Shown piece by piece: positions 1 through 64,000 of a stretch of 64,000 bases of DNA. The notes below the pieces were generated by a model. It searched no databases. It was not told where the DNA came from and saw only the letters and a list, made by a program, of their open reading frames with translations. The stretch's first letter is position 1. Every line of letters begins with the position of its first letter. Source of the stretch: Agrobacterium larrymoorei (GTDB lineage: Bacteria; Pseudomonadota; Alphaproteobacteria; Rhizobiales; Rhizobiaceae). The translations under genes were made by a program, and so were the position numbers. The stretch lies in assembly GCF_005145045.1 (NCBI RefSeq), contig NZ_CP039691.1:2740001-2804000 (forward strand). The letters run 5' to 3'.

Positions 1-1121
1 GTCTGCCGCAGACCATGGATGCAAGCGTGACGGCAACGACGCTTGAGGGAAGCCAGCAGGTCATTTCGCTCGGGCCCGTCGCCAGCCAGGAAGCCATCAA
101 GCAGCTCGGAACCAATGGCGGCGGTTTCTTCAATGCCAACGCCGCCCATCCTTTCGAAAATCCCACGGCATTTGCCAACTATCTCAACATCTTCGCCATG
201 CTCAGCATTTCGGCGGCTTTCATCTATACTTTCGGCCAGATGGTCGGTAGCCGCCGTCAGGGCTGGGTGCTGCTCAGCGCCATGGCAGTTCTTCTGATTG
301 CAGGCGTCGCCACCGTTTACTGGGCGGAAAGCGCCGGAAACCCGATCCTTACCTCGATTGGCGTCGATGCCGCGCAAGGCAATATGGAAGGCAAGGAAGT
401 CCGTTTCGGTCAGGCCATGACTGCTCTTTATGCCGCAGTGACCACCGGCCTTTCGGATGGCGGCGTCAACGGCATGCACGGTTCCTTCACCGGGCTTGGT
501 GGCCTCGCTCCGATGTTCCTCATTCAGCTGGGCGAAGTTCTGCCCGGCGGCGTCGGTTCGGGCCTTTATGGCATGATCGTCTTTGCGCTTCTTTCCGTCT
601 TCGTCGCCGGTCTCATGGTCGGTCGCACGCCGGAATTTCTCGGCAAGAAGATCGAAGGCCGCGAGATGAAATATGCCATGCTGGCGGTTCTCATCCTGCC
701 CACCGTCATTCTCGGCTTCACCGCAATCTCGGCCATCCTGCCGTCTGCCGTCGCCAGTATCGGCACGGCGGGTCCGCATGGCTTGTCGGAAATTCTCTAT
801 GCCTTCACCTCCGCTGCGGGCAATAACGGCTCGGCTTTCGGCGGCCTTTCCGGCAACACGACCTGGTACAACACCACGCTCGGCATCTCGATGCTGCTCG
901 GTCGCTTCGCCTATGTCGTACCGGTCATGGCCATTGCCGGGTCGCTTGCCGCCAAGGTGCGCGTGCCTGCATCCAGCGGCACATTCCCAACGGATGGTCC
1001 GCTTTTCGTCGGCCTTCTCATCGGCATCATCCTCATCCTCGGCGGGCTGCAATTCTTCCCTGCCCTCGCACTCGGCCCCATCGTCGAACATTTCGCGATG
1101 CTTGCTGGCCAGACTTTCTAA
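1..1121 (+). CDS. kdpA: Potassium-transporting ATPase subunit KdpA (C-terminal part; start lies before the window)
   Basis: KdpA is the potassium-translocating channel-like subunit of the inner-membrane KdpFABC pump. The frame is open from the first bases of the window, so the 5' part is cut off; about 372 C-terminal residues are visible, against roughly 560 in the family. The visible part contains the loop [20 protein letters not shown], a potassium selectivity-filter motif of the family, and two later filter-like loops ([11 protein letters not shown] and [12 protein letters not shown]), separated by hydrophobic membrane helices. kdpB follows after 12 bases, and kdpC, kdpD and kdpE come next in the same direction, so this is a standard kdp operon. 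The promoter and any kdpF lie outside the window. Confidence 0.97.
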
Positions 1122-1133
1122 GAGGCGAACCCC

Positions 1134-3185
1134 ATGTCATCCAACCAACACCCATCGGCTCCCGCAAGGCCAAGCCTCTTCGACCCGGCCATCATCGTGC
1201 CCGCCGTCAAAAATGCTTTCATAAAGCTCAATCCGCGACAGTTGATGCGCAACCCCGTCATCTTCGTCACGGAAATCGTCGCCGCAGTGGTCACTATCTT
1301 CTTCATCCGTGACCTTATCTTGAACGATGGCACCGCTGTCTTTTCCGGCCAGATCGCCGCATGGCTCTGGTTCACCGTTCTCTTCGCCACCTTTGCCGAA
1401 GCCGTGGCGGAGGGGCGCGGGCGGGCGCAGGCCGATAGCCTCAAGCGCACCCGTTCCGATCTCACCGCCCGCCGCATCGTTGCCGGCGGCAAAGAGGAAA
1501 GCGTTGCGGCCACAATGCTCAAGGTCGGTGATATCGTCATCGTAGATGCAGGCGAGCTGATCCCCGGCGATGGCGAAGTCATCGAAGGCGTGGCCTCGGT
1601 CAATGAAAGTGCAATCACAGGCGAATCCGCTCCCGTCATCCGTGAATCGGGCGGCGACCGCTCCGCCGTTACCGGTGGTACGCAGGTTCTCTCCGACCAG
1701 CTGAAAATCCGCATCACCACCCCGCCCGGCGCCAGCTTCGTGGACCGCATGATTGCGCTGATCGAAGGCGCGGAGCGCCAGAAGACACCGAATGAAATCG
1801 CGCTTTCCATTCTGCTTTCGGGCCTTACCCTCGTCTTCCTCATCGTGGTCGTCACGGTCTGGGGTCTGGCGGGATATTCTGGCACGCTGGTCTCGGTCAC
1901 GGTTCTCGCTGCCCTTCTGGTCACCCTTATCCCCACCACCATCGGCGGCCTTCTTTCGGCCATCGGCATTGCAGGCATGGATCGTCTCGTGCGCTTCAAT
2001 GTCATCGCCACCTCGGGCCGCGCGGTGGAAGCTGCAGGCGATGTCGATACGCTGCTTCTGGACAAGACCGGCACCATCACCTTCGGCAACCGCATGGCGG
2101 CGGATTTCATTCCGGTTCCCGGCGTCACCGCCGAACAGGTGGCCGAAGCCGCGCTGCTTGCCAGCCTTTCCGATGAAACGCCCGAAGGCCGCTCCATCGC
2201 CGCACTCGCCACAGGTGAATTCGGCCTGAAGACGCCGAAGATCACTGTGGATGCCGTCGTTCCCTTCTCCGCCCAGACCCGTCTTTCCGGCGTAGATACG
2301 AACGGCAAATCCTTCCGCAAGGGCGCCATCGACGCCATCCTCAAATTCAGCGGTGCAGCCGATGGCAATGCCCCGGCAGAGTTTCATCAGGCGGTGGATC
2401 GCATCGCCCGCACTGGCGGTACGCCGCTTGGTGTTGCTGAAGGCAGCCGCCTTCTCGGCGTCATTCACCTGAAAGACGTGGTGAAGCCCGGGATCAAGGA
2501 GCGCTTCGCCGCCCTGCGCTCCATGGGTATCCGCACCGTCATGGTTACGGGCGATAACCCGGTTACGGCTGCGGCAATCGCCTCTGAAGCGGGTGTCGAT
2601 GACTTTCTGGCGGAAGCGACGCCGGAGGACAAGCTCGACTATATTCGCCGTGAACAGAAGGGCGGCAGGCTGATTGCCATGTGCGGCGATGGCACCAACG
2701 ATGCCCCAGCGCTTGCCCAGGCCGATGTCGGCGTTGCGATGCAGACGGGAACGCAGGCCGCGCGCGAGGCAGCCAATATGGTGGATCTCGATTCCAGCCC
2801 GACCAAGCTCATCGAGATCGTGGAAATCGGCAAGCAGTTGCTGATGACGCGCGGCTCGCTGACCACCTTCTCCATCGCCAACGATGTCGCCAAATATTTC
2901 GCCATCATCCCGGCGCTGTTCGTCACCACCTATCCGGCGCTCGGCAGCCTCAACATCATGGCGCTGTCTTCACCGCAATCGGCCATCCTCTCGGCGGTCA
3001 TCTTCAATGCCCTGATCATCATCGCGTTGATTCCGCTTGCCCTCAAGGGCGTGGCCTATCGTCCCTCTGCCGCGGCTGCGCTTCTTAGGCGCAACCTCCT
3101 TGTTTACGGCCTCGGCGGTCTGCTTCTGCCGTTTGCCGGTATCAAGGTCATCGATATCGCCGTTTCCGCGCTTCATCTGGTGTAA
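1134..3185 (+). CDS. kdpB: Potassium-transporting P-type ATPase subunit KdpB
   Basis: KdpB is the P-type ATPase that energises potassium uptake through KdpA. The 683-residue length is normal for the family. The phosphorylation motif DKTGTIT has its aspartate at residue 310. The actuator motif TGES and the hinge/P-domain motifs MVTGDN and [16 protein letters not shown] are all present. Membrane segments lie near residues 35-80, 220-280 and 585-680. The ATG start comes 12 bases after the kdpA stop, and the stop is followed after two bases by kdpC, which suggests tight co-translation. Nothing appears broken. Confidence 0.98.
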
Positions 3186-3187
3186 TC

Positions 3188-3757
3188 ATGCTGAACCAAA
3201 TTCGCCCCGCCATCGTCATTCTGGCTTTCTTCATCGCCCTCACAGGGCTCGGCTACCCGCTTGCCATCACCGGCATTGCCCAAACGCTGATGCCAGCACA
3301 GGCCAACGGCTCGCTGATCCGCAAAGGTGACGCCGTGATCGGCTCCAGCCTGATCGGCCAGAACTTCACGTCCGATCGTTACTTCTGGCCGCGCCCCTCC
3401 GCGACAAGCCCGGATGCTTACAATGCTGCCGCTTCTTCCGGCTCCAACCTTGGCACCACATCTGCCAAGCTGAAGGAGCGGGTTGGAGGCGATGTCGCGC
3501 GCCTGAACGGGGCGGGCATCGCCTCTCCCGTCCCTGCCGATGCCGTCACCACATCCGGCTCGGGCCTCGATCCGCACATCACCCCGGCCTTTGCCGCGGC
3601 ACAGGTGGAACGCGTTGCCAAGGCACGCAATCTCTCCCCGGCAGATGTGCAGGCTCTGGTGCAAACAAAAACCGAAGGACGCCAGCTTGGCATAGTCGGC
3701 GAACCGCGTGTGAATGTGCTAGAGCTTAACCTTGCGCTGGATGCGCTGAAGAGCTGA
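3188..3757 (+). CDS. kdpC: Potassium-transporting ATPase subunit KdpC
   Basis: KdpC is the small single-span subunit that stabilises the KdpFABC complex and raises its ATP affinity. The protein has 189 residues. An N-terminal membrane segment lies at about residues 8-32, followed by the family stretch [21 protein letters not shown] and a soluble periplasmic-side domain with DPHITPAFA and a conserved C-terminal part containing [14 protein letters not shown]. The gene starts two bases after kdpB and ends five bases before kdpD, so it is part of the same transcript. Confidence 0.97.
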
Positions 3758-3762
3758 GACGA

Positions 3763-6462
3763 ATGGCGCCAAATGATCGTGACGGCCTGAACAGGCCTGA
3801 CCCGGATGCATTGCTTGCCCTGGCGGAGAAAGACCGCCGGGGCAAGCTTACTATTTTTCTGGGTGCCGCACCCGGCGTGGGCAAAACCTACGCCATGCTC
3901 GCCCGCGCCCGTCGCCTGAAAGCCGATGGCGTGGATGTCGTCGTGGGGCTGGTGGAAACCCATGCGCGCGCGGAAACCTCCGCCCTCCTCGAAGGTCTTG
4001 AAGTCCTCCCCCGCCTTGAATTCGACTATCGCGGCAAGCCCTTGCAGGAATTCGATCTGGACGCCGCGCTTTCCCGCAAACCGCGCGTCATCCTGGTGGA
4101 TGAGTTAGCCCATTCCAACCCGAAAGGCTTCCGGCACCCGAAGCGCTATCAGGATATCGAAGAGCTGATTGCCGCTGGCATCGAGGTCTGGACCGCGCTC
4201 AACATCCAGCATCTGGAAAGCCTGTCCGATCTCGTTGCCCAAATCACCGGCGTCACCATTCGCGAGCGCGTGCCGGACACGGTGCTCAAACGCGCAGACG
4301 AGGTCGTGTTGGTCGATCTTCCACCGGGCGAGCTGATCCAGCGTCTGAACGAAGGCAAGGTCTATCTGCCGGATAGCGCCAAGCGCGCGACCGACCGCTT
4401 CTTCCGCCTCGGAAATCTTACCGCCCTGCGCGAACTGGCCCTGCGCCGCACCGCAGACCGCGTGGACGACCAGATGGTCGATTATCTTCGCCAGAACGCT
4501 ATTGAAGGGCCTTGGGCAACTGCGGAAAGGCTGCTCGTCTGCATCGGCCCGGATGTGCTTTCGGACAAGGTTGTGCGCGTGGCAAGCAGGCTCGCATCCG
4601 GCCTCAATGCGCCTTGGACAGTCGTCAGCATGTTGCGCGACGATCAGGAAACCATGGACGAGGAAAGCCTGCGCCGCATCGACGACATCTTCCGTTTCGC
4701 CGAAAAGCTCGGTGCGGAAACCCGCCATGTGACCGGCAACGACTTCGTAACCGAAATCCTCAAGCTCGCCCGGCGCGAACACGCAACGCAGATCGTCATA
4801 GGCTCACAGCGCCGCAGGTGGCTCTCCAATCCGCTTCGCCCTACCCTTTCAGACGCCTTGGCCAAAGAGGCAACAGGCATCGGCCTGCATCTGGTGACCG
4901 CCGACAGCGCCGCCACCCCGCAATCCGCGGCGGCCAAGCGCTCTCGCCTGCCACATCTTTCCGCCCTGTCCAGATCGCTGCTTTGCGCGGTCGGCACGGT
5001 CGCAGCTGCCACGGTGGCTGGCCTTGCGCTGGATCAGGTCACCCACCTGCCGAATATCTCGCTTCTCTTCCTGCTCGCCGTTCTTGGCGCGGCCTCCGCT
5101 GCGGGCTTCATCGCGGCCATGATGGCGGCGATTCTTTCGGCCCTTGCCTATAACTTCTTCTTCATCGCGCCGGTCGAAACCTTCACCATCGCCTCTCCGC
5201 ATGAAGTGTTTGCACTCGCCGTCTTCATCGTCGCCGCGCTCTTGGCAGGAAGCCTTGCCTCGCGCATTCGCGAGCAGGCGCAGGCCGCTCGCCAGCGTGC
5301 CGCCGATATGCAGGCGCTTTACGATTTTTCCCGCAAACTGGCCGGAACGGCAAAGCCTGAAGAAGTGCTCTGGGCCTCCGTCACGCAGTTGCAAGGCAGC
5401 GTAAGGCGCAATGTCGTCATGCTTCTGCCCAAGGGCGAGGATCTGGAAGTCGTGGCCGCCTGGCCGCCGGATACGGAACTCGGCGTCTCCGAACTGACGG
5501 CAGCACGTTGGGCCAACAGCCGCTCCGAACCTTCAGGCTCCGGCACCGGTACTCTGCCCAACTGCCGCTTCCAGTTCCGCCCGCTGATGAGCCCCCATGG
5601 TGTCGTCGGCGTGTGCGGTTTTGAGCCGGGTGAAGACGGGCTCGATTCCAACGCCGAGCGCAAACTTGCCGCCATTCTCGATCAGGCCGCAACGGCAATC
5701 GACCGCGCCCGCCTTTCCTCCGAAAGCACCGAGCAGGCCGCGCGGCTGGAGGGTGAGCGATACCGCGAGGCGCTTCTCTCCTCCATCTCCCACGATCTGC
5801 GCACGCCCCTGGCAACGATCACCGGCTCCGTCACCAGCCTGCGGGAACTGGGCGACCGCATGCCGCCGGAAAGCCGGGACGATCTGCTGCAATCTATCGA
5901 AGAGGAAAGTGCGCGCCTCACCCGCTTCGTCGCCAACCTGCTGGACATGACCCGCATCACCGCAGGCACCTTGCAGGCAAAACGAGACTGGGTGGATGTC
6001 GCCGACGTGGTCCGCTCCGCAGTCGACCGTGCCCGAAAGTACTTTCCGAGCCAAAGCTTCGAGACAGGCATCGCAAAAGATTTGCCGGTCATCCGTGCGG
6101 ATTCCGTTCTTCTCGGCCAGGTTCTCTTCAACCTGCTGGACAATGCCGCCAAATATGGCGGTGGCGATCCGGTCAATGTCTATGCGCGGCGCGATGCAAA
6201 CGAGATCGTGGTTTCGGTCACGGATCACGGCAAGGGTATTCCCGCCGAGGACCTCGACCGCGTCTTTGAAAAATTCTATCGTCGCTCAAAATCGGACGGA
6301 CGCTCTCCGGGAACGGGTCTCGGCCTTTCCATCGCCCGCGGCTTTATCGAGGCGATGGGCGGGCACATTCATGCGGAAAGCCCTGCCGTGAAGAAGCGTG
6401 GTACGCGCATCGTCATGCGTTTTCCGTTGAACGAGCAGAGCGAAGGCAGGCAGAAACAATGA
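3763..6462 (+). CDS. kdpD: Osmosensitive potassium-channel sensor histidine kinase KdpD
   Basis: KdpD senses potassium limitation and phosphorylates KdpE. The 899 residues follow the classic order: an N-terminal KdpD domain with the Walker A motif GAAPGVGKT (residues 34-42), a USP-like domain (about 250-375), four membrane segments (about 405-500), a GAF-like region (about 520-640), and a histidine kinase core. The phospho-acceptor is H677 in the H-box SHDLRTPLA, followed by N-box NLLDNAAKY and G-boxes DHGKGIP and GTGLGLSIA. The gene follows kdpC by five bases and overlaps kdpE by four (ATGA), so the sensor and regulator are translationally coupled behind the pump genes. Confidence 0.97.
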   Translation: MAPNDRDGLNRPDPDALLALAEKDRRGKLTIFLGAAPGVGKTYAMLARARRLKADGVDVVVGLVETHARAETSALLEGLEVLPRLEFDYRGKPLQEFDLDAALSRKPRVILVDELAHSNPKGFRHPKRYQDIEELIAAGIEVWTALNIQHLESLSDLVAQITGVTIRERVPDTVLKRADEVVLVDLPPGELIQRLNEGKVYLPDSAKRATDRFFRLGNLTALRELALRRTADRVDDQMVDYLRQNAIEGPWATAERLLVCIGPDVLSDKVVRVASRLASGLNAPWTVVSMLRDDQETMDEESLRRIDDIFRFAEKLGAETRHVTGNDFVTEILKLARREHATQIVIGSQRRRWLSNPLRPTLSDALAKEATGIGLHLVTADSAATPQSAAAKRSRLPHLSALSRSLLCAVGTVAAATVAGLALDQVTHLPNISLLFLLAVLGAASAAGFIAAMMAAILSALAYNFFFIAPVETFTIASPHEVFALAVFIVAALLAGSLASRIREQAQAARQRAADMQALYDFSRKLAGTAKPEEVLWASVTQLQGSVRRNVVMLLPKGEDLEVVAAWPPDTELGVSELTAARWANSRSEPSGSGTGTLPNCRFQFRPLMSPHGVVGVCGFEPGEDGLDSNAERKLAAILDQAATAIDRARLSSESTEQAARLEGERYREALLSSISHDLRTPLATITGSVTSLRELGDRMPPESRDDLLQSIEEESARLTRFVANLLDMTRITAGTLQAKRDWVDVADVVRSAVDRARKYFPSQSFETGIAKDLPVIRADSVLLGQVLFNLLDNAAKYGGGDPVNVYARRDANEIVVSVTDHGKGIPAEDLDRVFEKFYRRSKSDGRSPGTGLGLSIARGFIEAMGGHIHAESPAVKKRGTRIVMRFPLNEQSEGRQKQ

Positions 6463-7145
6463 CGCTGGGACGTATTCTGGTGGTGGATGACGAGCCGCAA
6501 ATCCGGCGGTTTCTGCGGCCAGCGCTCGCCGCTGCCGGATATGACGTCATCGAAGCGGAGAATGGTGCAGACGCCATCAAGGCCGTCGCCACCGCCGCCC
6601 CGGATATCATCATCCTCGATCTTGGTCTGCCAGACATGGACGGCAAGGATGTGATCGCCAATCTGCGCGGCTGGTCCAGGCTTCCCATCATCATATTGTC
6701 CGCCCGCGACCGCGAAACCGAAAAAATCGCTGCACTCGATCTCGGTGCTGACGACTATATCGAAAAACCCTTTGGCATCGGAGAACTCACCGCCCGCATC
6801 CGCACCGCCATGCGCCACGTCGGCAAAACCGAAACGCAACCCTCCTCGATTGACGTGGACGGCCTTTCCATCGACACCCAACGCCGCCTCGTCGCCCGCG
6901 AAGGCACCGGCATCAAGCTGACGCCAAAGGAATACGATCTCCTCATCCTCCTCGCCCACCACGCCGGCCGCGTCGTCACCCACCGAACGCTCCTAACCTC
7001 CGTCTGGGGCCCCGCCCACAGCGAAGACCTCCACTACCTCCGCGTCTTCATCGGCCAGCTGAGACAGAAAATAGAACGCGATCCCGCTCAGCCGAAGATT
7101 ATTCAGACGGAACCTGGGGTGGGGTATCGGTTTGTTTTGGAGTGA
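6459..7145 (+). CDS. kdpE: KDP operon response regulator KdpE
   Basis: KdpE is an OmpR/PhoB-type response regulator that activates the kdp operon when phosphorylated by KdpD. The 228 residues contain a receiver domain with the acidic pair DDEP near residue 10, the phospho-acceptor D54 in LDLGLPDMDG, and K near residue 103 in EKPFG. A winged-helix DNA-binding domain follows, with LTPKEYDLL and VGYRFV. The start overlaps the end of kdpD by four bases. Only five bases separate its stop from the stop of the convergent gene at 7151, so there is hardly room for a terminator. This tight junction is also where base composition changes to the AT-richer sugar cluster. Confidence 0.97.
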   Translation: MTLGRILVVDDEPQIRRFLRPALAAAGYDVIEAENGADAIKAVATAAPDIIILDLGLPDMDGKDVIANLRGWSRLPIIILSARDRETEKIAALDLGADDYIEKPFGIGELTARIRTAMRHVGKTETQPSSIDVDGLSIDTQRRLVAREGTGIKLTPKEYDLLILLAHHAGRVVTHRTLLTSVWGPAHSEDLHYLRVFIGQLRQKIERDPAQPKIIQTEPGVGYRFVLE

Positions 7146-7150
7146 TGGAG

Positions 7151-8095
7151 TTATGCCAGATCGATCTCAAACTGCTGATAAACGACGCTGCGAGCGCCGA
7201 ACATCTCTTTCTGCAGAGCCAATCCCTCGTTCAACTGACGCCCTTGAGAAGTCGTTGAAATCCCGAAGTCGAACCAATCGCGTCCCATAAATATATTTTC
7301 CATTAAATATGAAACGATGAAATCTACGCTTCCGATTTCCCGGCCCCGTGCAGACGCGGCTATATACTGGACATGGACGGTTCTGCCGCAGTCAAAAATA
7401 ACTAAGCCGGCAACCATCTTATCATTCTCAAACGCGCCGAAGAGACTGATTTCATCGGGAAAACTTCGAGCCAACATTTCAATTTCTCTAAGAGAATGCG
7501 TGGGCGAAGCCTCATGACGATGAGCCAAGACCTCAGAAAGTATATTCCAATAAGCTTGCCAATCCCGGCTTTGACGTACAACCAAATTAGCCTTCTTCGC
7601 CAACGCTACAGCCTGTTTCCTTGACTTTGATGGCTTGAGGCGCCGTGCAAGAGGAATGGCGGAGGACAAATCGCATCGTATCAATCGGGCATTATGGCGA
7701 AATAGTGCGTAGAGGTCTTCATCAGCAGGCTGCGTCTGGTAGATATGAGGAACAGGCTTGTAGTAGAGCCTTTTTGCATCCTGCTCCCGGTAGAATTCCA
7801 AAATCGCGTTAAACGTCTTGAGAAAAATCTCAATCCGCATTTTCGACCCCGTAACTACGCCGCCGTAGGTGAGACCACCATGGGAAAATATCGCTCCCTC
7901 CGCGCTATTTGCCGGCAATACCGCGATCAATACTCCATCTTGCCTAACCATAATTGAGGCGTCATGAAATCGATCAGCGTGGTAATCCATAAAGTCGCGA
8001 TTGTGGAGAAAAGTACCATTCTTCGAACTCGATATCCAATCGTTCCATTCCAGCTTGTTTTCGGAACGATATGAGTGAACACTGATATCAGCCAC
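7151..8095 (-). CDS. FemAB/GNAT-like acyltransferase of the sugar cluster
   Basis: The 314-residue protein resembles the GNAT-fold FemAB-like (BioF2/CelD-type) acyltransferases found in polysaccharide clusters. Features supporting this are the N-terminal WNDWISSSKNGTFLHNRDFMDYH, the middle LYYKPVPHIYQ, and the C-terminal block VHVQYIAAS followed by FDFGIST. A GTG start at 8095 is chosen because GGAGGA stands five bases upstream and the gene then overlaps the previous one by eight bases; a longer frame to 8185 would lack this site. The substrate is unknown; transfer of an acyl or amino-acid group to a surface sugar is an inference from the neighbours. It is the last gene of the minus-strand cluster. 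Confidence 0.7.
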   Translation of the reverse strand: MADISVHSYRSENKLEWNDWISSSKNGTFLHNRDFMDYHADRFHDASIMVRQDGVLIAVLPANSAEGAIFSHGGLTYGGVVTGSKMRIEIFLKTFNAILEFYREQDAKRLYYKPVPHIYQTQPADEDLYALFRHNARLIRCDLSSAIPLARRLKPSKSRKQAVALAKKANLVVRQSRDWQAYWNILSEVLAHRHEASPTHSLREIEMLARSFPDEISLFGAFENDKMVAGLVIFDCGRTVHVQYIAASARGREIGSVDFIVSYLMENIFMGRDWFDFGISTTSQGRQLNEGLALQKEMFGARSVVYQQFEIDLA

Positions 8096-9017
8096 CAGAC
8101 TCCTCCCAAATCGCCACACCGACACCTGAGCGACCCATGCCATTACCGTTGTAAAACAAATAGGTGTCGCCCTGCTCCGTGACAATCTTGGCCGGATAAC
8201 ACGTCATCTCGCTATCCCAGTCACCTACGGAGCCGCGAGGTAGTTCTACAAGTTTGGTCCTTTCGAAAGTGATTCCATTTTTGGACACGGCTAAAAAGGA
8301 CTCATATCTCTTATCCACCGTATCGGAAGTTACCCGAAGTTCATATCCATCACCGTTTCTGTTCGCTCTAGGTCTGCCAATACGATATTCGGATCCTTCA
8401 ACATCCATTATCTTTATTGCATTATTCATATCGAAACTAACCCCATCAGGGCTTTCTATCATCCAACAGTTGTATTCGGGGTAAGAAATTCCTTGTATGT
8501 TTTTCCAGCCGTGACCACATGATATCCACGCTCGATACCCTGTAGTCAGTTTCTCAATACTGTGAAGTGCTCCAATGAATGGAGACTTGGGCGATCGGTC
8601 TAGGACCGGAGTATTTTGCACCCTTGTAAAACTCGATCCGCCATCGTGGCTAATAGCCAAACCAGTAAAAGCGAGAAATTTCACTTCTTGAACGATTTGG
8701 AAGCCAACATAGTACATCCATAACTCAGAAGATGTCTGTCGAATTATGTCGCCGAGTATGACGCCATTATCGTCAAACATGCCTGGCTGACCAGTTCCGA
8801 GTGCTGGTTTATCTGCAACCCGAAGAACTTTGGTTGGATCAACTCGATCAACATCAATCCATGAAATACGAGATACGCCAGCTTTATCCCTGACTCCGCC
8901 AAAGATACGAATTACGTCTTCGGTGATCTGCAAGGGCACCGGGGTCATAAAGGAATGTTCGGCCCACTCATATACGCCTTCAGGGCAAAAAACTCTTCCA
9001 AGCTTCTTCCAACTCAT
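8088..9017 (-). CDS. Beta-propeller protein resembling glycoside hydrolase families 32/43
   Basis: The 309-residue protein has no signal peptide and shows repeated propeller-blade patterns such as WMYYVGF, GLAISHDGGSSF, NCWMIESPDGVSF, FLAVSKNGITFER and TYLFYNGNGMGRSGVGVA. These are typical of five-bladed glycosidase-like proteins that often sit in lipopolysaccharide and exopolysaccharide clusters. The catalytic residues cannot be assigned with confidence from sequence alone, so a hydrolase activity is not claimed. It starts with ATG one base after the end of the NeuD-like gene and overlaps the FemAB-like gene, so all three are probably translated together. Confidence 0.6.
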   Translation of the reverse strand: MSWKKLGRVFCPEGVYEWAEHSFMTPVPLQITEDVIRIFGGVRDKAGVSRISWIDVDRVDPTKVLRVADKPALGTGQPGMFDDNGVILGDIIRQTSSELWMYYVGFQIVQEVKFLAFTGLAISHDGGSSFTRVQNTPVLDRSPKSPFIGALHSIEKLTTGYRAWISCGHGWKNIQGISYPEYNCWMIESPDGVSFDMNNAIKIMDVEGSEYRIGRPRANRNGDGYELRVTSDTVDKRYESFLAVSKNGITFERTKLVELPRGSVGDWDSEMTCYPAKIVTEQGDTYLFYNGNGMGRSGVGVAIWEESGG

Positions 9018-9018
9018 C

Positions 9019-9693
9019 CTAAGCCTTTAACTTAAAATAGCGATAACTACTGACCTTGGACGGCGCAGCAGGATGACCGGTAAGCAAAATCCCTGGATCT
9101 GGGAATGACTTGTTAACGACAGCAGCCAAAGCTACAAAGCAGTCGTCACCCGTCACGATGTGGTCCGCAAAAGTTGCATTGACCCCAATAAAGCTTCTGC
9201 GGCCAATTTTACAGTAGCCTGAAATGACGCAGTGGGATGACAAAAAGGAGAATGCACCTATCTTGCTTTGGTGTCCGATGTGGTTACCGCTCCACATTAC
9301 GACGCCGTCACCTATCTCTACGCCATGCTGGACAACGTTGTTTTCAAAAATGAAAACGTTTTCCCCTACGATTGCCGTTCGCCAAACGAAAGCGTGAGAA
9401 CTTATGTAATTGGCGAACACGTAGCCCTTAGACTTCATCAAAAGATAAAGACGTTCGCGCACACGGTTAAGTTCGGTGCTCGTTATGGCGATATGAACAG
9501 AAACATCGTCCGGTGGAAATTCTTGCTCGCAGCGCTCAACGTCGACGAGAGGAAGACCATGGTGCTGATGGCCAGTCCGATAAGTTTCTTCAACGGCAAA
9601 GCCGACGACATCATAAGAGGAATCATTCGTGAAATACTCATAAGCGATATCGGCGAATTCACCAGCACCGACGATTAAAAGCTTTTTAGTCAT
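9019..9693 (-). CDS. NeuD/PglD-family sugar O- or N-acyltransferase
   Basis: This 224-residue protein starts with a Rossmann-like loop (LLIVGAGEFADIAYEYF) and ends in a left-handed beta-helix of hexapeptide repeats (IVGENVFIFENNVV, VEIGDGVVM, IGHQSKIGAFSFLSSHCVI, CKIGRRSFIG). This is the architecture of the NeuD/PglD/PerB family, which acetylates amino sugars or sialic-acid-like sugars. The ATG at 9693 has a GAGAAGAAG sequence upstream. In this cluster a likely substrate is the 3-amino-3,6-dideoxy sugar made by the FdtA-like and DegT-like proteins; this is inference. Confidence 0.85.
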   Translation of the reverse strand: MTKKLLIVGAGEFADIAYEYFTNDSSYDVVGFAVEETYRTGHQHHGLPLVDVERCEQEFPPDDVSVHIAITSTELNRVRERLYLLMKSKGYVFANYISSHAFVWRTAIVGENVFIFENNVVQHGVEIGDGVVMWSGNHIGHQSKIGAFSFLSSHCVISGYCKIGRRSFIGVNATFADHIVTGDDCFVALAAVVNKSFPDPGILLTGHPAAPSKVSSYRYFKLKA

Positions 9694-9844
9694 GACTTCT
9701 TCTCATTAGTACCTTGTTCTTTCGGGGCTGAGATTTACGGCTAGCAGGCTGCAACGCGCAAGTGAACGCATACCCAAAAGAATTTGTGCTTAAAATGGTG
9801 GTTCAGGGACAAGCCACATCGGGCGGACTCAAGTAGATAGCTCA

Positions 9845-10813
9845 TCATACGCGCCCACTGACTTTGTTCCACATATGCCTAAAGCGATATCCTCTAGCCT
9901 TCCATGTCGACCGGAAACCCAAGTACTGCCTGTCGATATCATGGTGGAGATTTCTTGCCTGCTCGATTTCATGTCGGCGACCGTTTAATAATCCCTCTTT
10001 GAAAAAGAGATTCACTGATCGCCACATCCGGTTCGGGAATGGGCGATCTTTGTAATACCGCTCTTTCCATTGAACCAAGCATTTGATCTGCCGCAGTAAA
10101 TTAGCATGAATGTTGCCTCCATGCTTACGATAGGCAACCCCGGCATTATCTTCGAAAGCAAAAGTGAGATTTGGAAAAGCCACCATATAATTAAGCAACT
10201 TCGTGCGGAAAATGATGTCGTCCCCGATCAAGTCTTCATCGTAACCGCCGAAGGCGCGTATAACCGACAGTCTAAATACTGCACCCTGCACGTAAAACGC
10301 ACCTAAACTTTTGAAATCGTACTCAAGCAAATCTAGCGTGCAGCTGAATATCTGCTGGTTCAAGCCAGCCCTTGATGTCGCCTCACTTAGAACGTTGTCT
10401 CCAGCATCAATTTCTACGGTGTAGATGTTTGCTACGAATGTCAGATTTTGGTCAGTTTCCAGTCGCTTTATTTTCGTTGAAATGCAACTGGGAAGTAGAA
10501 TGTCGTCAAGCGAAGTTAGTGACACATACTCGCCCCTCGCGGCAGCGAGGCCTCGATTAACGTTCATAGGAACGTTACCTGTGTTGTTTTGAGCTAAAAG
10601 TGTGTACGGCCTTCCACTAGCTTCCAGAGCATCTCTTACAATGTCCACATTCCCATCAGTGGATCCATCATCAACGACAATGATCTCTATGTTGGGATAA
10701 TCTTGATCTGCTATCGACTGTATCGACGCTCGTGAGAATTTTGCGTGATTATAGGTGGTGCAAACAACAGAGCAAAGGGGGCTCGCCTTTTCTTCGGCTT
10801 CTCTCATGGTCAC
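9845..10813 (-). CDS. Family 2 glycosyltransferase
   Basis: The 322-residue cytosolic enzyme has a GT-A fold. Its N-terminus contains CSVVCTTYNHAKFSRASIQSI and the nucleotide-binding IEIIVVDDGSTDG, and the DXD-like site is in YVSLTSLDDILLP. It should transfer one sugar residue from an activated nucleotide sugar during surface polysaccharide assembly. Its GTG start at 10813 overlaps the stop of the aminotransferase gene (GTGA), so translation is coupled; an ATG two codons later is an alternative. A 151-base gap follows before the NeuD-like gene. Donor and acceptor cannot be read from the sequence. Confidence 0.9.
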   Translation of the reverse strand: MTMREAEEKASPLCSVVCTTYNHAKFSRASIQSIADQDYPNIEIIVVDDGSTDGNVDIVRDALEASGRPYTLLAQNNTGNVPMNVNRGLAAARGEYVSLTSLDDILLPSCISTKIKRLETDQNLTFVANIYTVEIDAGDNVLSEATSRAGLNQQIFSCTLDLLEYDFKSLGAFYVQGAVFRLSVIRAFGGYDEDLIGDDIIFRTKLLNYMVAFPNLTFAFEDNAGVAYRKHGGNIHANLLRQIKCLVQWKERYYKDRPFPNRMWRSVNLFFKEGLLNGRRHEIEQARNLHHDIDRQYLGFRSTWKARGYRFRHMWNKVSGRV

Positions 10814-11916
10814 GCATTATCCAAAACTGCAAGCACAGATGAAATGACGTGATCTATTTCATTATCCGTCATCTGCGGGCCGATGGGCAAGCTCAACATT
10901 TCTCGCGCTTGTTGAGCCGCAATTGGGAAGGACTGAGGCTCATATTCGAGATGTTGATAGGCTTTTTGCATGTGTGGTGGAATTGGATAGTGGATTTGCG
11001 TCTGCACCCCCCTCTGGCTCAACTGATCCATCAACCAGTCTCTTTTGGCATGACGTATTACAAAGAGATGCCAAACTGGCTGAGACCAAGTCGGAACAAG
11101 GGGCAAAATAAGTGCGGTATCTCTAAATGCATTCATATATCTTCGCGCGATTTCGCAGCGACGAGCATTCCAGTCGTCCAATACGCCCAGCTTAACCTTC
11201 AGTACAGCAGCTTGAACGGGATCCATGCGGCTATTAAACCCGGCAATCTCGTTAACATACTTTTCTTTAGAACCGTAATTGCGGAGAAGCCTGAGCCGGT
11301 CAGCCACGTTCGTGTCGCTTGTCGTTATCCCACCTGCGTCACCTAATGCGCCCAGGTTCTTTCCTGGATAGAAACTCCACGCAGCTGCAAAACGCGTAGT
11401 GCCCACTCTGCGCGTTTTATATCTGGCACCATGCGCCTGCGCAGCATCCTCTATGATTGCAATATCGGTACCTTTAACCACTTCGGCGATCCCATCAACA
11501 TCCGCAGCTTGGCCGTAAAGATGAACCGGAATAATTGCTCTCGTTTTTGCAGTAATCAAGTGCCGGACAGAGTCAGCGTCGATACAGTAAGTGTCGTTGT
11601 TCGGCTCGGCTGGAACTATAGTGGCACCTGTTCTCGTCACAGCAAGCCAAGTGGCGATGAACGTATTCGAAGGCACTATGACCTCATCACCCACACCTAC
11701 ATTAAAGGCGCGCAAAGCAAGCTCAAGAGCCTCTAGGCCATTTGCAACCGCCACTGCGTCCGTTACCCCGCAATATCGGGCAAAATCGGCTTCGAACTCT
11801 GCGACCTCTTCACCGCCGATATACCATCCCGATCTCAAAGCCCTTAGCGCAGCTGCTTCGATGTCTTCAGCAAGCTCGTCATAACTCAGTTTGAGATTTA
11901 AGAAGGGAACGTTCAT
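10810..11916 (-). CDS. DegT/DnrJ/EryC1/StrS-family sugar aminotransferase (FdtB-like)
   Basis: This PLP-dependent enzyme (368 residues) transfers an amino group from an amino acid to a keto nucleotide sugar. Family signatures are PFLNLKLSYDELAEDIEAA, AVANGLEALELALRAF, EVIVPSNTFIATWLAV, IIEDAAQAHGA and the Schiff-base lysine region SFYPGKNLGALGDAGG. The ATG at 11916 is chosen because it overlaps the stop of the ketoisomerase gene (ATGA) and matches the family N-terminus; a longer frame to 11997 would run through that gene. Next to a FdtA-like enzyme the product is likely a dTDP-3-amino-3,6-dideoxyhexose. The upstream RmlA and RmlB functions are not in the window. Confidence 0.93.
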   Translation of the reverse strand: MNVPFLNLKLSYDELAEDIEAAALRALRSGWYIGGEEVAEFEADFARYCGVTDAVAVANGLEALELALRAFNVGVGDEVIVPSNTFIATWLAVTRTGATIVPAEPNNDTYCIDADSVRHLITAKTRAIIPVHLYGQAADVDGIAEVVKGTDIAIIEDAAQAHGARYKTRRVGTTRFAAAWSFYPGKNLGALGDAGGITTSDTNVADRLRLLRNYGSKEKYVNEIAGFNSRMDPVQAAVLKVKLGVLDDWNARRCEIARRYMNAFRDTALILPLVPTWSQPVWHLFVIRHAKRDWLMDQLSQRGVQTQIHYPIPPHMQKAYQHLEYEPQSFPIAAQQAREMLSLPIGPQMTDNEIDHVISSVLAVLDNA

Positions 11917-12320
11917 TTCAGCACCGTGTTTCGAAAATCTTGATAATCGCGAATGTAGTCCACCTCGTCGTATGCCTCGGAGGCCAACACCAAACACACC
12001 GCGCCAGAAGAAAAGTTATCCAGATATCGCCAGGTCATAGGGCAAATATAGAGGCCTTGATAGGACCGATTGAGATGAAATGTCTTTTGAGCAGTACCAT
12101 CATCCAGCCGGACGTCAAAGCTTCCGGAGATCGAAATCATAAATTGATGCAGATTTTTGTGGGCATGGCTCCCACGATCTGCACCGCCCGGAACGTCGTA
12201 TAGATAATAAACCCTCTTGACCTCGAATGGTATATGGTTGCTGCCCTCAATAAAAGTGAGACTGCCTCGAACGTCCGAGATTTTCGGCAACTGTAAAATG
12301 CGGCAATCGGCAAGAGCCAC
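11913..12320 (-). CDS. WxcM/FdtA-like dTDP-sugar 3,4-ketoisomerase (cupin)
   Basis: The 135-residue cupin protein belongs to the WxcM-like family. Key stretches are DVRGSLTFIEG, PFEVKRVYYLYDVPGG, RGSHAHKNLHQFMI and the end ASEAYDEVDYIRDY. FdtA-type enzymes convert dTDP-4-keto-6-deoxyglucose to the 3-keto isomer, which a DegT-type enzyme then aminates; the gene next door supplies that enzyme. A GTG at 12320 is preferred because GGAGG stands seven bases upstream; the upstream in-frame TTG at 12335 overlaps this ribosome-binding site. It is the first gene of the minus-strand cluster, so the promoter should lie in the AT-rich stretch above 12320. Confidence 0.85.
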   Translation of the reverse strand: MALADCRILQLPKISDVRGSLTFIEGSNHIPFEVKRVYYLYDVPGGADRGSHAHKNLHQFMISISGSFDVRLDDGTAQKTFHLNRSYQGLYICPMTWRYLDNFSSGAVCLVLASEAYDEVDYIRDYQDFRNTVLK

Positions 12321-12925
12321 AGCAATTTCCTCCAAAATTTTAACTTGATTTATGAGAAACGTTTGGGAGAAGCAACAACGTTGTAAGGGTGTACGAACAT
12401 CTGACTAGCCACCGATCAGGTGCACCTCACCTATTTCCACCTCTAGCTTTAGGCGCCCAATTAGCCATCAGTACATTGCATCCTTTCCAATATCGCTGAG
12501 CACTACGAAGCGAAGAAGGCGTCGAATTGGAAATTCACATAAAGCTCCGTCCACGCCTCGGCAGAAGTCAATAGAGCGAAAAGCGCTTAGAATGTGGTGA
12601 CAATTAATTAAATTGGATTTCGTTTAGGCCGCAAATCAGAGTCAACTTCAGTTTTAAACTTGGTGATGAGTGACAAACCCTTCGGCGCAACACGTGCCTC
12701 GGCCGGTCTAGGCGCACACTGGCGTGAGTTGCCAGACTGTTTCAGCTAAATTACTGTTAACGACGCCCTTATCGCTGGATCGAGCACTGCATATTTTGAT
12801 CAAATTTTCGATGCTGCCCGTGCTTTGCGACTCTAGATAATAATTGATTTGCCGGTACAGCCTAATACATTTCCACTACAGGGAATCCAAAAAATCTTTT
12901 GAAACACCAATTAATTTAGTGAGTT
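12321..12925. other. AT-rich intergenic stretch upstream of the sugar cluster
   Basis: About 600 bases without a recognisable gene. The part next to 12320 must hold the promoter and leader of the minus-strand sugar cluster, but I cannot point to convincing -35 and -10 boxes. No long open frame, RNA gene or repeat was recognised. It ends at the displaced tRNA-Phe fragment, so it is the chromosome next to the integration site. Confidence 0.5.
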
Positions 12926-12972
12926 AATGGTGCCCGAACGCGGATTTGAACCACGGACACGCGGATTTTCAA
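12926..12972 (-). repeat. Left attachment repeat: displaced 3' end of tRNA-Phe
   Basis: The 47 bases match 33463-33509 at 45 positions and read, on the minus strand, as the tRNA-Phe 3' part from the anticodon loop to CCA. There is no 5' half here, so this is not a gene but the tail displaced by integration. The two differences, at 12939 and 12955, correspond to tRNA positions 65 and 49 and form a C-G pair in place of the G-C pair of the intact gene. Confidence 0.93.
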
Positions 12973-13000
12973 CAGGACTGGGAAATACCACAGTTGGGCT

Positions 13001-13023
13001 GTAAGCATTCGCCGAGGACCGCA
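13001..13023 (+). repeat. Left terminal inverted repeat of IS66 element 1
   Basis: Begins GTAAGC and ends GGACCGCA. It pairs imperfectly with 16102-16124 on the other strand (16 of 23). The host target copy GTTGGGCT lies immediately outside at 12993-13000. Confidence 0.88.
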
Positions 13024-13026
13024 GTG

Positions 13027-13611
13027 TCAGGTTTTTTTGCGCGATCTGCGCTTCCATTTCGCAGCCAGAGCCTCGACGTTTTTGCCGAGATTTCTTGCAT
13101 CGGCCTGGCTGGGGTCGTAGTCTGAACTTCCCCACCATTCGAGCAGTTCTTGATGTCGCTCATGGTTGACGTCGGCAATAGCCTCACGGAACTCTTCATA
13201 GCCCCAAGGGCCGCCAACATCCTCTGGCGGGCACCTTCCGACAGCCTCGAGAAGGAAAGGATCATCAAAGCCGGGGGTAGCCGGAAAGGTCTTTTCGATT
13301 TTCACTGTGTGCGTCCAGCCGTCACCGAAGTCATAGAGATACTTGAATGACTTCGCGCCGATATCTTCGATGGCGGCAAGAAGCGTTTCCTTGCGAGCAT
13401 CAATGGGGTCATCAAAGCCGCCATCAGGCACGCCGAATCCGATGTCACGGATCCTGAACTCATAGAGATGACTGTTGGTCCAGCCGAAAGCCTGCTGGAG
13501 AACATCATGAAGCCGGTCGAGCCGAATGCGGAACGGCACGACAACGCGCCGCATCACCAAGGGATCAACGTCATCGAGCGTGATCTTCAAGCGAACGAGA
13601 GGACCTGCCAT
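13027..13611 (-). CDS. Plasmid pRiA4b ORF-3-family protein (IS66 passenger)
   Basis: The 194-residue protein belongs to the pRiA4b ORF-3 family, recognised by VRLKITLDDVDPLVMRRVVVPF, LDRLHDVLQQAFGW, HLYEFRI, YLYDFGDGWTHTV and CPPEDVGGPWGYEEF. The molecular role of the family is unknown. An ATG at 13611 overlaps the tnpC stop (ATGA), so the gene is translationally coupled to the transposase and lies inside the inverted repeats. It is therefore a passenger of the insertion sequence and not a gene of the island. A longer frame to 13653 is rejected because it would run through the end of tnpC. Confidence 0.88.
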   Translation of the reverse strand: MAGPLVRLKITLDDVDPLVMRRVVVPFRIRLDRLHDVLQQAFGWTNSHLYEFRIRDIGFGVPDGGFDDPIDARKETLLAAIEDIGAKSFKYLYDFGDGWTHTVKIEKTFPATPGFDDPFLLEAVGRCPPEDVGGPWGYEEFREAIADVNHERHQELLEWWGSSDYDPSQADARNLGKNVEALAAKWKRRSRKKT

Positions 13612-15269
13612 CAGGCCGCCTGCTGCAGAGATTTTGTTGCGGGGTTCCGCCAATTCCAGGGAAGAAGTTCATCGATCAGGCTGGCAGGATGATCGGCGAT
13701 GCGGGCGAGAACATCTGCAAGCCAGGTCTGTGGATCAGTGCGGTTCATTTTCGCGGTGACGATCAGGCTGTACATGGCTGCCGCCCTTTGCCCTCCGCGG
13801 TCGGAACCGGCAAATAGCCAGGCTTTTCGTCCAAGGGCCACACCACGCAGAGATCGCTCCGCGCAATTGTTCGACAGGCAAATCCGGCCGTCGTCGAGGA
13901 AGCGGGTGAAGGATTCCCAGCGGTTCAGCATATAGTCAAATGCCTTTGCCAGGTCGTTGTCACGCGGCAACCTGGCGCGGTGGTCGCGTATCCATATTTC
14001 CATCTCGTCGATCAACGGCTTTGATAATTGCTGGCGGATCGCTTTTCTCTCATCGGCAGTGCGGCCATTGATCTGGCGTTCGATCTCGAACAGCGCGTCG
14101 ATCCGCTGCACCATGTTCAAGGCGATTGGTGAGATAACGGCGGCACTTTTACCCTGCCCTTTTCGGCGCGCATTGGCCTCCAGATCGGCTTGCGCAAAGA
14201 ATGGCCGCCTGGCATGCGCCCAACACGCCGCTTCATAAATCGGGCCCGGACTTCGATCAGGAAGATAGAGCTGGCCATAGCCGGTATAGGCGTCCGCCTG
14301 AAGGATACCGCTATAATTGGCCAGATGTGCCTGTGGATGTTCGCCGGCCCGGTCCCGGGAATAATAGAACATCACCGACGGTGGAGCCGTTCCGCCGAAC
14401 GGAGCATCGTCCCTGACATAGCTCCATATCCGGCCGGTTGCGGTCTTGCCGAGAGCTAGAACCGGCACGGTCGTGTCATCACCGTGGATCCGTTCAGACG
14501 CGAACGTATGGCTTTCAATCCGTCGCACCAGCGGGTCAAGGACCTGGCAGCACGCACCAATCGCGTCTGCTGCAGTCGACAGGCTGATCGGCACACCCTC
14601 CAAGGCAAAACGTTCGACCTGGCGATTGAGGGGAATATGCTGGCCGAACTTGTCGCAGAGCATCATCGCCAAAAGGCTTGGCCCCGCCCATCCTCTCGGG
14701 ATGACATGGAAGGGTGCAGGTGCCTGGCTGATCTTCTCGCAGTCACGGCAGGTGAACTTTTCCCGCACCGTCTGAATGACCTTCCAGCTCCGCGGTACGC
14801 TCTCCATCGTTTCGGTGATGTCTTCGCCGAGCTTGCGAAGCCGTTCACCGCCACAGCAACTGCAGGCAACCGGCCCTGGCACCACAACACGCTCACGCGG
14901 CAGATGTTCCGGGAATGGCTTCTTGACCGGCCGCTTGCGCGTAAAGCCGGTGACCGCAATCGCAGATGCTGCAGCAACGGCCATTTCGGCGGCAAGCTCA
15001 TCTTCGGTCGCCGTCGCTTCGGCGTCCTCCAGCATCAGCTCCATCTGCGCAATCAGCCGCGCCGTCCGTTCCGACTTCTGACCGCGAAGCTCCCGTTGCA
15101 GCTTTTCGATATAGACTTTCTGGCGAAGAATGATGGCCTGATCGTCGGCCTCCTTGGCCTTGGCAACAGCCAATTCGGCCAAAGCAGCAGCACGCTCCGC
15201 CCGCGCTGTCGCCAATTCTGCTTCAAGAGCAGCAGCATGATCGCGGTGATTTTCGAAGCCCGGTTCCAT
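13611..15269 (-). CDS. tnpC: IS66 transposase TnpC
   Basis: The 552-residue DDE transposase appears complete. An N-terminal coiled coil (about 1-90) is followed by a zinc-finger-like region (CSCCGGERLRKLGED and TCRDCEKISQ), then the catalytic domain with IHGDDTTVPVL and LQADAYTGYGQL supplying the aspartates, and the glutamate in the C-terminal NNCAERSLRGVALGRK. The C-terminal IS66 motif ALGRKAWLFAGSDRGGQRAA is intact. It lies downstream of tnpA and tnpB and upstream of the overlapping passenger gene. With intact ends and genes, the element may still be active. Confidence 0.95.
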   Translation of the reverse strand: MEPGFENHRDHAAALEAELATARAERAAALAELAVAKAKEADDQAIILRQKVYIEKLQRELRGQKSERTARLIAQMELMLEDAEATATEDELAAEMAVAAASAIAVTGFTRKRPVKKPFPEHLPRERVVVPGPVACSCCGGERLRKLGEDITETMESVPRSWKVIQTVREKFTCRDCEKISQAPAPFHVIPRGWAGPSLLAMMLCDKFGQHIPLNRQVERFALEGVPISLSTAADAIGACCQVLDPLVRRIESHTFASERIHGDDTTVPVLALGKTATGRIWSYVRDDAPFGGTAPPSVMFYYSRDRAGEHPQAHLANYSGILQADAYTGYGQLYLPDRSPGPIYEAACWAHARRPFFAQADLEANARRKGQGKSAAVISPIALNMVQRIDALFEIERQINGRTADERKAIRQQLSKPLIDEMEIWIRDHRARLPRDNDLAKAFDYMLNRWESFTRFLDDGRICLSNNCAERSLRGVALGRKAWLFAGSDRGGQRAAAMYSLIVTAKMNRTDPQTWLADVLARIADHPASLIDELLPWNWRNPATKSLQQAA

Positions 15270-15347
15270 GCTCGAAGTGAATCACAAAACCCCTGATTTG
15301 CACAGCTTTTCTTGATGGCAATGGCGGCAAATCCTCGCCAAAATTCG

Positions 15348-15695
15348 CTATCCAGCGCTCGTCGGACGCCATGTCTGCTGCGGGTTTCGCCAGTCAATTC
15401 CCTCAAGCAAGTAGGACATCTGGCCAGCCGTCAGCGCAATTGCTCCGCCCTCAGTCACCGGCCAAATAAAACGGCCACGCTCGAGCCGCTTTGCGTACAG
15501 CGAAAGCCCAATTCCGTCATGCCAAAGAGCCTTGATCAGCCGGCCGCTTTTACCGCGGAAAACAAAAACGTCCCCCTTGAACGGATCACGACCAAGACCT
15601 TCCTGCACGATCAGAGCAAGACCCTGCATTCCCTTGCGCATATCGCAATGGCCGCTCGCAATCCAAACCCGCACGCTCGAACTGATCGGGATCAT
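15348..15695 (-). CDS. tnpB: IS66 accessory protein TnpB
   Basis: The 115-residue protein has the TnpB signature VWIASGHCDMRKGMQGLALIV, followed by VFVFRGKSGRLIKALWHDGIGL and the ending LLEGIDWRNPQQTWRP. TnpB is required with TnpA and TnpC for IS66 transposition, but its biochemical role is unclear. Its start overlaps the tnpA stop by four bases; 78 bases separate it from tnpC. Confidence 0.95.
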   Translation of the reverse strand: MIPISSSVRVWIASGHCDMRKGMQGLALIVQEGLGRDPFKGDVFVFRGKSGRLIKALWHDGIGLSLYAKRLERGRFIWPVTEGGAIALTAGQMSYLLEGIDWRNPQQTWRPTSAG

Positions 15696-16033
15696 TTGAG
15701 CGCTCGCATCACTGCAGCGGCAAGATCACAAGGCACGCCGGAGGCAATCCTCACCTTGATACAGTTCGCAAAGTCCACAACTATGGTTGCCGCACCACCA
15801 TCGCCACCGCTAGAAACATCCAGAACTGTTGCCGGCACAAAAGCAGGCCCATCTTTCACAGTCAGCGCTTGGCGCCGCCACGTGTAGAGCAGCCCCGTCG
15901 AAACATCAAAACGACGCGCTACCTCCGAGACATTTGCCCCAGGAGCAAATGCTGCCTCCAGAATTTCCAGCCGTCGGTCCGGTGACCAACGACGACGCCG
16001 TTCTTGACCCGTCAGCAAAATGGCCTGTGCCAT
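15692..16033 (-). CDS. tnpA: IS66 protein TnpA (helix-turn-helix)
   Basis: The 113-residue protein starts with an IS3/IS66-type helix-turn-helix: RRRWSPDRRLEILEAAF, then GANVSEVARRFDVSTGLLYTWRRQ. The C-terminal half is variable, as usual. It is the first gene of the element, 91 bases from the right terminal repeat, and overlaps tnpB. Confidence 0.93.
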   Translation of the reverse strand: MAQAILLTGQERRRRWSPDRRLEILEAAFAPGANVSEVARRFDVSTGLLYTWRRQALTVKDGPAFVPATVLDVSSGGDGGAATIVVDFANCIKVRIASGVPCDLAAAVMRALK

Positions 16034-16101
16034 AGTTCCTCATTGCGCTCTTAAGTCCACTCTCAAGAGCGCAAAATCACGTTATCGCCAAAAACTCGCA
16101 A

Positions 16102-16124
16102 GGCGGTCCACGCCGGAGGGATAC
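16102..16124 (-). repeat. Right terminal inverted repeat of IS66 element 1
   Basis: On the minus strand it begins GTATCC and contains GGACCGC like the left end. The second copy of the 8-bp target duplication, GTTGGGCT, lies at 16125-16132. Confidence 0.88.
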
Positions 16125-16328
16125 GTTGGGCTCATCTCGTATCAATCAGCTTCAGTAAGATGTTGAACGCATTAAGATCAGAGCTGCCAAACCGTATCAT
16201 CAAATTTCATCGCCAACCGTTCAATCTCAGCGGCTGTGGCTCCCATAAGACACCCAGATACCTGTGTCGCTCAGCTTCACGGTAACTATTACCCATTATC
16301 GCTCGAACTCAGTTGTTGGCTCAACGCA

Positions 16329-16937
16329 CTATGAACAACTGTTGCCATTTGTTTGAAGCAAATAAAAGCAAGGGACGCTTACCGCTCCTCTTTCTGTCTT
16401 TTTTTCAGTGAACCATGCATAAGCTAAAAGTGCGAGCATCAATAAAATGATCACATAGACAATTCTCTTCGTCCAAACGAAATTAGCTTCGCCTTCTTTT
16501 ACACGCGTCCATTCAAATTTCAGGAGCTTTTGTGAAGAGTCGATGAATCCCTTTTCCAGCTCTCGTATTTTTTCAGGAGTTAAATTTGAATTGCTCTGAG
16601 AGATGGATTCAAACTCAGACATCGATTTTAGAAGTGCTTTTGCAGGCTCCTCAGATGGGTTCACACGAAGCGTAATTCCATGGCTCGCCTCATTGAGCAG
16701 TTTGTAATTTGCTAGCAACGCTGCATCATCAATTGCTCTGCCGGCTCTTGCTAGGCGTAGGGCGTCACATATTGCATTGATATTTACGAGATATGACACC
16801 ACACATTTTCTCAGTTCATCTATCCACGCCTGCCTAAACTCCGATACTTTTTGCTCTTTGCCAATAACAAGCCCTAACAGAGAAACTAAACCTGCTATCG
16901 CGGCAGCCCCGACGGCTCCTATACTGATTTCGTTCAT
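16329..16937 (-). CDS. Unknown protein with an N-terminal and a C-terminal membrane segment
   Basis: The 202-residue protein has a hydrophobic segment near residues 4-24 (SIGAVGAAAIAGLVSLLGLVI), then GKEQKVSEFRQAWIDELR, a long helical cytoplasmic-type domain, and a second membrane segment near 160-180 (RIVYVIILLMLALLAYAWF). I do not recognise a functional family, though the KEQKVSEFRQAWID stretch looks like a conserved block. ATG 16937 is preferred over an upstream ATG at 17015 because the first segment then starts close to the N-terminus. It is divergent from the gene at 17071 across 133 bases, which suggests shared control. A defence or membrane-effector role is possible but is speculation. 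Confidence 0.7.
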   Translation of the reverse strand: MNEISIGAVGAAAIAGLVSLLGLVIGKEQKVSEFRQAWIDELRKCVVSYLVNINAICDALRLARAGRAIDDAALLANYKLLNEASHGITLRVNPSEEPAKALLKSMSEFESISQSNSNLTPEKIRELEKGFIDSSQKLLKFEWTRVKEGEANFVWTKRIVYVIILLMLALLAYAWFTEKKTERGAVSVPCFYLLQTNGNSCS

Positions 16938-17070
16938 TCTATCTCGTTCTCTGTTTAGCTTTGCTACGGTTACATCTAGATAAGGAAAGGTTGAAATAAT
17001 AAGCGAAAGATGCAACGTACGGTGAACGGTAGCAAGGGTGCGATGGGCGTCGCAGGGGAATAGTTTTTAG

Positions 17071-18033
17071 ATGTCGGAGACTTTGACCTTTCATTTCGAG
17101 GGTGCGTTAGCAGATTCACACAGAATGAACTTCTATGAGTCTGCCCGCTTTCAATATGCCGCTGCGCGTCTCGTCGTTAAGTTGGCGCAATTTCGACAAC
17201 ACGGCAGATTCGTAAAGAGCATTACGAACAAATCCAATTTCAGCATACAACTGAAAAGTCAGTCTGAGGGTTCGTTCAATATTAATGTAGAGGACCCAGG
17301 TCAGTCTGAAGACGAGAATCCATTCATCAACATATCTTTGGCTGACCTTGTCGCTTATGTTAGTGAACGAGTAATCGAAAAAATCGATGAGCCAACGCTA
17401 TCCACAGTGTCAGCACCGTCCGATGGCCAACAACCAACAAGCTCGACATCCAAACTCAGTGTTCTTGTAGATGACGTGATTGCTGGGCGGGTGTCTGCTG
17501 ACAGCTTTTCGGATTCTACCCAAGAATTAGTCAAGCGCCGGATATCGGAATACCATCGAGAGCAAAGACTAGTAGAGAACGAGGCGGCTGTATCTTCGAT
17601 TAGCTCTAGTCAGAGCCAGAAACTGATTGCAATGTCCGCTCCGTTGATTAGTGAGATGGCGACAGCGTTGAGAACAAGTGCCGACACCTTAGAAATCAGG
17701 TCATCCGCTCACGAGGACACGCGCCCGGTACTGTTCCTAAATCGAAAAATGGCTTCGGAGATTGAAACTGCAATTGTTGACAAAACCCCGAACCTGATAC
17801 TTGGCGATATTACGCAGTTCAACAAAGACAATGGCTGGGGGAAAATTAAAATTGAGAATGGAGCTAAAACTCTAAACTTTAGTATCCCCTACGATATTCT
17901 CCCAACGGTGAAAAAAACGTTGATCGACAACATGAAACGCGATCTCGTTTACGTGCAGGTCTATTTCGTTAGAGATCGGGCTGGAGATATAAAGCGAATG
18001 ATAGTGGTTGGCATATCCAAAACACCAACGTAA
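17071..18033 (+). CDS. Conserved hypothetical protein of the island
   Basis: The 320-residue soluble protein begins LTFHFEGALADSHRMNFYESARFQYAAARL, a stretch that looks strongly conserved. A low-complexity serine/threonine-rich linker (about 110-130) follows, then a helical region and a beta-rich C-terminal domain (about 235-318). No catalytic motif is visible and I cannot name a function. AGGGGAA stands about ten bases before the ATG. It is divergent from the two-membrane-segment protein at 16329-16937 and lies just upstream of the integrase gene. Confidence 0.75.
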   Translation: MSETLTFHFEGALADSHRMNFYESARFQYAAARLVVKLAQFRQHGRFVKSITNKSNFSIQLKSQSEGSFNINVEDPGQSEDENPFINISLADLVAYVSERVIEKIDEPTLSTVSAPSDGQQPTSSTSKLSVLVDDVIAGRVSADSFSDSTQELVKRRISEYHREQRLVENEAAVSSISSSQSQKLIAMSAPLISEMATALRTSADTLEIRSSAHEDTRPVLFLNRKMASEIETAIVDKTPNLILGDITQFNKDNGWGKIKIENGAKTLNFSIPYDILPTVKKTLIDNMKRDLVYVQVYFVRDRAGDIKRMIVVGISKTPT

Positions 18034-18148
18034 TCAGCTAATCTAAACGCCATCGAGCTTGGGGAGACCATCAAATTGGCTCCGCTATATCTCTACGCGT
18101 CCCAAATCGCACCCTGACACGCGGACGTTGCAATCTTATTGTTGCGTC

Positions 18149-19303
18149 ATGAGAAAGAAACTTACACCAAAACTCCTCGACAATCTCCCTCCCGCCGAAG
18201 GCAAGCGGTACGAGGTCCGCGACGAATTGTTGTCCGGCCTTCATGTTCGCGTATCGAATGCCGGTGGAAAGGTCTGGTATCTGGCGACCCGCGTTGATGA
18301 GAAGCCGAAACGCATCAAGCTCGGCACGTATCCGGTTCTGTCTTTGAAGGATGCGCGTGAAAAGGCACAAACACTGCTGCGCGATATTCAACTGGGCACA
18401 TTCCAACAGCGCGAGGTTGAGCCAGCACCGCCAGTTTTGACGCTCGGTGGTATCATACCCCAGTTCATCACGCGACACGCCCAGCGGCACACCAAGGACT
18501 GGAAGGGTACTCAAAGCATTTTGATGCGCATGAGCGGCCTTCATGCAATACCAATCAACTCCATCAAGCGTGGGGATGTAACGCGTGAACTTGAACGCCT
18601 GATTAGCGACATCGGCGCAAAGGGAGGCAAAGGCACACGGGCGAACCGTGGATTGGCCGCGATCAAGAAACTTTATACGTGGTGCGTCGATCAGGGCATC
18701 GTAGAAATCTCGCCCGTGGTCGGCCTGAAGCCCCCTATCAAGGAGGAGTCGCGCGACCGTGTCCTGACAGATAACGAAATCATTGCCTATTGGAATGGAT
18801 GTGAAGCTGAAGGCTACCCCTTCGAGCAGTTCGGCAAACTTCTTTTGCTGACCGGCCAGCGCCGCAACGAAATCGCATCCATGCGCTGGTCGAAAATCGA
18901 CCTACAACGTGGAACTCTGACGCTCAAAGCTGAGCGTACGAAAAACGGCTCTGCGCATATCGTGCCTCTGTCCCGGCAGGCACTCGACATTCTGCGATCT
19001 ATTCCGCGCTTTCTTGGTTCCGAATACGTATTCACTTCGACAGGCAAGACGCCGATTTCAGGCTTTGGCCGCTTCAAGGATCGTCTGGACATCTTTGTCG
19101 GTCTAGAAGCTGAGAACTGGCGCTTTCATGATGTTCGCCGCACCGCTGCAACGAATATGGCAATCCTCAAGGTGCAACCGCACATCATCGAAGCTGTGTT
19201 GAACCATAAATCCGGGATAGTCTCCGGGGTCGCATCCATCTACAATCGCCACGCGTATTTCGATGAGAAGCAGGAGCGTTGCAAATATGGGCGGATCGCG
19301 TGA
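18149..19303 (+). CDS. int: P4-type tyrosine integrase
   Basis: The 384-residue integrase has the N-terminal DUF4102-type arm-binding domain (LTPKLLDNLPPAEGKRYEVRD, KRIKLGTYPVLSLKDAREKA), a core-binding domain (about 90-190), and a tyrosine recombinase domain. Catalytic residues are visible: R in LLLTGQRRNEIASMRW, H and R in HDVRRTAATNMA, and the nucleophilic Y in IYNRHAYF. ATG 18149 matches the usual family start; a longer frame from 18059 adds unrelated residues. It is the obvious recombinase for the tRNA-Phe repeats. It lies about 5 kb from the left repeat, partly because an IS66 element has been inserted between them. Confidence 0.95.
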   Translation: MRKKLTPKLLDNLPPAEGKRYEVRDELLSGLHVRVSNAGGKVWYLATRVDEKPKRIKLGTYPVLSLKDAREKAQTLLRDIQLGTFQQREVEPAPPVLTLGGIIPQFITRHAQRHTKDWKGTQSILMRMSGLHAIPINSIKRGDVTRELERLISDIGAKGGKGTRANRGLAAIKKLYTWCVDQGIVEISPVVGLKPPIKEESRDRVLTDNEIIAYWNGCEAEGYPFEQFGKLLLLTGQRRNEIASMRWSKIDLQRGTLTLKAERTKNGSAHIVPLSRQALDILRSIPRFLGSEYVFTSTGKTPISGFGRFKDRLDIFVGLEAENWRFHDVRRTAATNMAILKVQPHIIEAVLNHKSGIVSGVASIYNRHAYFDEKQERCKYGRIA

Positions 19304-20048
19304 TGCAATTGACAAACTCCCATTCCCATCAGTCTGGCTTACGGTCAGGGAACACCACAGAGATGATTGGGAAATCAGGCTTCGCCCAGCAGCCAACCTT
19401 ATAGGATATTTTCTTTTTCCGGTGGGTTGGCACTGGAGCGAGTTCAAAGCGCTGACCGACGCTGACAAAATGCCCTATGAAGGCATGGCCCGCGAAGCCT
19501 CAAATCAAGAGATTCCTCTCAAGCGCCCATTGATGAAACCGGCTAGTGTTCGGTATCGCGCTGCCGGTGACCACAGGAGGAATGTGGTCCACAGTTTCCT
19601 TCAAAAAATTCTTGTCCGAGGAGACGTTCGTTATTTTCATGGGCCAATGCGTAATATCGCTTTGCCCCATAGAGGATCTCAGCCCGTCAACCGTCCGCTG
19701 GCAAGGGACGACTTTGAAGAGGTTCGCATCGCCAACTCTACAGTTGGGCGAATGATCTCACGGCAGATAGATGTCAAAGTCGACGCCAAAGATTTGATTG
19801 AGCACCTAATCAGGCAAAACGAAACAAGGGGTGCTCCACCTGCATATGATCTTAATAAAATTGAGCGCTGGTGCCGCGACCAGCTCGAAAGGAACGCCGT
19901 TTTGAAGGACATGACAGGTGAACTAAGCGCAACACTGATAAATGCTGCTTCCGACTGGCAGGGTAAGATTTTCACGAAGCCTGCTGGCCCGGATCAGATT
20001 CGGCCAATCGTCACTCGGTTGTTGCGCGAATACGTCAACGAAGAATAA
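19287..20048 (+). CDS. Hypothetical protein downstream of the integrase
   Basis: The 253-residue soluble protein is not recognised. It begins GGSRDAIDKLPFPSVWLTVRE and contains LIGYFLFPVGWHW and a helical C-terminal part with IERWCRDQLERNAVLKDM. ATG 19287 is chosen because GGAG lies about 11 bases upstream, inside the integrase end; it overlaps the integrase by 17 bases, so the two are probably cotranscribed. The C-terminal part ends shortly before the AlpA-like regulator. Its position between int and alpA suggests a role in excision or regulation, but nothing in the sequence proves it. Confidence 0.7.
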   Translation: MGGSRDAIDKLPFPSVWLTVREHHRDDWEIRLRPAANLIGYFLFPVGWHWSEFKALTDADKMPYEGMAREASNQEIPLKRPLMKPASVRYRAAGDHRRNVVHSFLQKILVRGDVRYFHGPMRNIALPHRGSQPVNRPLARDDFEEVRIANSTVGRMISRQIDVKVDAKDLIEHLIRQNETRGAPPAYDLNKIERWCRDQLERNAVLKDMTGELSATLINAASDWQGKIFTKPAGPDQIRPIVTRLLREYVNEE

Positions 20049-20144
20049 CAGCGCATTATTGTTCAAAGACTGAAGCGAGAGCATTCGGCATCATCTGCAT
20101 ATTCCTGACAGAGATCGGGGCGGCTAATGCAGAAAGGTGTTACC

Positions 20145-20384
20145 ATGACAAAGCAACGAACTGAAATCTCGCTCGAAAACCAGATTTTCCTAAGCAGGAA
20201 AGACCTGCATGATTTGGGAATTCGTGTATCTTCAGCAACCCTAATTAGATGGCAAAATGCTGGACGTTTTCCAAAAGCGGCGCGTCTCGGTGGCACAAGA
20301 CTCGCATGGCCTAGAGATAAGGTCATGGCGTGGTGCGAGAAATCCATCAAAGACGGTGAGAACTTCACCTACGCCGACTTCTGA
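20145..20384 (+). CDS. AlpA-like DNA-binding regulator / excisionase
   Basis: The 79-residue protein has the MerR/Xis-type winged helix of the AlpA family: FLSRKDLHDLGIRVSSATLIRWQNAGRFPKAARLGGTRLAWPRDKVMAWCE. AlpA-type proteins activate or assist excision of P4-like elements. ATG 20145 is preferred because AAAGGTG stands about seven bases upstream; an in-frame ATG at 20127 is possible. The second IS66 element has landed 18 bases after its stop and so separates it from the replication genes. Confidence 0.85.
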   Translation: MTKQRTEISLENQIFLSRKDLHDLGIRVSSATLIRWQNAGRFPKAARLGGTRLAWPRDKVMAWCEKSIKDGENFTYADF

Positions 20385-20506
20385 CATCGGGGCATAGCGC
20401 CCGTGAGCGTCCGGTGAGCTGTTTTTGCTGATCGGGCAAATCAGGCGATGTTCTGGCATTAGAACCAGCATTAGTGCTGACATAAATACCAGAGCAAAGA
20501 GGTTTC

Positions 20507-20869
20507 ATGGCCCGCATGGAGATCATGTCCGGTACCGAGCGCAGACGGCGCTGGTCGGACGAGGCGAAGCTGAGGATACTGGCGGAAGCTGATGAGCCGG
20601 GTGCTCGCATTGGTGACGTGGCGCGCCGGCATGACGTTCATCCTGGCCAGATCCGCTTGTGGCGAAAGTCGTTCAACTATGTTGATCGACCGACGGTGTT
20701 CCTTCCAGTGGAAATCGTGGAGGAGTTTGGCGTAAGTCAGGCGTCTACGACGGCAACGAGGCTGGCGATCGTCGAGATCTTGCTTCGAAACGGTCGGAGT
20801 TTGAAGGTTCCTGTTGACGTTGAGTTGAAACTGCTTGGCCCGCTCGTCGCTTGCGTGGAGGCGGCATGA
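20507..20869 (+). CDS. tnpA: IS66 protein TnpA
   Basis: The 120-residue protein carries the helix-turn-helix RRRRWSDEAKLRILAEADEPGARIGDVARRHDVHPGQIRLWRK at its N-terminus, split here as RRWSDEAKLRILAE and DVARRHDVHPGQIRLWRK. It is the first gene of IS66 element 2 and overlaps tnpB by four bases. It is only distantly similar to the TnpA of element 1. Confidence 0.93.
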   Translation: MARMEIMSGTERRRRWSDEAKLRILAEADEPGARIGDVARRHDVHPGQIRLWRKSFNYVDRPTVFLPVEIVEEFGVSQASTTATRLAIVEILLRNGRSLKVPVDVELKLLGPLVACVEAA

Positions 20870-21213
20870 TCGGGCCGTCAGGGAATGTACAGGTTTATCT
20901 GGCCTGCGGAGTGACTGACATGCGTCGCGGTATCGACGGTTTGTCAGCGCTGGTCGAGGGGGTGATCAGACAAGCGCCTGGTTCTGGCGCGATCTTCGGG
21001 TTCCGCGGCAGGCGCGCGGACCGAATCAAGCTTTTATGGTGGGACGGCCAAGGCTTTTGCCTGTTTTACAAGGTTTTGGAACGCGGATACTTCCCATGGC
21101 CGGCGGCCAAAGATGGCGTTGTGCATCTGACGCAGGCTCAGTTGTCGATGCTCGTCGAGGGGATCGACTGGCGACGACCGACATGGACGTCAGCGCCTCA
21201 TCGCACGGGCTGA
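20866..21213 (+). CDS. tnpB: IS66 accessory protein TnpB
   Basis: The 115-residue protein has the TnpB signature VYLACGVTDMRRGIDGLSALV, then FGFRGRRADRIKLLWWDGQGF and the ending LVEGIDWRRP. ATG 20866 overlaps the tnpA stop (ATGA). The last residues after LVEGIDWRRP differ from the usual QRTWRP-type ending; a small frame change at the very end cannot be excluded. Confidence 0.93.
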   Translation: MIGPSGNVQVYLACGVTDMRRGIDGLSALVEGVIRQAPGSGAIFGFRGRRADRIKLLWWDGQGFCLFYKVLERGYFPWPAAKDGVVHLTQAQLSMLVEGIDWRRPTWTSAPHRTG

Positions 21214-21285
21214 AAGCGTTATTTTGCAAGGGTGTCAGGGGTAAAATGCTGGCGCTAAAGGGCCAAATCAGTTACATTTTTGGGT

Positions 21286-22851
21286 ATGGAAACAACGCCG
21301 CCACAGGGTCAGGACGAGCTATCTGCACTGCGTGCATTGGTTGCTGAACAGGCGGCGAAACTCGAGCGACAAGACGCGGAAGTTACCAAGCGCGATACCA
21401 TAATCGACATTTTGCGCGCGCAGTTGGAGTTGCTGCGCCATCGACAGCATGGGGCCTCGTCCGAGAAAATAGACCGCAAGATCGAACAATTCGAACTGAT
21501 GCTCGAGGAGATTGAAGCGTCCCGCGCCGAGGCTGAGGTTCGCTCTGGAAGGACACCACTGCCGGAGCTGGAAGATGCCTGCGAAAAGCCAAAACGCAGA
21601 CCTTTGCCGGATGGGCTGCCGACAGAAGAGCGGATCTATCCGGCGCCGTGCAATTGCCCGACCTGCGGCGGGACATCGTTCCTGAAAGCACCTGATAAGG
21701 TGGTCCAGGTCATGGAGCATGTGCCGGCATCCGTGAAGATTGTTCGCCATGTCGAAAAGCGCTTCGTTTGCAAGGACTGCGACACTTCGTTGTCTGGCAA
21801 GATGCCGACCCTGCCGATCGAGCGCGGCAAACCCGGTCCCGGATTGCTTGCCCATATCATGGTCGCCAAATTCGACGATCACATCCCACTTTACCGACTG
21901 TCGGAGATGTACGATCGGCTTGGGATCGATATCTCCCGTTCCGTGATGGCCGACTGGATGGGGCATGCATCGGCTTTGCTCGGCCCCCTGATTTTGCTGA
22001 TCAGAGCGCATATCGCGGCCGTCGATCGGATCCATACCGACGACACTCCGGTCGATGTTCTCGACCCTGGACGAGGAAAGACCAGGACCGGGAGGGTCTG
22101 GGTCTACGTCTTCGATGGGCGTGGCTATCAAGATCCCAGGCCCGGAGCGATCGCTTATTATTACAGCCCTGACCGCAAGGGGGTTCACCCAGCCGAACAT
22201 CTTTCCAACTTCAGTGGCGTGATGCACGCGGACGGCTATGCTGGCTACAACAAGCTGTACGGCAATCAGATCATAGAGGCTGCCTGCATGGCGCATGTAC
22301 GCCGCAAATTCCATGACGTGATCAAACTCAAGCCATCAACGATCGCGCAGGAAGCGCTGTCGCGCATTGGTGCTCTCTACGATATCGAGGATCGTATCCG
22401 TGGCATGTTGCCTGACGAGAGGCGGGATTTGCGCCAGCAGCATGCCAAACCCATCCTGGACGAGCTGAAAGAGTGGATTGAGGATGTCCAGACAACACTG
22501 CCACAGAAACAGAAGCTGGCGGAAGCGATGCGGTATGCGCTGTCACGATGGGCAGCATTGAGCGTCTATCTTGATGACGGCCGGGTTGAAATCGACAACA
22601 ACATAGCTGAGCGTGCCATGCGACCACTGGGAATTGGCCGAAAGAACTGGTTATTTGCGGGCTCCGACAAGGGTGGTGAGCGCATCGCAAATATCTTGAG
22701 CATCATCGAAACCGCAAAGCTTCATGGCCACAATCCGGAAGCCTATCTGACCGATGTGCTGGCCCGGATCCAGGATCATCCCAAAGACCGACTTGAAAAT
22801 CTGCTGCCTTGGAACTGGACGCCGGCAAACGCTCGGTGCGAGGCTGCCTGA
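21286..22851 (+). CDS. tnpC: IS66 transposase TnpC
   Basis: The 521-residue transposase is full length. A coiled coil (about 10-85) leads into the zinc-finger-like region (CNCPTCGGTSFL and FVCKDCDTSLSG), then the DDE core with IHTDDTPVDVL and MHADGYAGYNKL, and the glutamate in IDNNIAERAMRPLGIGRK. The C-terminal GRKNWLFAGSDKGGERIANI is intact. Its stop overlaps the start of the passenger gene (TGATG). ATG 21286 is preferred over a TTG two codons upstream. Confidence 0.95.
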   Translation: METTPPQGQDELSALRALVAEQAAKLERQDAEVTKRDTIIDILRAQLELLRHRQHGASSEKIDRKIEQFELMLEEIEASRAEAEVRSGRTPLPELEDACEKPKRRPLPDGLPTEERIYPAPCNCPTCGGTSFLKAPDKVVQVMEHVPASVKIVRHVEKRFVCKDCDTSLSGKMPTLPIERGKPGPGLLAHIMVAKFDDHIPLYRLSEMYDRLGIDISRSVMADWMGHASALLGPLILLIRAHIAAVDRIHTDDTPVDVLDPGRGKTRTGRVWVYVFDGRGYQDPRPGAIAYYYSPDRKGVHPAEHLSNFSGVMHADGYAGYNKLYGNQIIEAACMAHVRRKFHDVIKLKPSTIAQEALSRIGALYDIEDRIRGMLPDERRDLRQQHAKPILDELKEWIEDVQTTLPQKQKLAEAMRYALSRWAALSVYLDDGRVEIDNNIAERAMRPLGIGRKNWLFAGSDKGGERIANILSIIETAKLHGHNPEAYLTDVLARIQDHPKDRLENLLPWNWTPANARCEAA

Positions 22852-23156
22852 TGGCACGCTCAAGGTTCATTTACACACTCAACCAAGTCGCCGGCATGAT
22901 CGGCGAGAACCTCGAACTGATCGAAGAAGTGACGGCCAACTCGGACAACATCTCCGAAGGCGAACTGGTTTACGTCAGCGATGGCACTGAAGATGGCACG
23001 AAGGGTCTGACCGAGAACGGCATCAAAGAACTTCAAAGCCTACTTGCCGACATCAGGACGTGGGACGGCGGTATCCGCGAGTTCCTCATCGACACACAGT
23101 GCGATCCTGAAATAATCGACCGCATCATGGCCGATGAGATGAAGCGCGGCCTTTAG
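22851..23156 (+). CDS. Small IS66 passenger protein of unknown function
   Basis: The 101-residue acidic protein starts ARSRFIYTLNQVAGMIGENLELIEEV and continues with GELVYVSDGTEDG and RTWDGGIREFLIDTQCDPEIIDRIMADE. The ATG at 22851 overlaps the tnpC stop, and the gene lies within the terminal repeats, so it travels with the insertion sequence. No domain with known function is recognised. Confidence 0.8.
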   Translation: MARSRFIYTLNQVAGMIGENLELIEEVTANSDNISEGELVYVSDGTEDGTKGLTENGIKELQSLLADIRTWDGGIREFLIDTQCDPEIIDRIMADEMKRGL

Positions 23157-23270
23157 ATTCTATCTCGCGACACCCGAAAAATGCTTTCGCCGGACGCTCA
23201 CTAGCGCCCCGACCCTCTCCCTACAATTTATTGGCAACAGCACGCTGTCCCAGCGTGAACGGACATCTGT

Positions 23271-24011
23271 GTGCGTTGCCAGCATTTCCAAGGCTTAAAA
23301 CATGAAAATCTATCAAGCCCGAAACGGACGCATAGCAACTCTCAGCTTTTCCGCGACCTCAACGACGATGATCATATTATCCGTAGTCAGCACCAGTTCT
23401 TGCAGGATGTTTGTAACGACATCGCAGAGGGCAGCTATACATTTCTCGCCTTTAAACAGGTGACCACAGGTAAATGGGAAGACCACGCCATAAAAAACGC
23501 TGGTTCTTGGCGGGAAACCCTAGATTTGCTGCGAGAGTATTCCCGCTGGGATTACGACCAGTATTTTTGCCCAAATTCTTTTTCAGAGGAGCGCCGCAAG
23601 CAGCTATACGCGCTGCCGACATCTTTCGGCTGGTGCGACATAGATCGCAGCGAACCATCCATTTACGAGCCTGTGCCAAGTATCCTCTGGGAAACATCTC
23701 CTCAGAGTTATCAAGGTCTATGGTTGTGGGATAGGACGCACCGGGCGACCGATGCTGAACTATTCTCCAAGTCGCTCGCCTATCGGCATGGTGGTGACAA
23801 TAGCGGCTGGTCCGCGACAAAGATGCTGCGTATCCCCGGATCGGTGAACCATAAACCCCAATATAACGAGCCGTTCGTCAAGATCATCAAAAGCGACTGG
23901 TCAGAAATTACATCGCGCCCTCGGCCATTAGAAGGCGTTCGTCATGCAGTTGCGTCTGCGTTGCCCACTATCGATGCCAATCCACCAAGCATGACCGTGA
24001 TGCGGTTTTGA
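23271..24011 (+). CDS. RepB/prim-pol-type DNA primase, N-terminal part
   Basis: The 246 residues match the primase domain of plasmid and satellite replication proteins: FGWCDIDRSEP gives the metal-binding DxD-type pair, and AYRHGGDNSGWSATKMLRIPGSVNHKP is the typical block near the active site. The protein would make primers for element replication. The start is uncertain: GTG 23271 has no clear ribosome-binding site and no ATG is available in this frame near the N-terminus, while an out-of-frame ATG lies at 23302. The IS66 insertion 70 bases upstream may have removed the natural promoter. It overlaps the next gene by four bases. Confidence 0.75.
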   Translation: MRCQHFQGLKHENLSSPKRTHSNSQLFRDLNDDDHIIRSQHQFLQDVCNDIAEGSYTFLAFKQVTTGKWEDHAIKNAGSWRETLDLLREYSRWDYDQYFCPNSFSEERRKQLYALPTSFGWCDIDRSEPSIYEPVPSILWETSPQSYQGLWLWDRTHRATDAELFSKSLAYRHGGDNSGWSATKMLRIPGSVNHKPQYNEPFVKIIKSDWSEITSRPRPLEGVRHAVASALPTIDANPPSMTVMRF

Positions 24012-24259
24012 AACGCTACTTCAAGTCCCTTCACCCGAAGGTTCGCACCCTCATTCGCAGTAAGAAAGCCTACGAGCGAGATCGATCTGCGCAAGTCTAC
24101 CACATGATTGCCGGGCTGCATGAGGCTGGTGCAACACCAGACGAGATAGGCTCTGTGCTGTGGCAGAACCCCTACTTCATCGAAAAATACGGACGCGATA
24201 TCGACAAGCTCAACGATGAAATTTCTCGTGTCATCTGCAAAATTGAGGGCAGGAAATGA
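24008..24259 (+). CDS. Primase-associated C-terminal helical protein
   Basis: The 83-residue protein includes KAYERDRSAQVYHMIAGLHEAG and TPDEIGSVLWQNPYFIEKYG, the helical module that usually forms the C-terminal end of prim-pol replication proteins. Here it has its own start overlapping the primase stop (ATGA) and overlaps the helicase gene by four bases. Either the primase is naturally split into coupled genes or a stop has separated the two parts. Confidence 0.7.
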   Translation: MKRYFKSLHPKVRTLIRSKKAYERDRSAQVYHMIAGLHEAGATPDEIGSVLWQNPYFIEKYGRDIDKLNDEISRVICKIEGRK

Positions 24260-25247
24260 TCAAGAAACAGAAAAAAGAGCTGTTCGTTGACCTCGTGTCC
24301 ATCGAACCGAAAGAGGTTAAATGGCTCTGGGAGCCGTTCATTCCCTTCAGCATGATCACCATCATGGAAGGCGACCCAGGTATCGGGAAGTCATATCTTG
24401 CCATGCATTTGGCCGCGCAGGTTTCCATAGGGGGTAAATTGCCGGATGGGCAAAAACTCAGGAAGGGCCGCGTTTTGTATCTGAGTGCTGAAGATGACGC
24501 AGCCTACACGATACGTCCGCGCATTGACGCGATGGGAGGCAACGTCGAGCGCATTCGGGTGCAGGGCGATTTCCTGTCCCTTGATGAAAAGGGGCTGGCT
24601 GCGCTAATGCGCGAGGTGCGACGGCAACCACCTGACTTGCTCATTCTTTATCCGCTGTTCGCGTATGTGCCGAGTGGGCAGGATATGTACAAACCGAATG
24701 TCATCAGGCAGCTTTTGTCTTTCCTAAAGAAATCGCCGAAGCTGGCGAGACTGCCGTTTTGATTATTCGGCATTTGACGAAAGCGAAGCATGACAAGGCG
24801 ATCTATCAAGGTGGTGGGTCGATGGATGTAATCGGTGCAGCGCGTTCGGCGTTTCTGGTCTGCGAGCATCCGAATGACAGCGGTACGAAACTGATAGTGC
24901 ATATCAAGCATAATATCGCGCCGAGGGGGCAAACGCAGACATACGAGCTTTACTCCGAGAAAGAAGGCGACATTGCCCGCCTCAACTGGCTTGGCCCGTC
25001 AGACATCACTGTTGATGATCTGATGAGTCCGACCGAGGGAAAGAAGCGCATGTCCTCGCTCGATGAAGCCATAGAGTTCTTGCGTGTCTATCTGAAAAAT
25101 GGTCGTCAACCGACAACCACAGTTGAGAAGGAGGCAGCAGCGCGAGGCATTTCTGAAAAGACGCTGGAACGCGCCCGGCACTCGCTGAGCGTCAAATCTT
25201 CAAAGGCTAGGGACAAATGGTATCTGAGTTTGCCGGATGAAGAGTGA
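24256..25247 (+). pseudogene. RepA/AAA_25 replicative helicase, frameshifted
   Basis: The first part (24256-24762) holds the RecA-fold AAA_25 ATPase: FSMITIMEGDPGIGKSYLA with Walker A, VLYLSAEDD, and LLILYPLFAYVPSGQDMYKPN. After FLKK at about 24731 the reading frame goes wrong and stops at 24762. The expected continuation IAEAGETAVLIIRHLTKAKH, then QGGGSMDVIGAARSAFLV, is found in the neighbouring frame, open to 25247. One base appears to be missing in the A-rich stretch at 24727-24732. The complete protein would have about 330 residues and would unwind DNA for replication. It may be a true pseudogene, a sequencing error, or programmed slippage. Confidence 0.88.
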
Positions 25248-25405
25248 CAACCGCTAAAAGCAAGTGCGCCAAGAACGCCAACATCGTCAGGTATATTCAT
25301 GGCGCACTTACATTTCTCAACATCGCCGAGCGAAAACATGACGCCCTTGGCGTTCTTGGCGCTCTTTACCAGAAGCTACAGGATCAAAACCTTGGTGGTG
25401 TGTAA
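25244..25405 (+). CDS. Small frame overlapping the helicase end; possible displaced C-terminal tail
   Basis: A GTG overlapping the helicase stop (GTGA) opens a 53-residue frame whose product contains KCAKNANIV and later LGVLGALYQ. These two stretches are encoded by the two arms of one inverted repeat (25262-25281 and 25347-25366). I have an unverified impression that related helicases carry similar alanine/asparagine-rich and glycine/leucine-rich tails, in which case this is the helicase C-terminus put out of frame. It may equally be non-coding. Confidence 0.35.
   Translation: MTTAKSKCAKNANIVRYIHGALTFLNIAERKHDALGVLGALYQKLQDQNLGGV
25262..25366. repeat. Long inverted repeat after the helicase gene
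   Basis: Arms 25262-25281 and 25347-25366 are reverse complements at 19 of 20 positions (core GCGCCAAGAACGCCAA), with 65 bases between them. The first nine bases of the left arm (AAGTGCGCC) also pair perfectly with GGCGCACTT at 25301-25309, so two hairpins compete for the same arm. No T-run follows, so a simple terminator is unlikely. Confidence 0.75.
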
Positions 25406-25790
25406 CCCTGCTGATCCGCGACTGTGCATGTCGCAAATAAAAAAACGCCCTCCCCCTACCTGTGGCCACATGATGTAGGCGCGCTTCGTGTCCCATGTTG
25501 ACTGATGCGCGCCGGAGCCAACGGACCGACAACAAAACATTTCATCAATCTGTCGGGACAAAGGATGGGGCGAATTCACTAATGAAAGCAAGCATTCTGA
25601 TTGCTGTGCGATGCCATCAGGATTTACTGGGTGTCATGTGGGCATATTCATGCGTTGGAAATCGACACATTCGCGCCATCAGCGCGTTTGTCGTCATTGA
25701 CGTATTCACCGCGCCGATGCTTGTGTCACAGGCGCGCTGGCTCATATTACGCGGCCGCGTGCGCTAATGCCCGCACGGTCTGTCGGTCAA
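25406..25790. other. Gap with no convincing gene
   Basis: About 385 bases between the helicase region and the small membrane protein. There is a run of seven A residues near 25438 and several GCGCGC-like stretches. A plus-strand open frame from 25495 exists but has no ribosome-binding site and no recognisable product, so no gene is called. A replication origin for the element could lie here, but I see no clear iterons. Confidence 0.4.
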
Positions 25791-26069
25791 CTACAGATTG
25801 CTCCGACGCTCAAGCTCAGCGCGAACCCGTCTCCACTTGCCTTGCTCGAAGCTCTTCGAATAACGCCAAGCGCGATCTTCCTCCATCGCAGCGAACTCCT
25901 CGGCACGATCATCATGCTGCTCGACCAGTTCGTCAGCAATACGTTCGATCTCCAAGCGTGGAATGAGCATCGGTCGGAACCGGCCCTGCCATTGCAGCCA
26001 CAGGAAGATACCGGCAACAAAGGCCGCCATTCCAAACAGGGGCATATAGTTTGATGCGACGATATCCAT
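25791..26069 (-). CDS. Small membrane-anchored protein with a charged helical tail
   Basis: The 92-residue protein has one membrane segment near residues 8-25 (LFGMAAFVAGIFLWLQW), followed by a highly charged helix with LEIERIADELVEQHDDRAEEFAAMEEDRAW. GTGGAG stands about six bases before the ATG, a good ribosome-binding site. It is divergent from the XRE regulator across 102 bases that contain a palindrome, so the regulator may control it. The function is not recognised. Confidence 0.65.
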   Translation of the reverse strand: MDIVASNYMPLFGMAAFVAGIFLWLQWQGRFRPMLIPRLEIERIADELVEQHDDRAEEFAAMEEDRAWRYSKSFEQGKWRRVRAELERRSNL

Positions 26070-26100
26070 TGCTGCACTCCACGAAGATTATGCAACACAA

Positions 26101-26117
26101 TATCCCGAAGTGGGATA
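26101..26117. promoter_or_regulatory. Palindrome between divergent genes, candidate XRE operator
   Basis: TATCCC and GGGATA form a perfect dyad around five bases, in the 102-base space between the membrane protein gene and the XRE regulator gene. A partial copy (ATCGGGAT) lies a few bases further. The location suits autoregulation by the XRE protein, but this is inference. Confidence 0.5.
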
Positions 26118-26171
26118 ATTCTAAATCGGGATTACTGCGATTGCTCCAGAATTCTTTGGACATCGGAACCC

Positions 26172-26441
26172 GTGACGAAATCCACCCACACACCCGAGTA
26201 TAGGCGTCTTGTCGAACTTCTCATAGAAACGCGGCGGGAGGCTAAACTGACGCAACAACAGCTTGCCAACCGTATCGGCAAGCCGCAGTCCTATGTGGCG
26301 AAAGTGGAAGGTGCTGAACGGCGTATCGACGTAATCGAATTCGCGAAGCTAGCCAAGGCCATGGACGAAAGCCCAACGGCGTTGCTCGATAGGCTGCTTG
26401 CCGCCATTGAAAAACTCGAAAGATCGCAAGATTTTCCCTGA
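26172..26441 (+). CDS. XRE-family helix-turn-helix regulator
   Basis: The 89-residue protein has a canonical Cro/C1-type helix-turn-helix: LIETRREAKLTQQQLANRIGKPQSYVAKVEGAERRIDVIEF. The C-terminal helix could dimerise. The start is GTG. It probably controls the divergent small membrane protein gene and its own gene through the palindrome at 26101-26117. Small regulators of this kind often control cargo of integrative elements. Confidence 0.9.
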   Translation: MTKSTHTPEYRRLVELLIETRREAKLTQQQLANRIGKPQSYVAKVEGAERRIDVIEFAKLAKAMDESPTALLDRLLAAIEKLERSQDFP

Positions 26442-26498
26442 CACGCTCTTTGTGGTCATCTTAATAGATAGATCGTCTTAATCCGAAGGAGACGATCA

Positions 26499-26726
26499 AT
26501 GACAGACAAAGCACCTGAAATCATCACTCTGAAAGCTCTTTGCGCCGAACTGAAAATCCACCCAAAGGAGGCGCGGGAACGTCTTCGCGATGCTGTCCGC
26601 GATCAGAAAAAGTATCCGGAGTTAGCAAAGTCCCACAAACCTAAATCACCGTGGCAATGGGTTAAGGGGTCAGCAGGAGAGAAGGATGTGAGAGAACTGT
26701 TTGCTCAGACCCCACCTAATAAATAG
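26499..26726 (+). CDS. Small conserved-looking protein (75 residues)
   Basis: The protein contains LKALCAELKIHPKEARERLRDAVRD, a helix-turn-helix-like stretch, and SPWQWVKGSAGEKDVRELF. AAGGAGA stands a few bases before the ATG, a strong ribosome-binding site. It lies 57 bases after the XRE gene and may share its transcript. I cannot name a family with confidence; a nucleic-acid-binding role is plausible. Confidence 0.75.
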   Translation: MTDKAPEIITLKALCAELKIHPKEARERLRDAVRDQKKYPELAKSHKPKSPWQWVKGSAGEKDVRELFAQTPPNK

Positions 26727-26880
26727 CTTGATGCTTTGAATATTGTTTAAGCGACATTTCTCTGTCGTGCATCTTTCACGGCAGAGTTGCTATTGTTACT
26801 TCTCTGTTGTGATTCTTTCGTAGCCGTCCCAAGTCATCTGCGGAGGTTTTTAGGCTTACAAAATTAAAGAAAGTCGCAAG

Positions 26881-28956
26881 TTGTTTCGCACCTTACCGAT
26901 TGAAGCCTTTAGCCAAATTGATATTCTGACGAGGCCGTATATTGGAAAATTGCCGCCAGTAGACAGCAGTTTGCCAAGTACAGGAAATGATGAAGCACGA
27001 ACCGCGCGTGATAACGTAAAAAATCTACTTTATTGCGAATTTGACCGAGGTTGGCCGATAGACGCTTTGTTTCGGCTCTTGAAGATTGCTGAAGCTGCGT
27101 TCTGCGCAAAGAAGCTTCATAGGGATCAACTTCAGATTTTGTGGGAGTTGTGGGAAACTCTTCGAGATAGCGAATACATCATAGAATTAGCAAAGACTGA
27201 GCAATGGTCGCAAGCATTCGATCAGATTCTCATTCACATGCAGGGAAGCAGTTTTCGCCGTGGAGTGCAAGTTTCTGACAGACAGAGATTCTTGGGTGAA
27301 GCCTTACTAAAGCTTGCACATAAAGGTTTCCCATTTCGAATTGATGGCAGAGGCGCCAGCCTGACTAAACGCTCTTACAAAGATGTTTGCAATCTAATCG
27401 AAAAGAAAATCAAGCGGGCTGGCGGAGAACATGCAGCTAACGCTCTGCTAGGCCTGATGAAAAAATCAGGGCGCATTGAGGATGGCACTCTTCTACATGC
27501 TCGGATGCCTACGACCCTGTACAGTAAAACGAGATCAGGCACACCATGGCATTATATTTACTCGCTGGCCCTGAAGCATGTGGCCTCACCAACCGCACGC
27601 AATCCTGAACCCGTGTTGGAGGCCATGGAATCGCTGGCGGTTGCGATGGCTGCGACATTAGATGTAGAGCCGCACTCATCTTATGAAAACTTGAGTCTAT
27701 CCCGAATGTCCTTTACAGGATTTATGTTTGAGACAGTAATCTATGATGAGTTGTTCGCCATCCCTCAGTGGCAACCGAAAATAAGTGAACCACTGTTAAC
27801 GCTTTGGATTGATTCATTAGAGGCGGAAGGTTGCGAGTTTCCGATTGCTAGTGCCGCAGATTGGAAACTCTTGGGAAAGCAGATTCTGAAATGCGCTTTG
27901 GAATACAGATTATCGATCGCAGATGAGCGGATATTGAAGGCAGCACAATCATCTAAGGAAGCTTCAAGAGCACTCCTTAAAGCTATCTCGTCACCTGCGT
28001 CCGGGGTCAATCAATCATACAAGACCCCCTCAGATACTCAGCATCGTTCGGCTACAAACTTTCCAATCTTACGTGCATCATACAATCGCCTCCTAATTCA
28101 GCCCCGGGCTGTTGTCGGCCGAGCTTTTGTGGAGTGCATCTACTCAGAAATGCGAAAAGCTCAGGTCCCCGATCTTGAAAATATTATGGGTCGAGCGTTG
28201 GAGCGTTTAGCTCTTAAAATTTTTGAGAGCGCAGGAATGCCGGTATCTGTTAGCGGCAAAAAATATCGGAATGCCATAAGGGACGAGATATTAGAAGCTG
28301 ATCTAGTTTTCGAAACTGGTGAGAAAATTTTTTTAGTCGAGTGCACAAAGAAGCCTCTAACTAACCGCGCACGGAGCGGACATACGCTAGATGGGCTTCG
28401 GGACTTTAGCGGCAGTTTCCTGAAATTACTTCAACAACTCGCTCAGCATGAGGCACACCTTCGAAAAGTAGGAATGATCGAATTTGAAGACGGCCAAGTG
28501 GTCCGTTTAGGGGGACGTTCCGTGGAGAAGGTAGCGTTAAACCTTTTCGATCATGGATCACTACAGAACCGCGATATGACGATGAGTTTTATTGAGGCTT
28601 TGTCCAATACTTACATGACTTCGAGCGTGCCTGAAGCACAAAAAATCCTTACAGATGTCAATAAAAGACTTAAATTCATCAACCAGGCGCTCAACGAAAT
28701 TGTGTCCTCATATGCGCCAGCAAACGAACGTGGTCTTTTTGATTTTGCTATGTCTACGTGGTGGCTAAGCGTCGACCAGTTGCATTATCTTGCGTTTAAA
28801 GAAGGTAATCTGTGGAAGACGATGGAGCGTATCAGGCACATGACTGCCAGAAGCGGTGACATATTTTATGAAGTTAATCGAGTAATGAACATAAACGAAG
28901 TCGGAAAATCGATTTTCGATGTGTGCAAAAAGATGAATAGCCGGGGCGTTTTATAA
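26881..28956 (+). CDS. Large unknown protein with a PD-(D/E)xK-like nuclease motif (island cargo)
   Basis: The 691-residue soluble protein is not recognised as a named family. About 450 mostly helical residues precede a candidate restriction-endonuclease-like fold: a helix with ENIMGRALERLALKIFES, then D474 in EADLVFETGEKIFLVECTKK with E487 and K490. The spacing D-x12-E fits the PD-(D/E)xK pattern, but the lysine is one place further than the usual ExK, so activity is uncertain. The TTG start at 26881 has no strong ribosome-binding site. The gene is AT-richer than the chromosome, has no membrane segments, and is followed after 292 bases by the large ATPase-nuclease gene in the same direction. 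A defence function is inferred from domain and context only. Confidence 0.75.
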   Translation: MFRTLPIEAFSQIDILTRPYIGKLPPVDSSLPSTGNDEARTARDNVKNLLYCEFDRGWPIDALFRLLKIAEAAFCAKKLHRDQLQILWELWETLRDSEYIIELAKTEQWSQAFDQILIHMQGSSFRRGVQVSDRQRFLGEALLKLAHKGFPFRIDGRGASLTKRSYKDVCNLIEKKIKRAGGEHAANALLGLMKKSGRIEDGTLLHARMPTTLYSKTRSGTPWHYIYSLALKHVASPTARNPEPVLEAMESLAVAMAATLDVEPHSSYENLSLSRMSFTGFMFETVIYDELFAIPQWQPKISEPLLTLWIDSLEAEGCEFPIASAADWKLLGKQILKCALEYRLSIADERILKAAQSSKEASRALLKAISSPASGVNQSYKTPSDTQHRSATNFPILRASYNRLLIQPRAVVGRAFVECIYSEMRKAQVPDLENIMGRALERLALKIFESAGMPVSVSGKKYRNAIRDEILEADLVFETGEKIFLVECTKKPLTNRARSGHTLDGLRDFSGSFLKLLQQLAQHEAHLRKVGMIEFEDGQVVRLGGRSVEKVALNLFDHGSLQNRDMTMSFIEALSNTYMTSSVPEAQKILTDVNKRLKFINQALNEIVSSYAPANERGLFDFAMSTWWLSVDQLHYLAFKEGNLWKTMERIRHMTARSGDIFYEVNRVMNINEVGKSIFDVCKKMNSRGVL

Positions 28957-29248
28957 CGTGCTGAAAATCACGCCGTATTTTGAGGCGGCTCTCGATAACG
29001 AACCTATTCTACTCTTATAACATATTTGTGCTGCGAAGGCGTGGAATATCAAGCACGGGCAAAGAAGCACGCCGCACGAACTGTGGCTGTGCGTCAAGGC
29101 ATCGTCATGTCGGCGAAAGCGAGGGAGTTGCTTTCAAATAAGTAACTTAAAAGTTGTGGGCATTGGAATGCAACAGGGTGCCAACCCGACCCTAAGCGTA
29201 TACTAAAGTTATTTAAGAGGGTCATTAAACACAGCGATCACCGACAAA

Positions 29249-32200
29249 ATGACGTACATAGAGCGCCTTGTTCAGATCGGAGATAAGCTGGAAAGCGGTC
29301 AGCTTTTGCAGAATGGCGATAGAGTCACCATTCTGCTCGCTGAACCCGGCGCAGGTAAAACTGAACTCATGAAGTCGCTTGCCGCGCATTTTGGCGTACA
29401 ACGTATTCGCGCCAGTCAGTTCCGGCACAAAACCAAATTCGAAGATAATACTGTTCTAATAATCGACGGTGTTGATGAGGTCGCCAAGATCGACCAGTCC
29501 GCTGTTGACCAGTTGATTATCAAGGCGGAAGAACTGAACCCTGATAGAGTATTTTTTGCCAGTAGGTCAGCGCAGTGGGAAAACGCACGGACGATGGCTG
29601 TTAAGCAAGTTTTCGGCGTCGAGCCGCGAATAGCGTATTTGAAGCCCCTAAACCAAGATGAACAGCTCAAACTATTCGAAACCTACAAACCGGATCATAG
29701 CTACGAGAAATTCAAAGATGGCTTAGCCAGTCTGGATATTGGCCCTTTGCTCGGCAACCCTCAAATGCTGAAGATATTCGCAGACGCCTACACGCAGAAT
29801 GGTGGAAATTTCGGAACAAAGCGCAAGGTATTTGCAGACGCTATCAATCAGCTTGCGAGTGAAAATAATGAGGAAATCATTAAAGCGGATAGGACGCCCA
29901 CTCCACAGCTGGTAGCACATGCGGAAGAACTATTTTCCAAACTGCTTTTGAGCGGTGCGTCCGGTATCAGTTTGACGGAACGAAACGCCGACCGTGACTT
30001 CCCATCTGTTTCAGCATTATTGGGCACAGGTAGAAGTGGCTATGAAGCCGCGCATACCGGATTGTTCAAGCCAGCTGACTCAGAGGATCAGCATGAGCCA
30101 ATTCACCGCATCATCGCCGAACATGCTGCTGCACGGTATCTAACGCGACGCATTGAAGCCCCATCAGATCGGCTTTCACTTAAGCGCCTAATGTCGGTGA
30201 TCGCACCCAACGATGTAGCGCGTGATGAACTTCGTGGACTGCTGGCATGGATGGCCACAGAAGGCGGAGTTTCGGTCGAACGTGCCGTGATCGACATTGA
30301 TCCATACGCCATCATCTCAAACGGTGACCCATCTTTCCTTTCGGCGTCATCTAAGTCCTACCTGCTTAAAAAGCTTGCTGAGGTGGCCGAAATCAATCCC
30401 CATTTCAGGGGATCTGACGTGTGGCGCGAGTTCAGCGCGAACGGCTTCTTTACCGAAGATGTTGTTGCTGACGTCGAAAAAATTCTGGAGGAAACGCCGA
30501 CATCTGACGGATTAAGTTCTTTGTTGTTGGAACTTCTGAGAGGAACAACTGCGGCAGAGAAGTTAACCGATCTTTTGACGACGCTTTTGCTCGATAGAAG
30601 CCAGGATATATACCAGCGCACACGCGCACTGCGCGTGCTTTCGGAAAATTCGAATTTTGAAACCGTTAGGACGTTTGAAGCTCTGCTAGCGGAAGAATCG
30701 CATCAAGCAGTGGAACTTGCCTCTGAACTTTTCGAGGCTAGTTATACAAATCACCTTTCTTTGAATGATGGACATCGATTATTTTATTCAATTGCAGAAA
30801 ACTGCTTTCAGACCGATCCCGACACATATGATGAAGAAACGTCCCGATATTTCCTCATATCACTCATCAGTATATTTGATGCGGGGGCATTGATTTCGCT
30901 AATTGATACTTTAAGCGATGGCCTGACATGCGACTGCGATAAAAATGAGCTTCATAATTGTTATTGCCGTTACGGTCGAAGCTATTTGATCGGAAAGTTG
31001 TTGGACCGCCTATTCGAAATTGGCGTGCAGGAACCAAACGCGGAACAGCTTTGGCGTTGGCTTCAAAATGTTCGATATAGATATGGACGCTCCGGGAGCG
31101 ATAGCCGGGCGGTTTTGGAGTTGCAGGCCAATGACGAACTTCGTCAAGCCGTACATCGGCTTGCTTTCCAAGAACTGGATGACCGAGATTTAATATTTGA
31201 TCTAAAATTCAGTATGTTCTCCGGTCCCGGTCACTCAGGCCTCTCATTTAAAAAGGCTGACCTTGAGGCGCTTACTGACTTTGCCTTCGAACATGACAAC
31301 GATCTTCTTTGGTCGTATTTCATTGAACACCATCGCCGGTACGAGAAGGTAAATTTCCAAAATACTTATCGCGCCCATATGCGGAAACAGGCGTTGGAAA
31401 AACCGGCCTTCTTAAGACAATGGACGCTAGCGCACAGGGCAATGAATGAGCACTCCGCTCAATCAAAACCGTGCTTATTGCGGCGGTCCGCGATGATACG
31501 TAAGCGAGATCGGAGACAAGATGAAATCCGTAGAAAAGATCAGGAACATTTTGACGAAAACCGCGCTCAGATCGAATCAGGACGCCATTGGGGATGGCTC
31601 AAAGAAATAGGGCGAAATTACCTATTCGGCAAAATAGATCGCTTGCCCGAAATGGGTGACGACGAGTTTCATATCCGAGCACTCTGCAACAGCTTTGATT
31701 TCTTAAAGCCGGACATCCCTCCGTTGGAAAAAATAGCCATCGAACGTGGCACTTTCAAAATAGTTACTGTTGCTTATGCTGCATGCCTTGCACACTATCG
31801 CAAGAATGGAACACTACGCGGGATTGACCGATCAATCCTTCAGGCAGTTAGAACGGACGCTGACGTATCTTATAGCGGTGGTAATAAAGACGATATCCCG
31901 GCCTTCCGTAATGAGCTAGAGAGAGAAATCTGGGCCACCGCCGATGACGCTGAAAACTTCGCCCGCCGCTACGTCGAACCTCAGATTGCCAGCACTGAGC
32001 TAGAGCACTCCAAAATCTATTGGATTCTGCACAAACCGCAATTCGAGCCTATACGTGATAAGCTATGTTTAGAGTGGATTCAGCGCTACCCGCATATGCA
32101 TCTGAACACGATGAAAAGCCTATTCGACTTCGTCTCGATCAGCTGTGATAACAGTTGGCTCGAAACGTATGTTGATGAACGTCTCGCTGATCTCGATAAC

Positions 32201-33262
32201 GCAAGCGGCACCGACAAGCAGAGCGAACGCTGGACAATTGCCCATGACTTCTGGCGTCTTCGAAAATTCTTTATCTGTGAAATGCCTGATGAAGCCACCC
32301 TCAATTGGCTATCAGAGAGTAAAGAAAGACTTTTGGCGTTGGAAACCGTCGCAAGTCGGTTAAATCGCGATGAGCATTCTGGTTGGAAGGAACTCTCGGC
32401 AAAAAAGGTTGAGATCATTTTAACCACGTTCATTGATCTGTGGCCCAAGGTTCACCTTCCAAACCACTGGGGCACCGGCGATCCTCCAGAGCAAACGGCC
32501 TATCGATTCCTAACGGACATCGTGTGGGCTATCGGTCGTGATAAGCCGATGCATTCAATCCCTGTGCTCAACAACCTTCTTGCTGATACGCGCTTTGCCG
32601 ATTTCACAATCTCCCTGAAGGCAACCAAGGCAAGTGCGTTGAAAAAGCAAGCGTTAGAGGGTTTCGAACCTCCCACGCCGGAAGATGTCACACAAATGCT
32701 CGACAATCAGAAGATTGCTTCTGTTGAGGATATGAGAGCGTTACTGATAGAAATATTTGAAGAAATTCAAGACTGGTTGAATGGTTCAGAAACTGATCCG
32801 GTGAATCTGTTCTACGACAAACAGAGTGATGGCACGTTCATCCGAAAGGATGAAAACGGCACGACAAAAATCATTGCTGACCGCCTCAAGCAGCGCTGCG
32901 AAACGTTGGGCTTGAACGTGGCCATTGAGCTGCATCAACGCGACAGCAATCGCACGGATATCGGCATTCTCTGCAATATTGCCGGGCAAAACGCTTTGCT
33001 GGTAATCGAAGCGAAAGGGCAATGGCACAGAGAACTCTACACAGCAGCAGCAGAGCAATTGGACGCACGCTATTCAATTCATCCAAGCGCTGCCCGACAG
33101 GGTATCTATCTGGTTTACTGGTTTGGAGCTGAGACCGACGTTGCAGGCGTAAAAAAGCATGACATTAAGTCTGCAAGGGAGCTTCGACAGAAGCTTCTGG
33201 ACAATATGCCTAGCGAGTTGAAGGCTCGAATCAATGTCGTTGTTATCGACTTGGCCCGATAA
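29249..33262 (+). CDS. NACHT-like ATPase with C-terminal PD-(D/E)xK-like nuclease domain (island cargo)
   Basis: The 1337-residue protein starts with a STAND/NACHT-like P-loop ATPase: Walker A AEPGAGKTEL (residues 31-40) and Walker B VLIIDGVDEV (69-78), with DGVDE of the NACHT type. A winged-helix-like part and a long helical region follow. At 561-573 there is a possible zinc site, CxC-x7-CxC (C561, C563, C571, C573). The last 120 residues look like a PD-(D/E)xK nuclease: D1237 in RTDIGILC, and E1254 and K1256 in LLVIEAKGQW. Bacterial NACHT proteins with nuclease domains are known antiphage sensors, usually with the effector at the N-terminus; here the order is reversed. The ATG at 29249 lacks a strong ribosome-binding site. 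Function is inferred. Confidence 0.8.
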   Translation: MTYIERLVQIGDKLESGQLLQNGDRVTILLAEPGAGKTELMKSLAAHFGVQRIRASQFRHKTKFEDNTVLIIDGVDEVAKIDQSAVDQLIIKAEELNPDRVFFASRSAQWENARTMAVKQVFGVEPRIAYLKPLNQDEQLKLFETYKPDHSYEKFKDGLASLDIGPLLGNPQMLKIFADAYTQNGGNFGTKRKVFADAINQLASENNEEIIKADRTPTPQLVAHAEELFSKLLLSGASGISLTERNADRDFPSVSALLGTGRSGYEAAHTGLFKPADSEDQHEPIHRIIAEHAAARYLTRRIEAPSDRLSLKRLMSVIAPNDVARDELRGLLAWMATEGGVSVERAVIDIDPYAIISNGDPSFLSASSKSYLLKKLAEVAEINPHFRGSDVWREFSANGFFTEDVVADVEKILEETPTSDGLSSLLLELLRGTTAAEKLTDLLTTLLLDRSQDIYQRTRALRVLSENSNFETVRTFEALLAEESHQAVELASELFEASYTNHLSLNDGHRLFYSIAENCFQTDPDTYDEETSRYFLISLISIFDAGALISLIDTLSDGLTCDCDKNELHNCYCRYGRSYLIGKLLDRLFEIGVQEPNAEQLWRWLQNVRYRYGRSGSDSRAVLELQANDELRQAVHRLAFQELDDRDLIFDLKFSMFSGPGHSGLSFKKADLEALTDFAFEHDNDLLWSYFIEHHRRYEKVNFQNTYRAHMRKQALEKPAFLRQWTLAHRAMNEHSAQSKPCLLRRSAMIRKRDRRQDEIRRKDQEHFDENRAQIESGRHWGWLKEIGRNYLFGKIDRLPEMGDDEFHIRALCNSFDFLKPDIPPLEKIAIERGTFKIVTVAYAACLAHYRKNGTLRGIDRSILQAVRTDADVSYSGGNKDDIPAFRNELEREIWATADDAENFARRYVEPQIASTELEHSKIYWILHKPQFEPIRDKLCLEWIQRYPHMHLNTMKSLFDFVSISCDNSWLETYVDERLADLDNASGTDKQSERWTIAHDFWRLRKFFICEMPDEATLNWLSESKERLLALETVASRLNRDEHSGWKELSAKKVEIILTTFIDLWPKVHLPNHWGTGDPPEQTAYRFLTDIVWAIGRDKPMHSIPVLNNLLADTRFADFTISLKATKASALKKQALEGFEPPTPEDVTQMLDNQKIASVEDMRALLIEIFEEIQDWLNGSETDPVNLFYDKQSDGTFIRKDENGTTKIIADRLKQRCETLGLNVAIELHQRDSNRTDIGILCNIAGQNALLVIEAKGQWHRELYTAAAEQLDARYSIHPSAARQGIYLVYWFGAETDVAGVKKHDIKSARELRQKLLDNMPSELKARINVVVIDLAR

Positions 33263-33376
33263 CTCTTAGCTCTCGCGCCGACCTCAGAAACTGCAGGGTT
33301 ATAAGGATGTGGCCACTATTTAAGAGAAATTCCTAAGCAGTCATCTTTGCACCGCGAATTGCCTTACACAAGCAAT

Positions 33377-33397
33377 TGACACCCAGAATGACACCCA
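33377..33397 (+). repeat. Two direct repeats near the right attachment site, possible integrase arm sites
   Basis: TGACACCCA occurs at 33377-33385 and again at 33389-33397, one helical turn and a little apart, 66-86 bases inside the right attachment repeat. A related GACACCCA lies at 16249-16256, about 150 bases inside the left repeat once the IS66 insertion is removed. This arrangement fits arm-type integrase sites, but is not proven. Confidence 0.4.
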
Positions 33398-33462
33398 AAC
33401 GAGATACATCACAAAGCGCCGATAAGCATCCACACCATAAAATCTTGATATTATTGAAGAAA

Positions 33463-33509
33463 AATGGTGCCCGAAGGCGGATTTGAACCACCGACACGCG
33501 GATTTTCAA
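33463..33509 (-). repeat. Right attachment repeat within tRNA-Phe
   Basis: Direct repeat of 12926-12972 with 45 of 47 matches. It covers the 3' half of the intact tRNA gene from the anticodon loop to CCA plus two bases. Both mismatches lie in the T-stem, so crossover took place beyond them, in the anticodon arm, and the 3' half of the present tRNA gene came with the element. Confidence 0.93.
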
Positions 33510-33540
33510 TCCGCTGCTCTACCAACTGAGCTATTCGGGC
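33465..33540 (-). tRNA. tRNA-Phe (anticodon GAA)
   Basis: The 76-base gene reads GCCCGAATAGCTCAGTTGG and so on from 33540. It folds into a 7-bp acceptor stem (GCCCGAA with TTCGGGC), a D-arm GCTC/GAGC, an anticodon stem GCGGA/TCCGC with loop TTGAAAA giving GAA, a T-stem GGTGG/CCGCC with loop TTCAAAT, and an encoded CCA. It is the target of the integrative element, which restored a functional 3' end. Confidence 0.98.
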
Positions 33541-33775
33541 ACTACAGGCTCTGGTGAACCTTTGCTTTTTCAAGCGCCGGAGTGTTTGCCGCCCCGGAAG
33601 TGAGCGGGGTTATAGCATCTTGTTCGGCCATGGCAAGCGCCCAAAACAACTTTTTTGACAGTTTTTTAGAAGCGCCTGTGGATCGTCGTTCGATGCCCCA
33701 AAGATGAAAGGGTGGGACTTGTGAAAGCCCCACAGTTCCAACCCTGCCACTCTGAGGAAGGATGAATGTGCCCGC

Positions 33776-34174
33776 TTATTTCGAACCTGCGGAGACGCCC
33801 AACGCGAATGGCACGGCGGCCACCAGCAGGGCCATGACTGGAGAGGATGCGAAAATTCGGCCTGCCAGCGAGGTTACCGCAATGGAGCGGATCATGGGTA
33901 GCCAGGCTGCGAGTTCTTCGTTTTTATGTTTGGGATGCGGCTTCTTGCCGCTAAGCTTCTCCACCTGTCTGCGTAGCGCTTCGAGATCGGTGCGCAGATC
34001 GTCAATCTGTCGCTGAATGGAGCGGTTTGCGCTCGTGGATATTCCTCGCCGCGCCGGAGTGGCGTCAGATGCCGTGTTCAACTCGGGATCGGCGCGCTCC
34101 TCGTCCAGTTGCGCCAACTCGTCTTCCAGATCGGATGGCTTTTCAAAACCGTGGGATCGTGCGGGCGCCTTCAT
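33776..34174 (-). CDS. Small protein with a coiled coil and C-terminal hydrophobic segments
   Basis: The 132-residue protein has an acidic N-terminal part (LEDELAQLDEE), a coiled coil near residues 58-82 (IQRQIDDLRTDLEALRRQVEKL), and hydrophobic stretches near the C-terminus (about 100-130) that may span the membrane. AGAGGAG stands six bases before the ATG at 34174; a longer frame is not supported. The function is unknown. It is the first chromosomal gene to the right of tRNA-Phe. Confidence 0.75.
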   Translation of the reverse strand: MKAPARSHGFEKPSDLEDELAQLDEERADPELNTASDATPARRGISTSANRSIQRQIDDLRTDLEALRRQVEKLSGKKPHPKHKNEELAAWLPMIRSIAVTSLAGRIFASSPVMALLVAAVPFALGVSAGSK

Positions 34175-34395
34175 GTAATGCTCCTCTGAAATACAGCGTT
34201 TTTGACTGCGATCGCCGCAGTCCGACATCGATAGTTTCCAAACGCGGTAACAGCCAAAAGGATGCAGCTCTTCGCTGAAATGCTGGGATAGTGCCATGGG
34301 CCGCCAGCCATTCTTTAAAGACGAACAAAGCCCGCGGGAGTGAAGTTGCCGCGGGCTCTTTTCAGTTATATGAAATCGTAATTCAGCGGAATGAA

Positions 34396-34887
34396 TTACC
34401 GAACCGGCTTGAGGGACTGGAGAATGCCGACCAGTTCGTTGTGATGTTTTTCGCCCATTTCCTTGGAGCCCCAATAGGTCACGACCAGCATCTTGCCGTC
34501 GCGAGGAGACGCGAAACCGAGGGAGACATCGACGGGGCCGTCTTCGTCCTTGCCGTCGAATTCGAGGCTGCCGAACTTCATGCCGTTGATTTCGACATCG
34601 CCGGAGTCGGACTTCGAACTGGCATCGATTTCCACGCCGTTGTCGGTCAGGAACTTGATGGCGTCATCGATGACCTTGTCCATGGTCTTGTCGTTTGCGA
34701 CATCGATGGAGAAGTATATGGCGGTATCGGGAGACGTGGCGTCAATGCCGGATTCGGTTTCCTTCGGGCCCCAGTCATCGGGAATCTTGACCGATGCGAT
34801 TGGCGCTTCGCTGGGGAATTTCAGCGTTTCAGCCTGCGCGAAAAATGGCGCGAGAACAATGGCTGCCGCTAGGATGGTTCTTTTCAT
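34396..34887 (-). CDS. Exported protein of unknown function
   Basis: The 163-residue protein has a clear signal peptide (KRTILAAAIVLAPFFAQA, cut after AQA) and a soluble periplasmic domain with ASVKIPDDWGPKETESGI, GVEIDASSKSDSGDVEINGM and the ending HHNELVGILQSLKPV. The ATG at 34887 is preferred because the signal peptide starts there. No enzymatic motif is seen. Confidence 0.8.
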   Translation of the reverse strand: MKRTILAAAIVLAPFFAQAETLKFPSEAPIASVKIPDDWGPKETESGIDATSPDTAIYFSIDVANDKTMDKVIDDAIKFLTDNGVEIDASSKSDSGDVEINGMKFGSLEFDGKDEDGPVDVSLGFASPRDGKMLVVTYWGSKEMGEKHHNELVGILQSLKPVR

Positions 34888-35102
34888 GAGAAGTCCTCTG
34901 GGTCGAGGCGCGAAACGGGAATGACGACAGGGCCTCACCTGTTGCCTGACCGCATATAGAGGGAAATCCGCTGCTGAGTCATTAGAATAACATCGAAGTA
35001 ACGGATAAATATAGAAGCAGAGTTAATTTGCAGGACGCGTCCTAACGCTATGTAATAGCGCCATATTATACATCGATAAAACAATTAAAAATTGTCGCAT
35101 AA

Positions 35103-35126
35103 AGCAAAACAGGCCCCGAAGGGCCT
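35103..35126 (-). terminator. Rho-independent terminator of the fadJ-like gene
   Basis: On the minus strand AGGCCC-TTCG-GGGCCT forms a strong hairpin with a UUCG loop, followed by GTTTTGCTTT. It lies 24 bases after the stop of the minus-strand gene at 35150. Confidence 0.85.
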
Positions 35127-35149
35127 GTCTGTGGTTGAGTGATGGCAGA

Positions 35150-37366
35150 TCAGGCCGCTTTGGCAGCGTCCGCATAGGGATCGAAACGGCTGTAGAACGT
35201 CTCGCCCTTTGCGGCCAGATCCTTCAGCAGCGGGGTTGGCGCAAAGCGCGAGCCGTATTCGCTTTCGAGCTTTTGCGCCAGCGCCACGAAGTTGGCGACG
35301 CCCATGCCATCGATATAAGAGAGGGCACCGCCCGTGTAAGGCGCGAAGCCGAAGCCGAGGATGGAGCCGACATCGGCCTCACGCGGATCGGTGACGATGC
35401 CTTCTTCCACCGTGCGGGCCGCTTCCAGAGCGACGGTGACGAGGAAGCGCTGCTTCAACACGTCCATGTCCAAATCTTCCGGCTTCTTCTGCGCATAGAG
35501 GTCTTTCAGGCCGGGCCAGAGAGACTTCTTGGCAGGCTTTGCCGGGTAGTCATAGAAGCCCTTGGCGTTCTTGCGACCGAAGCGTCCCTCGTCTTCCACC
35601 AGCTTCTTGACCAGTTCCATATGGCGCGGGTCGACCGCCTTGTCGCCGAGATCGGCAGCGGTGGCCTTCAGGATCTTGTAGGAGAGGTCGATGGCGACTT
35701 CATCGTTCAGCGCCAGCGGGCCGACCGGCATGCCTGCGAACTTCGCGGCATTTTCGATCATGGCTGCGGGAACGCCTTCGATCAGCATTTCATAGCTTTC
35801 GGCCATGTAGCGCAGCACGCAGCGGTTGACGAAGAAGCCGCGGGTGTCGTTGACGACGATCGGGGTCTTCTTGATCTTGGCGACATAATCCAGCGCCACG
35901 GCCAGAGCCTTGTCGCCGGTTTCCTTGCCGAGGATGACTTCCGTCAGCATCATCTTTTCGACCGGCGAGAAGAAGTGGATGCCGATGAAATCCGCTGGAC
36001 GCTTGGAGTTCTTTGCAAGCCCGGTGATCGGCAGCGTCGAGGTGTTGGAGGCGAAGATTGCGCCTTCCGGCAGCACGGCCTCCACGGCCTCGATAACGGC
36101 CTTCTTCACGTCACGGTCTTCGAACACGGCCTCGATGACGAGGTTCGCGGTCTTTAGCGATGCGTAATCGGAGCTTGGCGTGATGCGGGCGAGAATGGCG
36201 GCGGCCTCTTCCTGCGTCATGCGGCCCTTGCCGACCGAATCCTTCACCAGACCTTCGCAGGTGGCCTTGCCCTTGGCGGCGGCTTCGTCGTCACGGTCGA
36301 TGAGCGTGACCTCGAGACCGGCAACGGCGGTGACGTAAGCAATCGATGCGCCCATGAAGCCAGCGCCGACGACGCCGACATGCTGGAGGTCGCTCTTCGG
36401 CTGACCGGCGGGACGGCGCGCGCCCTTGCCCAGTTCCTGCATGGAGATGAACAGCGAGCGGATCATCGCGAATGCTTCCTTCGAGCGGAGAATTTCCGTG
36501 AAGTAGCGCTGCTCGACCTTCAACGCCGTATCGAAGGGCAGTTGCAGGCCTTCATAAACGCATTTGAGGATGGCGAGAGCAGCCGGGTAGTTGCCAGCAC
36601 TTTCGCGGCGCAAAATGGCGGGCGCGGCAGGCCAGAGCTGGGCTGCGGCTGGCGTCCAGATGCCGCCGCCGGGGGCCTTGAAGCCCTTTTCATCCCATGG
36701 AGCAACGGGCTTCAACCCATCCTTGATCATCTGCTTTGCGGCTGGGATCAGCTGATCCGGCTCCACGACCTGATGGACGAGGTTCATGGCCTTGGCCCGC
36801 TGCGCTGTCAGCGTCTGGCCTGTCGTCATCATCTGCAACGCGGACTGGGCATCGGTGAGGCGCGGCACGCGCTGCGTACCACCGGCACCGGGGAAGATGC
36901 CGACCTTGACTTCCGGCAGAGCCATTTTTACGCTTTTCGCGTTGGAGGCCACACGGCCATGGCAGGCCAGCGAAAGCTCCAGCGCACCGCCCATGCAGGT
37001 GCCGTTGATGGCCGAAACCCATGGCTTGCCGTTGGTTTCGATCTTGCGATAGAGCCAGTTCATCTTGCCGACCAGATCGAACAGCTTCTGCGCCGCCTCG
37101 TCCGGGTTCTTTTCCTTCTCTTCATGGTAGAAGGAGAACATCGACTTGATCATGGAGAGATCGGCACCGCCGGAAAAGGTGCTCTTGCCGGAGGTGAAGA
37201 CCACGCCTTTGACGGCAGCGTCTGCAACGGTCGCATCGACGATGGCGTCCAGCTCTTCCAGCACTTCTGCGGTGAAGACATTCATGGATTTTTCCGGCAT
37301 GTCCCAAGTGACGAGGGCGACGCCGTCTGTGTCGGTTTCGACGGTGAAATTGGTGTAAGTGCTCAT
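35150..37366 (-). CDS. fadJ: Fatty-acid oxidation bifunctional protein: enoyl-CoA hydratase / 3-hydroxyacyl-CoA dehydrogenase
   Basis: The 738-residue enzyme catalyses the hydration and second oxidation of beta-oxidation. The N-terminal crotonase domain contains GGADLSM and INGTCMGGALELSLACHGR, with ALPEVKVGIFPGAGGTQRVPRL. The NAD-binding domain starts at about residue 330 with VGVVGAGFMGASIA and the dehydrogenase signature IGIHFFSPVEKMMLTEVI, and the C-terminal domain includes NDTRGFFVNR. ATG 37366 has GAGGAA upstream; a longer frame starts in the intergenic repeat. It forms a fatty-acid oxidation group with the thiolase and acyl-CoA dehydrogenase genes. FadB and FadJ cannot be separated by sequence here. 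Confidence 0.95.
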   Translation of the reverse strand: MSTYTNFTVETDTDGVALVTWDMPEKSMNVFTAEVLEELDAIVDATVADAAVKGVVFTSGKSTFSGGADLSMIKSMFSFYHEEKEKNPDEAAQKLFDLVGKMNWLYRKIETNGKPWVSAINGTCMGGALELSLACHGRVASNAKSVKMALPEVKVGIFPGAGGTQRVPRLTDAQSALQMMTTGQTLTAQRAKAMNLVHQVVEPDQLIPAAKQMIKDGLKPVAPWDEKGFKAPGGGIWTPAAAQLWPAAPAILRRESAGNYPAALAILKCVYEGLQLPFDTALKVEQRYFTEILRSKEAFAMIRSLFISMQELGKGARRPAGQPKSDLQHVGVVGAGFMGASIAYVTAVAGLEVTLIDRDDEAAAKGKATCEGLVKDSVGKGRMTQEEAAAILARITPSSDYASLKTANLVIEAVFEDRDVKKAVIEAVEAVLPEGAIFASNTSTLPITGLAKNSKRPADFIGIHFFSPVEKMMLTEVILGKETGDKALAVALDYVAKIKKTPIVVNDTRGFFVNRCVLRYMAESYEMLIEGVPAAMIENAAKFAGMPVGPLALNDEVAIDLSYKILKATAADLGDKAVDPRHMELVKKLVEDEGRFGRKNAKGFYDYPAKPAKKSLWPGLKDLYAQKKPEDLDMDVLKQRFLVTVALEAARTVEEGIVTDPREADVGSILGFGFAPYTGGALSYIDGMGVANFVALAQKLESEYGSRFAPTPLLKDLAAKGETFYSRFDPYADAAKAA

Positions 37367-37410
37367 TGTGGGATTCCTCTTCCCTGAATTTTTCTGCCCG
37401 GCTGCCTCTC

Positions 37411-37493
37411 TCTCCGTCATGGTCGGGCTTGACCCGACCATCCAGCGGCGTCGCTGTGGATCCTCGGGTCAAGCCCGAGGATGACGGCGGAGA
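37411..37493. repeat. Intergenic palindromic repeat
   Basis: Contains two palindromic units, GTCGGGCTTGACCCGAC and TCCTCGGGTCAAGCCCGAGGA, between fadJ and the thiolase gene. The second unit recurs almost identically at 50450-50474. Such palindromes are scattered in rhizobial intergenic regions. Confidence 0.75.
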
Positions 37494-37508
37494 GGTATGA
37501 AGCCTCGA

Positions 37509-38717
<1,209 letters not shown>

Positions 38718-38770
38718 TTCTCATCTCCCTGTGGGCGCAAGGCCCTTTGATCTCTCGGGTGAGAAGAAAA

Positions 38771-38949
38771 CCCCTCACCAACAAAATCTAAGACTTAGCT
38801 TTGCTAAGATCTTGATTTTGTATCCTCTCCCACAAGGGGAGAGGTAAAGGCGCAAGTGGCACGGCAGCCACCTATCTCTCCCCTTGTGGGAGAGAAAGCA
38901 ATTTCGAAATCTTAGCGTCAGCTAAGTTTCAGAAATTGCAAGTGAGGGG
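38771..38949. repeat. Large intergenic palindromic element
   Basis: The 179-bp element begins CCCCTCAC and ends GTGAGGGG. Inside are two inverted copies of CTCTCCCACAAGGGGAGAG (38825-38843 and the complement at 38876-38894) and hairpins with CTTAGC/GCTAAG on both sides. It looks like a rhizobial repeat element that can fold into one long cruciform. Confidence 0.8.
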
Positions 38950-38970
38950 TCAATCTTGCCTCGACCGCCC

Positions 38971-40764
38971 TCAAAATGCCTCCGCAGCCAGCTCCATCAT
39001 CGTATCGCTACCAGCCTCGATGCGGGTCTTGCGCAGTACCGTTTCCGGCATGATGCGCTCCATGAAGAACTTCGCCGTTACCAGCTTGGCCTTCAGATAC
39101 TCTTCATCCGAAGAGCCGGAAGCCAAGGCTGCCTGCGCGGCCTTTGCCATGCGGGCGTGCATGTAACCCAGCACCACCACGCCGAAGAGGTGCATGTAAT
39201 CGGTGGATCCGGCACCGGCATTGTCGGGCTTCGCCATGGCGTTCTGCATGAACCACATGGTCGCGGCCTGCAGGTCGTTCAAGCCCTTCTTCAGGCCCTT
39301 GGTGTAGATGACGAGGTTTTCGTCGGCGCGGTTTTCCTCGCAGAAATCGCCGATTTCCTTGAACAAGGCCATGACGGCGCGGCCGCCATTGAGGCCGAGC
39401 TTGCGGCCCACGAGATCGAGCGCCTGAATGCCGTTGGCACCCTCATAGATCATGGTGATGCGGGCATCGCGGACATACTGGCTCATGCCATGTTCCTCGA
39501 TGTACCCGTGGCCGCCATAGACCTGCTGGGCGGCAACCGCGTGGTCAAAACCCTTGTCGGTCAGCACACCTTTCAGGATCGGTGTAACGAGCCCGAGAAG
39601 ATCGTCAGCCGTCTGGCGCTCCTTCTCGTCTGTCGAGCGGTGCGCGATATCCGATTGCAGCGCGGTCCACAGCAGGAAGGCGCGGCCCGCTTCGTTATAG
39701 GCGCGGATCGTCAGCAGCGTGCGGCGAATGTCCGGGTGAACGATGATTGGATCGGCCTTTTTGTCCGGGCTCTTGGCACCGGAAAGCGAACGGCCCTGAA
39801 TGCGCTCACGCGCATAATCGGCGGCGTTCTGGTAGGCGATTTCGCCGATAGAAAGACCCTGAAGACCAACGCCGAGGCGGGCTTCATTCATCATCACGAA
39901 CATGGCCGACAGGCCCTTGTTCTCCGCGCCGATGAGATAGCCGGTCGCGTCATCATAGTTCATCACGCAGGTCGCGTTGCCGTGGATGCCCATCTTGTGC
40001 TCGATGGCGCCGCAGACGACGCCGTTGCGATCACCCAGCGAACCGTCTTCCTTGACCATGAACTTCGGCACGATGAAGAGCGAAATGCCCTTCGTGCCTT
40101 CCGGCGCGCCTTCGATGCGGGCGAGAACCAGATGGACGATATTGCCCGTCATGGAATGTTCGCCAGCAGAGATGAAAATCTTCTGGCCAGTGATCTTGTA
40201 GGAACCATCGCCCTGCGGCACCGCCTTGGTGCGCAGAAGGCCGAGGTCCGTGCCGCAATGGGGCTCGGTCAGGTTCATGGTGCCGGACCATGTGCCAGCA
40301 ACCATGTTCGGCAGATAGGTCTGCTTCTGCTCGTCCGTGCCGTGCACGAGGATCGCGGCAATTGCGCCCTGCGTCAGGCCCGGATACATCATCAGCGACA
40401 GGTTGGCCGAAGACATATATTCGCCGACAGCCGCGTGAAGCGTATAGGGAAGGCCCTGCCCGCCAAACTCTGCCGGTACGGCAAGACCGCTCCAGCCACC
40501 TTCGCAATAGGCGTCATATGCCTGTTTGAAGCCATCCGGCACGGAAACCGAGCCGTCGTCGGCGCGCTTGCAACCCTGCTGGTCGCCGGAAAGGTTGAGC
40601 GGGAAAAGCTGTTCTTCGGCAAGCTTTGCAGCCTCGCCGGTAATCGCCTCGATCATGTCGGGCGTTGCGTCTTCGAAACCGGGCAGATTATTGTAACGCT
40701 CCAGACCCAGAACGTCGTTGAGAATGAAAAGCGTATCCTTAACAGGGGCCTTGTAAACAGGCAT
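38971..40764 (-). CDS. Acyl-CoA dehydrogenase (long FadE-like type)
   Basis: The 597-residue flavoenzyme should introduce the first double bond in beta-oxidation. It contains [53 protein letters not shown], and the catalytic-base region [20 protein letters not shown]. It has the longer C-terminal extension of this alphaproteobacterial type. Its stop is 253 bases from the thiolase start, with the large palindromic element in between. Confidence 0.93.
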
Positions 40765-41123
40765 TACCGATGTTCCTCCGCATCGCTCGCCGGACCTGAT
40801 CCGGCCTCAAGATGACGTCACAATATTTGACGTGCGCGTAAACGTCAATTTGCTTTGTGGAGAAATTTTGGGCGTGGAAGACAGCTTGCTTCAAGAAGGT
40901 GTCATTCTGATTAAGCCTCGCGCAAGCCTGATATTTAAATAAGTGTTAATACAGGAATCTCTAATTAATAATTAATTAACCATATCCCGGCAATTGTTCC
41001 TGTTCAGGGGGACTGCTTCGAAATGCAATGTGGTTCCTGTCATGAAATGCAAAAGACCTTTGTTTCGCCCACTGGCCAGCGGGTGAAGCAACACAACAGG
41101 CAAAAGACGAAGCGAGCAGGAAG
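40765..41123. other. Divergent intergenic region between acyl-CoA dehydrogenase and podJ
   Basis: About 360 bases that must hold the promoters for both genes. The part from 40924 to 40985 is very AT-rich (TTAATAATTAATTAACC and similar) and is the likely promoter zone for podJ. I cannot assign -35 and -10 boxes with confidence and saw no gene or repeat. Confidence 0.45.
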
Positions 41124-44100
41124 ATGAGCGGATTGCGATCGAATTCCCAGCGAAACAGTGACAGGTCGTCTCTGGACGCGCTCAATCGTACCATCGAAGG
41201 TCTGGAAGCTCGCCTCGAGGATTTGCTCGGCGCGCAGACAGGCCGCAACCGTCAGGATCCGGATCGTGACAGCCGTGCGGAAGCCCGGCCTCAGCCGCCG
41301 CGTGCCGCGCGCGAGCCAGAGCCGCCACGCTTCGATCCCGTCGATGAAATTCGCAAGCGCCAGCAGGCCCTGGATGCCCGCTGGGAGCGCGAGCAGTCCG
41401 AAATCAGCCGCCCTGCCCGCGCGAGCGACCGTTATGAGGAGCGCCGCTACGACGAGCGCGATTACCGCACCTCGACCGCTATTCCCGCCCATCGCCCCCG
41501 CCCTTCCGCCCCCGTGGAACAGCCGCGCGCCGAACGCATGCGGCCAACACCTGCGACGGCGCCCGCTCCAGCGCCTGCAGAAAGCGATGCGGCACTTCGC
41601 GAAGTCGCCGAAGCTCTGGTCAATCTGCGCCAGGAGCTGAAGAACGAGATTTCCGAAGGCGTTGCGCGCGAAATGCAGGGCGTTCGCAGCGAGCTGCGCA
41701 ACATTCGCTCTTTTGCCGAAAATCAGGATTTCGCCGAGGATATCCGTGAGGATGTGGCGCGCCTTGCCGCCAGCATCAACCTCCTCGGCAACACCTCCGC
41801 GCCGGATGCGGATGCGCTGCGTTCCGAATTCGAGGAGCTGCGCGCGCTCGTGGACCAGATGGCGCGCGAAGACAGCGTGCACCGCATGGAGCGCCGTTGG
41901 GACAATGTCGAGGATACGCTGCGCGGCTTCGATACGGCCCCCTTGCAGGAAGAAATCGTTGCGCTTGCCTATCGTCTGGATGACATCAAGGGCCAGATCG
42001 GCAGCATGAGCGAAAGCCCAGCCATTCGCGCGCTGGAAGACAAGCTCATCACCATTGCCGGTTTCGTCGAGCAGCTGGGCCGCCACGTCCAGCCGAACGA
42101 CCGCATTCTCAGCGAACATTTCTCCGGTCTCGATCATCGGCTGGATGAGATCAGCCGCGCCATTGCCGCGGCCAGCAATCGTCCGCAACAGTCCGCAGAC
42201 AACGCGCTTGCAGAACGGCTGGAAAACCGCCTCAGCGGCCTGTCACGCCAGCTGGATCAGCTGAAGGACGTTGCCGCCAAGGACAAGCCGTCCGAAGCGC
42301 TGACATCGCGTCTCGATGCGCTGGCAAACCGGATCGAGGACCTGTCCTCCGAGCGCCACGTCTCAAAGCTCAGCGAAAGGCTGGACCAGCTCTCGTTGCT
42401 TCTGGAGCGTTCGCAGCGCCCTTCCAGCCAACCGGAACTGACCTCGTTCCTCAGCGATATTTCCAAGAAAATCGATCAGCTGGGCAGCGGTGCCGTCAAC
42501 GAGAAGCTTGCCGAGCGTCTGGAAAAGATCGCTCGCCGAATCGAGGATATCGAAGCCCGCCCGGCTTCCGGCAAGACCGCGTCGTACGATTCCGCCTTCC
42601 TGCGCCTTGAAGAGCGCCTCGGCAAGATTGCCGCCAAGCTGGACGAAACGACGCGTTCCGGCCACACCGACACCGGCGCGCTTGCAAGCCTTGAAAACCA
42701 GATCGCCAGCCTGTCGTCGATCCTGAAGGAGCAGAGCGGCCCTCAGCCAATGGGCATGCCACCGGAACTCGATGCCCGCATGAGTGCCATCGAAGACTAT
42801 ATGGCGTCCAACGACGAATATATCATCGAGGCGGCCCGTCAGGCGGCGGAAGCGGTCTTGGAATCGCATACCCGCAACAATCTCGCAAACACCGCGAGCC
42901 CGGCTGACATGGCTGTCCTGGCGGAACTTGCCAACGACCTGCGCAAGCTGGAAGGCCTAAGCCGCAACACGGAAGAGCGCACGCACCGCACCTTCGAGGC
43001 GCTGCATGAAACGCTGGTGCAAATCGCAGGCCGTCTGGATGCGCTGGACAATCCCCGTGCAGCAGAACCCGTTTACGAGGAAGAGGAACCCTCCTCCCCG
43101 GCACGCATGCCTGCCGCCGCCTATCCCGAAGAAGGGCTGATCGCCGCAACTCAGGCGCAGGCCGTGCAGGGTGATCTTGCTGTCGATACCATCGTTCCGC
43201 CCGCAGCCGTAAAGCCGGTGGTCGAGGAAAAACGCGGTCTGCTGTCCAGCCTCACGCGCCGCTTCAAGTCCAGCGCGGCCAAGACCGAGGAAGCGCCGGT
43301 CGTTGAAGTCAGGGCACGCACGCAGGTCAATCCCGCGCCAGCGCTCGACCCTATCGACGTTCTGTCTTCGGATGAGGATAACGAGTTGCTGGAGCCCGGC
43401 TCCGGCGCACCGGACGTCAAGAAAATCCTTGAGCGCGTGCGCGCCAGCCAGAACGCCGCCGCACGCGCCGGTGCCAAGGATGGCGATAACCGCGCCGATT
43501 TCATTGCCGCCGCCCGCCGTGCCGCACAGGCCGCCGCTCAGGAAACGCTGCCCGAAAAAGCCTCCTCCTCCGCTGTACAGCGCGATGGTCAGGCTGCAAA
43601 AAGCGAATCCGCGCTGGCGCGCTATCGCCGCCCGCTGCTTCTCGGCATCGGCGCAATTCTGCTGGCAATGATGGCCATGCCCATGGTCAAGTCCCTCGTC
43701 AGCCCGGAGCAGGCACCCCTCGCGCCGCTGACCACCGGTACGCCTGCCGTCGAACCGACCGCTGCATCCACTGCGGCCCCGCAAATGCCCGTCATCGAAC
43801 CTGCTGTCACGGTTCCCTCCGTTGCGCCCGTGGATGAGAAGGTACAGGCCGCAGCCGACCGCATGCAGGCCGATGCGGACAAGGGCCAGCACCTGATCGA
43901 CACGCGCCCCATTGGCGGCGCGAAACTGCCGGATGAAGCGCCCGCCGTTCAGGCTCCGGCACCTGCCCACGGCAATGACGTGGCCGAGCATCTTCAGCCG
44001 AGCACAAGTGTCGAAGCGGCAATCCGCAACGCAGACGACATTCCGCAACCGTCAACCTTCCAGTCCGCTGGCCTTCGGCAGAATGCACCGCAGCCGGTGG

Positions 44101-44993
44101 AAGCGCAGCCTGTTGCCGAACAGCCCGCAGAGACCATCTCCGTGCCCGCTGGCATCACGCCTGCTTCTCTTTCCGAAGCCGCTGCCAAGGGTGACAAGCT
44201 CGCTCTCTTCGAAATCGCATCGCGTTACACCGATGGCCTCGGCGTTGCTGCGGATCGCGCAGAAGCGGCCAAGTGGTACAAGCTTTCGGCGGACCGTGGC
44301 TTTGCCCCCGCGCAGTACCGTCTGGGCAACATGTACGAGAAGGCGAACGGCGTGGAGCGCAACCTGCCGGAAGCCAAGCGCTATTACGAAATGGCCGCAA
44401 GTCAGGGCAATGCGGGTGCTATGCACAATCTCGCCGTGCTGCTTGCATCCGATGCCGCCGGTCAGCCGGATTTCAAGGCTGCTGCCGATTGGTTCATTAA
44501 GGCGTCCGATCTTGGCGTTCGTGACAGCCAGTTCAACCTCGCCATTCTCTATGCCCGCGGCAGCGGCGTTCAGCAGAGCCTGGAAGAATCCTACAAGTGG
44601 TTTGCCATTGCCGCCCGCGATGGCGATGCCGATGCCGCGCAGAAGCGCGAAGATGTGGCAAAGGCCATGAAACCGGAACAGCTTGCCAGCGCCAAGGCAA
44701 AGGTCGAGGCGTGGAAGGTTCTTCCTCTCAACGAAGATGCCAATGGCGTGAACCTGCCCGACGAGTGGACGAATGGCGATGCCGTGAAGACCTCATCGGT
44801 CGATATGCAGAAGGCCATCCGCAACATTCAGGCAATCCTCAACAATAACGGCTTCAACGCGGGAAACCCAGATGGCAAGCTCGGCAAGAACACCGTCACC
44901 GCCATCAAGGAATTCCAGAAATCCGTTGGCCAGAGCCCCGATGGGCGCATCACCGACGAACTGGTGACGGCGCTTCTGGCACGCAACAAATAA
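41124..44993 (+). CDS. podJ: PodJ-like polar organelle development protein
   Basis: The 1289-residue protein has the PodJ architecture: a cytoplasmic N-terminal half dominated by coiled coils (about 15-640) with short heptads such as LEARLEDLL and LDHRLDEISRAI, a basic and acidic linker, one membrane segment (about 838-858, LLLGIGAILLAMMAMPMV), a proline/alanine-rich periplasmic stretch, Sel1-type repeats (about 1023-1170, such as AAKWYKLSADRGFAPAQYRLG), and a C-terminal peptidoglycan-binding domain (about 1226-1289, PDGKLGKNTVTAIKEFQK). PodJ marks the old pole and organises polar growth and division in Agrobacterium. The symbol rests on architecture and length, not on a search. Confidence 0.85.
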   Translation: MSGLRSNSQRNSDRSSLDALNRTIEGLEARLEDLLGAQTGRNRQDPDRDSRAEARPQPPRAAREPEPPRFDPVDEIRKRQQALDARWEREQSEISRPARASDRYEERRYDERDYRTSTAIPAHRPRPSAPVEQPRAERMRPTPATAPAPAPAESDAALREVAEALVNLRQELKNEISEGVAREMQGVRSELRNIRSFAENQDFAEDIREDVARLAASINLLGNTSAPDADALRSEFEELRALVDQMAREDSVHRMERRWDNVEDTLRGFDTAPLQEEIVALAYRLDDIKGQIGSMSESPAIRALEDKLITIAGFVEQLGRHVQPNDRILSEHFSGLDHRLDEISRAIAAASNRPQQSADNALAERLENRLSGLSRQLDQLKDVAAKDKPSEALTSRLDALANRIEDLSSERHVSKLSERLDQLSLLLERSQRPSSQPELTSFLSDISKKIDQLGSGAVNEKLAERLEKIARRIEDIEARPASGKTASYDSAFLRLEERLGKIAAKLDETTRSGHTDTGALASLENQIASLSSILKEQSGPQPMGMPPELDARMSAIEDYMASNDEYIIEAARQAAEAVLESHTRNNLANTASPADMAVLAELANDLRKLEGLSRNTEERTHRTFEALHETLVQIAGRLDALDNPRAAEPVYEEEEPSSPARMPAAAYPEEGLIAATQAQAVQGDLAVDTIVPPAAVKPVVEEKRGLLSSLTRRFKSSAAKTEEAPVVEVRARTQVNPAPALDPIDVLSSDEDNELLEPGSGAPDVKKILERVRASQNAAARAGAKDGDNRADFIAAARRAAQAAAQETLPEKASSSAVQRDGQAAKSESALARYRRPLLLGIGAILLAMMAMPMVKSLVSPEQAPLAPLTTGTPAVEPTAASTAAPQMPVIEPAVTVPSVAPVDEKVQAAADRMQADADKGQHLIDTRPIGGAKLPDEAPAVQAPAPAHGNDVAEHLQPSTSVEAAIRNADDIPQPSTFQSAGLRQNAPQPVEAQPVAEQPAETISVPAGITPASLSEAAAKGDKLALFEIASRYTDGLGVAADRAEAAKWYKLSADRGFAPAQYRLGNMYEKANGVERNLPEAKRYYEMAASQGNAGAMHNLAVLLASDAAGQPDFKAAADWFIKASDLGVRDSQFNLAILYARGSGVQQSLEESYKWFAIAARDGDADAAQKREDVAKAMKPEQLASAKAKVEAWKVLPLNEDANGVNLPDEWTNGDAVKTSSVDMQKAIRNIQAILNNNGFNAGNPDGKLGKNTVTAIKEFQKSVGQSPDGRITDELVTALLARNK

Positions 44994-45017
44994 GCCGATT
45001 TTCTGTAGGAAAACGCG

Positions 45018-45047
45018 ACAGGCCGTGATGGAAACATCACGGCCTGT
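45018..45047 (+). terminator. Rho-independent terminator of podJ
   Basis: A perfect 13-bp stem, ACAGGCCGTGATG with CATCACGGCCTGT and a GAAA loop, followed by TCTTCTTT, 24 bases after the podJ stop. Confidence 0.9.
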
Positions 45048-45227
45048 TCTTCTTTCCAAAATATCAACGTATTTGCCTTTGAATAATTGACAGTCACTGC
45101 CTCCATGGGCATGACCATGGCAACGCGGCGGGCTTCGCTGCCCCTGCCTGCACATGAGAAAAATGTCCTTGAAGCGCGTCTGACGGCGGCTTTGCCTTTT
45201 GCACGGAACGATGTCCGGGGTCCTGAT

Positions 45228-46154
45228 GTGACTGTCTATCTGCCCATTGCAGAACTGTCGGTGAATATTTTCATCATCCTCGGCATGGGCGCGGCTGTCG
45301 GCTTTCTTTCCGGCATGTTCGGGGTCGGCGGCGGCTTCCTCATCACGCCGCTGCTCATCTTCTACAATATCCCCCCGGTCGTTGCCGTCGCAACGGGCGC
45401 AAATCAGGTCGTCGCCTCCTCCGTTTCAGGGTCGATCACCCATTTCCGTCGCGGCACGCTGGATGTGAAGCTGGGCTTCATGCTGTTGATCGGCGGTCTC
45501 TGCGGGGCAACGGTCGGCGTATGGCTGTTCACGCTTCTGCGCAGCATCGGCCAGCTCGATCTCATCATTTCGCTGCTTTACGTCATCCTTCTATCCACCG
45601 TGGGCGGGTTGATGCTGAAGGAAAGCATCTCGGCCATTCGCCGCAGCGCGCGCAATGAGACCGTGACGCTTCGCCGCCCCGGCCACCACAACTGGGTGCA
45701 CCGCCTGCCGCTGAAGATGCGCTTCAAGAAATCGAAGCTCTATCTCAGCGTCATCCCCATCATCGTTCTCGGCTTCGGCATCGGCATTCTCACCTCCGTC
45801 ATGGGTGTGGGCGGCGGCTTCATCATGGTCCCGGCCATGATCTATCTCCTGCGCATCCCCACCAATGTCGTTGTCGGCACATCGCTGTTCCAGATCATTT
45901 TCGTCACCGCCTATACGACTATCGTGCAGGCCGCGACGAACTACTCCGTCGATATCGTGCTTGCCTTCATCCTCATGCTGGCGGGTGTCGTCGGTGCGCA
46001 ATATGGCGTGCGCGTGGGTCAGAAGCTGCGTGGCGAACAGCTGCGCGCGCTGCTGGCACTTCTGGTTCTTGCCGTCGGCATCCGCCTTGCCATCGGCCTG
46101 GTGGTTCACCCGGACGACCTGTTTTCCGTTGCCGTCGGAGGGCTGGGCTATTGA
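45228..46154 (+). CDS. TauE/SafE-family sulfite/anion exporter
   Basis: The 308-residue membrane protein has two repeats of the TauE/SafE motif: LSGMFGVGGGFLITPLLIFY near residue 30 and LTSVMGVGGGFIMVPAMIYLL near 190, with about eight membrane helices. The family exports sulfite, sulfonates or other small anions. A GTG at 45228 gives the expected N-terminus TVYLPIAELSVN; a longer frame from 45087 would add 47 residues unlike the family. Its stop overlaps the start of the next gene (TTGA), a pairing that is seen with TIGR02186-type proteins. Confidence 0.85.
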   Translation: MTVYLPIAELSVNIFIILGMGAAVGFLSGMFGVGGGFLITPLLIFYNIPPVVAVATGANQVVASSVSGSITHFRRGTLDVKLGFMLLIGGLCGATVGVWLFTLLRSIGQLDLIISLLYVILLSTVGGLMLKESISAIRRSARNETVTLRRPGHHNWVHRLPLKMRFKKSKLYLSVIPIIVLGFGIGILTSVMGVGGGFIMVPAMIYLLRIPTNVVVGTSLFQIIFVTAYTTIVQAATNYSVDIVLAFILMLAGVVGAQYGVRVGQKLRGEQLRALLALLVLAVGIRLAIGLVVHPDDLFSVAVGGLGY

Positions 46155-46972
46155 TCCGCGCTGCCCTGATCGTGATGATGCTTGGTATTTCGGCAGGTCT
46201 TGCCACGGCACAGACGCCGCCGCTCGCCATATCGCCAAGCGCGGATGGCCAGCCCCGCACGCTTCAGGAAAATATCGAGATCGGCGCGTCGACCTCTGAA
46301 ATCTCCATCGCCTCGGATTTTCGCGGTGCCGATTTCACGATGTTCGGCGCGCTCAACAATGCCGATCAGCTGCTGCTCGCCATCGGTCAATATGACATTG
46401 TCGTGACTTTGGAAGGCCCGAACGAATATACGACGGTGCGCAAGAAAAGCCGCGTTGCGGGCATCTGGATCAATACCAGCGCCATCACATTCGCGCCGCT
46501 GCCGGAATCCTATTCCATGGCCAGCACGCGCAACATCAACGATATCGCATCTGCCGGCACGTTGAAGGCCATGGGCCTTGGCGTGGAACACCTGCCGCTG
46601 AACAGCGCGGTCTTCTCCGGCGTGCCGGATAATGTCTATGACTTCCAAGACGCTTTCCGCCGCCTGAAACTGTCCAGCGGCATCTACCGCAACGATACGA
46701 CCGGCGTTCGCTTGGAACGTACCGGCCTGTTCTGGGCCACACTGCGCCTCCCTGCAAACGTTCCCAACGGCGTCCACACCGCCCGCGCCTTCCTCTTCAA
46801 GAGTGGCGCCCCGATTGCCCAAAAAGAACTACGCCTGCGCGTGGTAAAAACCGGCATGGAACAGGCCATAACCAACGCTGCCCATCAGACACCGGTGGTT
46901 TATGGCATTCTTTGCGTGCTGCTGGCTGTGATCACCGGCTGGGGTGCAAGTTTGCTGTTCCGGCGCGATTAG
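46151..46972 (+). CDS. TIGR02186-type exported membrane-anchored protein
   Basis: The 273-residue protein has a signal peptide (ALIVMMLGISAGLATAQ), a periplasmic beta-rich domain with AISPSADG, IASDFRGADFTMFGAL and YDIVVTLEGP, and a C-terminal membrane helix (VYGILCVLLAVITGWGASLLF). This is the architecture of the TIGR02186 family, which is found next to TauE/SafE exporters. The TTG start overlaps the exporter stop, so the two are translated together and probably work as one system. The biochemical role is unknown. Confidence 0.83.
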   Translation: MIRAALIVMMLGISAGLATAQTPPLAISPSADGQPRTLQENIEIGASTSEISIASDFRGADFTMFGALNNADQLLLAIGQYDIVVTLEGPNEYTTVRKKSRVAGIWINTSAITFAPLPESYSMASTRNINDIASAGTLKAMGLGVEHLPLNSAVFSGVPDNVYDFQDAFRRLKLSSGIYRNDTTGVRLERTGLFWATLRLPANVPNGVHTARAFLFKSGAPIAQKELRLRVVKTGMEQAITNAAHQTPVVYGILCVLLAVITGWGASLLFRRD

Positions 46973-46978
46973 GCCGCG

Positions 46979-47476
46979 TCAAGCACACAAAACCATGGCC
47001 CAGTAAGGCCGGTTCTTCGAAGCCCCGTCGTAAGCAACCGCCAAGCCGAGCCCGCCATAATTGCCCAGCATATTCTCCAGATGGTGCGGAGAGCCGATCC
47101 AGGCTTTGACCACGCGCTCCACCGTGTCCTGTCCGGCGGCCACGTTTTCGGCTGCGGGCAGTGGGACGTTGCCATTTTTCATGCGGATGAGGAAGCTGTC
47201 GGTAAGGCCGATGAGGTGGGCCATTTTCTGGGCCTTGACCATGCGGTTGGCCTGAAAGATGGCAGCCTGTTGCGCGGCGCTGTTGGCGGAAAGCGTGGAT
47301 AGGCCCTTGGAACGGCGAAGCTCGTTGACCATGGGCAGTGCCGCTGCCGTTTCATCCCGCGCGCCGGAAGAGACGCCCTTGTTGGTGGGAACGGAAACGC
47401 AGGCGGATAGAACGGAGCCAGCGGAAAGCAGCACGAAGCCGCGCCGGGAAAATGTCGTCAGGGAATGTTCGGTCAT
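46979..47476 (-). CDS. CAP-domain (SCP/PR1-like) lipoprotein
   Basis: The 165-residue protein has a twin-arginine-like signal (SRRGFVLLSAGSVLSAC) with a lipobox ending at C26, so it should be a lipoprotein. The CAP domain shows MVNELRRSKGLSTLSAN, AENVAAGQDTVERVVKAWIGSPHHLENMLGNYGGLGLAV in pieces, with the conserved histidine in SPHHLENML. The function of bacterial CAP proteins is mostly unknown. It is convergent with the TIGR02186-type gene, with six bases between them. Confidence 0.88.
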   Translation of the reverse strand: MTEHSLTTFSRRGFVLLSAGSVLSACVSVPTNKGVSSGARDETAAALPMVNELRRSKGLSTLSANSAAQQAAIFQANRMVKAQKMAHLIGLTDSFLIRMKNGNVPLPAAENVAAGQDTVERVVKAWIGSPHHLENMLGNYGGLGLAVAYDGASKNRPYWAMVLCA

Positions 47477-47477
47477 G

Positions 47478-47744
47478 TCAGCCGCGGAAACTCAAAAGTC
47501 GAAGAATGATGAAGACGGGGATGACGATCACCGCACCCGCAAGGAGATAATCTCCGACGCTTCCGAGCGCACGGAAGCCGGTGTGCCAAAGGTTCAGTAC
47601 GAAATCCCTGACGCCATAAATGATGCTCCACGGGGTCAGGCCGAACACGGCCATCACAAAACCGACGATCAGCGATACGACCAGAAGCTTGACGATCGTG
47701 CGCCCAACGCTGTCACCCAGCACTTTGTTGACCTCACCGGCCAT
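47478..47744 (-). CDS. Small membrane protein (DUF6460-like)
   Basis: The 88-residue protein starts AGEVNKVLGDSVGRTIVKLLVVSLIVG and has two membrane helices (about 18-38 and 62-80). AGGAGA stands eight bases before ATG 47744. It is the upstream partner of the CAP lipoprotein gene, with one base between them. I assign it to the DUF6460 type from overall pattern; no function is known. Confidence 0.7.
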   Translation of the reverse strand: MAGEVNKVLGDSVGRTIVKLLVVSLIVGFVMAVFGLTPWSIIYGVRDFVLNLWHTGFRALGSVGDYLLAGAVIVIPVFIILRLLSFRG

Positions 47745-47897
47745 CAGCAAATCTCCTAATTTCCAAAGCAAGACATATGAAGACTATGGCTTCCATGCAA
47801 GCTTTGGCGAGCCATCTTGTTGCCGCCATGAAATAGGACTTGAGTTTTTTTATGGCTTGATGAAAGAGAGCCCACCTCCTTCAGGAAAAATTTGCGA

Positions 47898-48842
47898 ATG
47901 GCCCAGAACCAGCTTTCTTCCGGCGATGTCATTGCGGACCGTCGCGCCGATTATGCCCGCATGCTGGCTGAAAGCGGAGACCATGCCGCTGCCGCAGAGC
48001 TGATCGAGCAGGCGCTGGAACTGACGCCGCAATGGGCGGCGGGCTGGTTTCGGCTGGGAGAATATAGCGAGAAGGCGGGTGCCGCGGAAAAGGCAGTCGA
48101 GGCCTATGAAAAGGTAGCCGAGCTGGATGATGAGGGGATTTTCGCCGCTCCCTTGAAACTCGCCGTGCTGGGCGCCGCCGAAACCCCGGAACAGCCGTCG
48201 AGCCGCTATGTGGAAGGTCTGTTCGACGATTACGCCGACCGTTTCGAGACGTCTCTCGTCAAAAAGCTGGAATATAGCGTGCCGGAAAAGCTGGCGGCGC
48301 TGATCGAAACCGTTCGCCCGGAAGGCGGACGTTTTGGCTGTATCGTGGATATCGGCTGTGGCACCGGGCTTCTCGGCGTGGAAATTCACGACTGGACCGA
48401 GCGGCTGGAAGGCTTCGACATTTCCACCAACATGCTGTCCAAGGCGGAAGAAAAAGGCATTTATCACCATCTGGCACAGGCAGATCTTTCGCTGGATGAG
48501 GATGCGTCCGGGCTGTTTGCCGAAGGGCTTGCGAAGGACCGGGCCGATCTTGTCGCCGCAGCGGATGTGATGATGTATCTCGGAAGCCTCGAAGCCGTGA
48601 TGCCGCTGGTGAGGGCGCTGCTGGCCGACCAGGGGCTCTTCGCCTTTTCAGTGGAGGATGCGGATGGCGAGGAGGGTTTCGTGTTGCAACCCTCGCTGCG
48701 TTATGCGCATTCCGAAGCCTATGTCCGCACGCTGCTGACCTCGTTTGGCATGGAAGTGCTGCAAACCCGAAAAACCACCATTCGCAAAGATGCCGGAAAA
48801 CCCCTGTCCGGCATTCTGTTTCTTGCCAGAAAACAGGGCTGA
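47898..48842 (+). CDS. TPR-containing class I methyltransferase
   Basis: The 314-residue protein has two TPR-like helical repeats at the N-terminus (RRADYARMLAESGDHAAAAELIEQAL and the next copy to EAYEKVAELD) and a SAM-dependent methyltransferase domain from about residue 100, with motif I VDIGCGTGLLG and GFDISTNMLSKAEEKGIY. The substrate is unknown. ATG 47898 has AGGAAA upstream; a TTG two codons earlier is an alternative. Confidence 0.85.
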   Translation: MAQNQLSSGDVIADRRADYARMLAESGDHAAAAELIEQALELTPQWAAGWFRLGEYSEKAGAAEKAVEAYEKVAELDDEGIFAAPLKLAVLGAAETPEQPSSRYVEGLFDDYADRFETSLVKKLEYSVPEKLAALIETVRPEGGRFGCIVDIGCGTGLLGVEIHDWTERLEGFDISTNMLSKAEEKGIYHHLAQADLSLDEDASGLFAEGLAKDRADLVAAADVMMYLGSLEAVMPLVRALLADQGLFAFSVEDADGEEGFVLQPSLRYAHSEAYVRTLLTSFGMEVLQTRKTTIRKDAGKPLSGILFLARKQG

Positions 48843-49006
48843 CCTTCTCGCTTATTGCATTTTTATCGATAGGTCAGCACTGCTGACGGAAGCATGTTGT
48901 CGAGACGCTTTTTGCAGTGCAAAATAAAGGCGTCTCAGGGCTTCTGCGAATGGCAGGACGCGGGACATCTCATAAAAATCGAAGCGGTTTTTTCCCGGAG
49001 TTCGGC

Positions 49007-49645
49007 ATGGCATTCACGAGAAGCGTCTATGGCATGTGGAGTGCCGATCCTGCAAAACATGCGCCGGTGGAAGACATTCAGGGCATCGTGACTGGCAGCA
49101 TCGTTTCTGCCCTCGGCTTCTATCTGCTGAGTAAAGTCGGTCTGCTGACCGGCGGTACGGCGGGCGTTGCCTTCCTGATCCACTATGCTTTCGGCATCAG
49201 CTTCGGGCTCATGTTCTTCCTCGTCAATCTGCCCTTCTATTATCTTTCCTTCCGCCGCCTTGGGCTTGCCTTCTCGCTGAAAACCTTCATTGCCATCGGA
49301 CTCGTTTCGGTGCTGACGGAACTGGAGCAGCGCTGGATGGTGATAGATAGCATCAATCCGCTTTTCGCCTCCGTTCTCGGTGGCCTGCTTTTAGGCTACG
49401 GGTTGCTCGCGCTCTACCGCCACCGTGCAAGCCTTGGCGGCGTCGGCATTCTGGCGATCTATATTCAGGATCGCTTCGGCATTCGCGCCGGTCTCCTTCA
49501 GCTTGCTTTCGATATCTGCGTGATGATCGCCGCCTTTTCCGTCATCAATCCGCAGACGGTGCTTTACTCCATCGTCGGCGCTTTCGTGCTGAACCTGTTC
49601 CTCACCATCAACCACCGCTCGGATCGCTACATCGTCGTGCGCTGA
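49007..49645 (+). CDS. YitT-family membrane protein, copy 1
   Basis: The 212-residue protein has about six membrane helices and family stretches GLLTGGTAGVAFLIHYAFGI, FFLVNLPFYYLSFRRLG and IYIQDRFGIRAGLLQLAFD. The YitT/YczE group has no established biochemical role. ATG 49007 has GGAG six bases upstream. It is followed 58 bases later by a close paralogue (49704-50345), so this is a tandem duplication. Confidence 0.85.
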   Translation: MAFTRSVYGMWSADPAKHAPVEDIQGIVTGSIVSALGFYLLSKVGLLTGGTAGVAFLIHYAFGISFGLMFFLVNLPFYYLSFRRLGLAFSLKTFIAIGLVSVLTELEQRWMVIDSINPLFASVLGGLLLGYGLLALYRHRASLGGVGILAIYIQDRFGIRAGLLQLAFDICVMIAAFSVINPQTVLYSIVGAFVLNLFLTINHRSDRYIVVR

Positions 49646-49703
49646 CGCTTGAATTTTTGCCTCACCCGGCGCAAAGACAGGCATGAGCTTATCGGGGGCG
49701 ATC

Positions 49704-50345
49704 ATGAGCGACGTTGCGCAACGAAAACTGGCGAAATTCTGGACATCGACATCGGCGAAGCATTCGTTGCTGGAAGATGCACTGGCCGTGATCGCAGGCA
49801 GCATGCTGATCTCGCTCGGCGTCGTTCTTCTCTCCGGCGGCGGGCTGCTGACCGGCGGCGTGGTGGGCGTCGCCTTTCTCCTGCATTATGCGACAGGCCT
49901 CAGCTTCGGCCTGATCTTCTTCCTCGCCAACTTGCCATTCTATTATCTGGCGCTGCGCCGCCTCGGGCTTGCCTTCACCATCAAGACCTTCTGCGCCGTG
50001 GGCTCGACGGCGCTGCTTTCGGAATATCTGCCGCACCTCATCGTCTTGCAGAATGTCAACCCGGTCATCGCCGCAGCCTTCGGCGGGCTGACGGTGGCGG
50101 CTGGCATGCTCGCCCTTTTCCGCCACCGCGCCAGCCTCGGCGGCTTCGGCATTCTGGCGCTCTATATTCAGGACCGTTTCGGCATCCGCGCTGGCCTCAC
50201 GCAACTCGCATTCGATTGCACGGTCCTGTTCTTCTCCTTCTTCGTCGCCACCCCCTTCATCATTCTCTGCTCCATTCTCGGTGCGCTGGTGATGAATTTG
50301 GTGATTGCGATCAATCACCGGAATGATCGTTATATCGCGATGTAA
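49704..50345 (+). CDS. YitT-family membrane protein, copy 2
   Basis: The 213-residue protein aligns along its length with the previous gene product, sharing LLTGGVVGVAFLLHYATGLSFGL, FYYLALRRLGLAFTIKTF and LYIQDRFGIRAGLTQLAFD, and the end INHRNDRYI. ATG 49704 has GGGGG upstream. Both copies keep the same helix pattern, so both are probably functional membrane proteins. Confidence 0.85.
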   Translation: MSDVAQRKLAKFWTSTSAKHSLLEDALAVIAGSMLISLGVVLLSGGGLLTGGVVGVAFLLHYATGLSFGLIFFLANLPFYYLALRRLGLAFTIKTFCAVGSTALLSEYLPHLIVLQNVNPVIAAAFGGLTVAAGMLALFRHRASLGGFGILALYIQDRFGIRAGLTQLAFDCTVLFFSFFVATPFIILCSILGALVMNLVIAINHRNDRYIAM

Positions 50346-50387
50346 CCGCGCCACGCCGACGAACGTCGTCCTCGAACACAAGCCCAC

Positions 50388-50480
50388 TGCCGTCATCCTC
50401 GGCCTTGAGCCGAGGATCCATTCTTCTCAACGAAATCAAAGGGTCATGGATCCTCGGGTCAAGCCCGAGGATGACGTCGA
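50388..50480. repeat. Intergenic palindromic repeat, second occurrence
   Basis: Two palindromic units: GTCATCCTCGGCCTTGAGCC, continuing as GAGGAT, and ATCCTCGGGTCAAGCCCGAGGAT. The second matches the unit at 37460-37482. The rest of the gap between 50346 and 50642 holds no gene; the promoter of the helicase gene should lie near its right end. Confidence 0.75.
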
Positions 50481-50642
50481 GGGGGTGGAACCGTCGAGAC
50501 ACCCCAGTTGGGGAAGGGTGCAGGAACGCTCGTCAACTTAAATCGGACAGCAGTGGCTTAAAGCCCACGATGACGGAAAAAAGGAATGCTTCCATCCAAT
50601 AAGCACCCTTCTTTTACGGAATAATTTCACTACTTTAGTGGT

Positions 50643-53162
50643 GTGAAACACACCGACCCTCAGATAGCCGGCACGCATGTTGGCACGCTACCGCTCCCCT
50701 TCCAGAAATGGTTTGCGGAAAAGGGATGGAGCCCGCGTGCGCACCAGCTGGAGCTTTCCGCCCGCGCTCGCGGCGGGGAAAACATGTTGCTGATTGCGCC
50801 GACGGGCGCGGGCAAGACGCTGGGTGGCTTCATGGCTTCGCTCACCGATCTCGCGGAGCGCGGCAAGGTGCCGCCGGGTTCGGCCTTCGTCGGTGTGCAC
50901 ACGCTCTATATCTCGCCGCTGAAGGCGCTGGCTGTCGATATCGAGCGCAACCTGATGAAGCCGGTGTCGGAGATGGGGCTGCCGATCACGGTCGAGACCC
51001 GCACGGGTGACACGCCGCAGGCCAAGCGCCAGCGGCAGAAGGTGAAGCCGCCGGATATTCTGCTGACGACGCCGGAGCAGGTATCGCTGCTGCTCGCCAA
51101 CAAGGAAGCCGAACGCTTCTTCAAGGACCTGAAATATGTCGTGCTGGATGAGCTTCACTCGCTCGTCACCTCCAAGCGCGGGCATCTGCTCTCGCTCGCG
51201 CTCGCCCGCATCCGCCGCCACGCGCCTGCCATGCGCACCATCGGGCTATCAGCGACTGTTGCCGACCCGATGGATTTGCAGCGCTATCTCGCGCCGCAGG
51301 TGGAGGGGGAAGGGCCTGCCGGTCTCATCACCGTCGAGGGCGGCGCGAAGCCCAATATTTCGATCCTCGATACGGAAGAGCGCATTCCATGGTCCGGCCA
51401 TTCGGCGCGCTATGCTATGCAGGATCTCTATCCCGAGCTGAAATCACACCAGACGACGCTGATCTTCGTCAACACACGCTCGCAGGCCGAACGCATTTTT
51501 CAGGAACTCTGGACGATCAATGAGGACAATCTGCCGATTGCGCTGCATCACGGCTCGCTGGATGCCGGGCAGAGGCGACGGGTGGAATCCGCGATGGCGG
51601 AGAACAAGCTGCGCGCCGTCGTCGCCACCTCAACGCTCGATCTCGGGATCGACTGGGGCGATGTCGATCTCGTCGTGCATGTCGGTGCGCCGAAGGGGGC
51701 AAGCCGTCTTGCCCAGCGCATAGGCCGCGCAAACCACCGCATGGATGAGCCGTCCAAAGCCATTCTCGTGCCCGCCAACCGCTTCGAGGTAATGGAGTGC
51801 CGCGCCGCGCTCGATGCGAACTATATCGGCGCGCAGGACACGCCGCCCATTGCCGAGGGCGCGCTGGATGTGCTGGCCCAGCATGTGCTGGGCATGGCCT
51901 GCGCCGAGCCTTTCGATGCCGATGAGCTTTACCGCGAAGTGACTAGCGCGTCGCCTTACTTCGGCCTGCCGCGCGAGACCTTCGACCGCGTGGTGGATTT
52001 TACCGCGACTGGCGGCTATGCGCTGCGCACCTATGAGCGTTATGCCCGCATCCGCCAGATGAAGGACGGGCGCTGGCGTGTGTCCAACCCGCAGGTGGCG
52101 CAGCAATATCGGCTGAACCTCGGCACCATTGTCGAAGCAGCCGAACTCAATGTCCGCATGGTCAAGCGCAACGCCAAGGGCACGGTCGGGCGCGGGGGCA
52201 TGTCTCTCGGCAAGGTGGAAGAGCATTTCCTCGAACAGCTGGTGCAGGGTGATACCTTCCTCTTTGCAGGCAAGGTGCTGCGTTTCGAAGGCATCCGCGA
52301 AAACGAATGCCTCGTCAGTCAGGCCTTCTCGCTGGACCCGAAGATACCGTCCTATGCAGGCGGCAAGTTTCCGCTGTCCACCTATCTCGCAGACCAAGTC
52401 CGCTCCATGCTGGCCGATCCCTCCCGCTGGCATGCCCTGCCGGATCAGGTGCGGGACTGGCTGGCAATCCAGAAGGAAAAGTCGATCATCCCCAAGCGCG
52501 ACGAGCTTCTGGTGGAAACATTCCCGTTCCGCAAGCGCTTCTTCATGGTCATGTACCCCTTCGAGGGGCGACTGGCGCACCAGACGCTCGGCATGTTGCT
52601 CACCCGCAGGCTGGAGCGCGCTGGCGCGAAGCCGATGGGCTTCGTCGCCACCGATTATTCGCTGGCGATCTGGGCGATGGAGGATATGGGCCGTCGCCTT
52701 GAATCGGGTCGCCTTTCGCTGCCGGACCTGCTGGACGAAGATATGCTGGGCGATGATCTCGAAGCGTGGCTGGACGAATCCTACCTGCTCAAACGCACCT
52801 TCCGTAACTGCGCCGTCATCTCCGGCCTGATCGAGCGCCGCCATCCCGGCAAGGAAAAGACCGGGCGGCAGGTGACTGTTTCGTCAGACCTTATTTATGA
52901 CGTTCTTCGCAGCCATGAGCCAGACCACATCCTGCTGGAAGCCACGCGACGCGATGCTTCGGCGGGGCTTTTGGACATTGCCCGACTTGGCGATATGCTA
53001 AGGCGAATCAAGGGCCACACGCATCACCGCGCGCTTGAGCATGTTTCTCCGCTTGCCGTGCCGGTCATGCTGGAAATCGGACGCGAGACGGTAATCGGAC
53101 AAGCGCAGGACGACGTGCTGGCCGAAGCCGCCGACGAGCTGATCGCCGAGGCCATGTCCTGA
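50643..53162 (+). CDS. Ligase-associated DEXH-box DNA helicase (Lhr-core type)
   Basis: The 839-residue SF2 helicase has Walker A APTGAGKT (residues 52-59), DELH at 169-172, SATVA, and the C-terminal motifs LGIDWGDVDLVVHVG and RIGRANHR. The DUF4145/Lhr-like C-terminal extension (about 430-800) includes GRGGMSLGKVEEHFLE. This family is linked with an ATP-dependent DNA ligase, an exonuclease and the PdeM phosphoesterase in repair. Here only PdeM follows; the ligase and exonuclease genes are absent from the window. The start is GTG 50643. Confidence 0.92.
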   Translation: MKHTDPQIAGTHVGTLPLPFQKWFAEKGWSPRAHQLELSARARGGENMLLIAPTGAGKTLGGFMASLTDLAERGKVPPGSAFVGVHTLYISPLKALAVDIERNLMKPVSEMGLPITVETRTGDTPQAKRQRQKVKPPDILLTTPEQVSLLLANKEAERFFKDLKYVVLDELHSLVTSKRGHLLSLALARIRRHAPAMRTIGLSATVADPMDLQRYLAPQVEGEGPAGLITVEGGAKPNISILDTEERIPWSGHSARYAMQDLYPELKSHQTTLIFVNTRSQAERIFQELWTINEDNLPIALHHGSLDAGQRRRVESAMAENKLRAVVATSTLDLGIDWGDVDLVVHVGAPKGASRLAQRIGRANHRMDEPSKAILVPANRFEVMECRAALDANYIGAQDTPPIAEGALDVLAQHVLGMACAEPFDADELYREVTSASPYFGLPRETFDRVVDFTATGGYALRTYERYARIRQMKDGRWRVSNPQVAQQYRLNLGTIVEAAELNVRMVKRNAKGTVGRGGMSLGKVEEHFLEQLVQGDTFLFAGKVLRFEGIRENECLVSQAFSLDPKIPSYAGGKFPLSTYLADQVRSMLADPSRWHALPDQVRDWLAIQKEKSIIPKRDELLVETFPFRKRFFMVMYPFEGRLAHQTLGMLLTRRLERAGAKPMGFVATDYSLAIWAMEDMGRRLESGRLSLPDLLDEDMLGDDLEAWLDESYLLKRTFRNCAVISGLIERRHPGKEKTGRQVTVSSDLIYDVLRSHEPDHILLEATRRDASAGLLDIARLGDMLRRIKGHTHHRALEHVSPLAVPVMLEIGRETVIGQAQDDVLAEAADELIAEAMS

Positions 53163-53216
53163 GCCGCTGACAAGCGGTGCCGTGAACTGACGAAATGAAG
53201 AAAGCTTGAACCGGAA

Positions 53217-53951
53217 TTGCTGAGCCGCCTTGCCTTGAGCGAAAGATTTTCCACCGGCTTCGAATGCCAGGGCGCCGAGACCGCCATCAACGGCGTCGCG
53301 GCCCTGTGCGATCCGTTGGGCGGGCTTTATCTGCCGGATCTTTCACTGCTTGTCGTGTCTGATCTGCATCTGGAAAAGGGCGCGGCCTTTGCCCGCCGCG
53401 GCATGATGCTGCCGCCCTATGATACGATTGCGACGCTGAAAATCCTCGCCTCCCTCATCACCCGCTACGACCCGAAGATCGTCGTCAGCCTCGGTGATAA
53501 TTTTCATGATCGCAAAGGTTCAGAACACCTGCCGCTGCCGCTGCGCGACATCATCCGCGAAATGGCGCGGGGCCGCGAATGGATCTGGATCAACGGCAAC
53601 CACGATCCCGATGGCACGGTCGATCTGCCGGGTTCTTCCACCGATGAGATGTTCTACGCAAACCTCGTTTTCCGCCACGAGCCGAAGGCGAAAGCAGCGG
53701 AAGCGCTGGGCGAAATCGCCGGCCACCTGCACCCCTCCGCAACAGTCCGCCGCCGCGACAAAACCGTGCGCCGCCCCTGCTTTGCGACGGATGGCGCGCG
53801 GCTGCTGATGCCTGCCTTCGGCGTCATGAGCGGAGGGCTGGACCTTCGGCACAAGGCCATGCGCGGGCTGTTTAATCACGATGCGCTTATTGCGCATCTG
53901 ATGGGGCGTGACCGGATTTACTCGGTGCGGTTTGGGAACCTGCTGGGCTAA
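53217..53951 (+). CDS. pdeM: Ligase-associated DNA damage response endonuclease PdeM
   Basis: The 244-residue metallophosphoesterase has the motifs VSDLHLEKGAAFA, SLGDNFHD, INGNHD and GHLHPSAT. PdeM proteins accompany Lhr-type helicases and ligases in a bacterial repair cluster. The TTG start at 53217 is the most upstream start in the frame and fits the family N-terminus; no strong ribosome-binding site is seen. It lies 54 bases after the helicase. Confidence 0.9.
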   Translation: MLSRLALSERFSTGFECQGAETAINGVAALCDPLGGLYLPDLSLLVVSDLHLEKGAAFARRGMMLPPYDTIATLKILASLITRYDPKIVVSLGDNFHDRKGSEHLPLPLRDIIREMARGREWIWINGNHDPDGTVDLPGSSTDEMFYANLVFRHEPKAKAAEALGEIAGHLHPSATVRRRDKTVRRPCFATDGARLLMPAFGVMSGGLDLRHKAMRGLFNHDALIAHLMGRDRIYSVRFGNLLG

Positions 53952-54011
53952 AGCATGTCGCGTTTAATTGTCTTCAATTAAACGATAACGTACATGCGAG
54001 AAAATAATGAT

Positions 54012-54056
54012 CTAAAGCGGGTCGCGGTGAATCCTATTCACTGCGACCCGCTTTAG
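54012..54056. terminator. Long palindrome between convergent genes, bidirectional terminator or repeat
   Basis: Arms 54012-54032 and 54036-54056 are 21 bases each with one mismatch (a G-U pair), with a 3-base loop (CCT). Another short hairpin (TTTAATTG/CAATTAAA) lies at 53964-53983. The position between the convergent pdeM and pyrD genes suits termination of both; the CTAAAGCGGGTCGC motif also looks like a rhizobial repeat. Confidence 0.75.
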
Positions 54057-54083
54057 GTTCTGAAGATGCGACTGGTCAGCCGT

Positions 54084-55172
54084 TCAAATCCCGCTCGCCG
54101 CCCAGCTCTCCACCGAGCTATCGCGCAACTCCCGCACATTCACCACACCATCGCGTTCCAGAATGCGCGAAAGCCCGCGGACAATCGTTCCCGGCAGGCC
54201 CGGCCCCTCATAAACCATGCAGGAATAGAGCTGCACGAGATCGGCACCGGCCTTGATCTTTTCAAGAGCGGTTTCTGCCGAAGATACGCCACCGACGCCG
54301 ATGAGCGGCAGGTCCGGGCCGACGCGCTTGCGCATTTTGGCCAGCACCGTGGTTGAAAGGTCGAACAGTGGCTTGCCGGAAAGGCCGCCGGTTTCGTGGT
54401 TGTTGCGGCCCGGTTTCAGACCATCGCGCGAGAGCGTGGTGTTGGACACGATCAGGCCATCGAGCTTGTGCGCCAGCACTTCGGCGGCGATATCGTCAAG
54501 GCCTTCTTCGGTCAGATCAGGTGCGATTTTCAGGAAAACCGGGATATGGCGGTTGAGCTTTTCCGCCTCGAGGTCCCGCTGCGCAAGAACCGCGGTCAAC
54601 AACGCGGCAAGGCTTTCCCGCGCCTGAAGATCGCGCAGGCCCGGCGTGTTGGGCGAGGAGATGTTGGCGGTGAAATAGGAGGCGACCGAGGAAAATGTCT
54701 CGATCCCCTTCACATAATCCGCGATTCTGTCGTCACTATCCTTGTTGGCACCGATATTGACGCCGACGATGCCGCGCAGGCCAGCGGCGATCAGTCGGGA
54801 CAGCGCCGCCGCATGTCCTTCATTGTTGAAGCCGAGGCGGTTGATGACCGCCCCGTTTTCCACCAGACGAAAGATGCGCGGCTTGGGATTGCCGGATTGC
54901 GCACGCGGCGTCACCGTGCCGATTTCCGTAAAGCCGAAGCCGAGCTTCAACAGCGGACCGGGCACTTCCGCATTCTTGTCATAACCCGCCGCCATGCCGA
55001 GCGGGTTGGGGAAGACCAGACCCGCAACGCTCTGCTGCAAGCGCGGATCATGCGGCACATGGCAGGTGGGAATGAAGCCGCTGCGCAGCGCTGCAATCGA
55101 GGCGCCATGTGCCACTTCGGGGTCCAGCAGGAACAGCCCCTTGCGGCCGACAGAGGAAAATAGTCCGCTCAT
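54084..55172 (-). CDS. pyrD: Dihydroorotate dehydrogenase (quinone), class 2
   Basis: The 362-residue enzyme oxidises dihydroorotate to orotate in pyrimidine synthesis and is membrane-associated. It contains VFPNPLGMAAGYDKNAE, FGFTEIGTVTPRAQSGNPKPRIFRL, NRLGFNNEG and TANISSPNTPGLR with the catalytic serine typical of class 2, then FLKIAPDLTEEGL and GVGGVSSAETALEKI. ATG 55172 is preferred (GGAG nine bases upstream). Two bases separate it from the stop of the DUF952 gene. Confidence 0.97.
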   Translation of the reverse strand: MSGLFSSVGRKGLFLLDPEVAHGASIAALRSGFIPTCHVPHDPRLQQSVAGLVFPNPLGMAAGYDKNAEVPGPLLKLGFGFTEIGTVTPRAQSGNPKPRIFRLVENGAVINRLGFNNEGHAAALSRLIAAGLRGIVGVNIGANKDSDDRIADYVKGIETFSSVASYFTANISSPNTPGLRDLQARESLAALLTAVLAQRDLEAEKLNRHIPVFLKIAPDLTEEGLDDIAAEVLAHKLDGLIVSNTTLSRDGLKPGRNNHETGGLSGKPLFDLSTTVLAKMRKRVGPDLPLIGVGGVSSAETALEKIKAGADLVQLYSCMVYEGPGLPGTIVRGLSRILERDGVVNVRELRDSSVESWAASGI

Positions 55173-55174
55173 GC

Positions 55175-55525
55175 TCAAATCTCCGGAAACTGGTGTGCGC
55201 CGTCATCGGCCAGCGTCAGCGGCGTTTCCCACAGCACGGTATTCAGCGACAGATCGCCGTAAAGATGCGGGAAGAGGTCTCCGCCACGCGAGGGCTCGAA
55301 TACCAGCTTTTCACCCAGCGCGCCGCCATCGACGGCTACCAGCAGCAAATCTTCCTGACCGGTGAAGTGGCGCAGCGCCGTTTCCTTCACCTGTTCTGCA
55401 GTGGAGAAATGGATGTAGCCATCTGTCAAATCGATTGCCGCCCCCTTGAAAACGCCCGCTTCCCTTGCCTCCTGCCAAAGAGAGGAAGGCACGATCTTGT
55501 AGATGACGGGGGGCGTTTCACTCAT
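55175..55525 (-). CDS. DUF952 family protein
   Basis: The 116-residue protein has the DUF952 pattern: IYKIVPSSLWQEAREAGVFKG, DLTDGYIHFSTAEQVKETA, LLLVAVDGGALGEKLVFEPSRGG and LFPHLYGDLSL. Its function is unknown; the fold resembles ADP-ribosyltransferase-like families. It forms an operon with pyrD, which is a frequent arrangement in rhizobia. Confidence 0.92.
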   Translation of the reverse strand: MSETPPVIYKIVPSSLWQEAREAGVFKGAAIDLTDGYIHFSTAEQVKETALRHFTGQEDLLLVAVDGGALGEKLVFEPSRGGDLFPHLYGDLSLNTVLWETPLTLADDGAHQFPEI

Positions 55526-55741
55526 GCGGCGTCTCCTTCATTTGCAGGGGGTGTGCCGTAAAAGGTGGCTGATGTCCATCGCTTCACACAGATTTTTACG
55601 GCCAAACCGCGTGTATGGCCCGCCCTGGCAAATCTAGTGCTTGTATTGCAGCCGATTTGGCGCAATCCTCCACGTCAAGGATAGCTGCATGCAGCCTGTC
55701 CGGGGAGGTACACATGAAATGCTCTTGGGAGGGGGCGCGGC

Positions 55742-56392
55742 ATGTCAGAACTCACAATCATCATTGCAGATGACCATCCGCTTTTTCGCGGCGCTCTGCG
55801 TCAGGCGGTCAGCGGGCTCGAAGGCGACAACAGGATCATCGAGGCGGGTGATTTCGAAGCGGCAAGAGCCTGTGCAGATGCCGAAGCGGAGGCCGATCTC
55901 ATGCTGCTCGACCTCGCCATGCCGGGCGTCAGCGGCTTTTCCGGCCTGATGGCATTGCGCGCGGAATTTTCCAGCCTGCCCATCATCATCGTCTCCGCCA
56001 CAGACGATCCCGCCACGATGCGCCGCGCCATCGAACTTGGCGCTTCCGGCTTCATCTCCAAATCCTCCGGCATCGAGGACATTCGCGCCGGTATCCGCGC
56101 CGTTCTGGAAGGCGATGTCTATATTCCCGCCGCCTGCCAATCCAGCCGCGATCAGGACCCGGACGTGACCGATCTGATCGGCAGGCTCAGAACGCTGACA
56201 CCGCAGCAAAGCCGCGTTCTCGGCATGTTGGGTGAAGGGCTTTTGAACAAGCAGATCGCCTATGAGCTGAATGTTTCCGAGGCCACGATCAAGGCGCATG
56301 TCTCTGCCATTCTACTGAAGCTGAATGTCGATAGCCGCACGCAGGCGGTCATTCAGCTATCCAAGCTCAACGTGCCCATGCTGGTTGCATGA
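55742..56392 (+). CDS. LuxR/NarL-family response regulator
   Basis: The 216-residue protein has a receiver domain with the acidic pair IADDHPLFR, phospho-acceptor D57 in LLDLAMPGVSG, and K in SKSSG, and a C-terminal helix-turn-helix (LTPQQSRVLGMLGEGLLNKQIAYELNVSEATIKAHVSAIL). No sensor kinase gene is adjacent, so its partner lies elsewhere. The target genes are unknown. Confidence 0.92.
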   Translation: MSELTIIIADDHPLFRGALRQAVSGLEGDNRIIEAGDFEAARACADAEAEADLMLLDLAMPGVSGFSGLMALRAEFSSLPIIIVSATDDPATMRRAIELGASGFISKSSGIEDIRAGIRAVLEGDVYIPAACQSSRDQDPDVTDLIGRLRTLTPQQSRVLGMLGEGLLNKQIAYELNVSEATIKAHVSAILLKLNVDSRTQAVIQLSKLNVPMLVA

Positions 56393-56597
56393 GGCAAAAA
56401 CCGGCGTCACGTCATGCCGGTGTATGAAAGAGGGTTTATGTTCAATGGCTTGGAAAGCGGCATACACTCCGCTTCCACAATGAAAGCAGAAAAGGATTTT
56501 ATTCCTTTTTCTCTTTACTCTTTTCGGAGTGTTGGCTATTTTACCATCGACTGACAGACGCCGCCTGACGCCGCAGTTTCATCCGGGCCATTGAACG

Positions 56598-57263
56598 ATG
56601 CTTTCACATGACAATATCTGGAGCGCGATCGATACGCTTGCCGACCGTCATCACCTGACGCCCTCAGGCCTTGCCCGCAAGGCGGGGCTCGACCCCACTT
56701 CCTTCAACAAATCCAAGCGGCTTGGTCCCGATGGGCGACAGCGCTGGCCATCGACGGAATCCGTTTCCAAAATCCTCGATGCCACCGGTGCGACCATCGA
56801 TCAGTTCTTCGGATATGCCTTCGGCAAAAGCGAAAGAGCCATTGCCGCGGAAGATGTGACGGTGGGAAAAGTCAGCGCCATTCCGCTGCTCGGCTTTGCG
56901 CAGGCGGGCTCCGGCGGCTTTTTCGATGATGGTGGCTTTCCTGTCGGTCAGGGCTGGGATGTGGTGGATTTTCCCGCCTCGCCCGCCAACAAGGCGGGCG
57001 TTTATGCACTGGAAGTGCAGGGCGAAAGCATGATGCCGCTTTACCGCGACGGCGATGTGCTGATCGTGGAGCCCGGTGCCCAGGTGCGCCGTGGCGACCG
57101 CGTCGTCGTCAAAAGCCGGGATGGCGAGGTCATGGCAAAAATTCTGGCCCGCCAGACCGCCAAGACCATCGAGCTTCTATCCCTCAACCCGGAACACCCA
57201 AACCGCAGCTTCGAGCTTGCCGAAGTGGAGTGGGTGGCCCGCATCATCTGGGCCAGCCAGTGA
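56598..57263 (+). CDS. LexA-like S24 family transcriptional repressor
   Basis: The 221-residue protein has an N-terminal helix-turn-helix (HHLTPSGLARKAGLDPTSFNKSKR) and a C-terminal S24 peptidase-like domain. The catalytic dyad is visible as S144 in QGESMMPLYRDGD and K181 in MAKIL, the 37-residue spacing of LexA. A possible self-cleavage site AG lies in GFAQAGSGG. It could be a DNA-damage-sensitive repressor. No phage genes lie next to it, so it appears to be a resident chromosomal regulator. Confidence 0.9.
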   Translation: MLSHDNIWSAIDTLADRHHLTPSGLARKAGLDPTSFNKSKRLGPDGRQRWPSTESVSKILDATGATIDQFFGYAFGKSERAIAAEDVTVGKVSAIPLLGFAQAGSGGFFDDGGFPVGQGWDVVDFPASPANKAGVYALEVQGESMMPLYRDGDVLIVEPGAQVRRGDRVVVKSRDGEVMAKILARQTAKTIELLSLNPEHPNRSFELAEVEWVARIIWASQ

Positions 57264-57325
57264 TCTAATTGTTTGTCTAACGCGTTGTCCAGACGCAAAA
57301 CCGCTTCGCACTTTTGCTGGAAACG

Positions 57326-58189
57326 CTAAAACAGCCCGTAAGGGAAATAGCGCCGGTAAATCTCTTCCAGCCGTCCATTACGGGAGAGTGCGGCAAGTGC
57401 CTGATCGAAGGCCGGAACCAGCTTGTTCTCGGGATCGACCGTCATGATGGAAAGCCCCTCGCCCAGAAATTTGTCGGACATATAGGGCCCATCGAACATG
57501 GCGCAGCAATTATCCGAAGCCGTGCCAGCAACCCAGAACGGCAGGCGCAGGCTATCGGCAAAGATGGCATCCACCTTGCCGGTTTTCAGCGCTTCATACA
57601 TGGGCTCGTAACCGCCGAAACCGTTTACCGCCACCTTGGGAAAAAATGCCTTCAGCATCTGCTCGTGGCGCGAATTGGTGATGACACCGACCTTCTTGCC
57701 GGAAAGTGCCAAAGCGGTCTGGCCATCCAGCTTGGCGGATTTCGCCACGGCAAAACGCGCGGGCAAAAGCAGATAGGGCCGCGTGAAGCTGAAACTGCGC
57801 CGCAGATCAGAGGATGACGCGACACCGGACATCACCGCTTCGCCCTCCCCCATTTCCAGTGCTGCTTCCAGCTCATCGAATGGCAGCGCCTGCACCTGGC
57901 ATTTGCTCTCGATCTTCAGCTGCGCGCAGATTTCGCGCGCCAGATCCACATGGAAACCAACCAGACGTCCGTCCTGATCGGTAAAATTAAAGGGCGGAAA
58001 ATCCACCGACATCAGAAAGCGCACCCGCGGCACGGTCGATAGATCGGCGCCGGGCAAACGCTCCTGCTTGTCGAACAGAACCGGAAGGCTTGCGCTTTCC
58101 GCCAGCGCGCCTTGAGAAGAAAAAAGTGAAACACAAAGAAGAGATGCAGAAATACCCAGCAATTTCAGGGGTGCAACCAAAGAGCGCAT
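57326..58189 (-). CDS. Periplasmic solute-binding protein (family 3)
   Basis: The 287-residue protein has a signal peptide (LLGISASLLCVSLFSSQGALA) and an extracellular solute-binding fold: FLMSVDFPPFNFTDQDGRLVGFHVDLAREICAQL, FDELEAALEMGEGEAVMSGVA, and VGVITNSRHEQML. These proteins usually bind amino acids for ABC importers, or act as sensors. No permease or ATPase gene is adjacent. It is divergent from the glycosyltransferase gene, 57 bases away, so the two may share control. Confidence 0.85.
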   Translation of the reverse strand: MRSLVAPLKLLGISASLLCVSLFSSQGALAESASLPVLFDKQERLPGADLSTVPRVRFLMSVDFPPFNFTDQDGRLVGFHVDLAREICAQLKIESKCQVQALPFDELEAALEMGEGEAVMSGVASSSDLRRSFSFTRPYLLLPARFAVAKSAKLDGQTALALSGKKVGVITNSRHEQMLKAFFPKVAVNGFGGYEPMYEALKTGKVDAIFADSLRLPFWVAGTASDNCCAMFDGPYMSDKFLGEGLSIMTVDPENKLVPAFDQALAALSRNGRLEEIYRRYFPYGLF

Positions 58190-58246
58190 GTATATGATCC
58201 GACACGGGTATTGGGTAAGGGTACCACTTGCGGGTGGCTGGGTACG

Positions 58247-60181
58247 ATGTTGCGTTTGGATGAGTATACACAAGATTCGCCCAACGCGATGCTTGTGCAG
58301 GACGATTTTGTTGCCTTCGAGCCGCTGGAGGACGACCCCTTCCTGCTAAGCCCGGCACCGCCGGACCGCGACGACCTCGCATTTCTGGCCGAGCTCGGCA
58401 TCGGAAAACCCTATATCGATACGTTTTCGGAACTGGCCGAGCGTAACGGCACGACGCTTGAAGACGAATTGCTGGCAAACGGGCTCGTTACCGAAAATGC
58501 GTGGTACGGCGCCTTTGCGCGATACCTTCGCCTTGCCTTTGTCGAGACGCTGGATGCCACTATCGTTGTCGATACACCCGCACTCGACACTCAGCTGGCA
58601 GACAGCCGGATGGTGCGCATTTCGCCAAAAGACAGCAAACCATATATCGCGGTCGTTCCAGACCTCGAGACCATCGGCAGGCTCCGGCAAGCGCTGAAGG
58701 CGCGGCCCGCCATCCGCAAAGATTTGGTGGTAACAACGCCAAGCGCCCTTCGCGAAGCCGTCTGGCAGGCAGGGTCGGAGCGACGAACCCGCCAGACGAT
58801 CAATCAGCTTTTCGAGGCCCGCCCGCATTATTCGGCGCGCATCGTCATGGAAGGCAAGCAGGGCTTTTTCATCGGCGCGGGTGCCGCGCTCTTTGCGGTT
58901 TCCCTGTGCATCTCCGCCGTGCCAACGCTTCAGCTCCTGCACATCTTCACATCGCTGCTCTATCTGGCAGCGCTCCTTTTCCGGCTCTCTCCGCTTCAGC
59001 GAGCCCCTGACCGCAACACGCTCCTGCTGCTGGATGCAGCCCAGGACGACCAGCTTCCGGTCTACACCATACTCGTCGCACTACACCGCGAAGAAGCCAT
59101 CATCGAACAGCTTGTCACCGCGCTGGACCGTCTGGATTGGCCCAAATCCCGGCTCGATATCAAGCTTGTTTGTGAAGCAGACGATCCCATGACGCTCAAC
59201 GCGATCGATCGGCTTGAACTCGGGCGCCATTTCGAGGTGGTGCGCGTTCCGCCCTCCCTGCCGCGCACCAAGCCGAAAGCGCTCGATTACGCGCTGGCAG
59301 GCGTCCGGGGAGAATTCGTTGCCGTCTACGATGCGGAAGACAGGCCACATCGCAGCCAGTTGCGAGAAGCCTATGCCCGCTTCCGCCACGCACCGGATAG
59401 TCTCGCCTGCCTGCAAGCCCCGCTCATCATCAGCAATGCGGAGACATCCTGGATCACCTCATCCTTCTCGCTGGAATATTCGGCACTGTTCCGGCGCATG
59501 CTGCCAATGCTGGCCAGAACCAGGATGCCCCTGCCGCTCGGCGGAACCTCCAACCATTTCCGCGCCTCGACCTTGAAGGAAGTCGGAGCCTGGGATCCCT
59601 ATAATGTCACCGAAGATGCGGATCTGGGGCTGCGGCTCTATCGCTTCGGCTACCGCTGCGACGTCATCCATTATCCCACGCTTGAAGACGCGCCGACCGA
59701 ACTGCCCGTCTGGATGGCCCAGCGGGCACGCTGGTTCAAGGGCTGGCTGCAGACATGGCTGGTAATGATGCGCTCACCGCTTTCCACTGCACGCCAGATG
59801 GGCTGGCGCGCTTACCTCGTCTTTCATCTCATGATCGGCGGAATGCTGCTCTCATCGCTGACGCATCCCCTCTTCCTCACCTATATAGCCTATATTGCGT
59901 GCATGCTCTGGACAGGTGGCTTGAGCGCAATCTCGCCCTACCAACTCACCTTCTTCGCCATCGATACCACCAACATCATCGCCAGCTACGCAATCTTCCT
60001 GATGATGGGCCTGCGCGGCATGATCGCGCACGAGCGAAAACTGGTCGGGCGAAAATGGCTGTTCACACCGCTCTACTGGCTGATGCTCTCGGCTGCCGCC
60101 TGGCGCGCGGTTTATGAACTTCGCTACAAGCCCTTCGTCTGGAACAAGACCCCGCACAAGCCGAGCAATAAAGGCGGCTGA
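58247..60181 (+). CDS. Glycosyltransferase family 2 protein with an N-terminal GspE_N-like domain
   Basis: The 644-residue protein has a cytoplasmic N-terminal domain (about 40-190) of the GspE/PilB N-terminal type, two membrane helices near 205-255, a GT-A glycosyltransferase domain (about 275-510; YTILVALHREEAII, KLVCEADDPM, VAVYDAEDRPH, QRARWFKGWLQTW), and four to five C-terminal helices. The QxxRW motif QRARW marks a processive polysaccharide synthase. GspE_N-like domains bind regulators or c-di-GMP in related proteins, so the activity may be controlled by a signal; this is inference. ATG 58247 is chosen, but upstream TTG 58211 is possible. Confidence 0.88.
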   Translation: MLRLDEYTQDSPNAMLVQDDFVAFEPLEDDPFLLSPAPPDRDDLAFLAELGIGKPYIDTFSELAERNGTTLEDELLANGLVTENAWYGAFARYLRLAFVETLDATIVVDTPALDTQLADSRMVRISPKDSKPYIAVVPDLETIGRLRQALKARPAIRKDLVVTTPSALREAVWQAGSERRTRQTINQLFEARPHYSARIVMEGKQGFFIGAGAALFAVSLCISAVPTLQLLHIFTSLLYLAALLFRLSPLQRAPDRNTLLLLDAAQDDQLPVYTILVALHREEAIIEQLVTALDRLDWPKSRLDIKLVCEADDPMTLNAIDRLELGRHFEVVRVPPSLPRTKPKALDYALAGVRGEFVAVYDAEDRPHRSQLREAYARFRHAPDSLACLQAPLIISNAETSWITSSFSLEYSALFRRMLPMLARTRMPLPLGGTSNHFRASTLKEVGAWDPYNVTEDADLGLRLYRFGYRCDVIHYPTLEDAPTELPVWMAQRARWFKGWLQTWLVMMRSPLSTARQMGWRAYLVFHLMIGGMLLSSLTHPLFLTYIAYIACMLWTGGLSAISPYQLTFFAIDTTNIIASYAIFLMMGLRGMIAHERKLVGRKWLFTPLYWLMLSAAAWRAVYELRYKPFVWNKTPHKPSNKGG

Positions 60182-60210
60182 AATTCCGCCGCCATCAGTC
60201 ACGGAGAGGA

Positions 60211-60396
60211 TCAGCGCCGGATATAAATATTCCCGGAATCTCCACCCCGGTTTCCATCCCCCTCCCGGAACGGATCACCATCCATCACCTGATCCATACG
60301 CCACTGGGTACCACGATAAGGACTATGCCACGTCTGACACCCGCTGATCATGAGGGTCGAGACCAGCAGAGCGGAACCGACGATTATCTTGCCCAT
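60211..60396 (-). CDS. Small lipoprotein
   Basis: The 61-residue protein has a lipoprotein signal (IIVGSALLVSTLMISGC, lipobox cysteine C20) and a short mature part with HSPYRGTQWRMDQVMDGDPF. The function is unknown. It is downstream of the ABC exporter gene on the same strand, with 83 bases between them. Confidence 0.75.
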   Translation of the reverse strand: MGKIIVGSALLVSTLMISGCQTWHSPYRGTQWRMDQVMDGDPFREGDGNRGGDSGNIYIRR

Positions 60397-60479
60397 GGAA
60401 AAACTCCTTCGTTTGATCCCATATGGGGTCAGGCGGCAGAGTTCTCAACCGGACGCCGGACAGTGCCAATAGGTGGAAA

Positions 60480-62327
60480 TCAATCCTCCGGAATGAACCC
60501 GCCAATCTGTCGCTTCCAGAGCCGGGCGAAAAGGCCATCCTGCCTTACCAATTCCTCCGGTGTCCCCTCCTCGATGATGCGGCCTTTATCGAGCACGATA
60601 ATCCTGTCCATCTGCGCAATCGTGGACAGGCGATGGGCGATGGCAATGACGGTCTTGCCCTCCATCACGAGGTCCAGCTTCTCCTGAATGGCGGCTTCGG
60701 ATTCGCTGTCGAGCGCAGAGGTTGCCTCGTCGAGGATAAGTATCGGCGCGTCTTTCAGCAGCACCCTTGCAATGGCAACGCGCTGTCGCTGTCCGCCGGA
60801 CAGCTTGATCCCGCGATCCCCGACGAAAGCCTGATACCCCTTCCGCCCGTCGCCATCCGCCAGTTCCGCGATAAAGCCATCTGCCTTCGCAACCTTCGCC
60901 GCGCGCTCGATATCCTCCTGCGTCGCCTCCGGTTGCCCGTAGCGAATATTGTCACCGACAGATCTGTGCAGCAGCGCAACATCCTGCGCGATGACGCCGA
61001 TATTGCGTCGCAGGCTTGCCTGCGTGACATCGCGAATATTCTGGTCATCGATACGGATCGACCCATCCTGTATGTCGTAGAAACGCAGCAGCAGATTGAC
61101 GAGCGTCGTTTTGCCCGCACCCGAAAGCCCAACGAGCCCAACCTTCTCTCCCGCATGCACCGTAAGCGACAGATCATCGATAATCGGCTTGCCAGACTTA
61201 TAGGCAAAACGGATGTGGTCAAACCGGATTTCTCCCCGACCAACCTTCAGCTCGGACGCATCCTCATTGTCGCAAATCGTCGGTGGGGTGGTCATCACCG
61301 GCATAGCGTCCTTGATCGTGCCTATGGCTTGAAAAATCTGCTGACCCATCTGCAAAAAGGTGAAGGTGTGCCCGGACAAGCGCTGAAGAATGTAAACCGC
61401 GGCAACGAACTCACCGATGGTGATGAAGCCTTTCACAAGACCGGAAAGACCCACAGACAGAATGGCCAGCCAAAGCGCCATATTCAACAAAACGACAATG
61501 AGTTCGGATGTCCGAAAGACCCGTTGCTCTTTGTGCTGCGTGTGGACCGCCTTGTTCAAAATCCTGCGGATTGCGCCCGCCTCGCTATCCTCTGCGGCAA
61601 ATTGCTTGATCATCTGCATATTGCTGTAGAGATCGGTAATGGCTCCCGACACGAGGCTGCGCTGCTTTGCCGATTGCCGCGATCTTTCGGTGAAAACGGG
61701 CGCCAGCTTCACCGCAAGCAGCACGTTGAGAACAATCCATATCAGAACCGGCAGCGCCAGCTGCCAAGAAAGCGTTGCAAGCAACAGCACCGATCCGACC
61801 ATCTGCAACAGGAAACGCGGCCCAATCTGGAAGGCATTGATAATCTGCTGCTGCACCGCTGAGGCCACCTGCGACAGCCTTGATGCAACCTGCCCCGCAT
61901 AAAGCTCGTGGAAGAAAGCAAGGTCCTGCCGCTCCACCGCCTTATGCCCCTGCCACTGAATGGCGGCGGGCATTGCAATACCGAGCGTGTGAGAATTCAG
62001 CGTGTTCAGCAGAAACGACGCGATAGGCATCGCCGGAAAGATCAGCAATCCCAGGAAAATAAGGAGAGGCATTTCATTATTCAGGAAGGCTGCCGCCCCT
62101 TGAGCAGTCACGCCGTCAACGATGACCGACAACCCCCAGATAATCGCCAGATTGATCGCCTCAAAGGCCATGGACGACAAGGCCAGCGCCAGAAGAACGC
62201 CGCGAAACATCGAAATGAAATGCCACAAAACCGAAATCGGCCCTTTGGACGGAAGGGGTCGAAACGGAATATCCAGCGGACGTATCATCGTCTCGAACGG
62301 GCGGAAAATCACATCTGAAACGGACAT
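60480..62327 (-). CDS. ABC exporter, fused membrane and ATPase domains
   Basis: The 615-residue half-transporter has six membrane helices (about 30-320) and a C-terminal ATPase: Walker A GLSGAGKTTL, signature LSGGQRQRVAIARVL, Walker B ILILDEATSALDSES and H-loop IAHRLST. It belongs to the MsbA/multidrug type that works as a dimer; the substrate is unknown. ATG 62327 gives the normal family length; the longer frame up to 62603 would add 92 unsupported residues. Confidence 0.92.
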   Translation of the reverse strand: MSVSDVIFRPFETMIRPLDIPFRPLPSKGPISVLWHFISMFRGVLLALALSSMAFEAINLAIIWGLSVIVDGVTAQGAAAFLNNEMPLLIFLGLLIFPAMPIASFLLNTLNSHTLGIAMPAAIQWQGHKAVERQDLAFFHELYAGQVASRLSQVASAVQQQIINAFQIGPRFLLQMVGSVLLLATLSWQLALPVLIWIVLNVLLAVKLAPVFTERSRQSAKQRSLVSGAITDLYSNMQMIKQFAAEDSEAGAIRRILNKAVHTQHKEQRVFRTSELIVVLLNMALWLAILSVGLSGLVKGFITIGEFVAAVYILQRLSGHTFTFLQMGQQIFQAIGTIKDAMPVMTTPPTICDNEDASELKVGRGEIRFDHIRFAYKSGKPIIDDLSLTVHAGEKVGLVGLSGAGKTTLVNLLLRFYDIQDGSIRIDDQNIRDVTQASLRRNIGVIAQDVALLHRSVGDNIRYGQPEATQEDIERAAKVAKADGFIAELADGDGRKGYQAFVGDRGIKLSGGQRQRVAIARVLLKDAPILILDEATSALDSESEAAIQEKLDLVMEGKTVIAIAHRLSTIAQMDRIIVLDKGRIIEEGTPEELVRQDGLFARLWKRQIGGFIPED

Positions 62328-62745
62328 GGGCCTCTCGAAGATACTATAAATGCCAAAAACAAAAGAATCGCACGTACAGGCCGCATCGAAACACGCATCG
62401 CATCTTATCTCAACGAAAAGATGTATTTTGTGATGAAGACAGCGATTATAGCGGAGAATTTGCGCGAGAGCTTGGTCGGCACTGTGAGACTTATGCTGTC
62501 TGAACTTAACGGGTAAAGGTGCGGAAAGCTGGAGCGGGTGAAGGGAATCGAAACAGATATACAAGTCTTTGATATATATCATATAATATATGATTATCGA
62601 CATCTATACCGCTTAAAATACCGAAAACTAAGCGGATGTCACTGGACGAACCTGCTCTTACTGGAAGGTGGATGCCGCATCGCACTGCTTAAATGTTGGT
62701 GAATCAGATACGGTCGCCCGGTTCACCAACGGTAGGCGGGATAGC
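62328..62745. other. Divergent intergenic region with an AT-rich palindrome
   Basis: About 420 bases between the ABC exporter and the unknown gene at 62746. It holds their promoters. A perfect dyad ATCATAT-AAT-ATATGAT lies at 62578-62594 within a very AT-rich stretch (GATATATATCATATAATATA), possibly a regulator site. No gene or RNA was recognised. Confidence 0.5.
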
Positions 62746-63729
62746 ATGGTCGACATCAAAGAAGTAATGGAATCAGAAGAGATGCGAGATGTCGTCACCG
62801 CTCTCGATGCACTGAAGCGGCGCTGGGCTCCCAGTCATCAAGTGACAGATCACATTCGTCCAACCGTCCTCGCGCTTGTCGGCAAATACAAAGCCAAGGA
62901 AATCTTGCAGGTGCTGCTCGATAGCAAGGAGTATTACCCCGGCTACAAGGAGGTTCTCGCCGCAAGTTTTGGCGGATGGCTAATTATGCCTAGAGAGCGT
63001 CGCGTGCGGGAAATTCTCATGGTGCACGCAGCACTAAACCATATGCACGATACTGAATGGAAACTGGGCGAAGCTCAGTTGAGTTTGGAGAGAGACATAA
63101 CGGCCCGTTACATCCTCACAAGCATGGACTTTTTGATCGAAATTTATGACAGCTTGGGCGGCTATCAAGCGTTCGCACAGAATCCTTCGTTCGAGATGAT
63201 GTGGATCGCATTCGAACGAGACGAGAAAGTTATAAACACGGCAGTTCTAGCCATGACCTTTCTTCACCACGCTATTGATCAATTCAGTGTCCGTGGCCGC
63301 CCTTTTATTCCAAGTCTCAATAAAGCGGTGCTCGTACTGGACGAGTTAAAAGCGACGAAGCCACCCTTTCCATACAAAGAAAAATATGTGTCCCGATCCC
63401 TGCTTCACCAGCGCTGGAGCCAGAACAAGCAAACGCTGGCACTGTTATACGCGGCGTCAACTATCCGCATAAATAGGAAAACGCTTTTGCAACTCATTCT
63501 GGACGGCTTCTTTTCGTACGAAAATCACCAACCTTATCTCGACATTTGGGTATGTCGGGCTCGCTATGTTGCCGCTCATATATTTGCTCGGATGGGCGAC
63601 CCGGACCTCGAACGGAAAACCATAAGCTTAATTGGTGGCGGGCATGCCACCGCCTTCGCACCTCAAAAGTTGAGTATCGTTGAGACCGCAGCATTTAACA
63701 CGGCTTTTCGCAATGTAATCAATATTTAA
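62746..63729 (+). CDS. Unknown protein of a possible second mobile element
   Basis: The 327-residue protein is predominantly helical and has no signal or membrane segments. It contains VTALDALKRRWAPSHQ, SKEYYPGYKEVLAASFGGWLIMPRERRVREILMVHAAL and DIWVCRARYVAAHIFARMGDPDL. I do not recognise a family. ATG 62746 has GGCGGG upstream and is preferred over an ATG at 62668. The gene is AT-richer than the chromosome and lies just before an AlpA-like gene, so it may be accessory cargo. Confidence 0.65.
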   Translation: MVDIKEVMESEEMRDVVTALDALKRRWAPSHQVTDHIRPTVLALVGKYKAKEILQVLLDSKEYYPGYKEVLAASFGGWLIMPRERRVREILMVHAALNHMHDTEWKLGEAQLSLERDITARYILTSMDFLIEIYDSLGGYQAFAQNPSFEMMWIAFERDEKVINTAVLAMTFLHHAIDQFSVRGRPFIPSLNKAVLVLDELKATKPPFPYKEKYVSRSLLHQRWSQNKQTLALLYAASTIRINRKTLLQLILDGFFSYENHQPYLDIWVCRARYVAAHIFARMGDPDLERKTISLIGGGHATAFAPQKLSIVETAAFNTAFRNVINI

Positions 63730-63809
63730 ATACATCATACCTGTCCATTTTTGGACGCCCCATCCATGGATAAATACAGAATTATAAATCGATAAGTTTC
63801 GAGCCATCA

Positions 63810-63841
63810 TTTCTCCGTGTTCAACAACTCACACGGAGAAA
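63810..63841 (+). promoter_or_regulatory. Hairpin covering the ribosome-binding site of the AlpA-like gene
   Basis: TTTCTCCGTGT (63810-63820) and ACACGGAGAAA (63831-63841) pair perfectly over 11 bases with a 10-base loop. The right arm contains the GGAGAA ribosome-binding site of the gene that starts at 63845. In the RNA the site would be masked, which could repress translation; alternatively the DNA palindrome is an operator. Confidence 0.65.
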
Positions 63842-63844
63842 CCG

Positions 63845-64000
63845 ATGAAACACCTAAGTATCCGCGACGAAAAACAGCCTGAAAACATTGCGACCCGCAT
63901 CTTCCCGCAAACGGGATTTGTACGCCTTAACCAGATCGTTCGACCCGATGGCCCCCTACCAATCAGTAAGTCAGGTTTTTGGGCAGGCGTAAAAACCGGA
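63845..64000 (+). CDS. AlpA-family phage/element regulator, N-terminal part (cut by the window end)
   Basis: The 52 visible residues contain TGFVRLNQIVRPDGPLPISKSGFWAGVKTG, which fits the AlpA family helix-turn-helix that activates integrase or excisionase genes of P4-like elements. GGAGAAACC stands before the ATG, inside the hairpin at 63810-63841. The C-terminal part lies outside the window. Its presence suggests that another integrative element begins here. Confidence 0.8.
   Translation, partial: MKHLSIRDEKQPENIATRIFPQTGFVRLNQIVRPDGPLPISKSGFWAGVKTG

Follow-up and report, generated by a model that had tools for sequence, protein, structure and literature searches.

Gene 2 of the studied locus encodes a full-length EruA protein that likely cuts DNA on a phage trigger, and the neighbouring gene 1 encodes a separate predicted nuclease that likely acts alone; we assign this reading a probability of about 0.68. 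The window, i.e. the whole stretch of DNA that was analysed, comprises 64,000 nucleotides of the Agrobacterium larrymoorei genome (contig NZ_CP039691.1, positions 2,740,001 to 2,804,000). Both genes were confirmed as open reading frames of the plus strand, and they are not chance ORFs: the protein search at E<=1e-3 recovered 312 proteins for gene 2 and 13 for gene 1, counts that include the copies in the window itself.

Table 1. Features of the locus, with positions numbered from the first letter of the window.
Feature	Position	Strand	Basis or detail
Distal att-like repeat of the tRNA-Phe 3' part	12926..12972	+	47 bp, 2 mismatches
Tyrosine integrase of the element	18059..19303	+	PF00589 + PF13356
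Small HTH regulator upstream of gene 1	26172..26441	+	HTH_3
Gene 1, unnamed 691-aa protein with predicted PD-(D/E)xK nuclease domain	26881..28956	+	TTG start
Gene 1, predicted nuclease domain (residues 432-562; D474, E487, T489 K490 K491)	28174..28566	+	
Gene 2, EruA, NACHT-domain antiphage protein (predicted role), 1337 aa	29249..33262	+	NF058535; ATG start
EruA, Walker A (about residues 31-40) to Walker B DGVDE (73-77)	29339..29479	+	sequence
EruA, predicted NLR-like HD1-WHD-HD2 region (about residues 138-420), holds H286-x4-E291-x3-A295	29660..30508	+	model
EruA, predicted helical solenoid (about residues 421-1197), candidate sensor	30509..32839	+	model
EruA, predicted C-terminal PD-(D/E)xK nuclease (about residues 1202-1291; D1237, E1254, K1256)	32852..33121	+	model, alignment
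Proximal att-like repeat over the tRNA-Phe 3' part	33463..33509	+	
tRNA-Phe (gaa), insertion site	33465..33540	-	

Gene 2 is a member of the EruA family

Residues 23-1335 of the gene 2 product matched the NCBIfam model NF058535, curated under the title 'NACHT domain-containing antiphage protein EruA', with 1184.1 bits (curated cut-off 1000) and over model positions 23-1317 of 1318. Judged by sequence, gene 2 is a full-length EruA protein, a new member of a family that already has a name, although the earlier note had recognised no named system in it. The profile check which that note had proposed succeeded with NCBIfam and yielded weak matches alone in Pfam, PADLOC (2023) and PHROGs; short P-loop matches were sub-threshold and discarded. 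An antiphage role of gene 2 is predicted from the curated family name, in line with the defence role suggested earlier.

We examined the conserved residues across 57 aligned rows: nine genome loci, the window protein, and 47 proteins taken from the 120 that the protein search listed. The Walker A motif GxGK was kept in 56/56 rows that span it and the Walker B motif DxxDE likewise in 56/56; the window row was trimmed ahead of these motifs, both of which the window protein itself carries. D1237, E1254 and K1256 were present in all 57 rows, and the motif H286-x4-E291-x3-A295, which we take to resemble a motif of NLRs, was invariant. At the level of sequence, the ATPase and active-site motifs proposed for gene 2 from the letters alone are present.

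The structure model, which covers residues 138-1337 only, predicts an NLR-type HD1-WHD-HD2 region followed by a long helical solenoid and then the nuclease, and gene 2 thus has, as a predicted fold, the HD1-WHD-HD2 arrangement expected of a NACHT/STAND NTPase. An effector domain N-terminal to the NACHT was not found in EruA, where Walker A starts at about residue 31 and the nuclease is C-terminal.

EruA likely works as an alarm in the manner of animal NLRs and ends in a nuclease that is predicted to cut DNA. The solenoid would bind a phage protein, or a host change due to infection, and an exchange of ADP for ATP would let several EruA copies assemble via their NACHT part. The C-terminal nuclease domains gathered in this way may cut the DNA of both host and phage, and the phage would no longer be supported by the infected cell, i.e. 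abortive infection. Trigger, assembly and substrate are all drawn here from NLR and bNACHT precedents. EruA might instead target plasmids or other mobile DNA, an improbable reading for which nothing speaks directly; relatives themselves sit on conjugative plasmids, but the curated name of NF058535 is antiphage.

Distribution of EruA and its sister family HyoA

Among the matches listed, the window EruA shares a branch with proteins of Agrobacterium and Pseudovibrio, at 76-87% identity, while its identity to the Vibrio and Pseudomonas members is 36-38%. EruA matches over the cut-off occurred in 3/385 genomes of the class and 5/299 genomes of the phylum, own genome included in both counts. Matches below the cut-off that were only partial or of the short P-loop kind were not treated as EruA loci. 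A single phage record matched gene 2 (22% covered, 28.7% identity), and strict search patterns returned no homologues in viral contigs.

Four more distant gene 2 relatives that were scanned (L070-L073) are claimed by the sister family HyoA (NF058534), which cross-matches the EruA model NF058535. Like EruA, the four HyoA members aligned have an N-terminal ATPase and a C-terminal D...ExK, but they are longer (1436-1452 aa), and the part that resembles EruA is preceded by a more extended stretch; NF058534 was absent from the NCBIfam matches of the window gene 2. The literature search for EruA and HyoA returned no title on the antiphage protein among the matches listed, and the protein called 'EruA' in PMC12839154 is, according to the accessible part of that source, not this one but an E. 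coli regulator of the SlyA type.

Gene 1 encodes a predicted nuclease without a family name

E441, Y462, D474 and E487 were each present in 20/20 aligned members of gene 1, which bears out the nuclease-like motif (D474, E487) described in the earlier note. The model (pLDDT 83.5) shows the alpha-beta-beta-beta-alpha-beta core of PD-(D/E)xK nucleases, with D474 and E487 on strands. The lysine expected two residues after the glutamate is present in 11 of the 20 members (K489), and the remaining 9, namely the window and its eight nearest rows, have T489 instead. Gene 1 could for this reason be non-catalytic in this clade and act by binding only, but K490 and K491 are retained in all nine T489 rows and E441, D474 and E487 in all 20, and we consider such a loss of activity quite unlikely. 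We regard gene 1 as a candidate defence nuclease, which would act alone as a one-gene defence.

Across the loci compared, relatives of gene 1 showed no partner that was always present; plasmids carry many of them, and some have other defence genes nearby. They occurred in 2/385 genomes of the class (own and G235), only in the own genome among 61 genomes around the own species, and at 4 loci in the genome contig search, while repeating the protein search with A2, a wider alignment, added 0 new members. No homologues were found in phage records, nor in viral contigs with strict search patterns. In Rhizobium jaguaris (L003, 3863-9863), a gene 1 relative lies 97 bp after a Dsr1-like SIR2 gene on the same strand. 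GlpB and CARF matches of gene 1 were sub-threshold and discarded.

The best Foldseek match of gene 1, and one that reaches past the nuclease domain, was Upx (PDB 9wuf), whose chain has 1212 residues against 691 for gene 1. On one reading the real novelty is gene 1, which would combine sensor and nuclease in a single chain and act as a stand-alone nuclease defence with a distant likeness to the C-terminal half of Upx. Several results weigh against such a halved Upx, which we consider possible but rather unlikely: Foldseek gave no match at E<=0.001, the superposition has an rmsd of 9.8 over 331 residues, restriction nucleases and Can2 score equally high on the nuclease part alone, and the gene 1 profile A2, searched against PDB sequences at E<=10, found a UPF0102 protein as its sole hit and not Upx. 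The PD-(D/E)xK core is also common to YraN/UPF0102, and the gene 1 profile reaches YraN proteins; the two that were scanned (143 and 158 aa) are without the long N-terminal part of gene 1. Of 15 genomes, 13 gave short or partial matches to this profile only, the two short ones scanned being those YraN proteins; two longer matches carry a sub-threshold NERD match. The gene 1 model also aligns to both Can2 and Card1, within model residues 298-653, but no CARF domain was identified in gene 1, for which PADLOC gives weak Csx1/CARF matches.

A broader proposal combines these points: gene 1 would found an unnamed one-gene immune family (a self-contained sensor-nuclease, a halved Upx, on plasmids and in tRNA islands near other defences) with a shifted lysine, beside an 'inverted' NLR, EruA. 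By shifted lysine we mean that the window branch has ExTK in place of ExK, the catalytic lysine of the PD-(D/E)xK site being displaced by one residue. We hold this proposal tentatively, at clearly less than even odds.

The two genes lie in a probable tRNA-inserted element

The copy of the tRNA-Phe 3' part (47 bp, 2 mismatches) together with the tyrosine integrase supports the tRNA-inserted element that had been recognised from the sequence. The integrase (18059-19303) is followed by a RepB-type primase and an AAA_25 gene, and ten island ORFs that were scanned gave 0 matches to phage structural families at E 0.001. G+C is 0.457 in gene 1 and 0.483 in gene 2, against 0.587 to the right of tRNA-Phe. 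The sequence to the right has at least partial matches in 39/39 genomes of the genus, own included, whereas the sequence to the left of the far repeat matched in 3/39, with the own genome accounting for one match and stretches of 190 and 36 bases for the other two, so the region beyond the left end is also variable. Based on the repeats, the integrase, the low G+C of both genes and this pattern of flank matches, the locus is most likely an acquired, tRNA-inserted element with a variable left neighbourhood.

Other parts of the element were also noted. An IS66-type insertion at 13001-16124 has a 100% identical counterpart on a plasmid of Agrobacterium larrymoorei, and the ORFs in 20507-22851 are, by eye, presumably IS66-like. 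Near the integrase, 16329-18033 holds a divergent pair, one ORF of 228 aa without Pfam match and one of 320 aa whose match to DUF7946 is sub-threshold. A 75-aa ORF without Pfam match (26499-26726), between the HTH gene and gene 1, is possibly a regulator or a small partner. The intergenic 28957-29248, between genes 1 and 2, has a short open stretch with a terminal stop, perhaps what is left of the 3' end of a lost gene.

One system or two separate genes

Genes 1 and 2 lie 292 bp apart on the same strand, are alike in their low G+C, and both have close relatives in one species, A. rosae, the closest carrier of both. These observations are consistent with a true two-gene system, as the earlier note proposed, in which gene 1 and EruA cooperate (e.g. 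EruA activates gene 1 as a second nuclease) and the local EruA lineage gained a partner. We nevertheless give this reading only a small chance and set it aside as the main one, because of the neighbour counts and the lack of a recurring partner. Gene 1 relatives were found at 0/21 other EruA-type loci (L001, L002, L054-L068, L081, L083, L110, L112), of which six are over the NF058535 cut-off (L054, L055, L057-L060), nine under it and six unscored with this model; flanks span 6-8 kb unless the contig is too short, with contig ends clipping L056, L062, L064 and L066, and the partial L113, the broken pieces of L082 and the HyoA loci L070-L073 are left out of the 21. Conversely, EruA was found at 0/16 gene 1 loci (L003-L005, L037-L040, L069, L074-L080, L111), among which L039 and L040 are halves from one genome and L038 and L079 each have one short flank; the 13 genomes with short or partial profile matches only do not count towards the 16. 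Comparing four genes per side at 18 EruA-type loci, the window included, we found two homologous pairs, each common to two loci, and no EruA partner recurring in more than two of the 18.

Co-occurrence within genomes also speaks against joint action: the 385 genomes of the class include two with gene 1 relatives and three with EruA over the cut-off, and only the own genome has both; in G235 the gene 1 relative and a HyoA lie on separate contigs. EruA, moreover, has a conserved nuclease of its own. The earlier note had named beforehand, as the finding that would tell against its proposal, homologues that are never neighbours in other genomes, and where examined they never were. Since gene 1 relatives stood beside EruA in no locus checked, the two are likely separate defences, and that they are separate genes whose pairing is most likely a shared address is the reading we favour, short of proof. 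What remains of the original proposal is the ATPase and nuclease parts, the element and the defence role of gene 2, without the single two-gene system and with a family name for gene 2.

Comparison with animal NLRs and bacterial NACHT proteins

The HD1-WHD-HD2-like fold predicted in EruA is shared with animal NLRs (NLRP3, NLRC4, NOD2), but no leucine-rich repeats were identified in EruA, which has the solenoid and nuclease in their place. In bNACHT clade 6, bNACHT25 and bNACHT32, according to the accessible part of PMC12169576, combine a NACHT module and a PD-(D/E)XK DNase in one chain, as EruA does. In that clade the nuclease is N-terminal and the sensor C-terminal, whereas EruA begins with the NACHT and ends with the nuclease. 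EruA and HyoA, with an NLR-type switch in front and a nuclease behind, would thus invert the order that this part of the source describes for bacterial NACHT proteins, and such an inverted order offers a test of whether NLR assembly can activate an effector from either end. Gene 1 adds a compact candidate defence nuclease without a name, for which point mutants are ready to be made, and the case shows that adjacent cargo genes of an island need not form one system.
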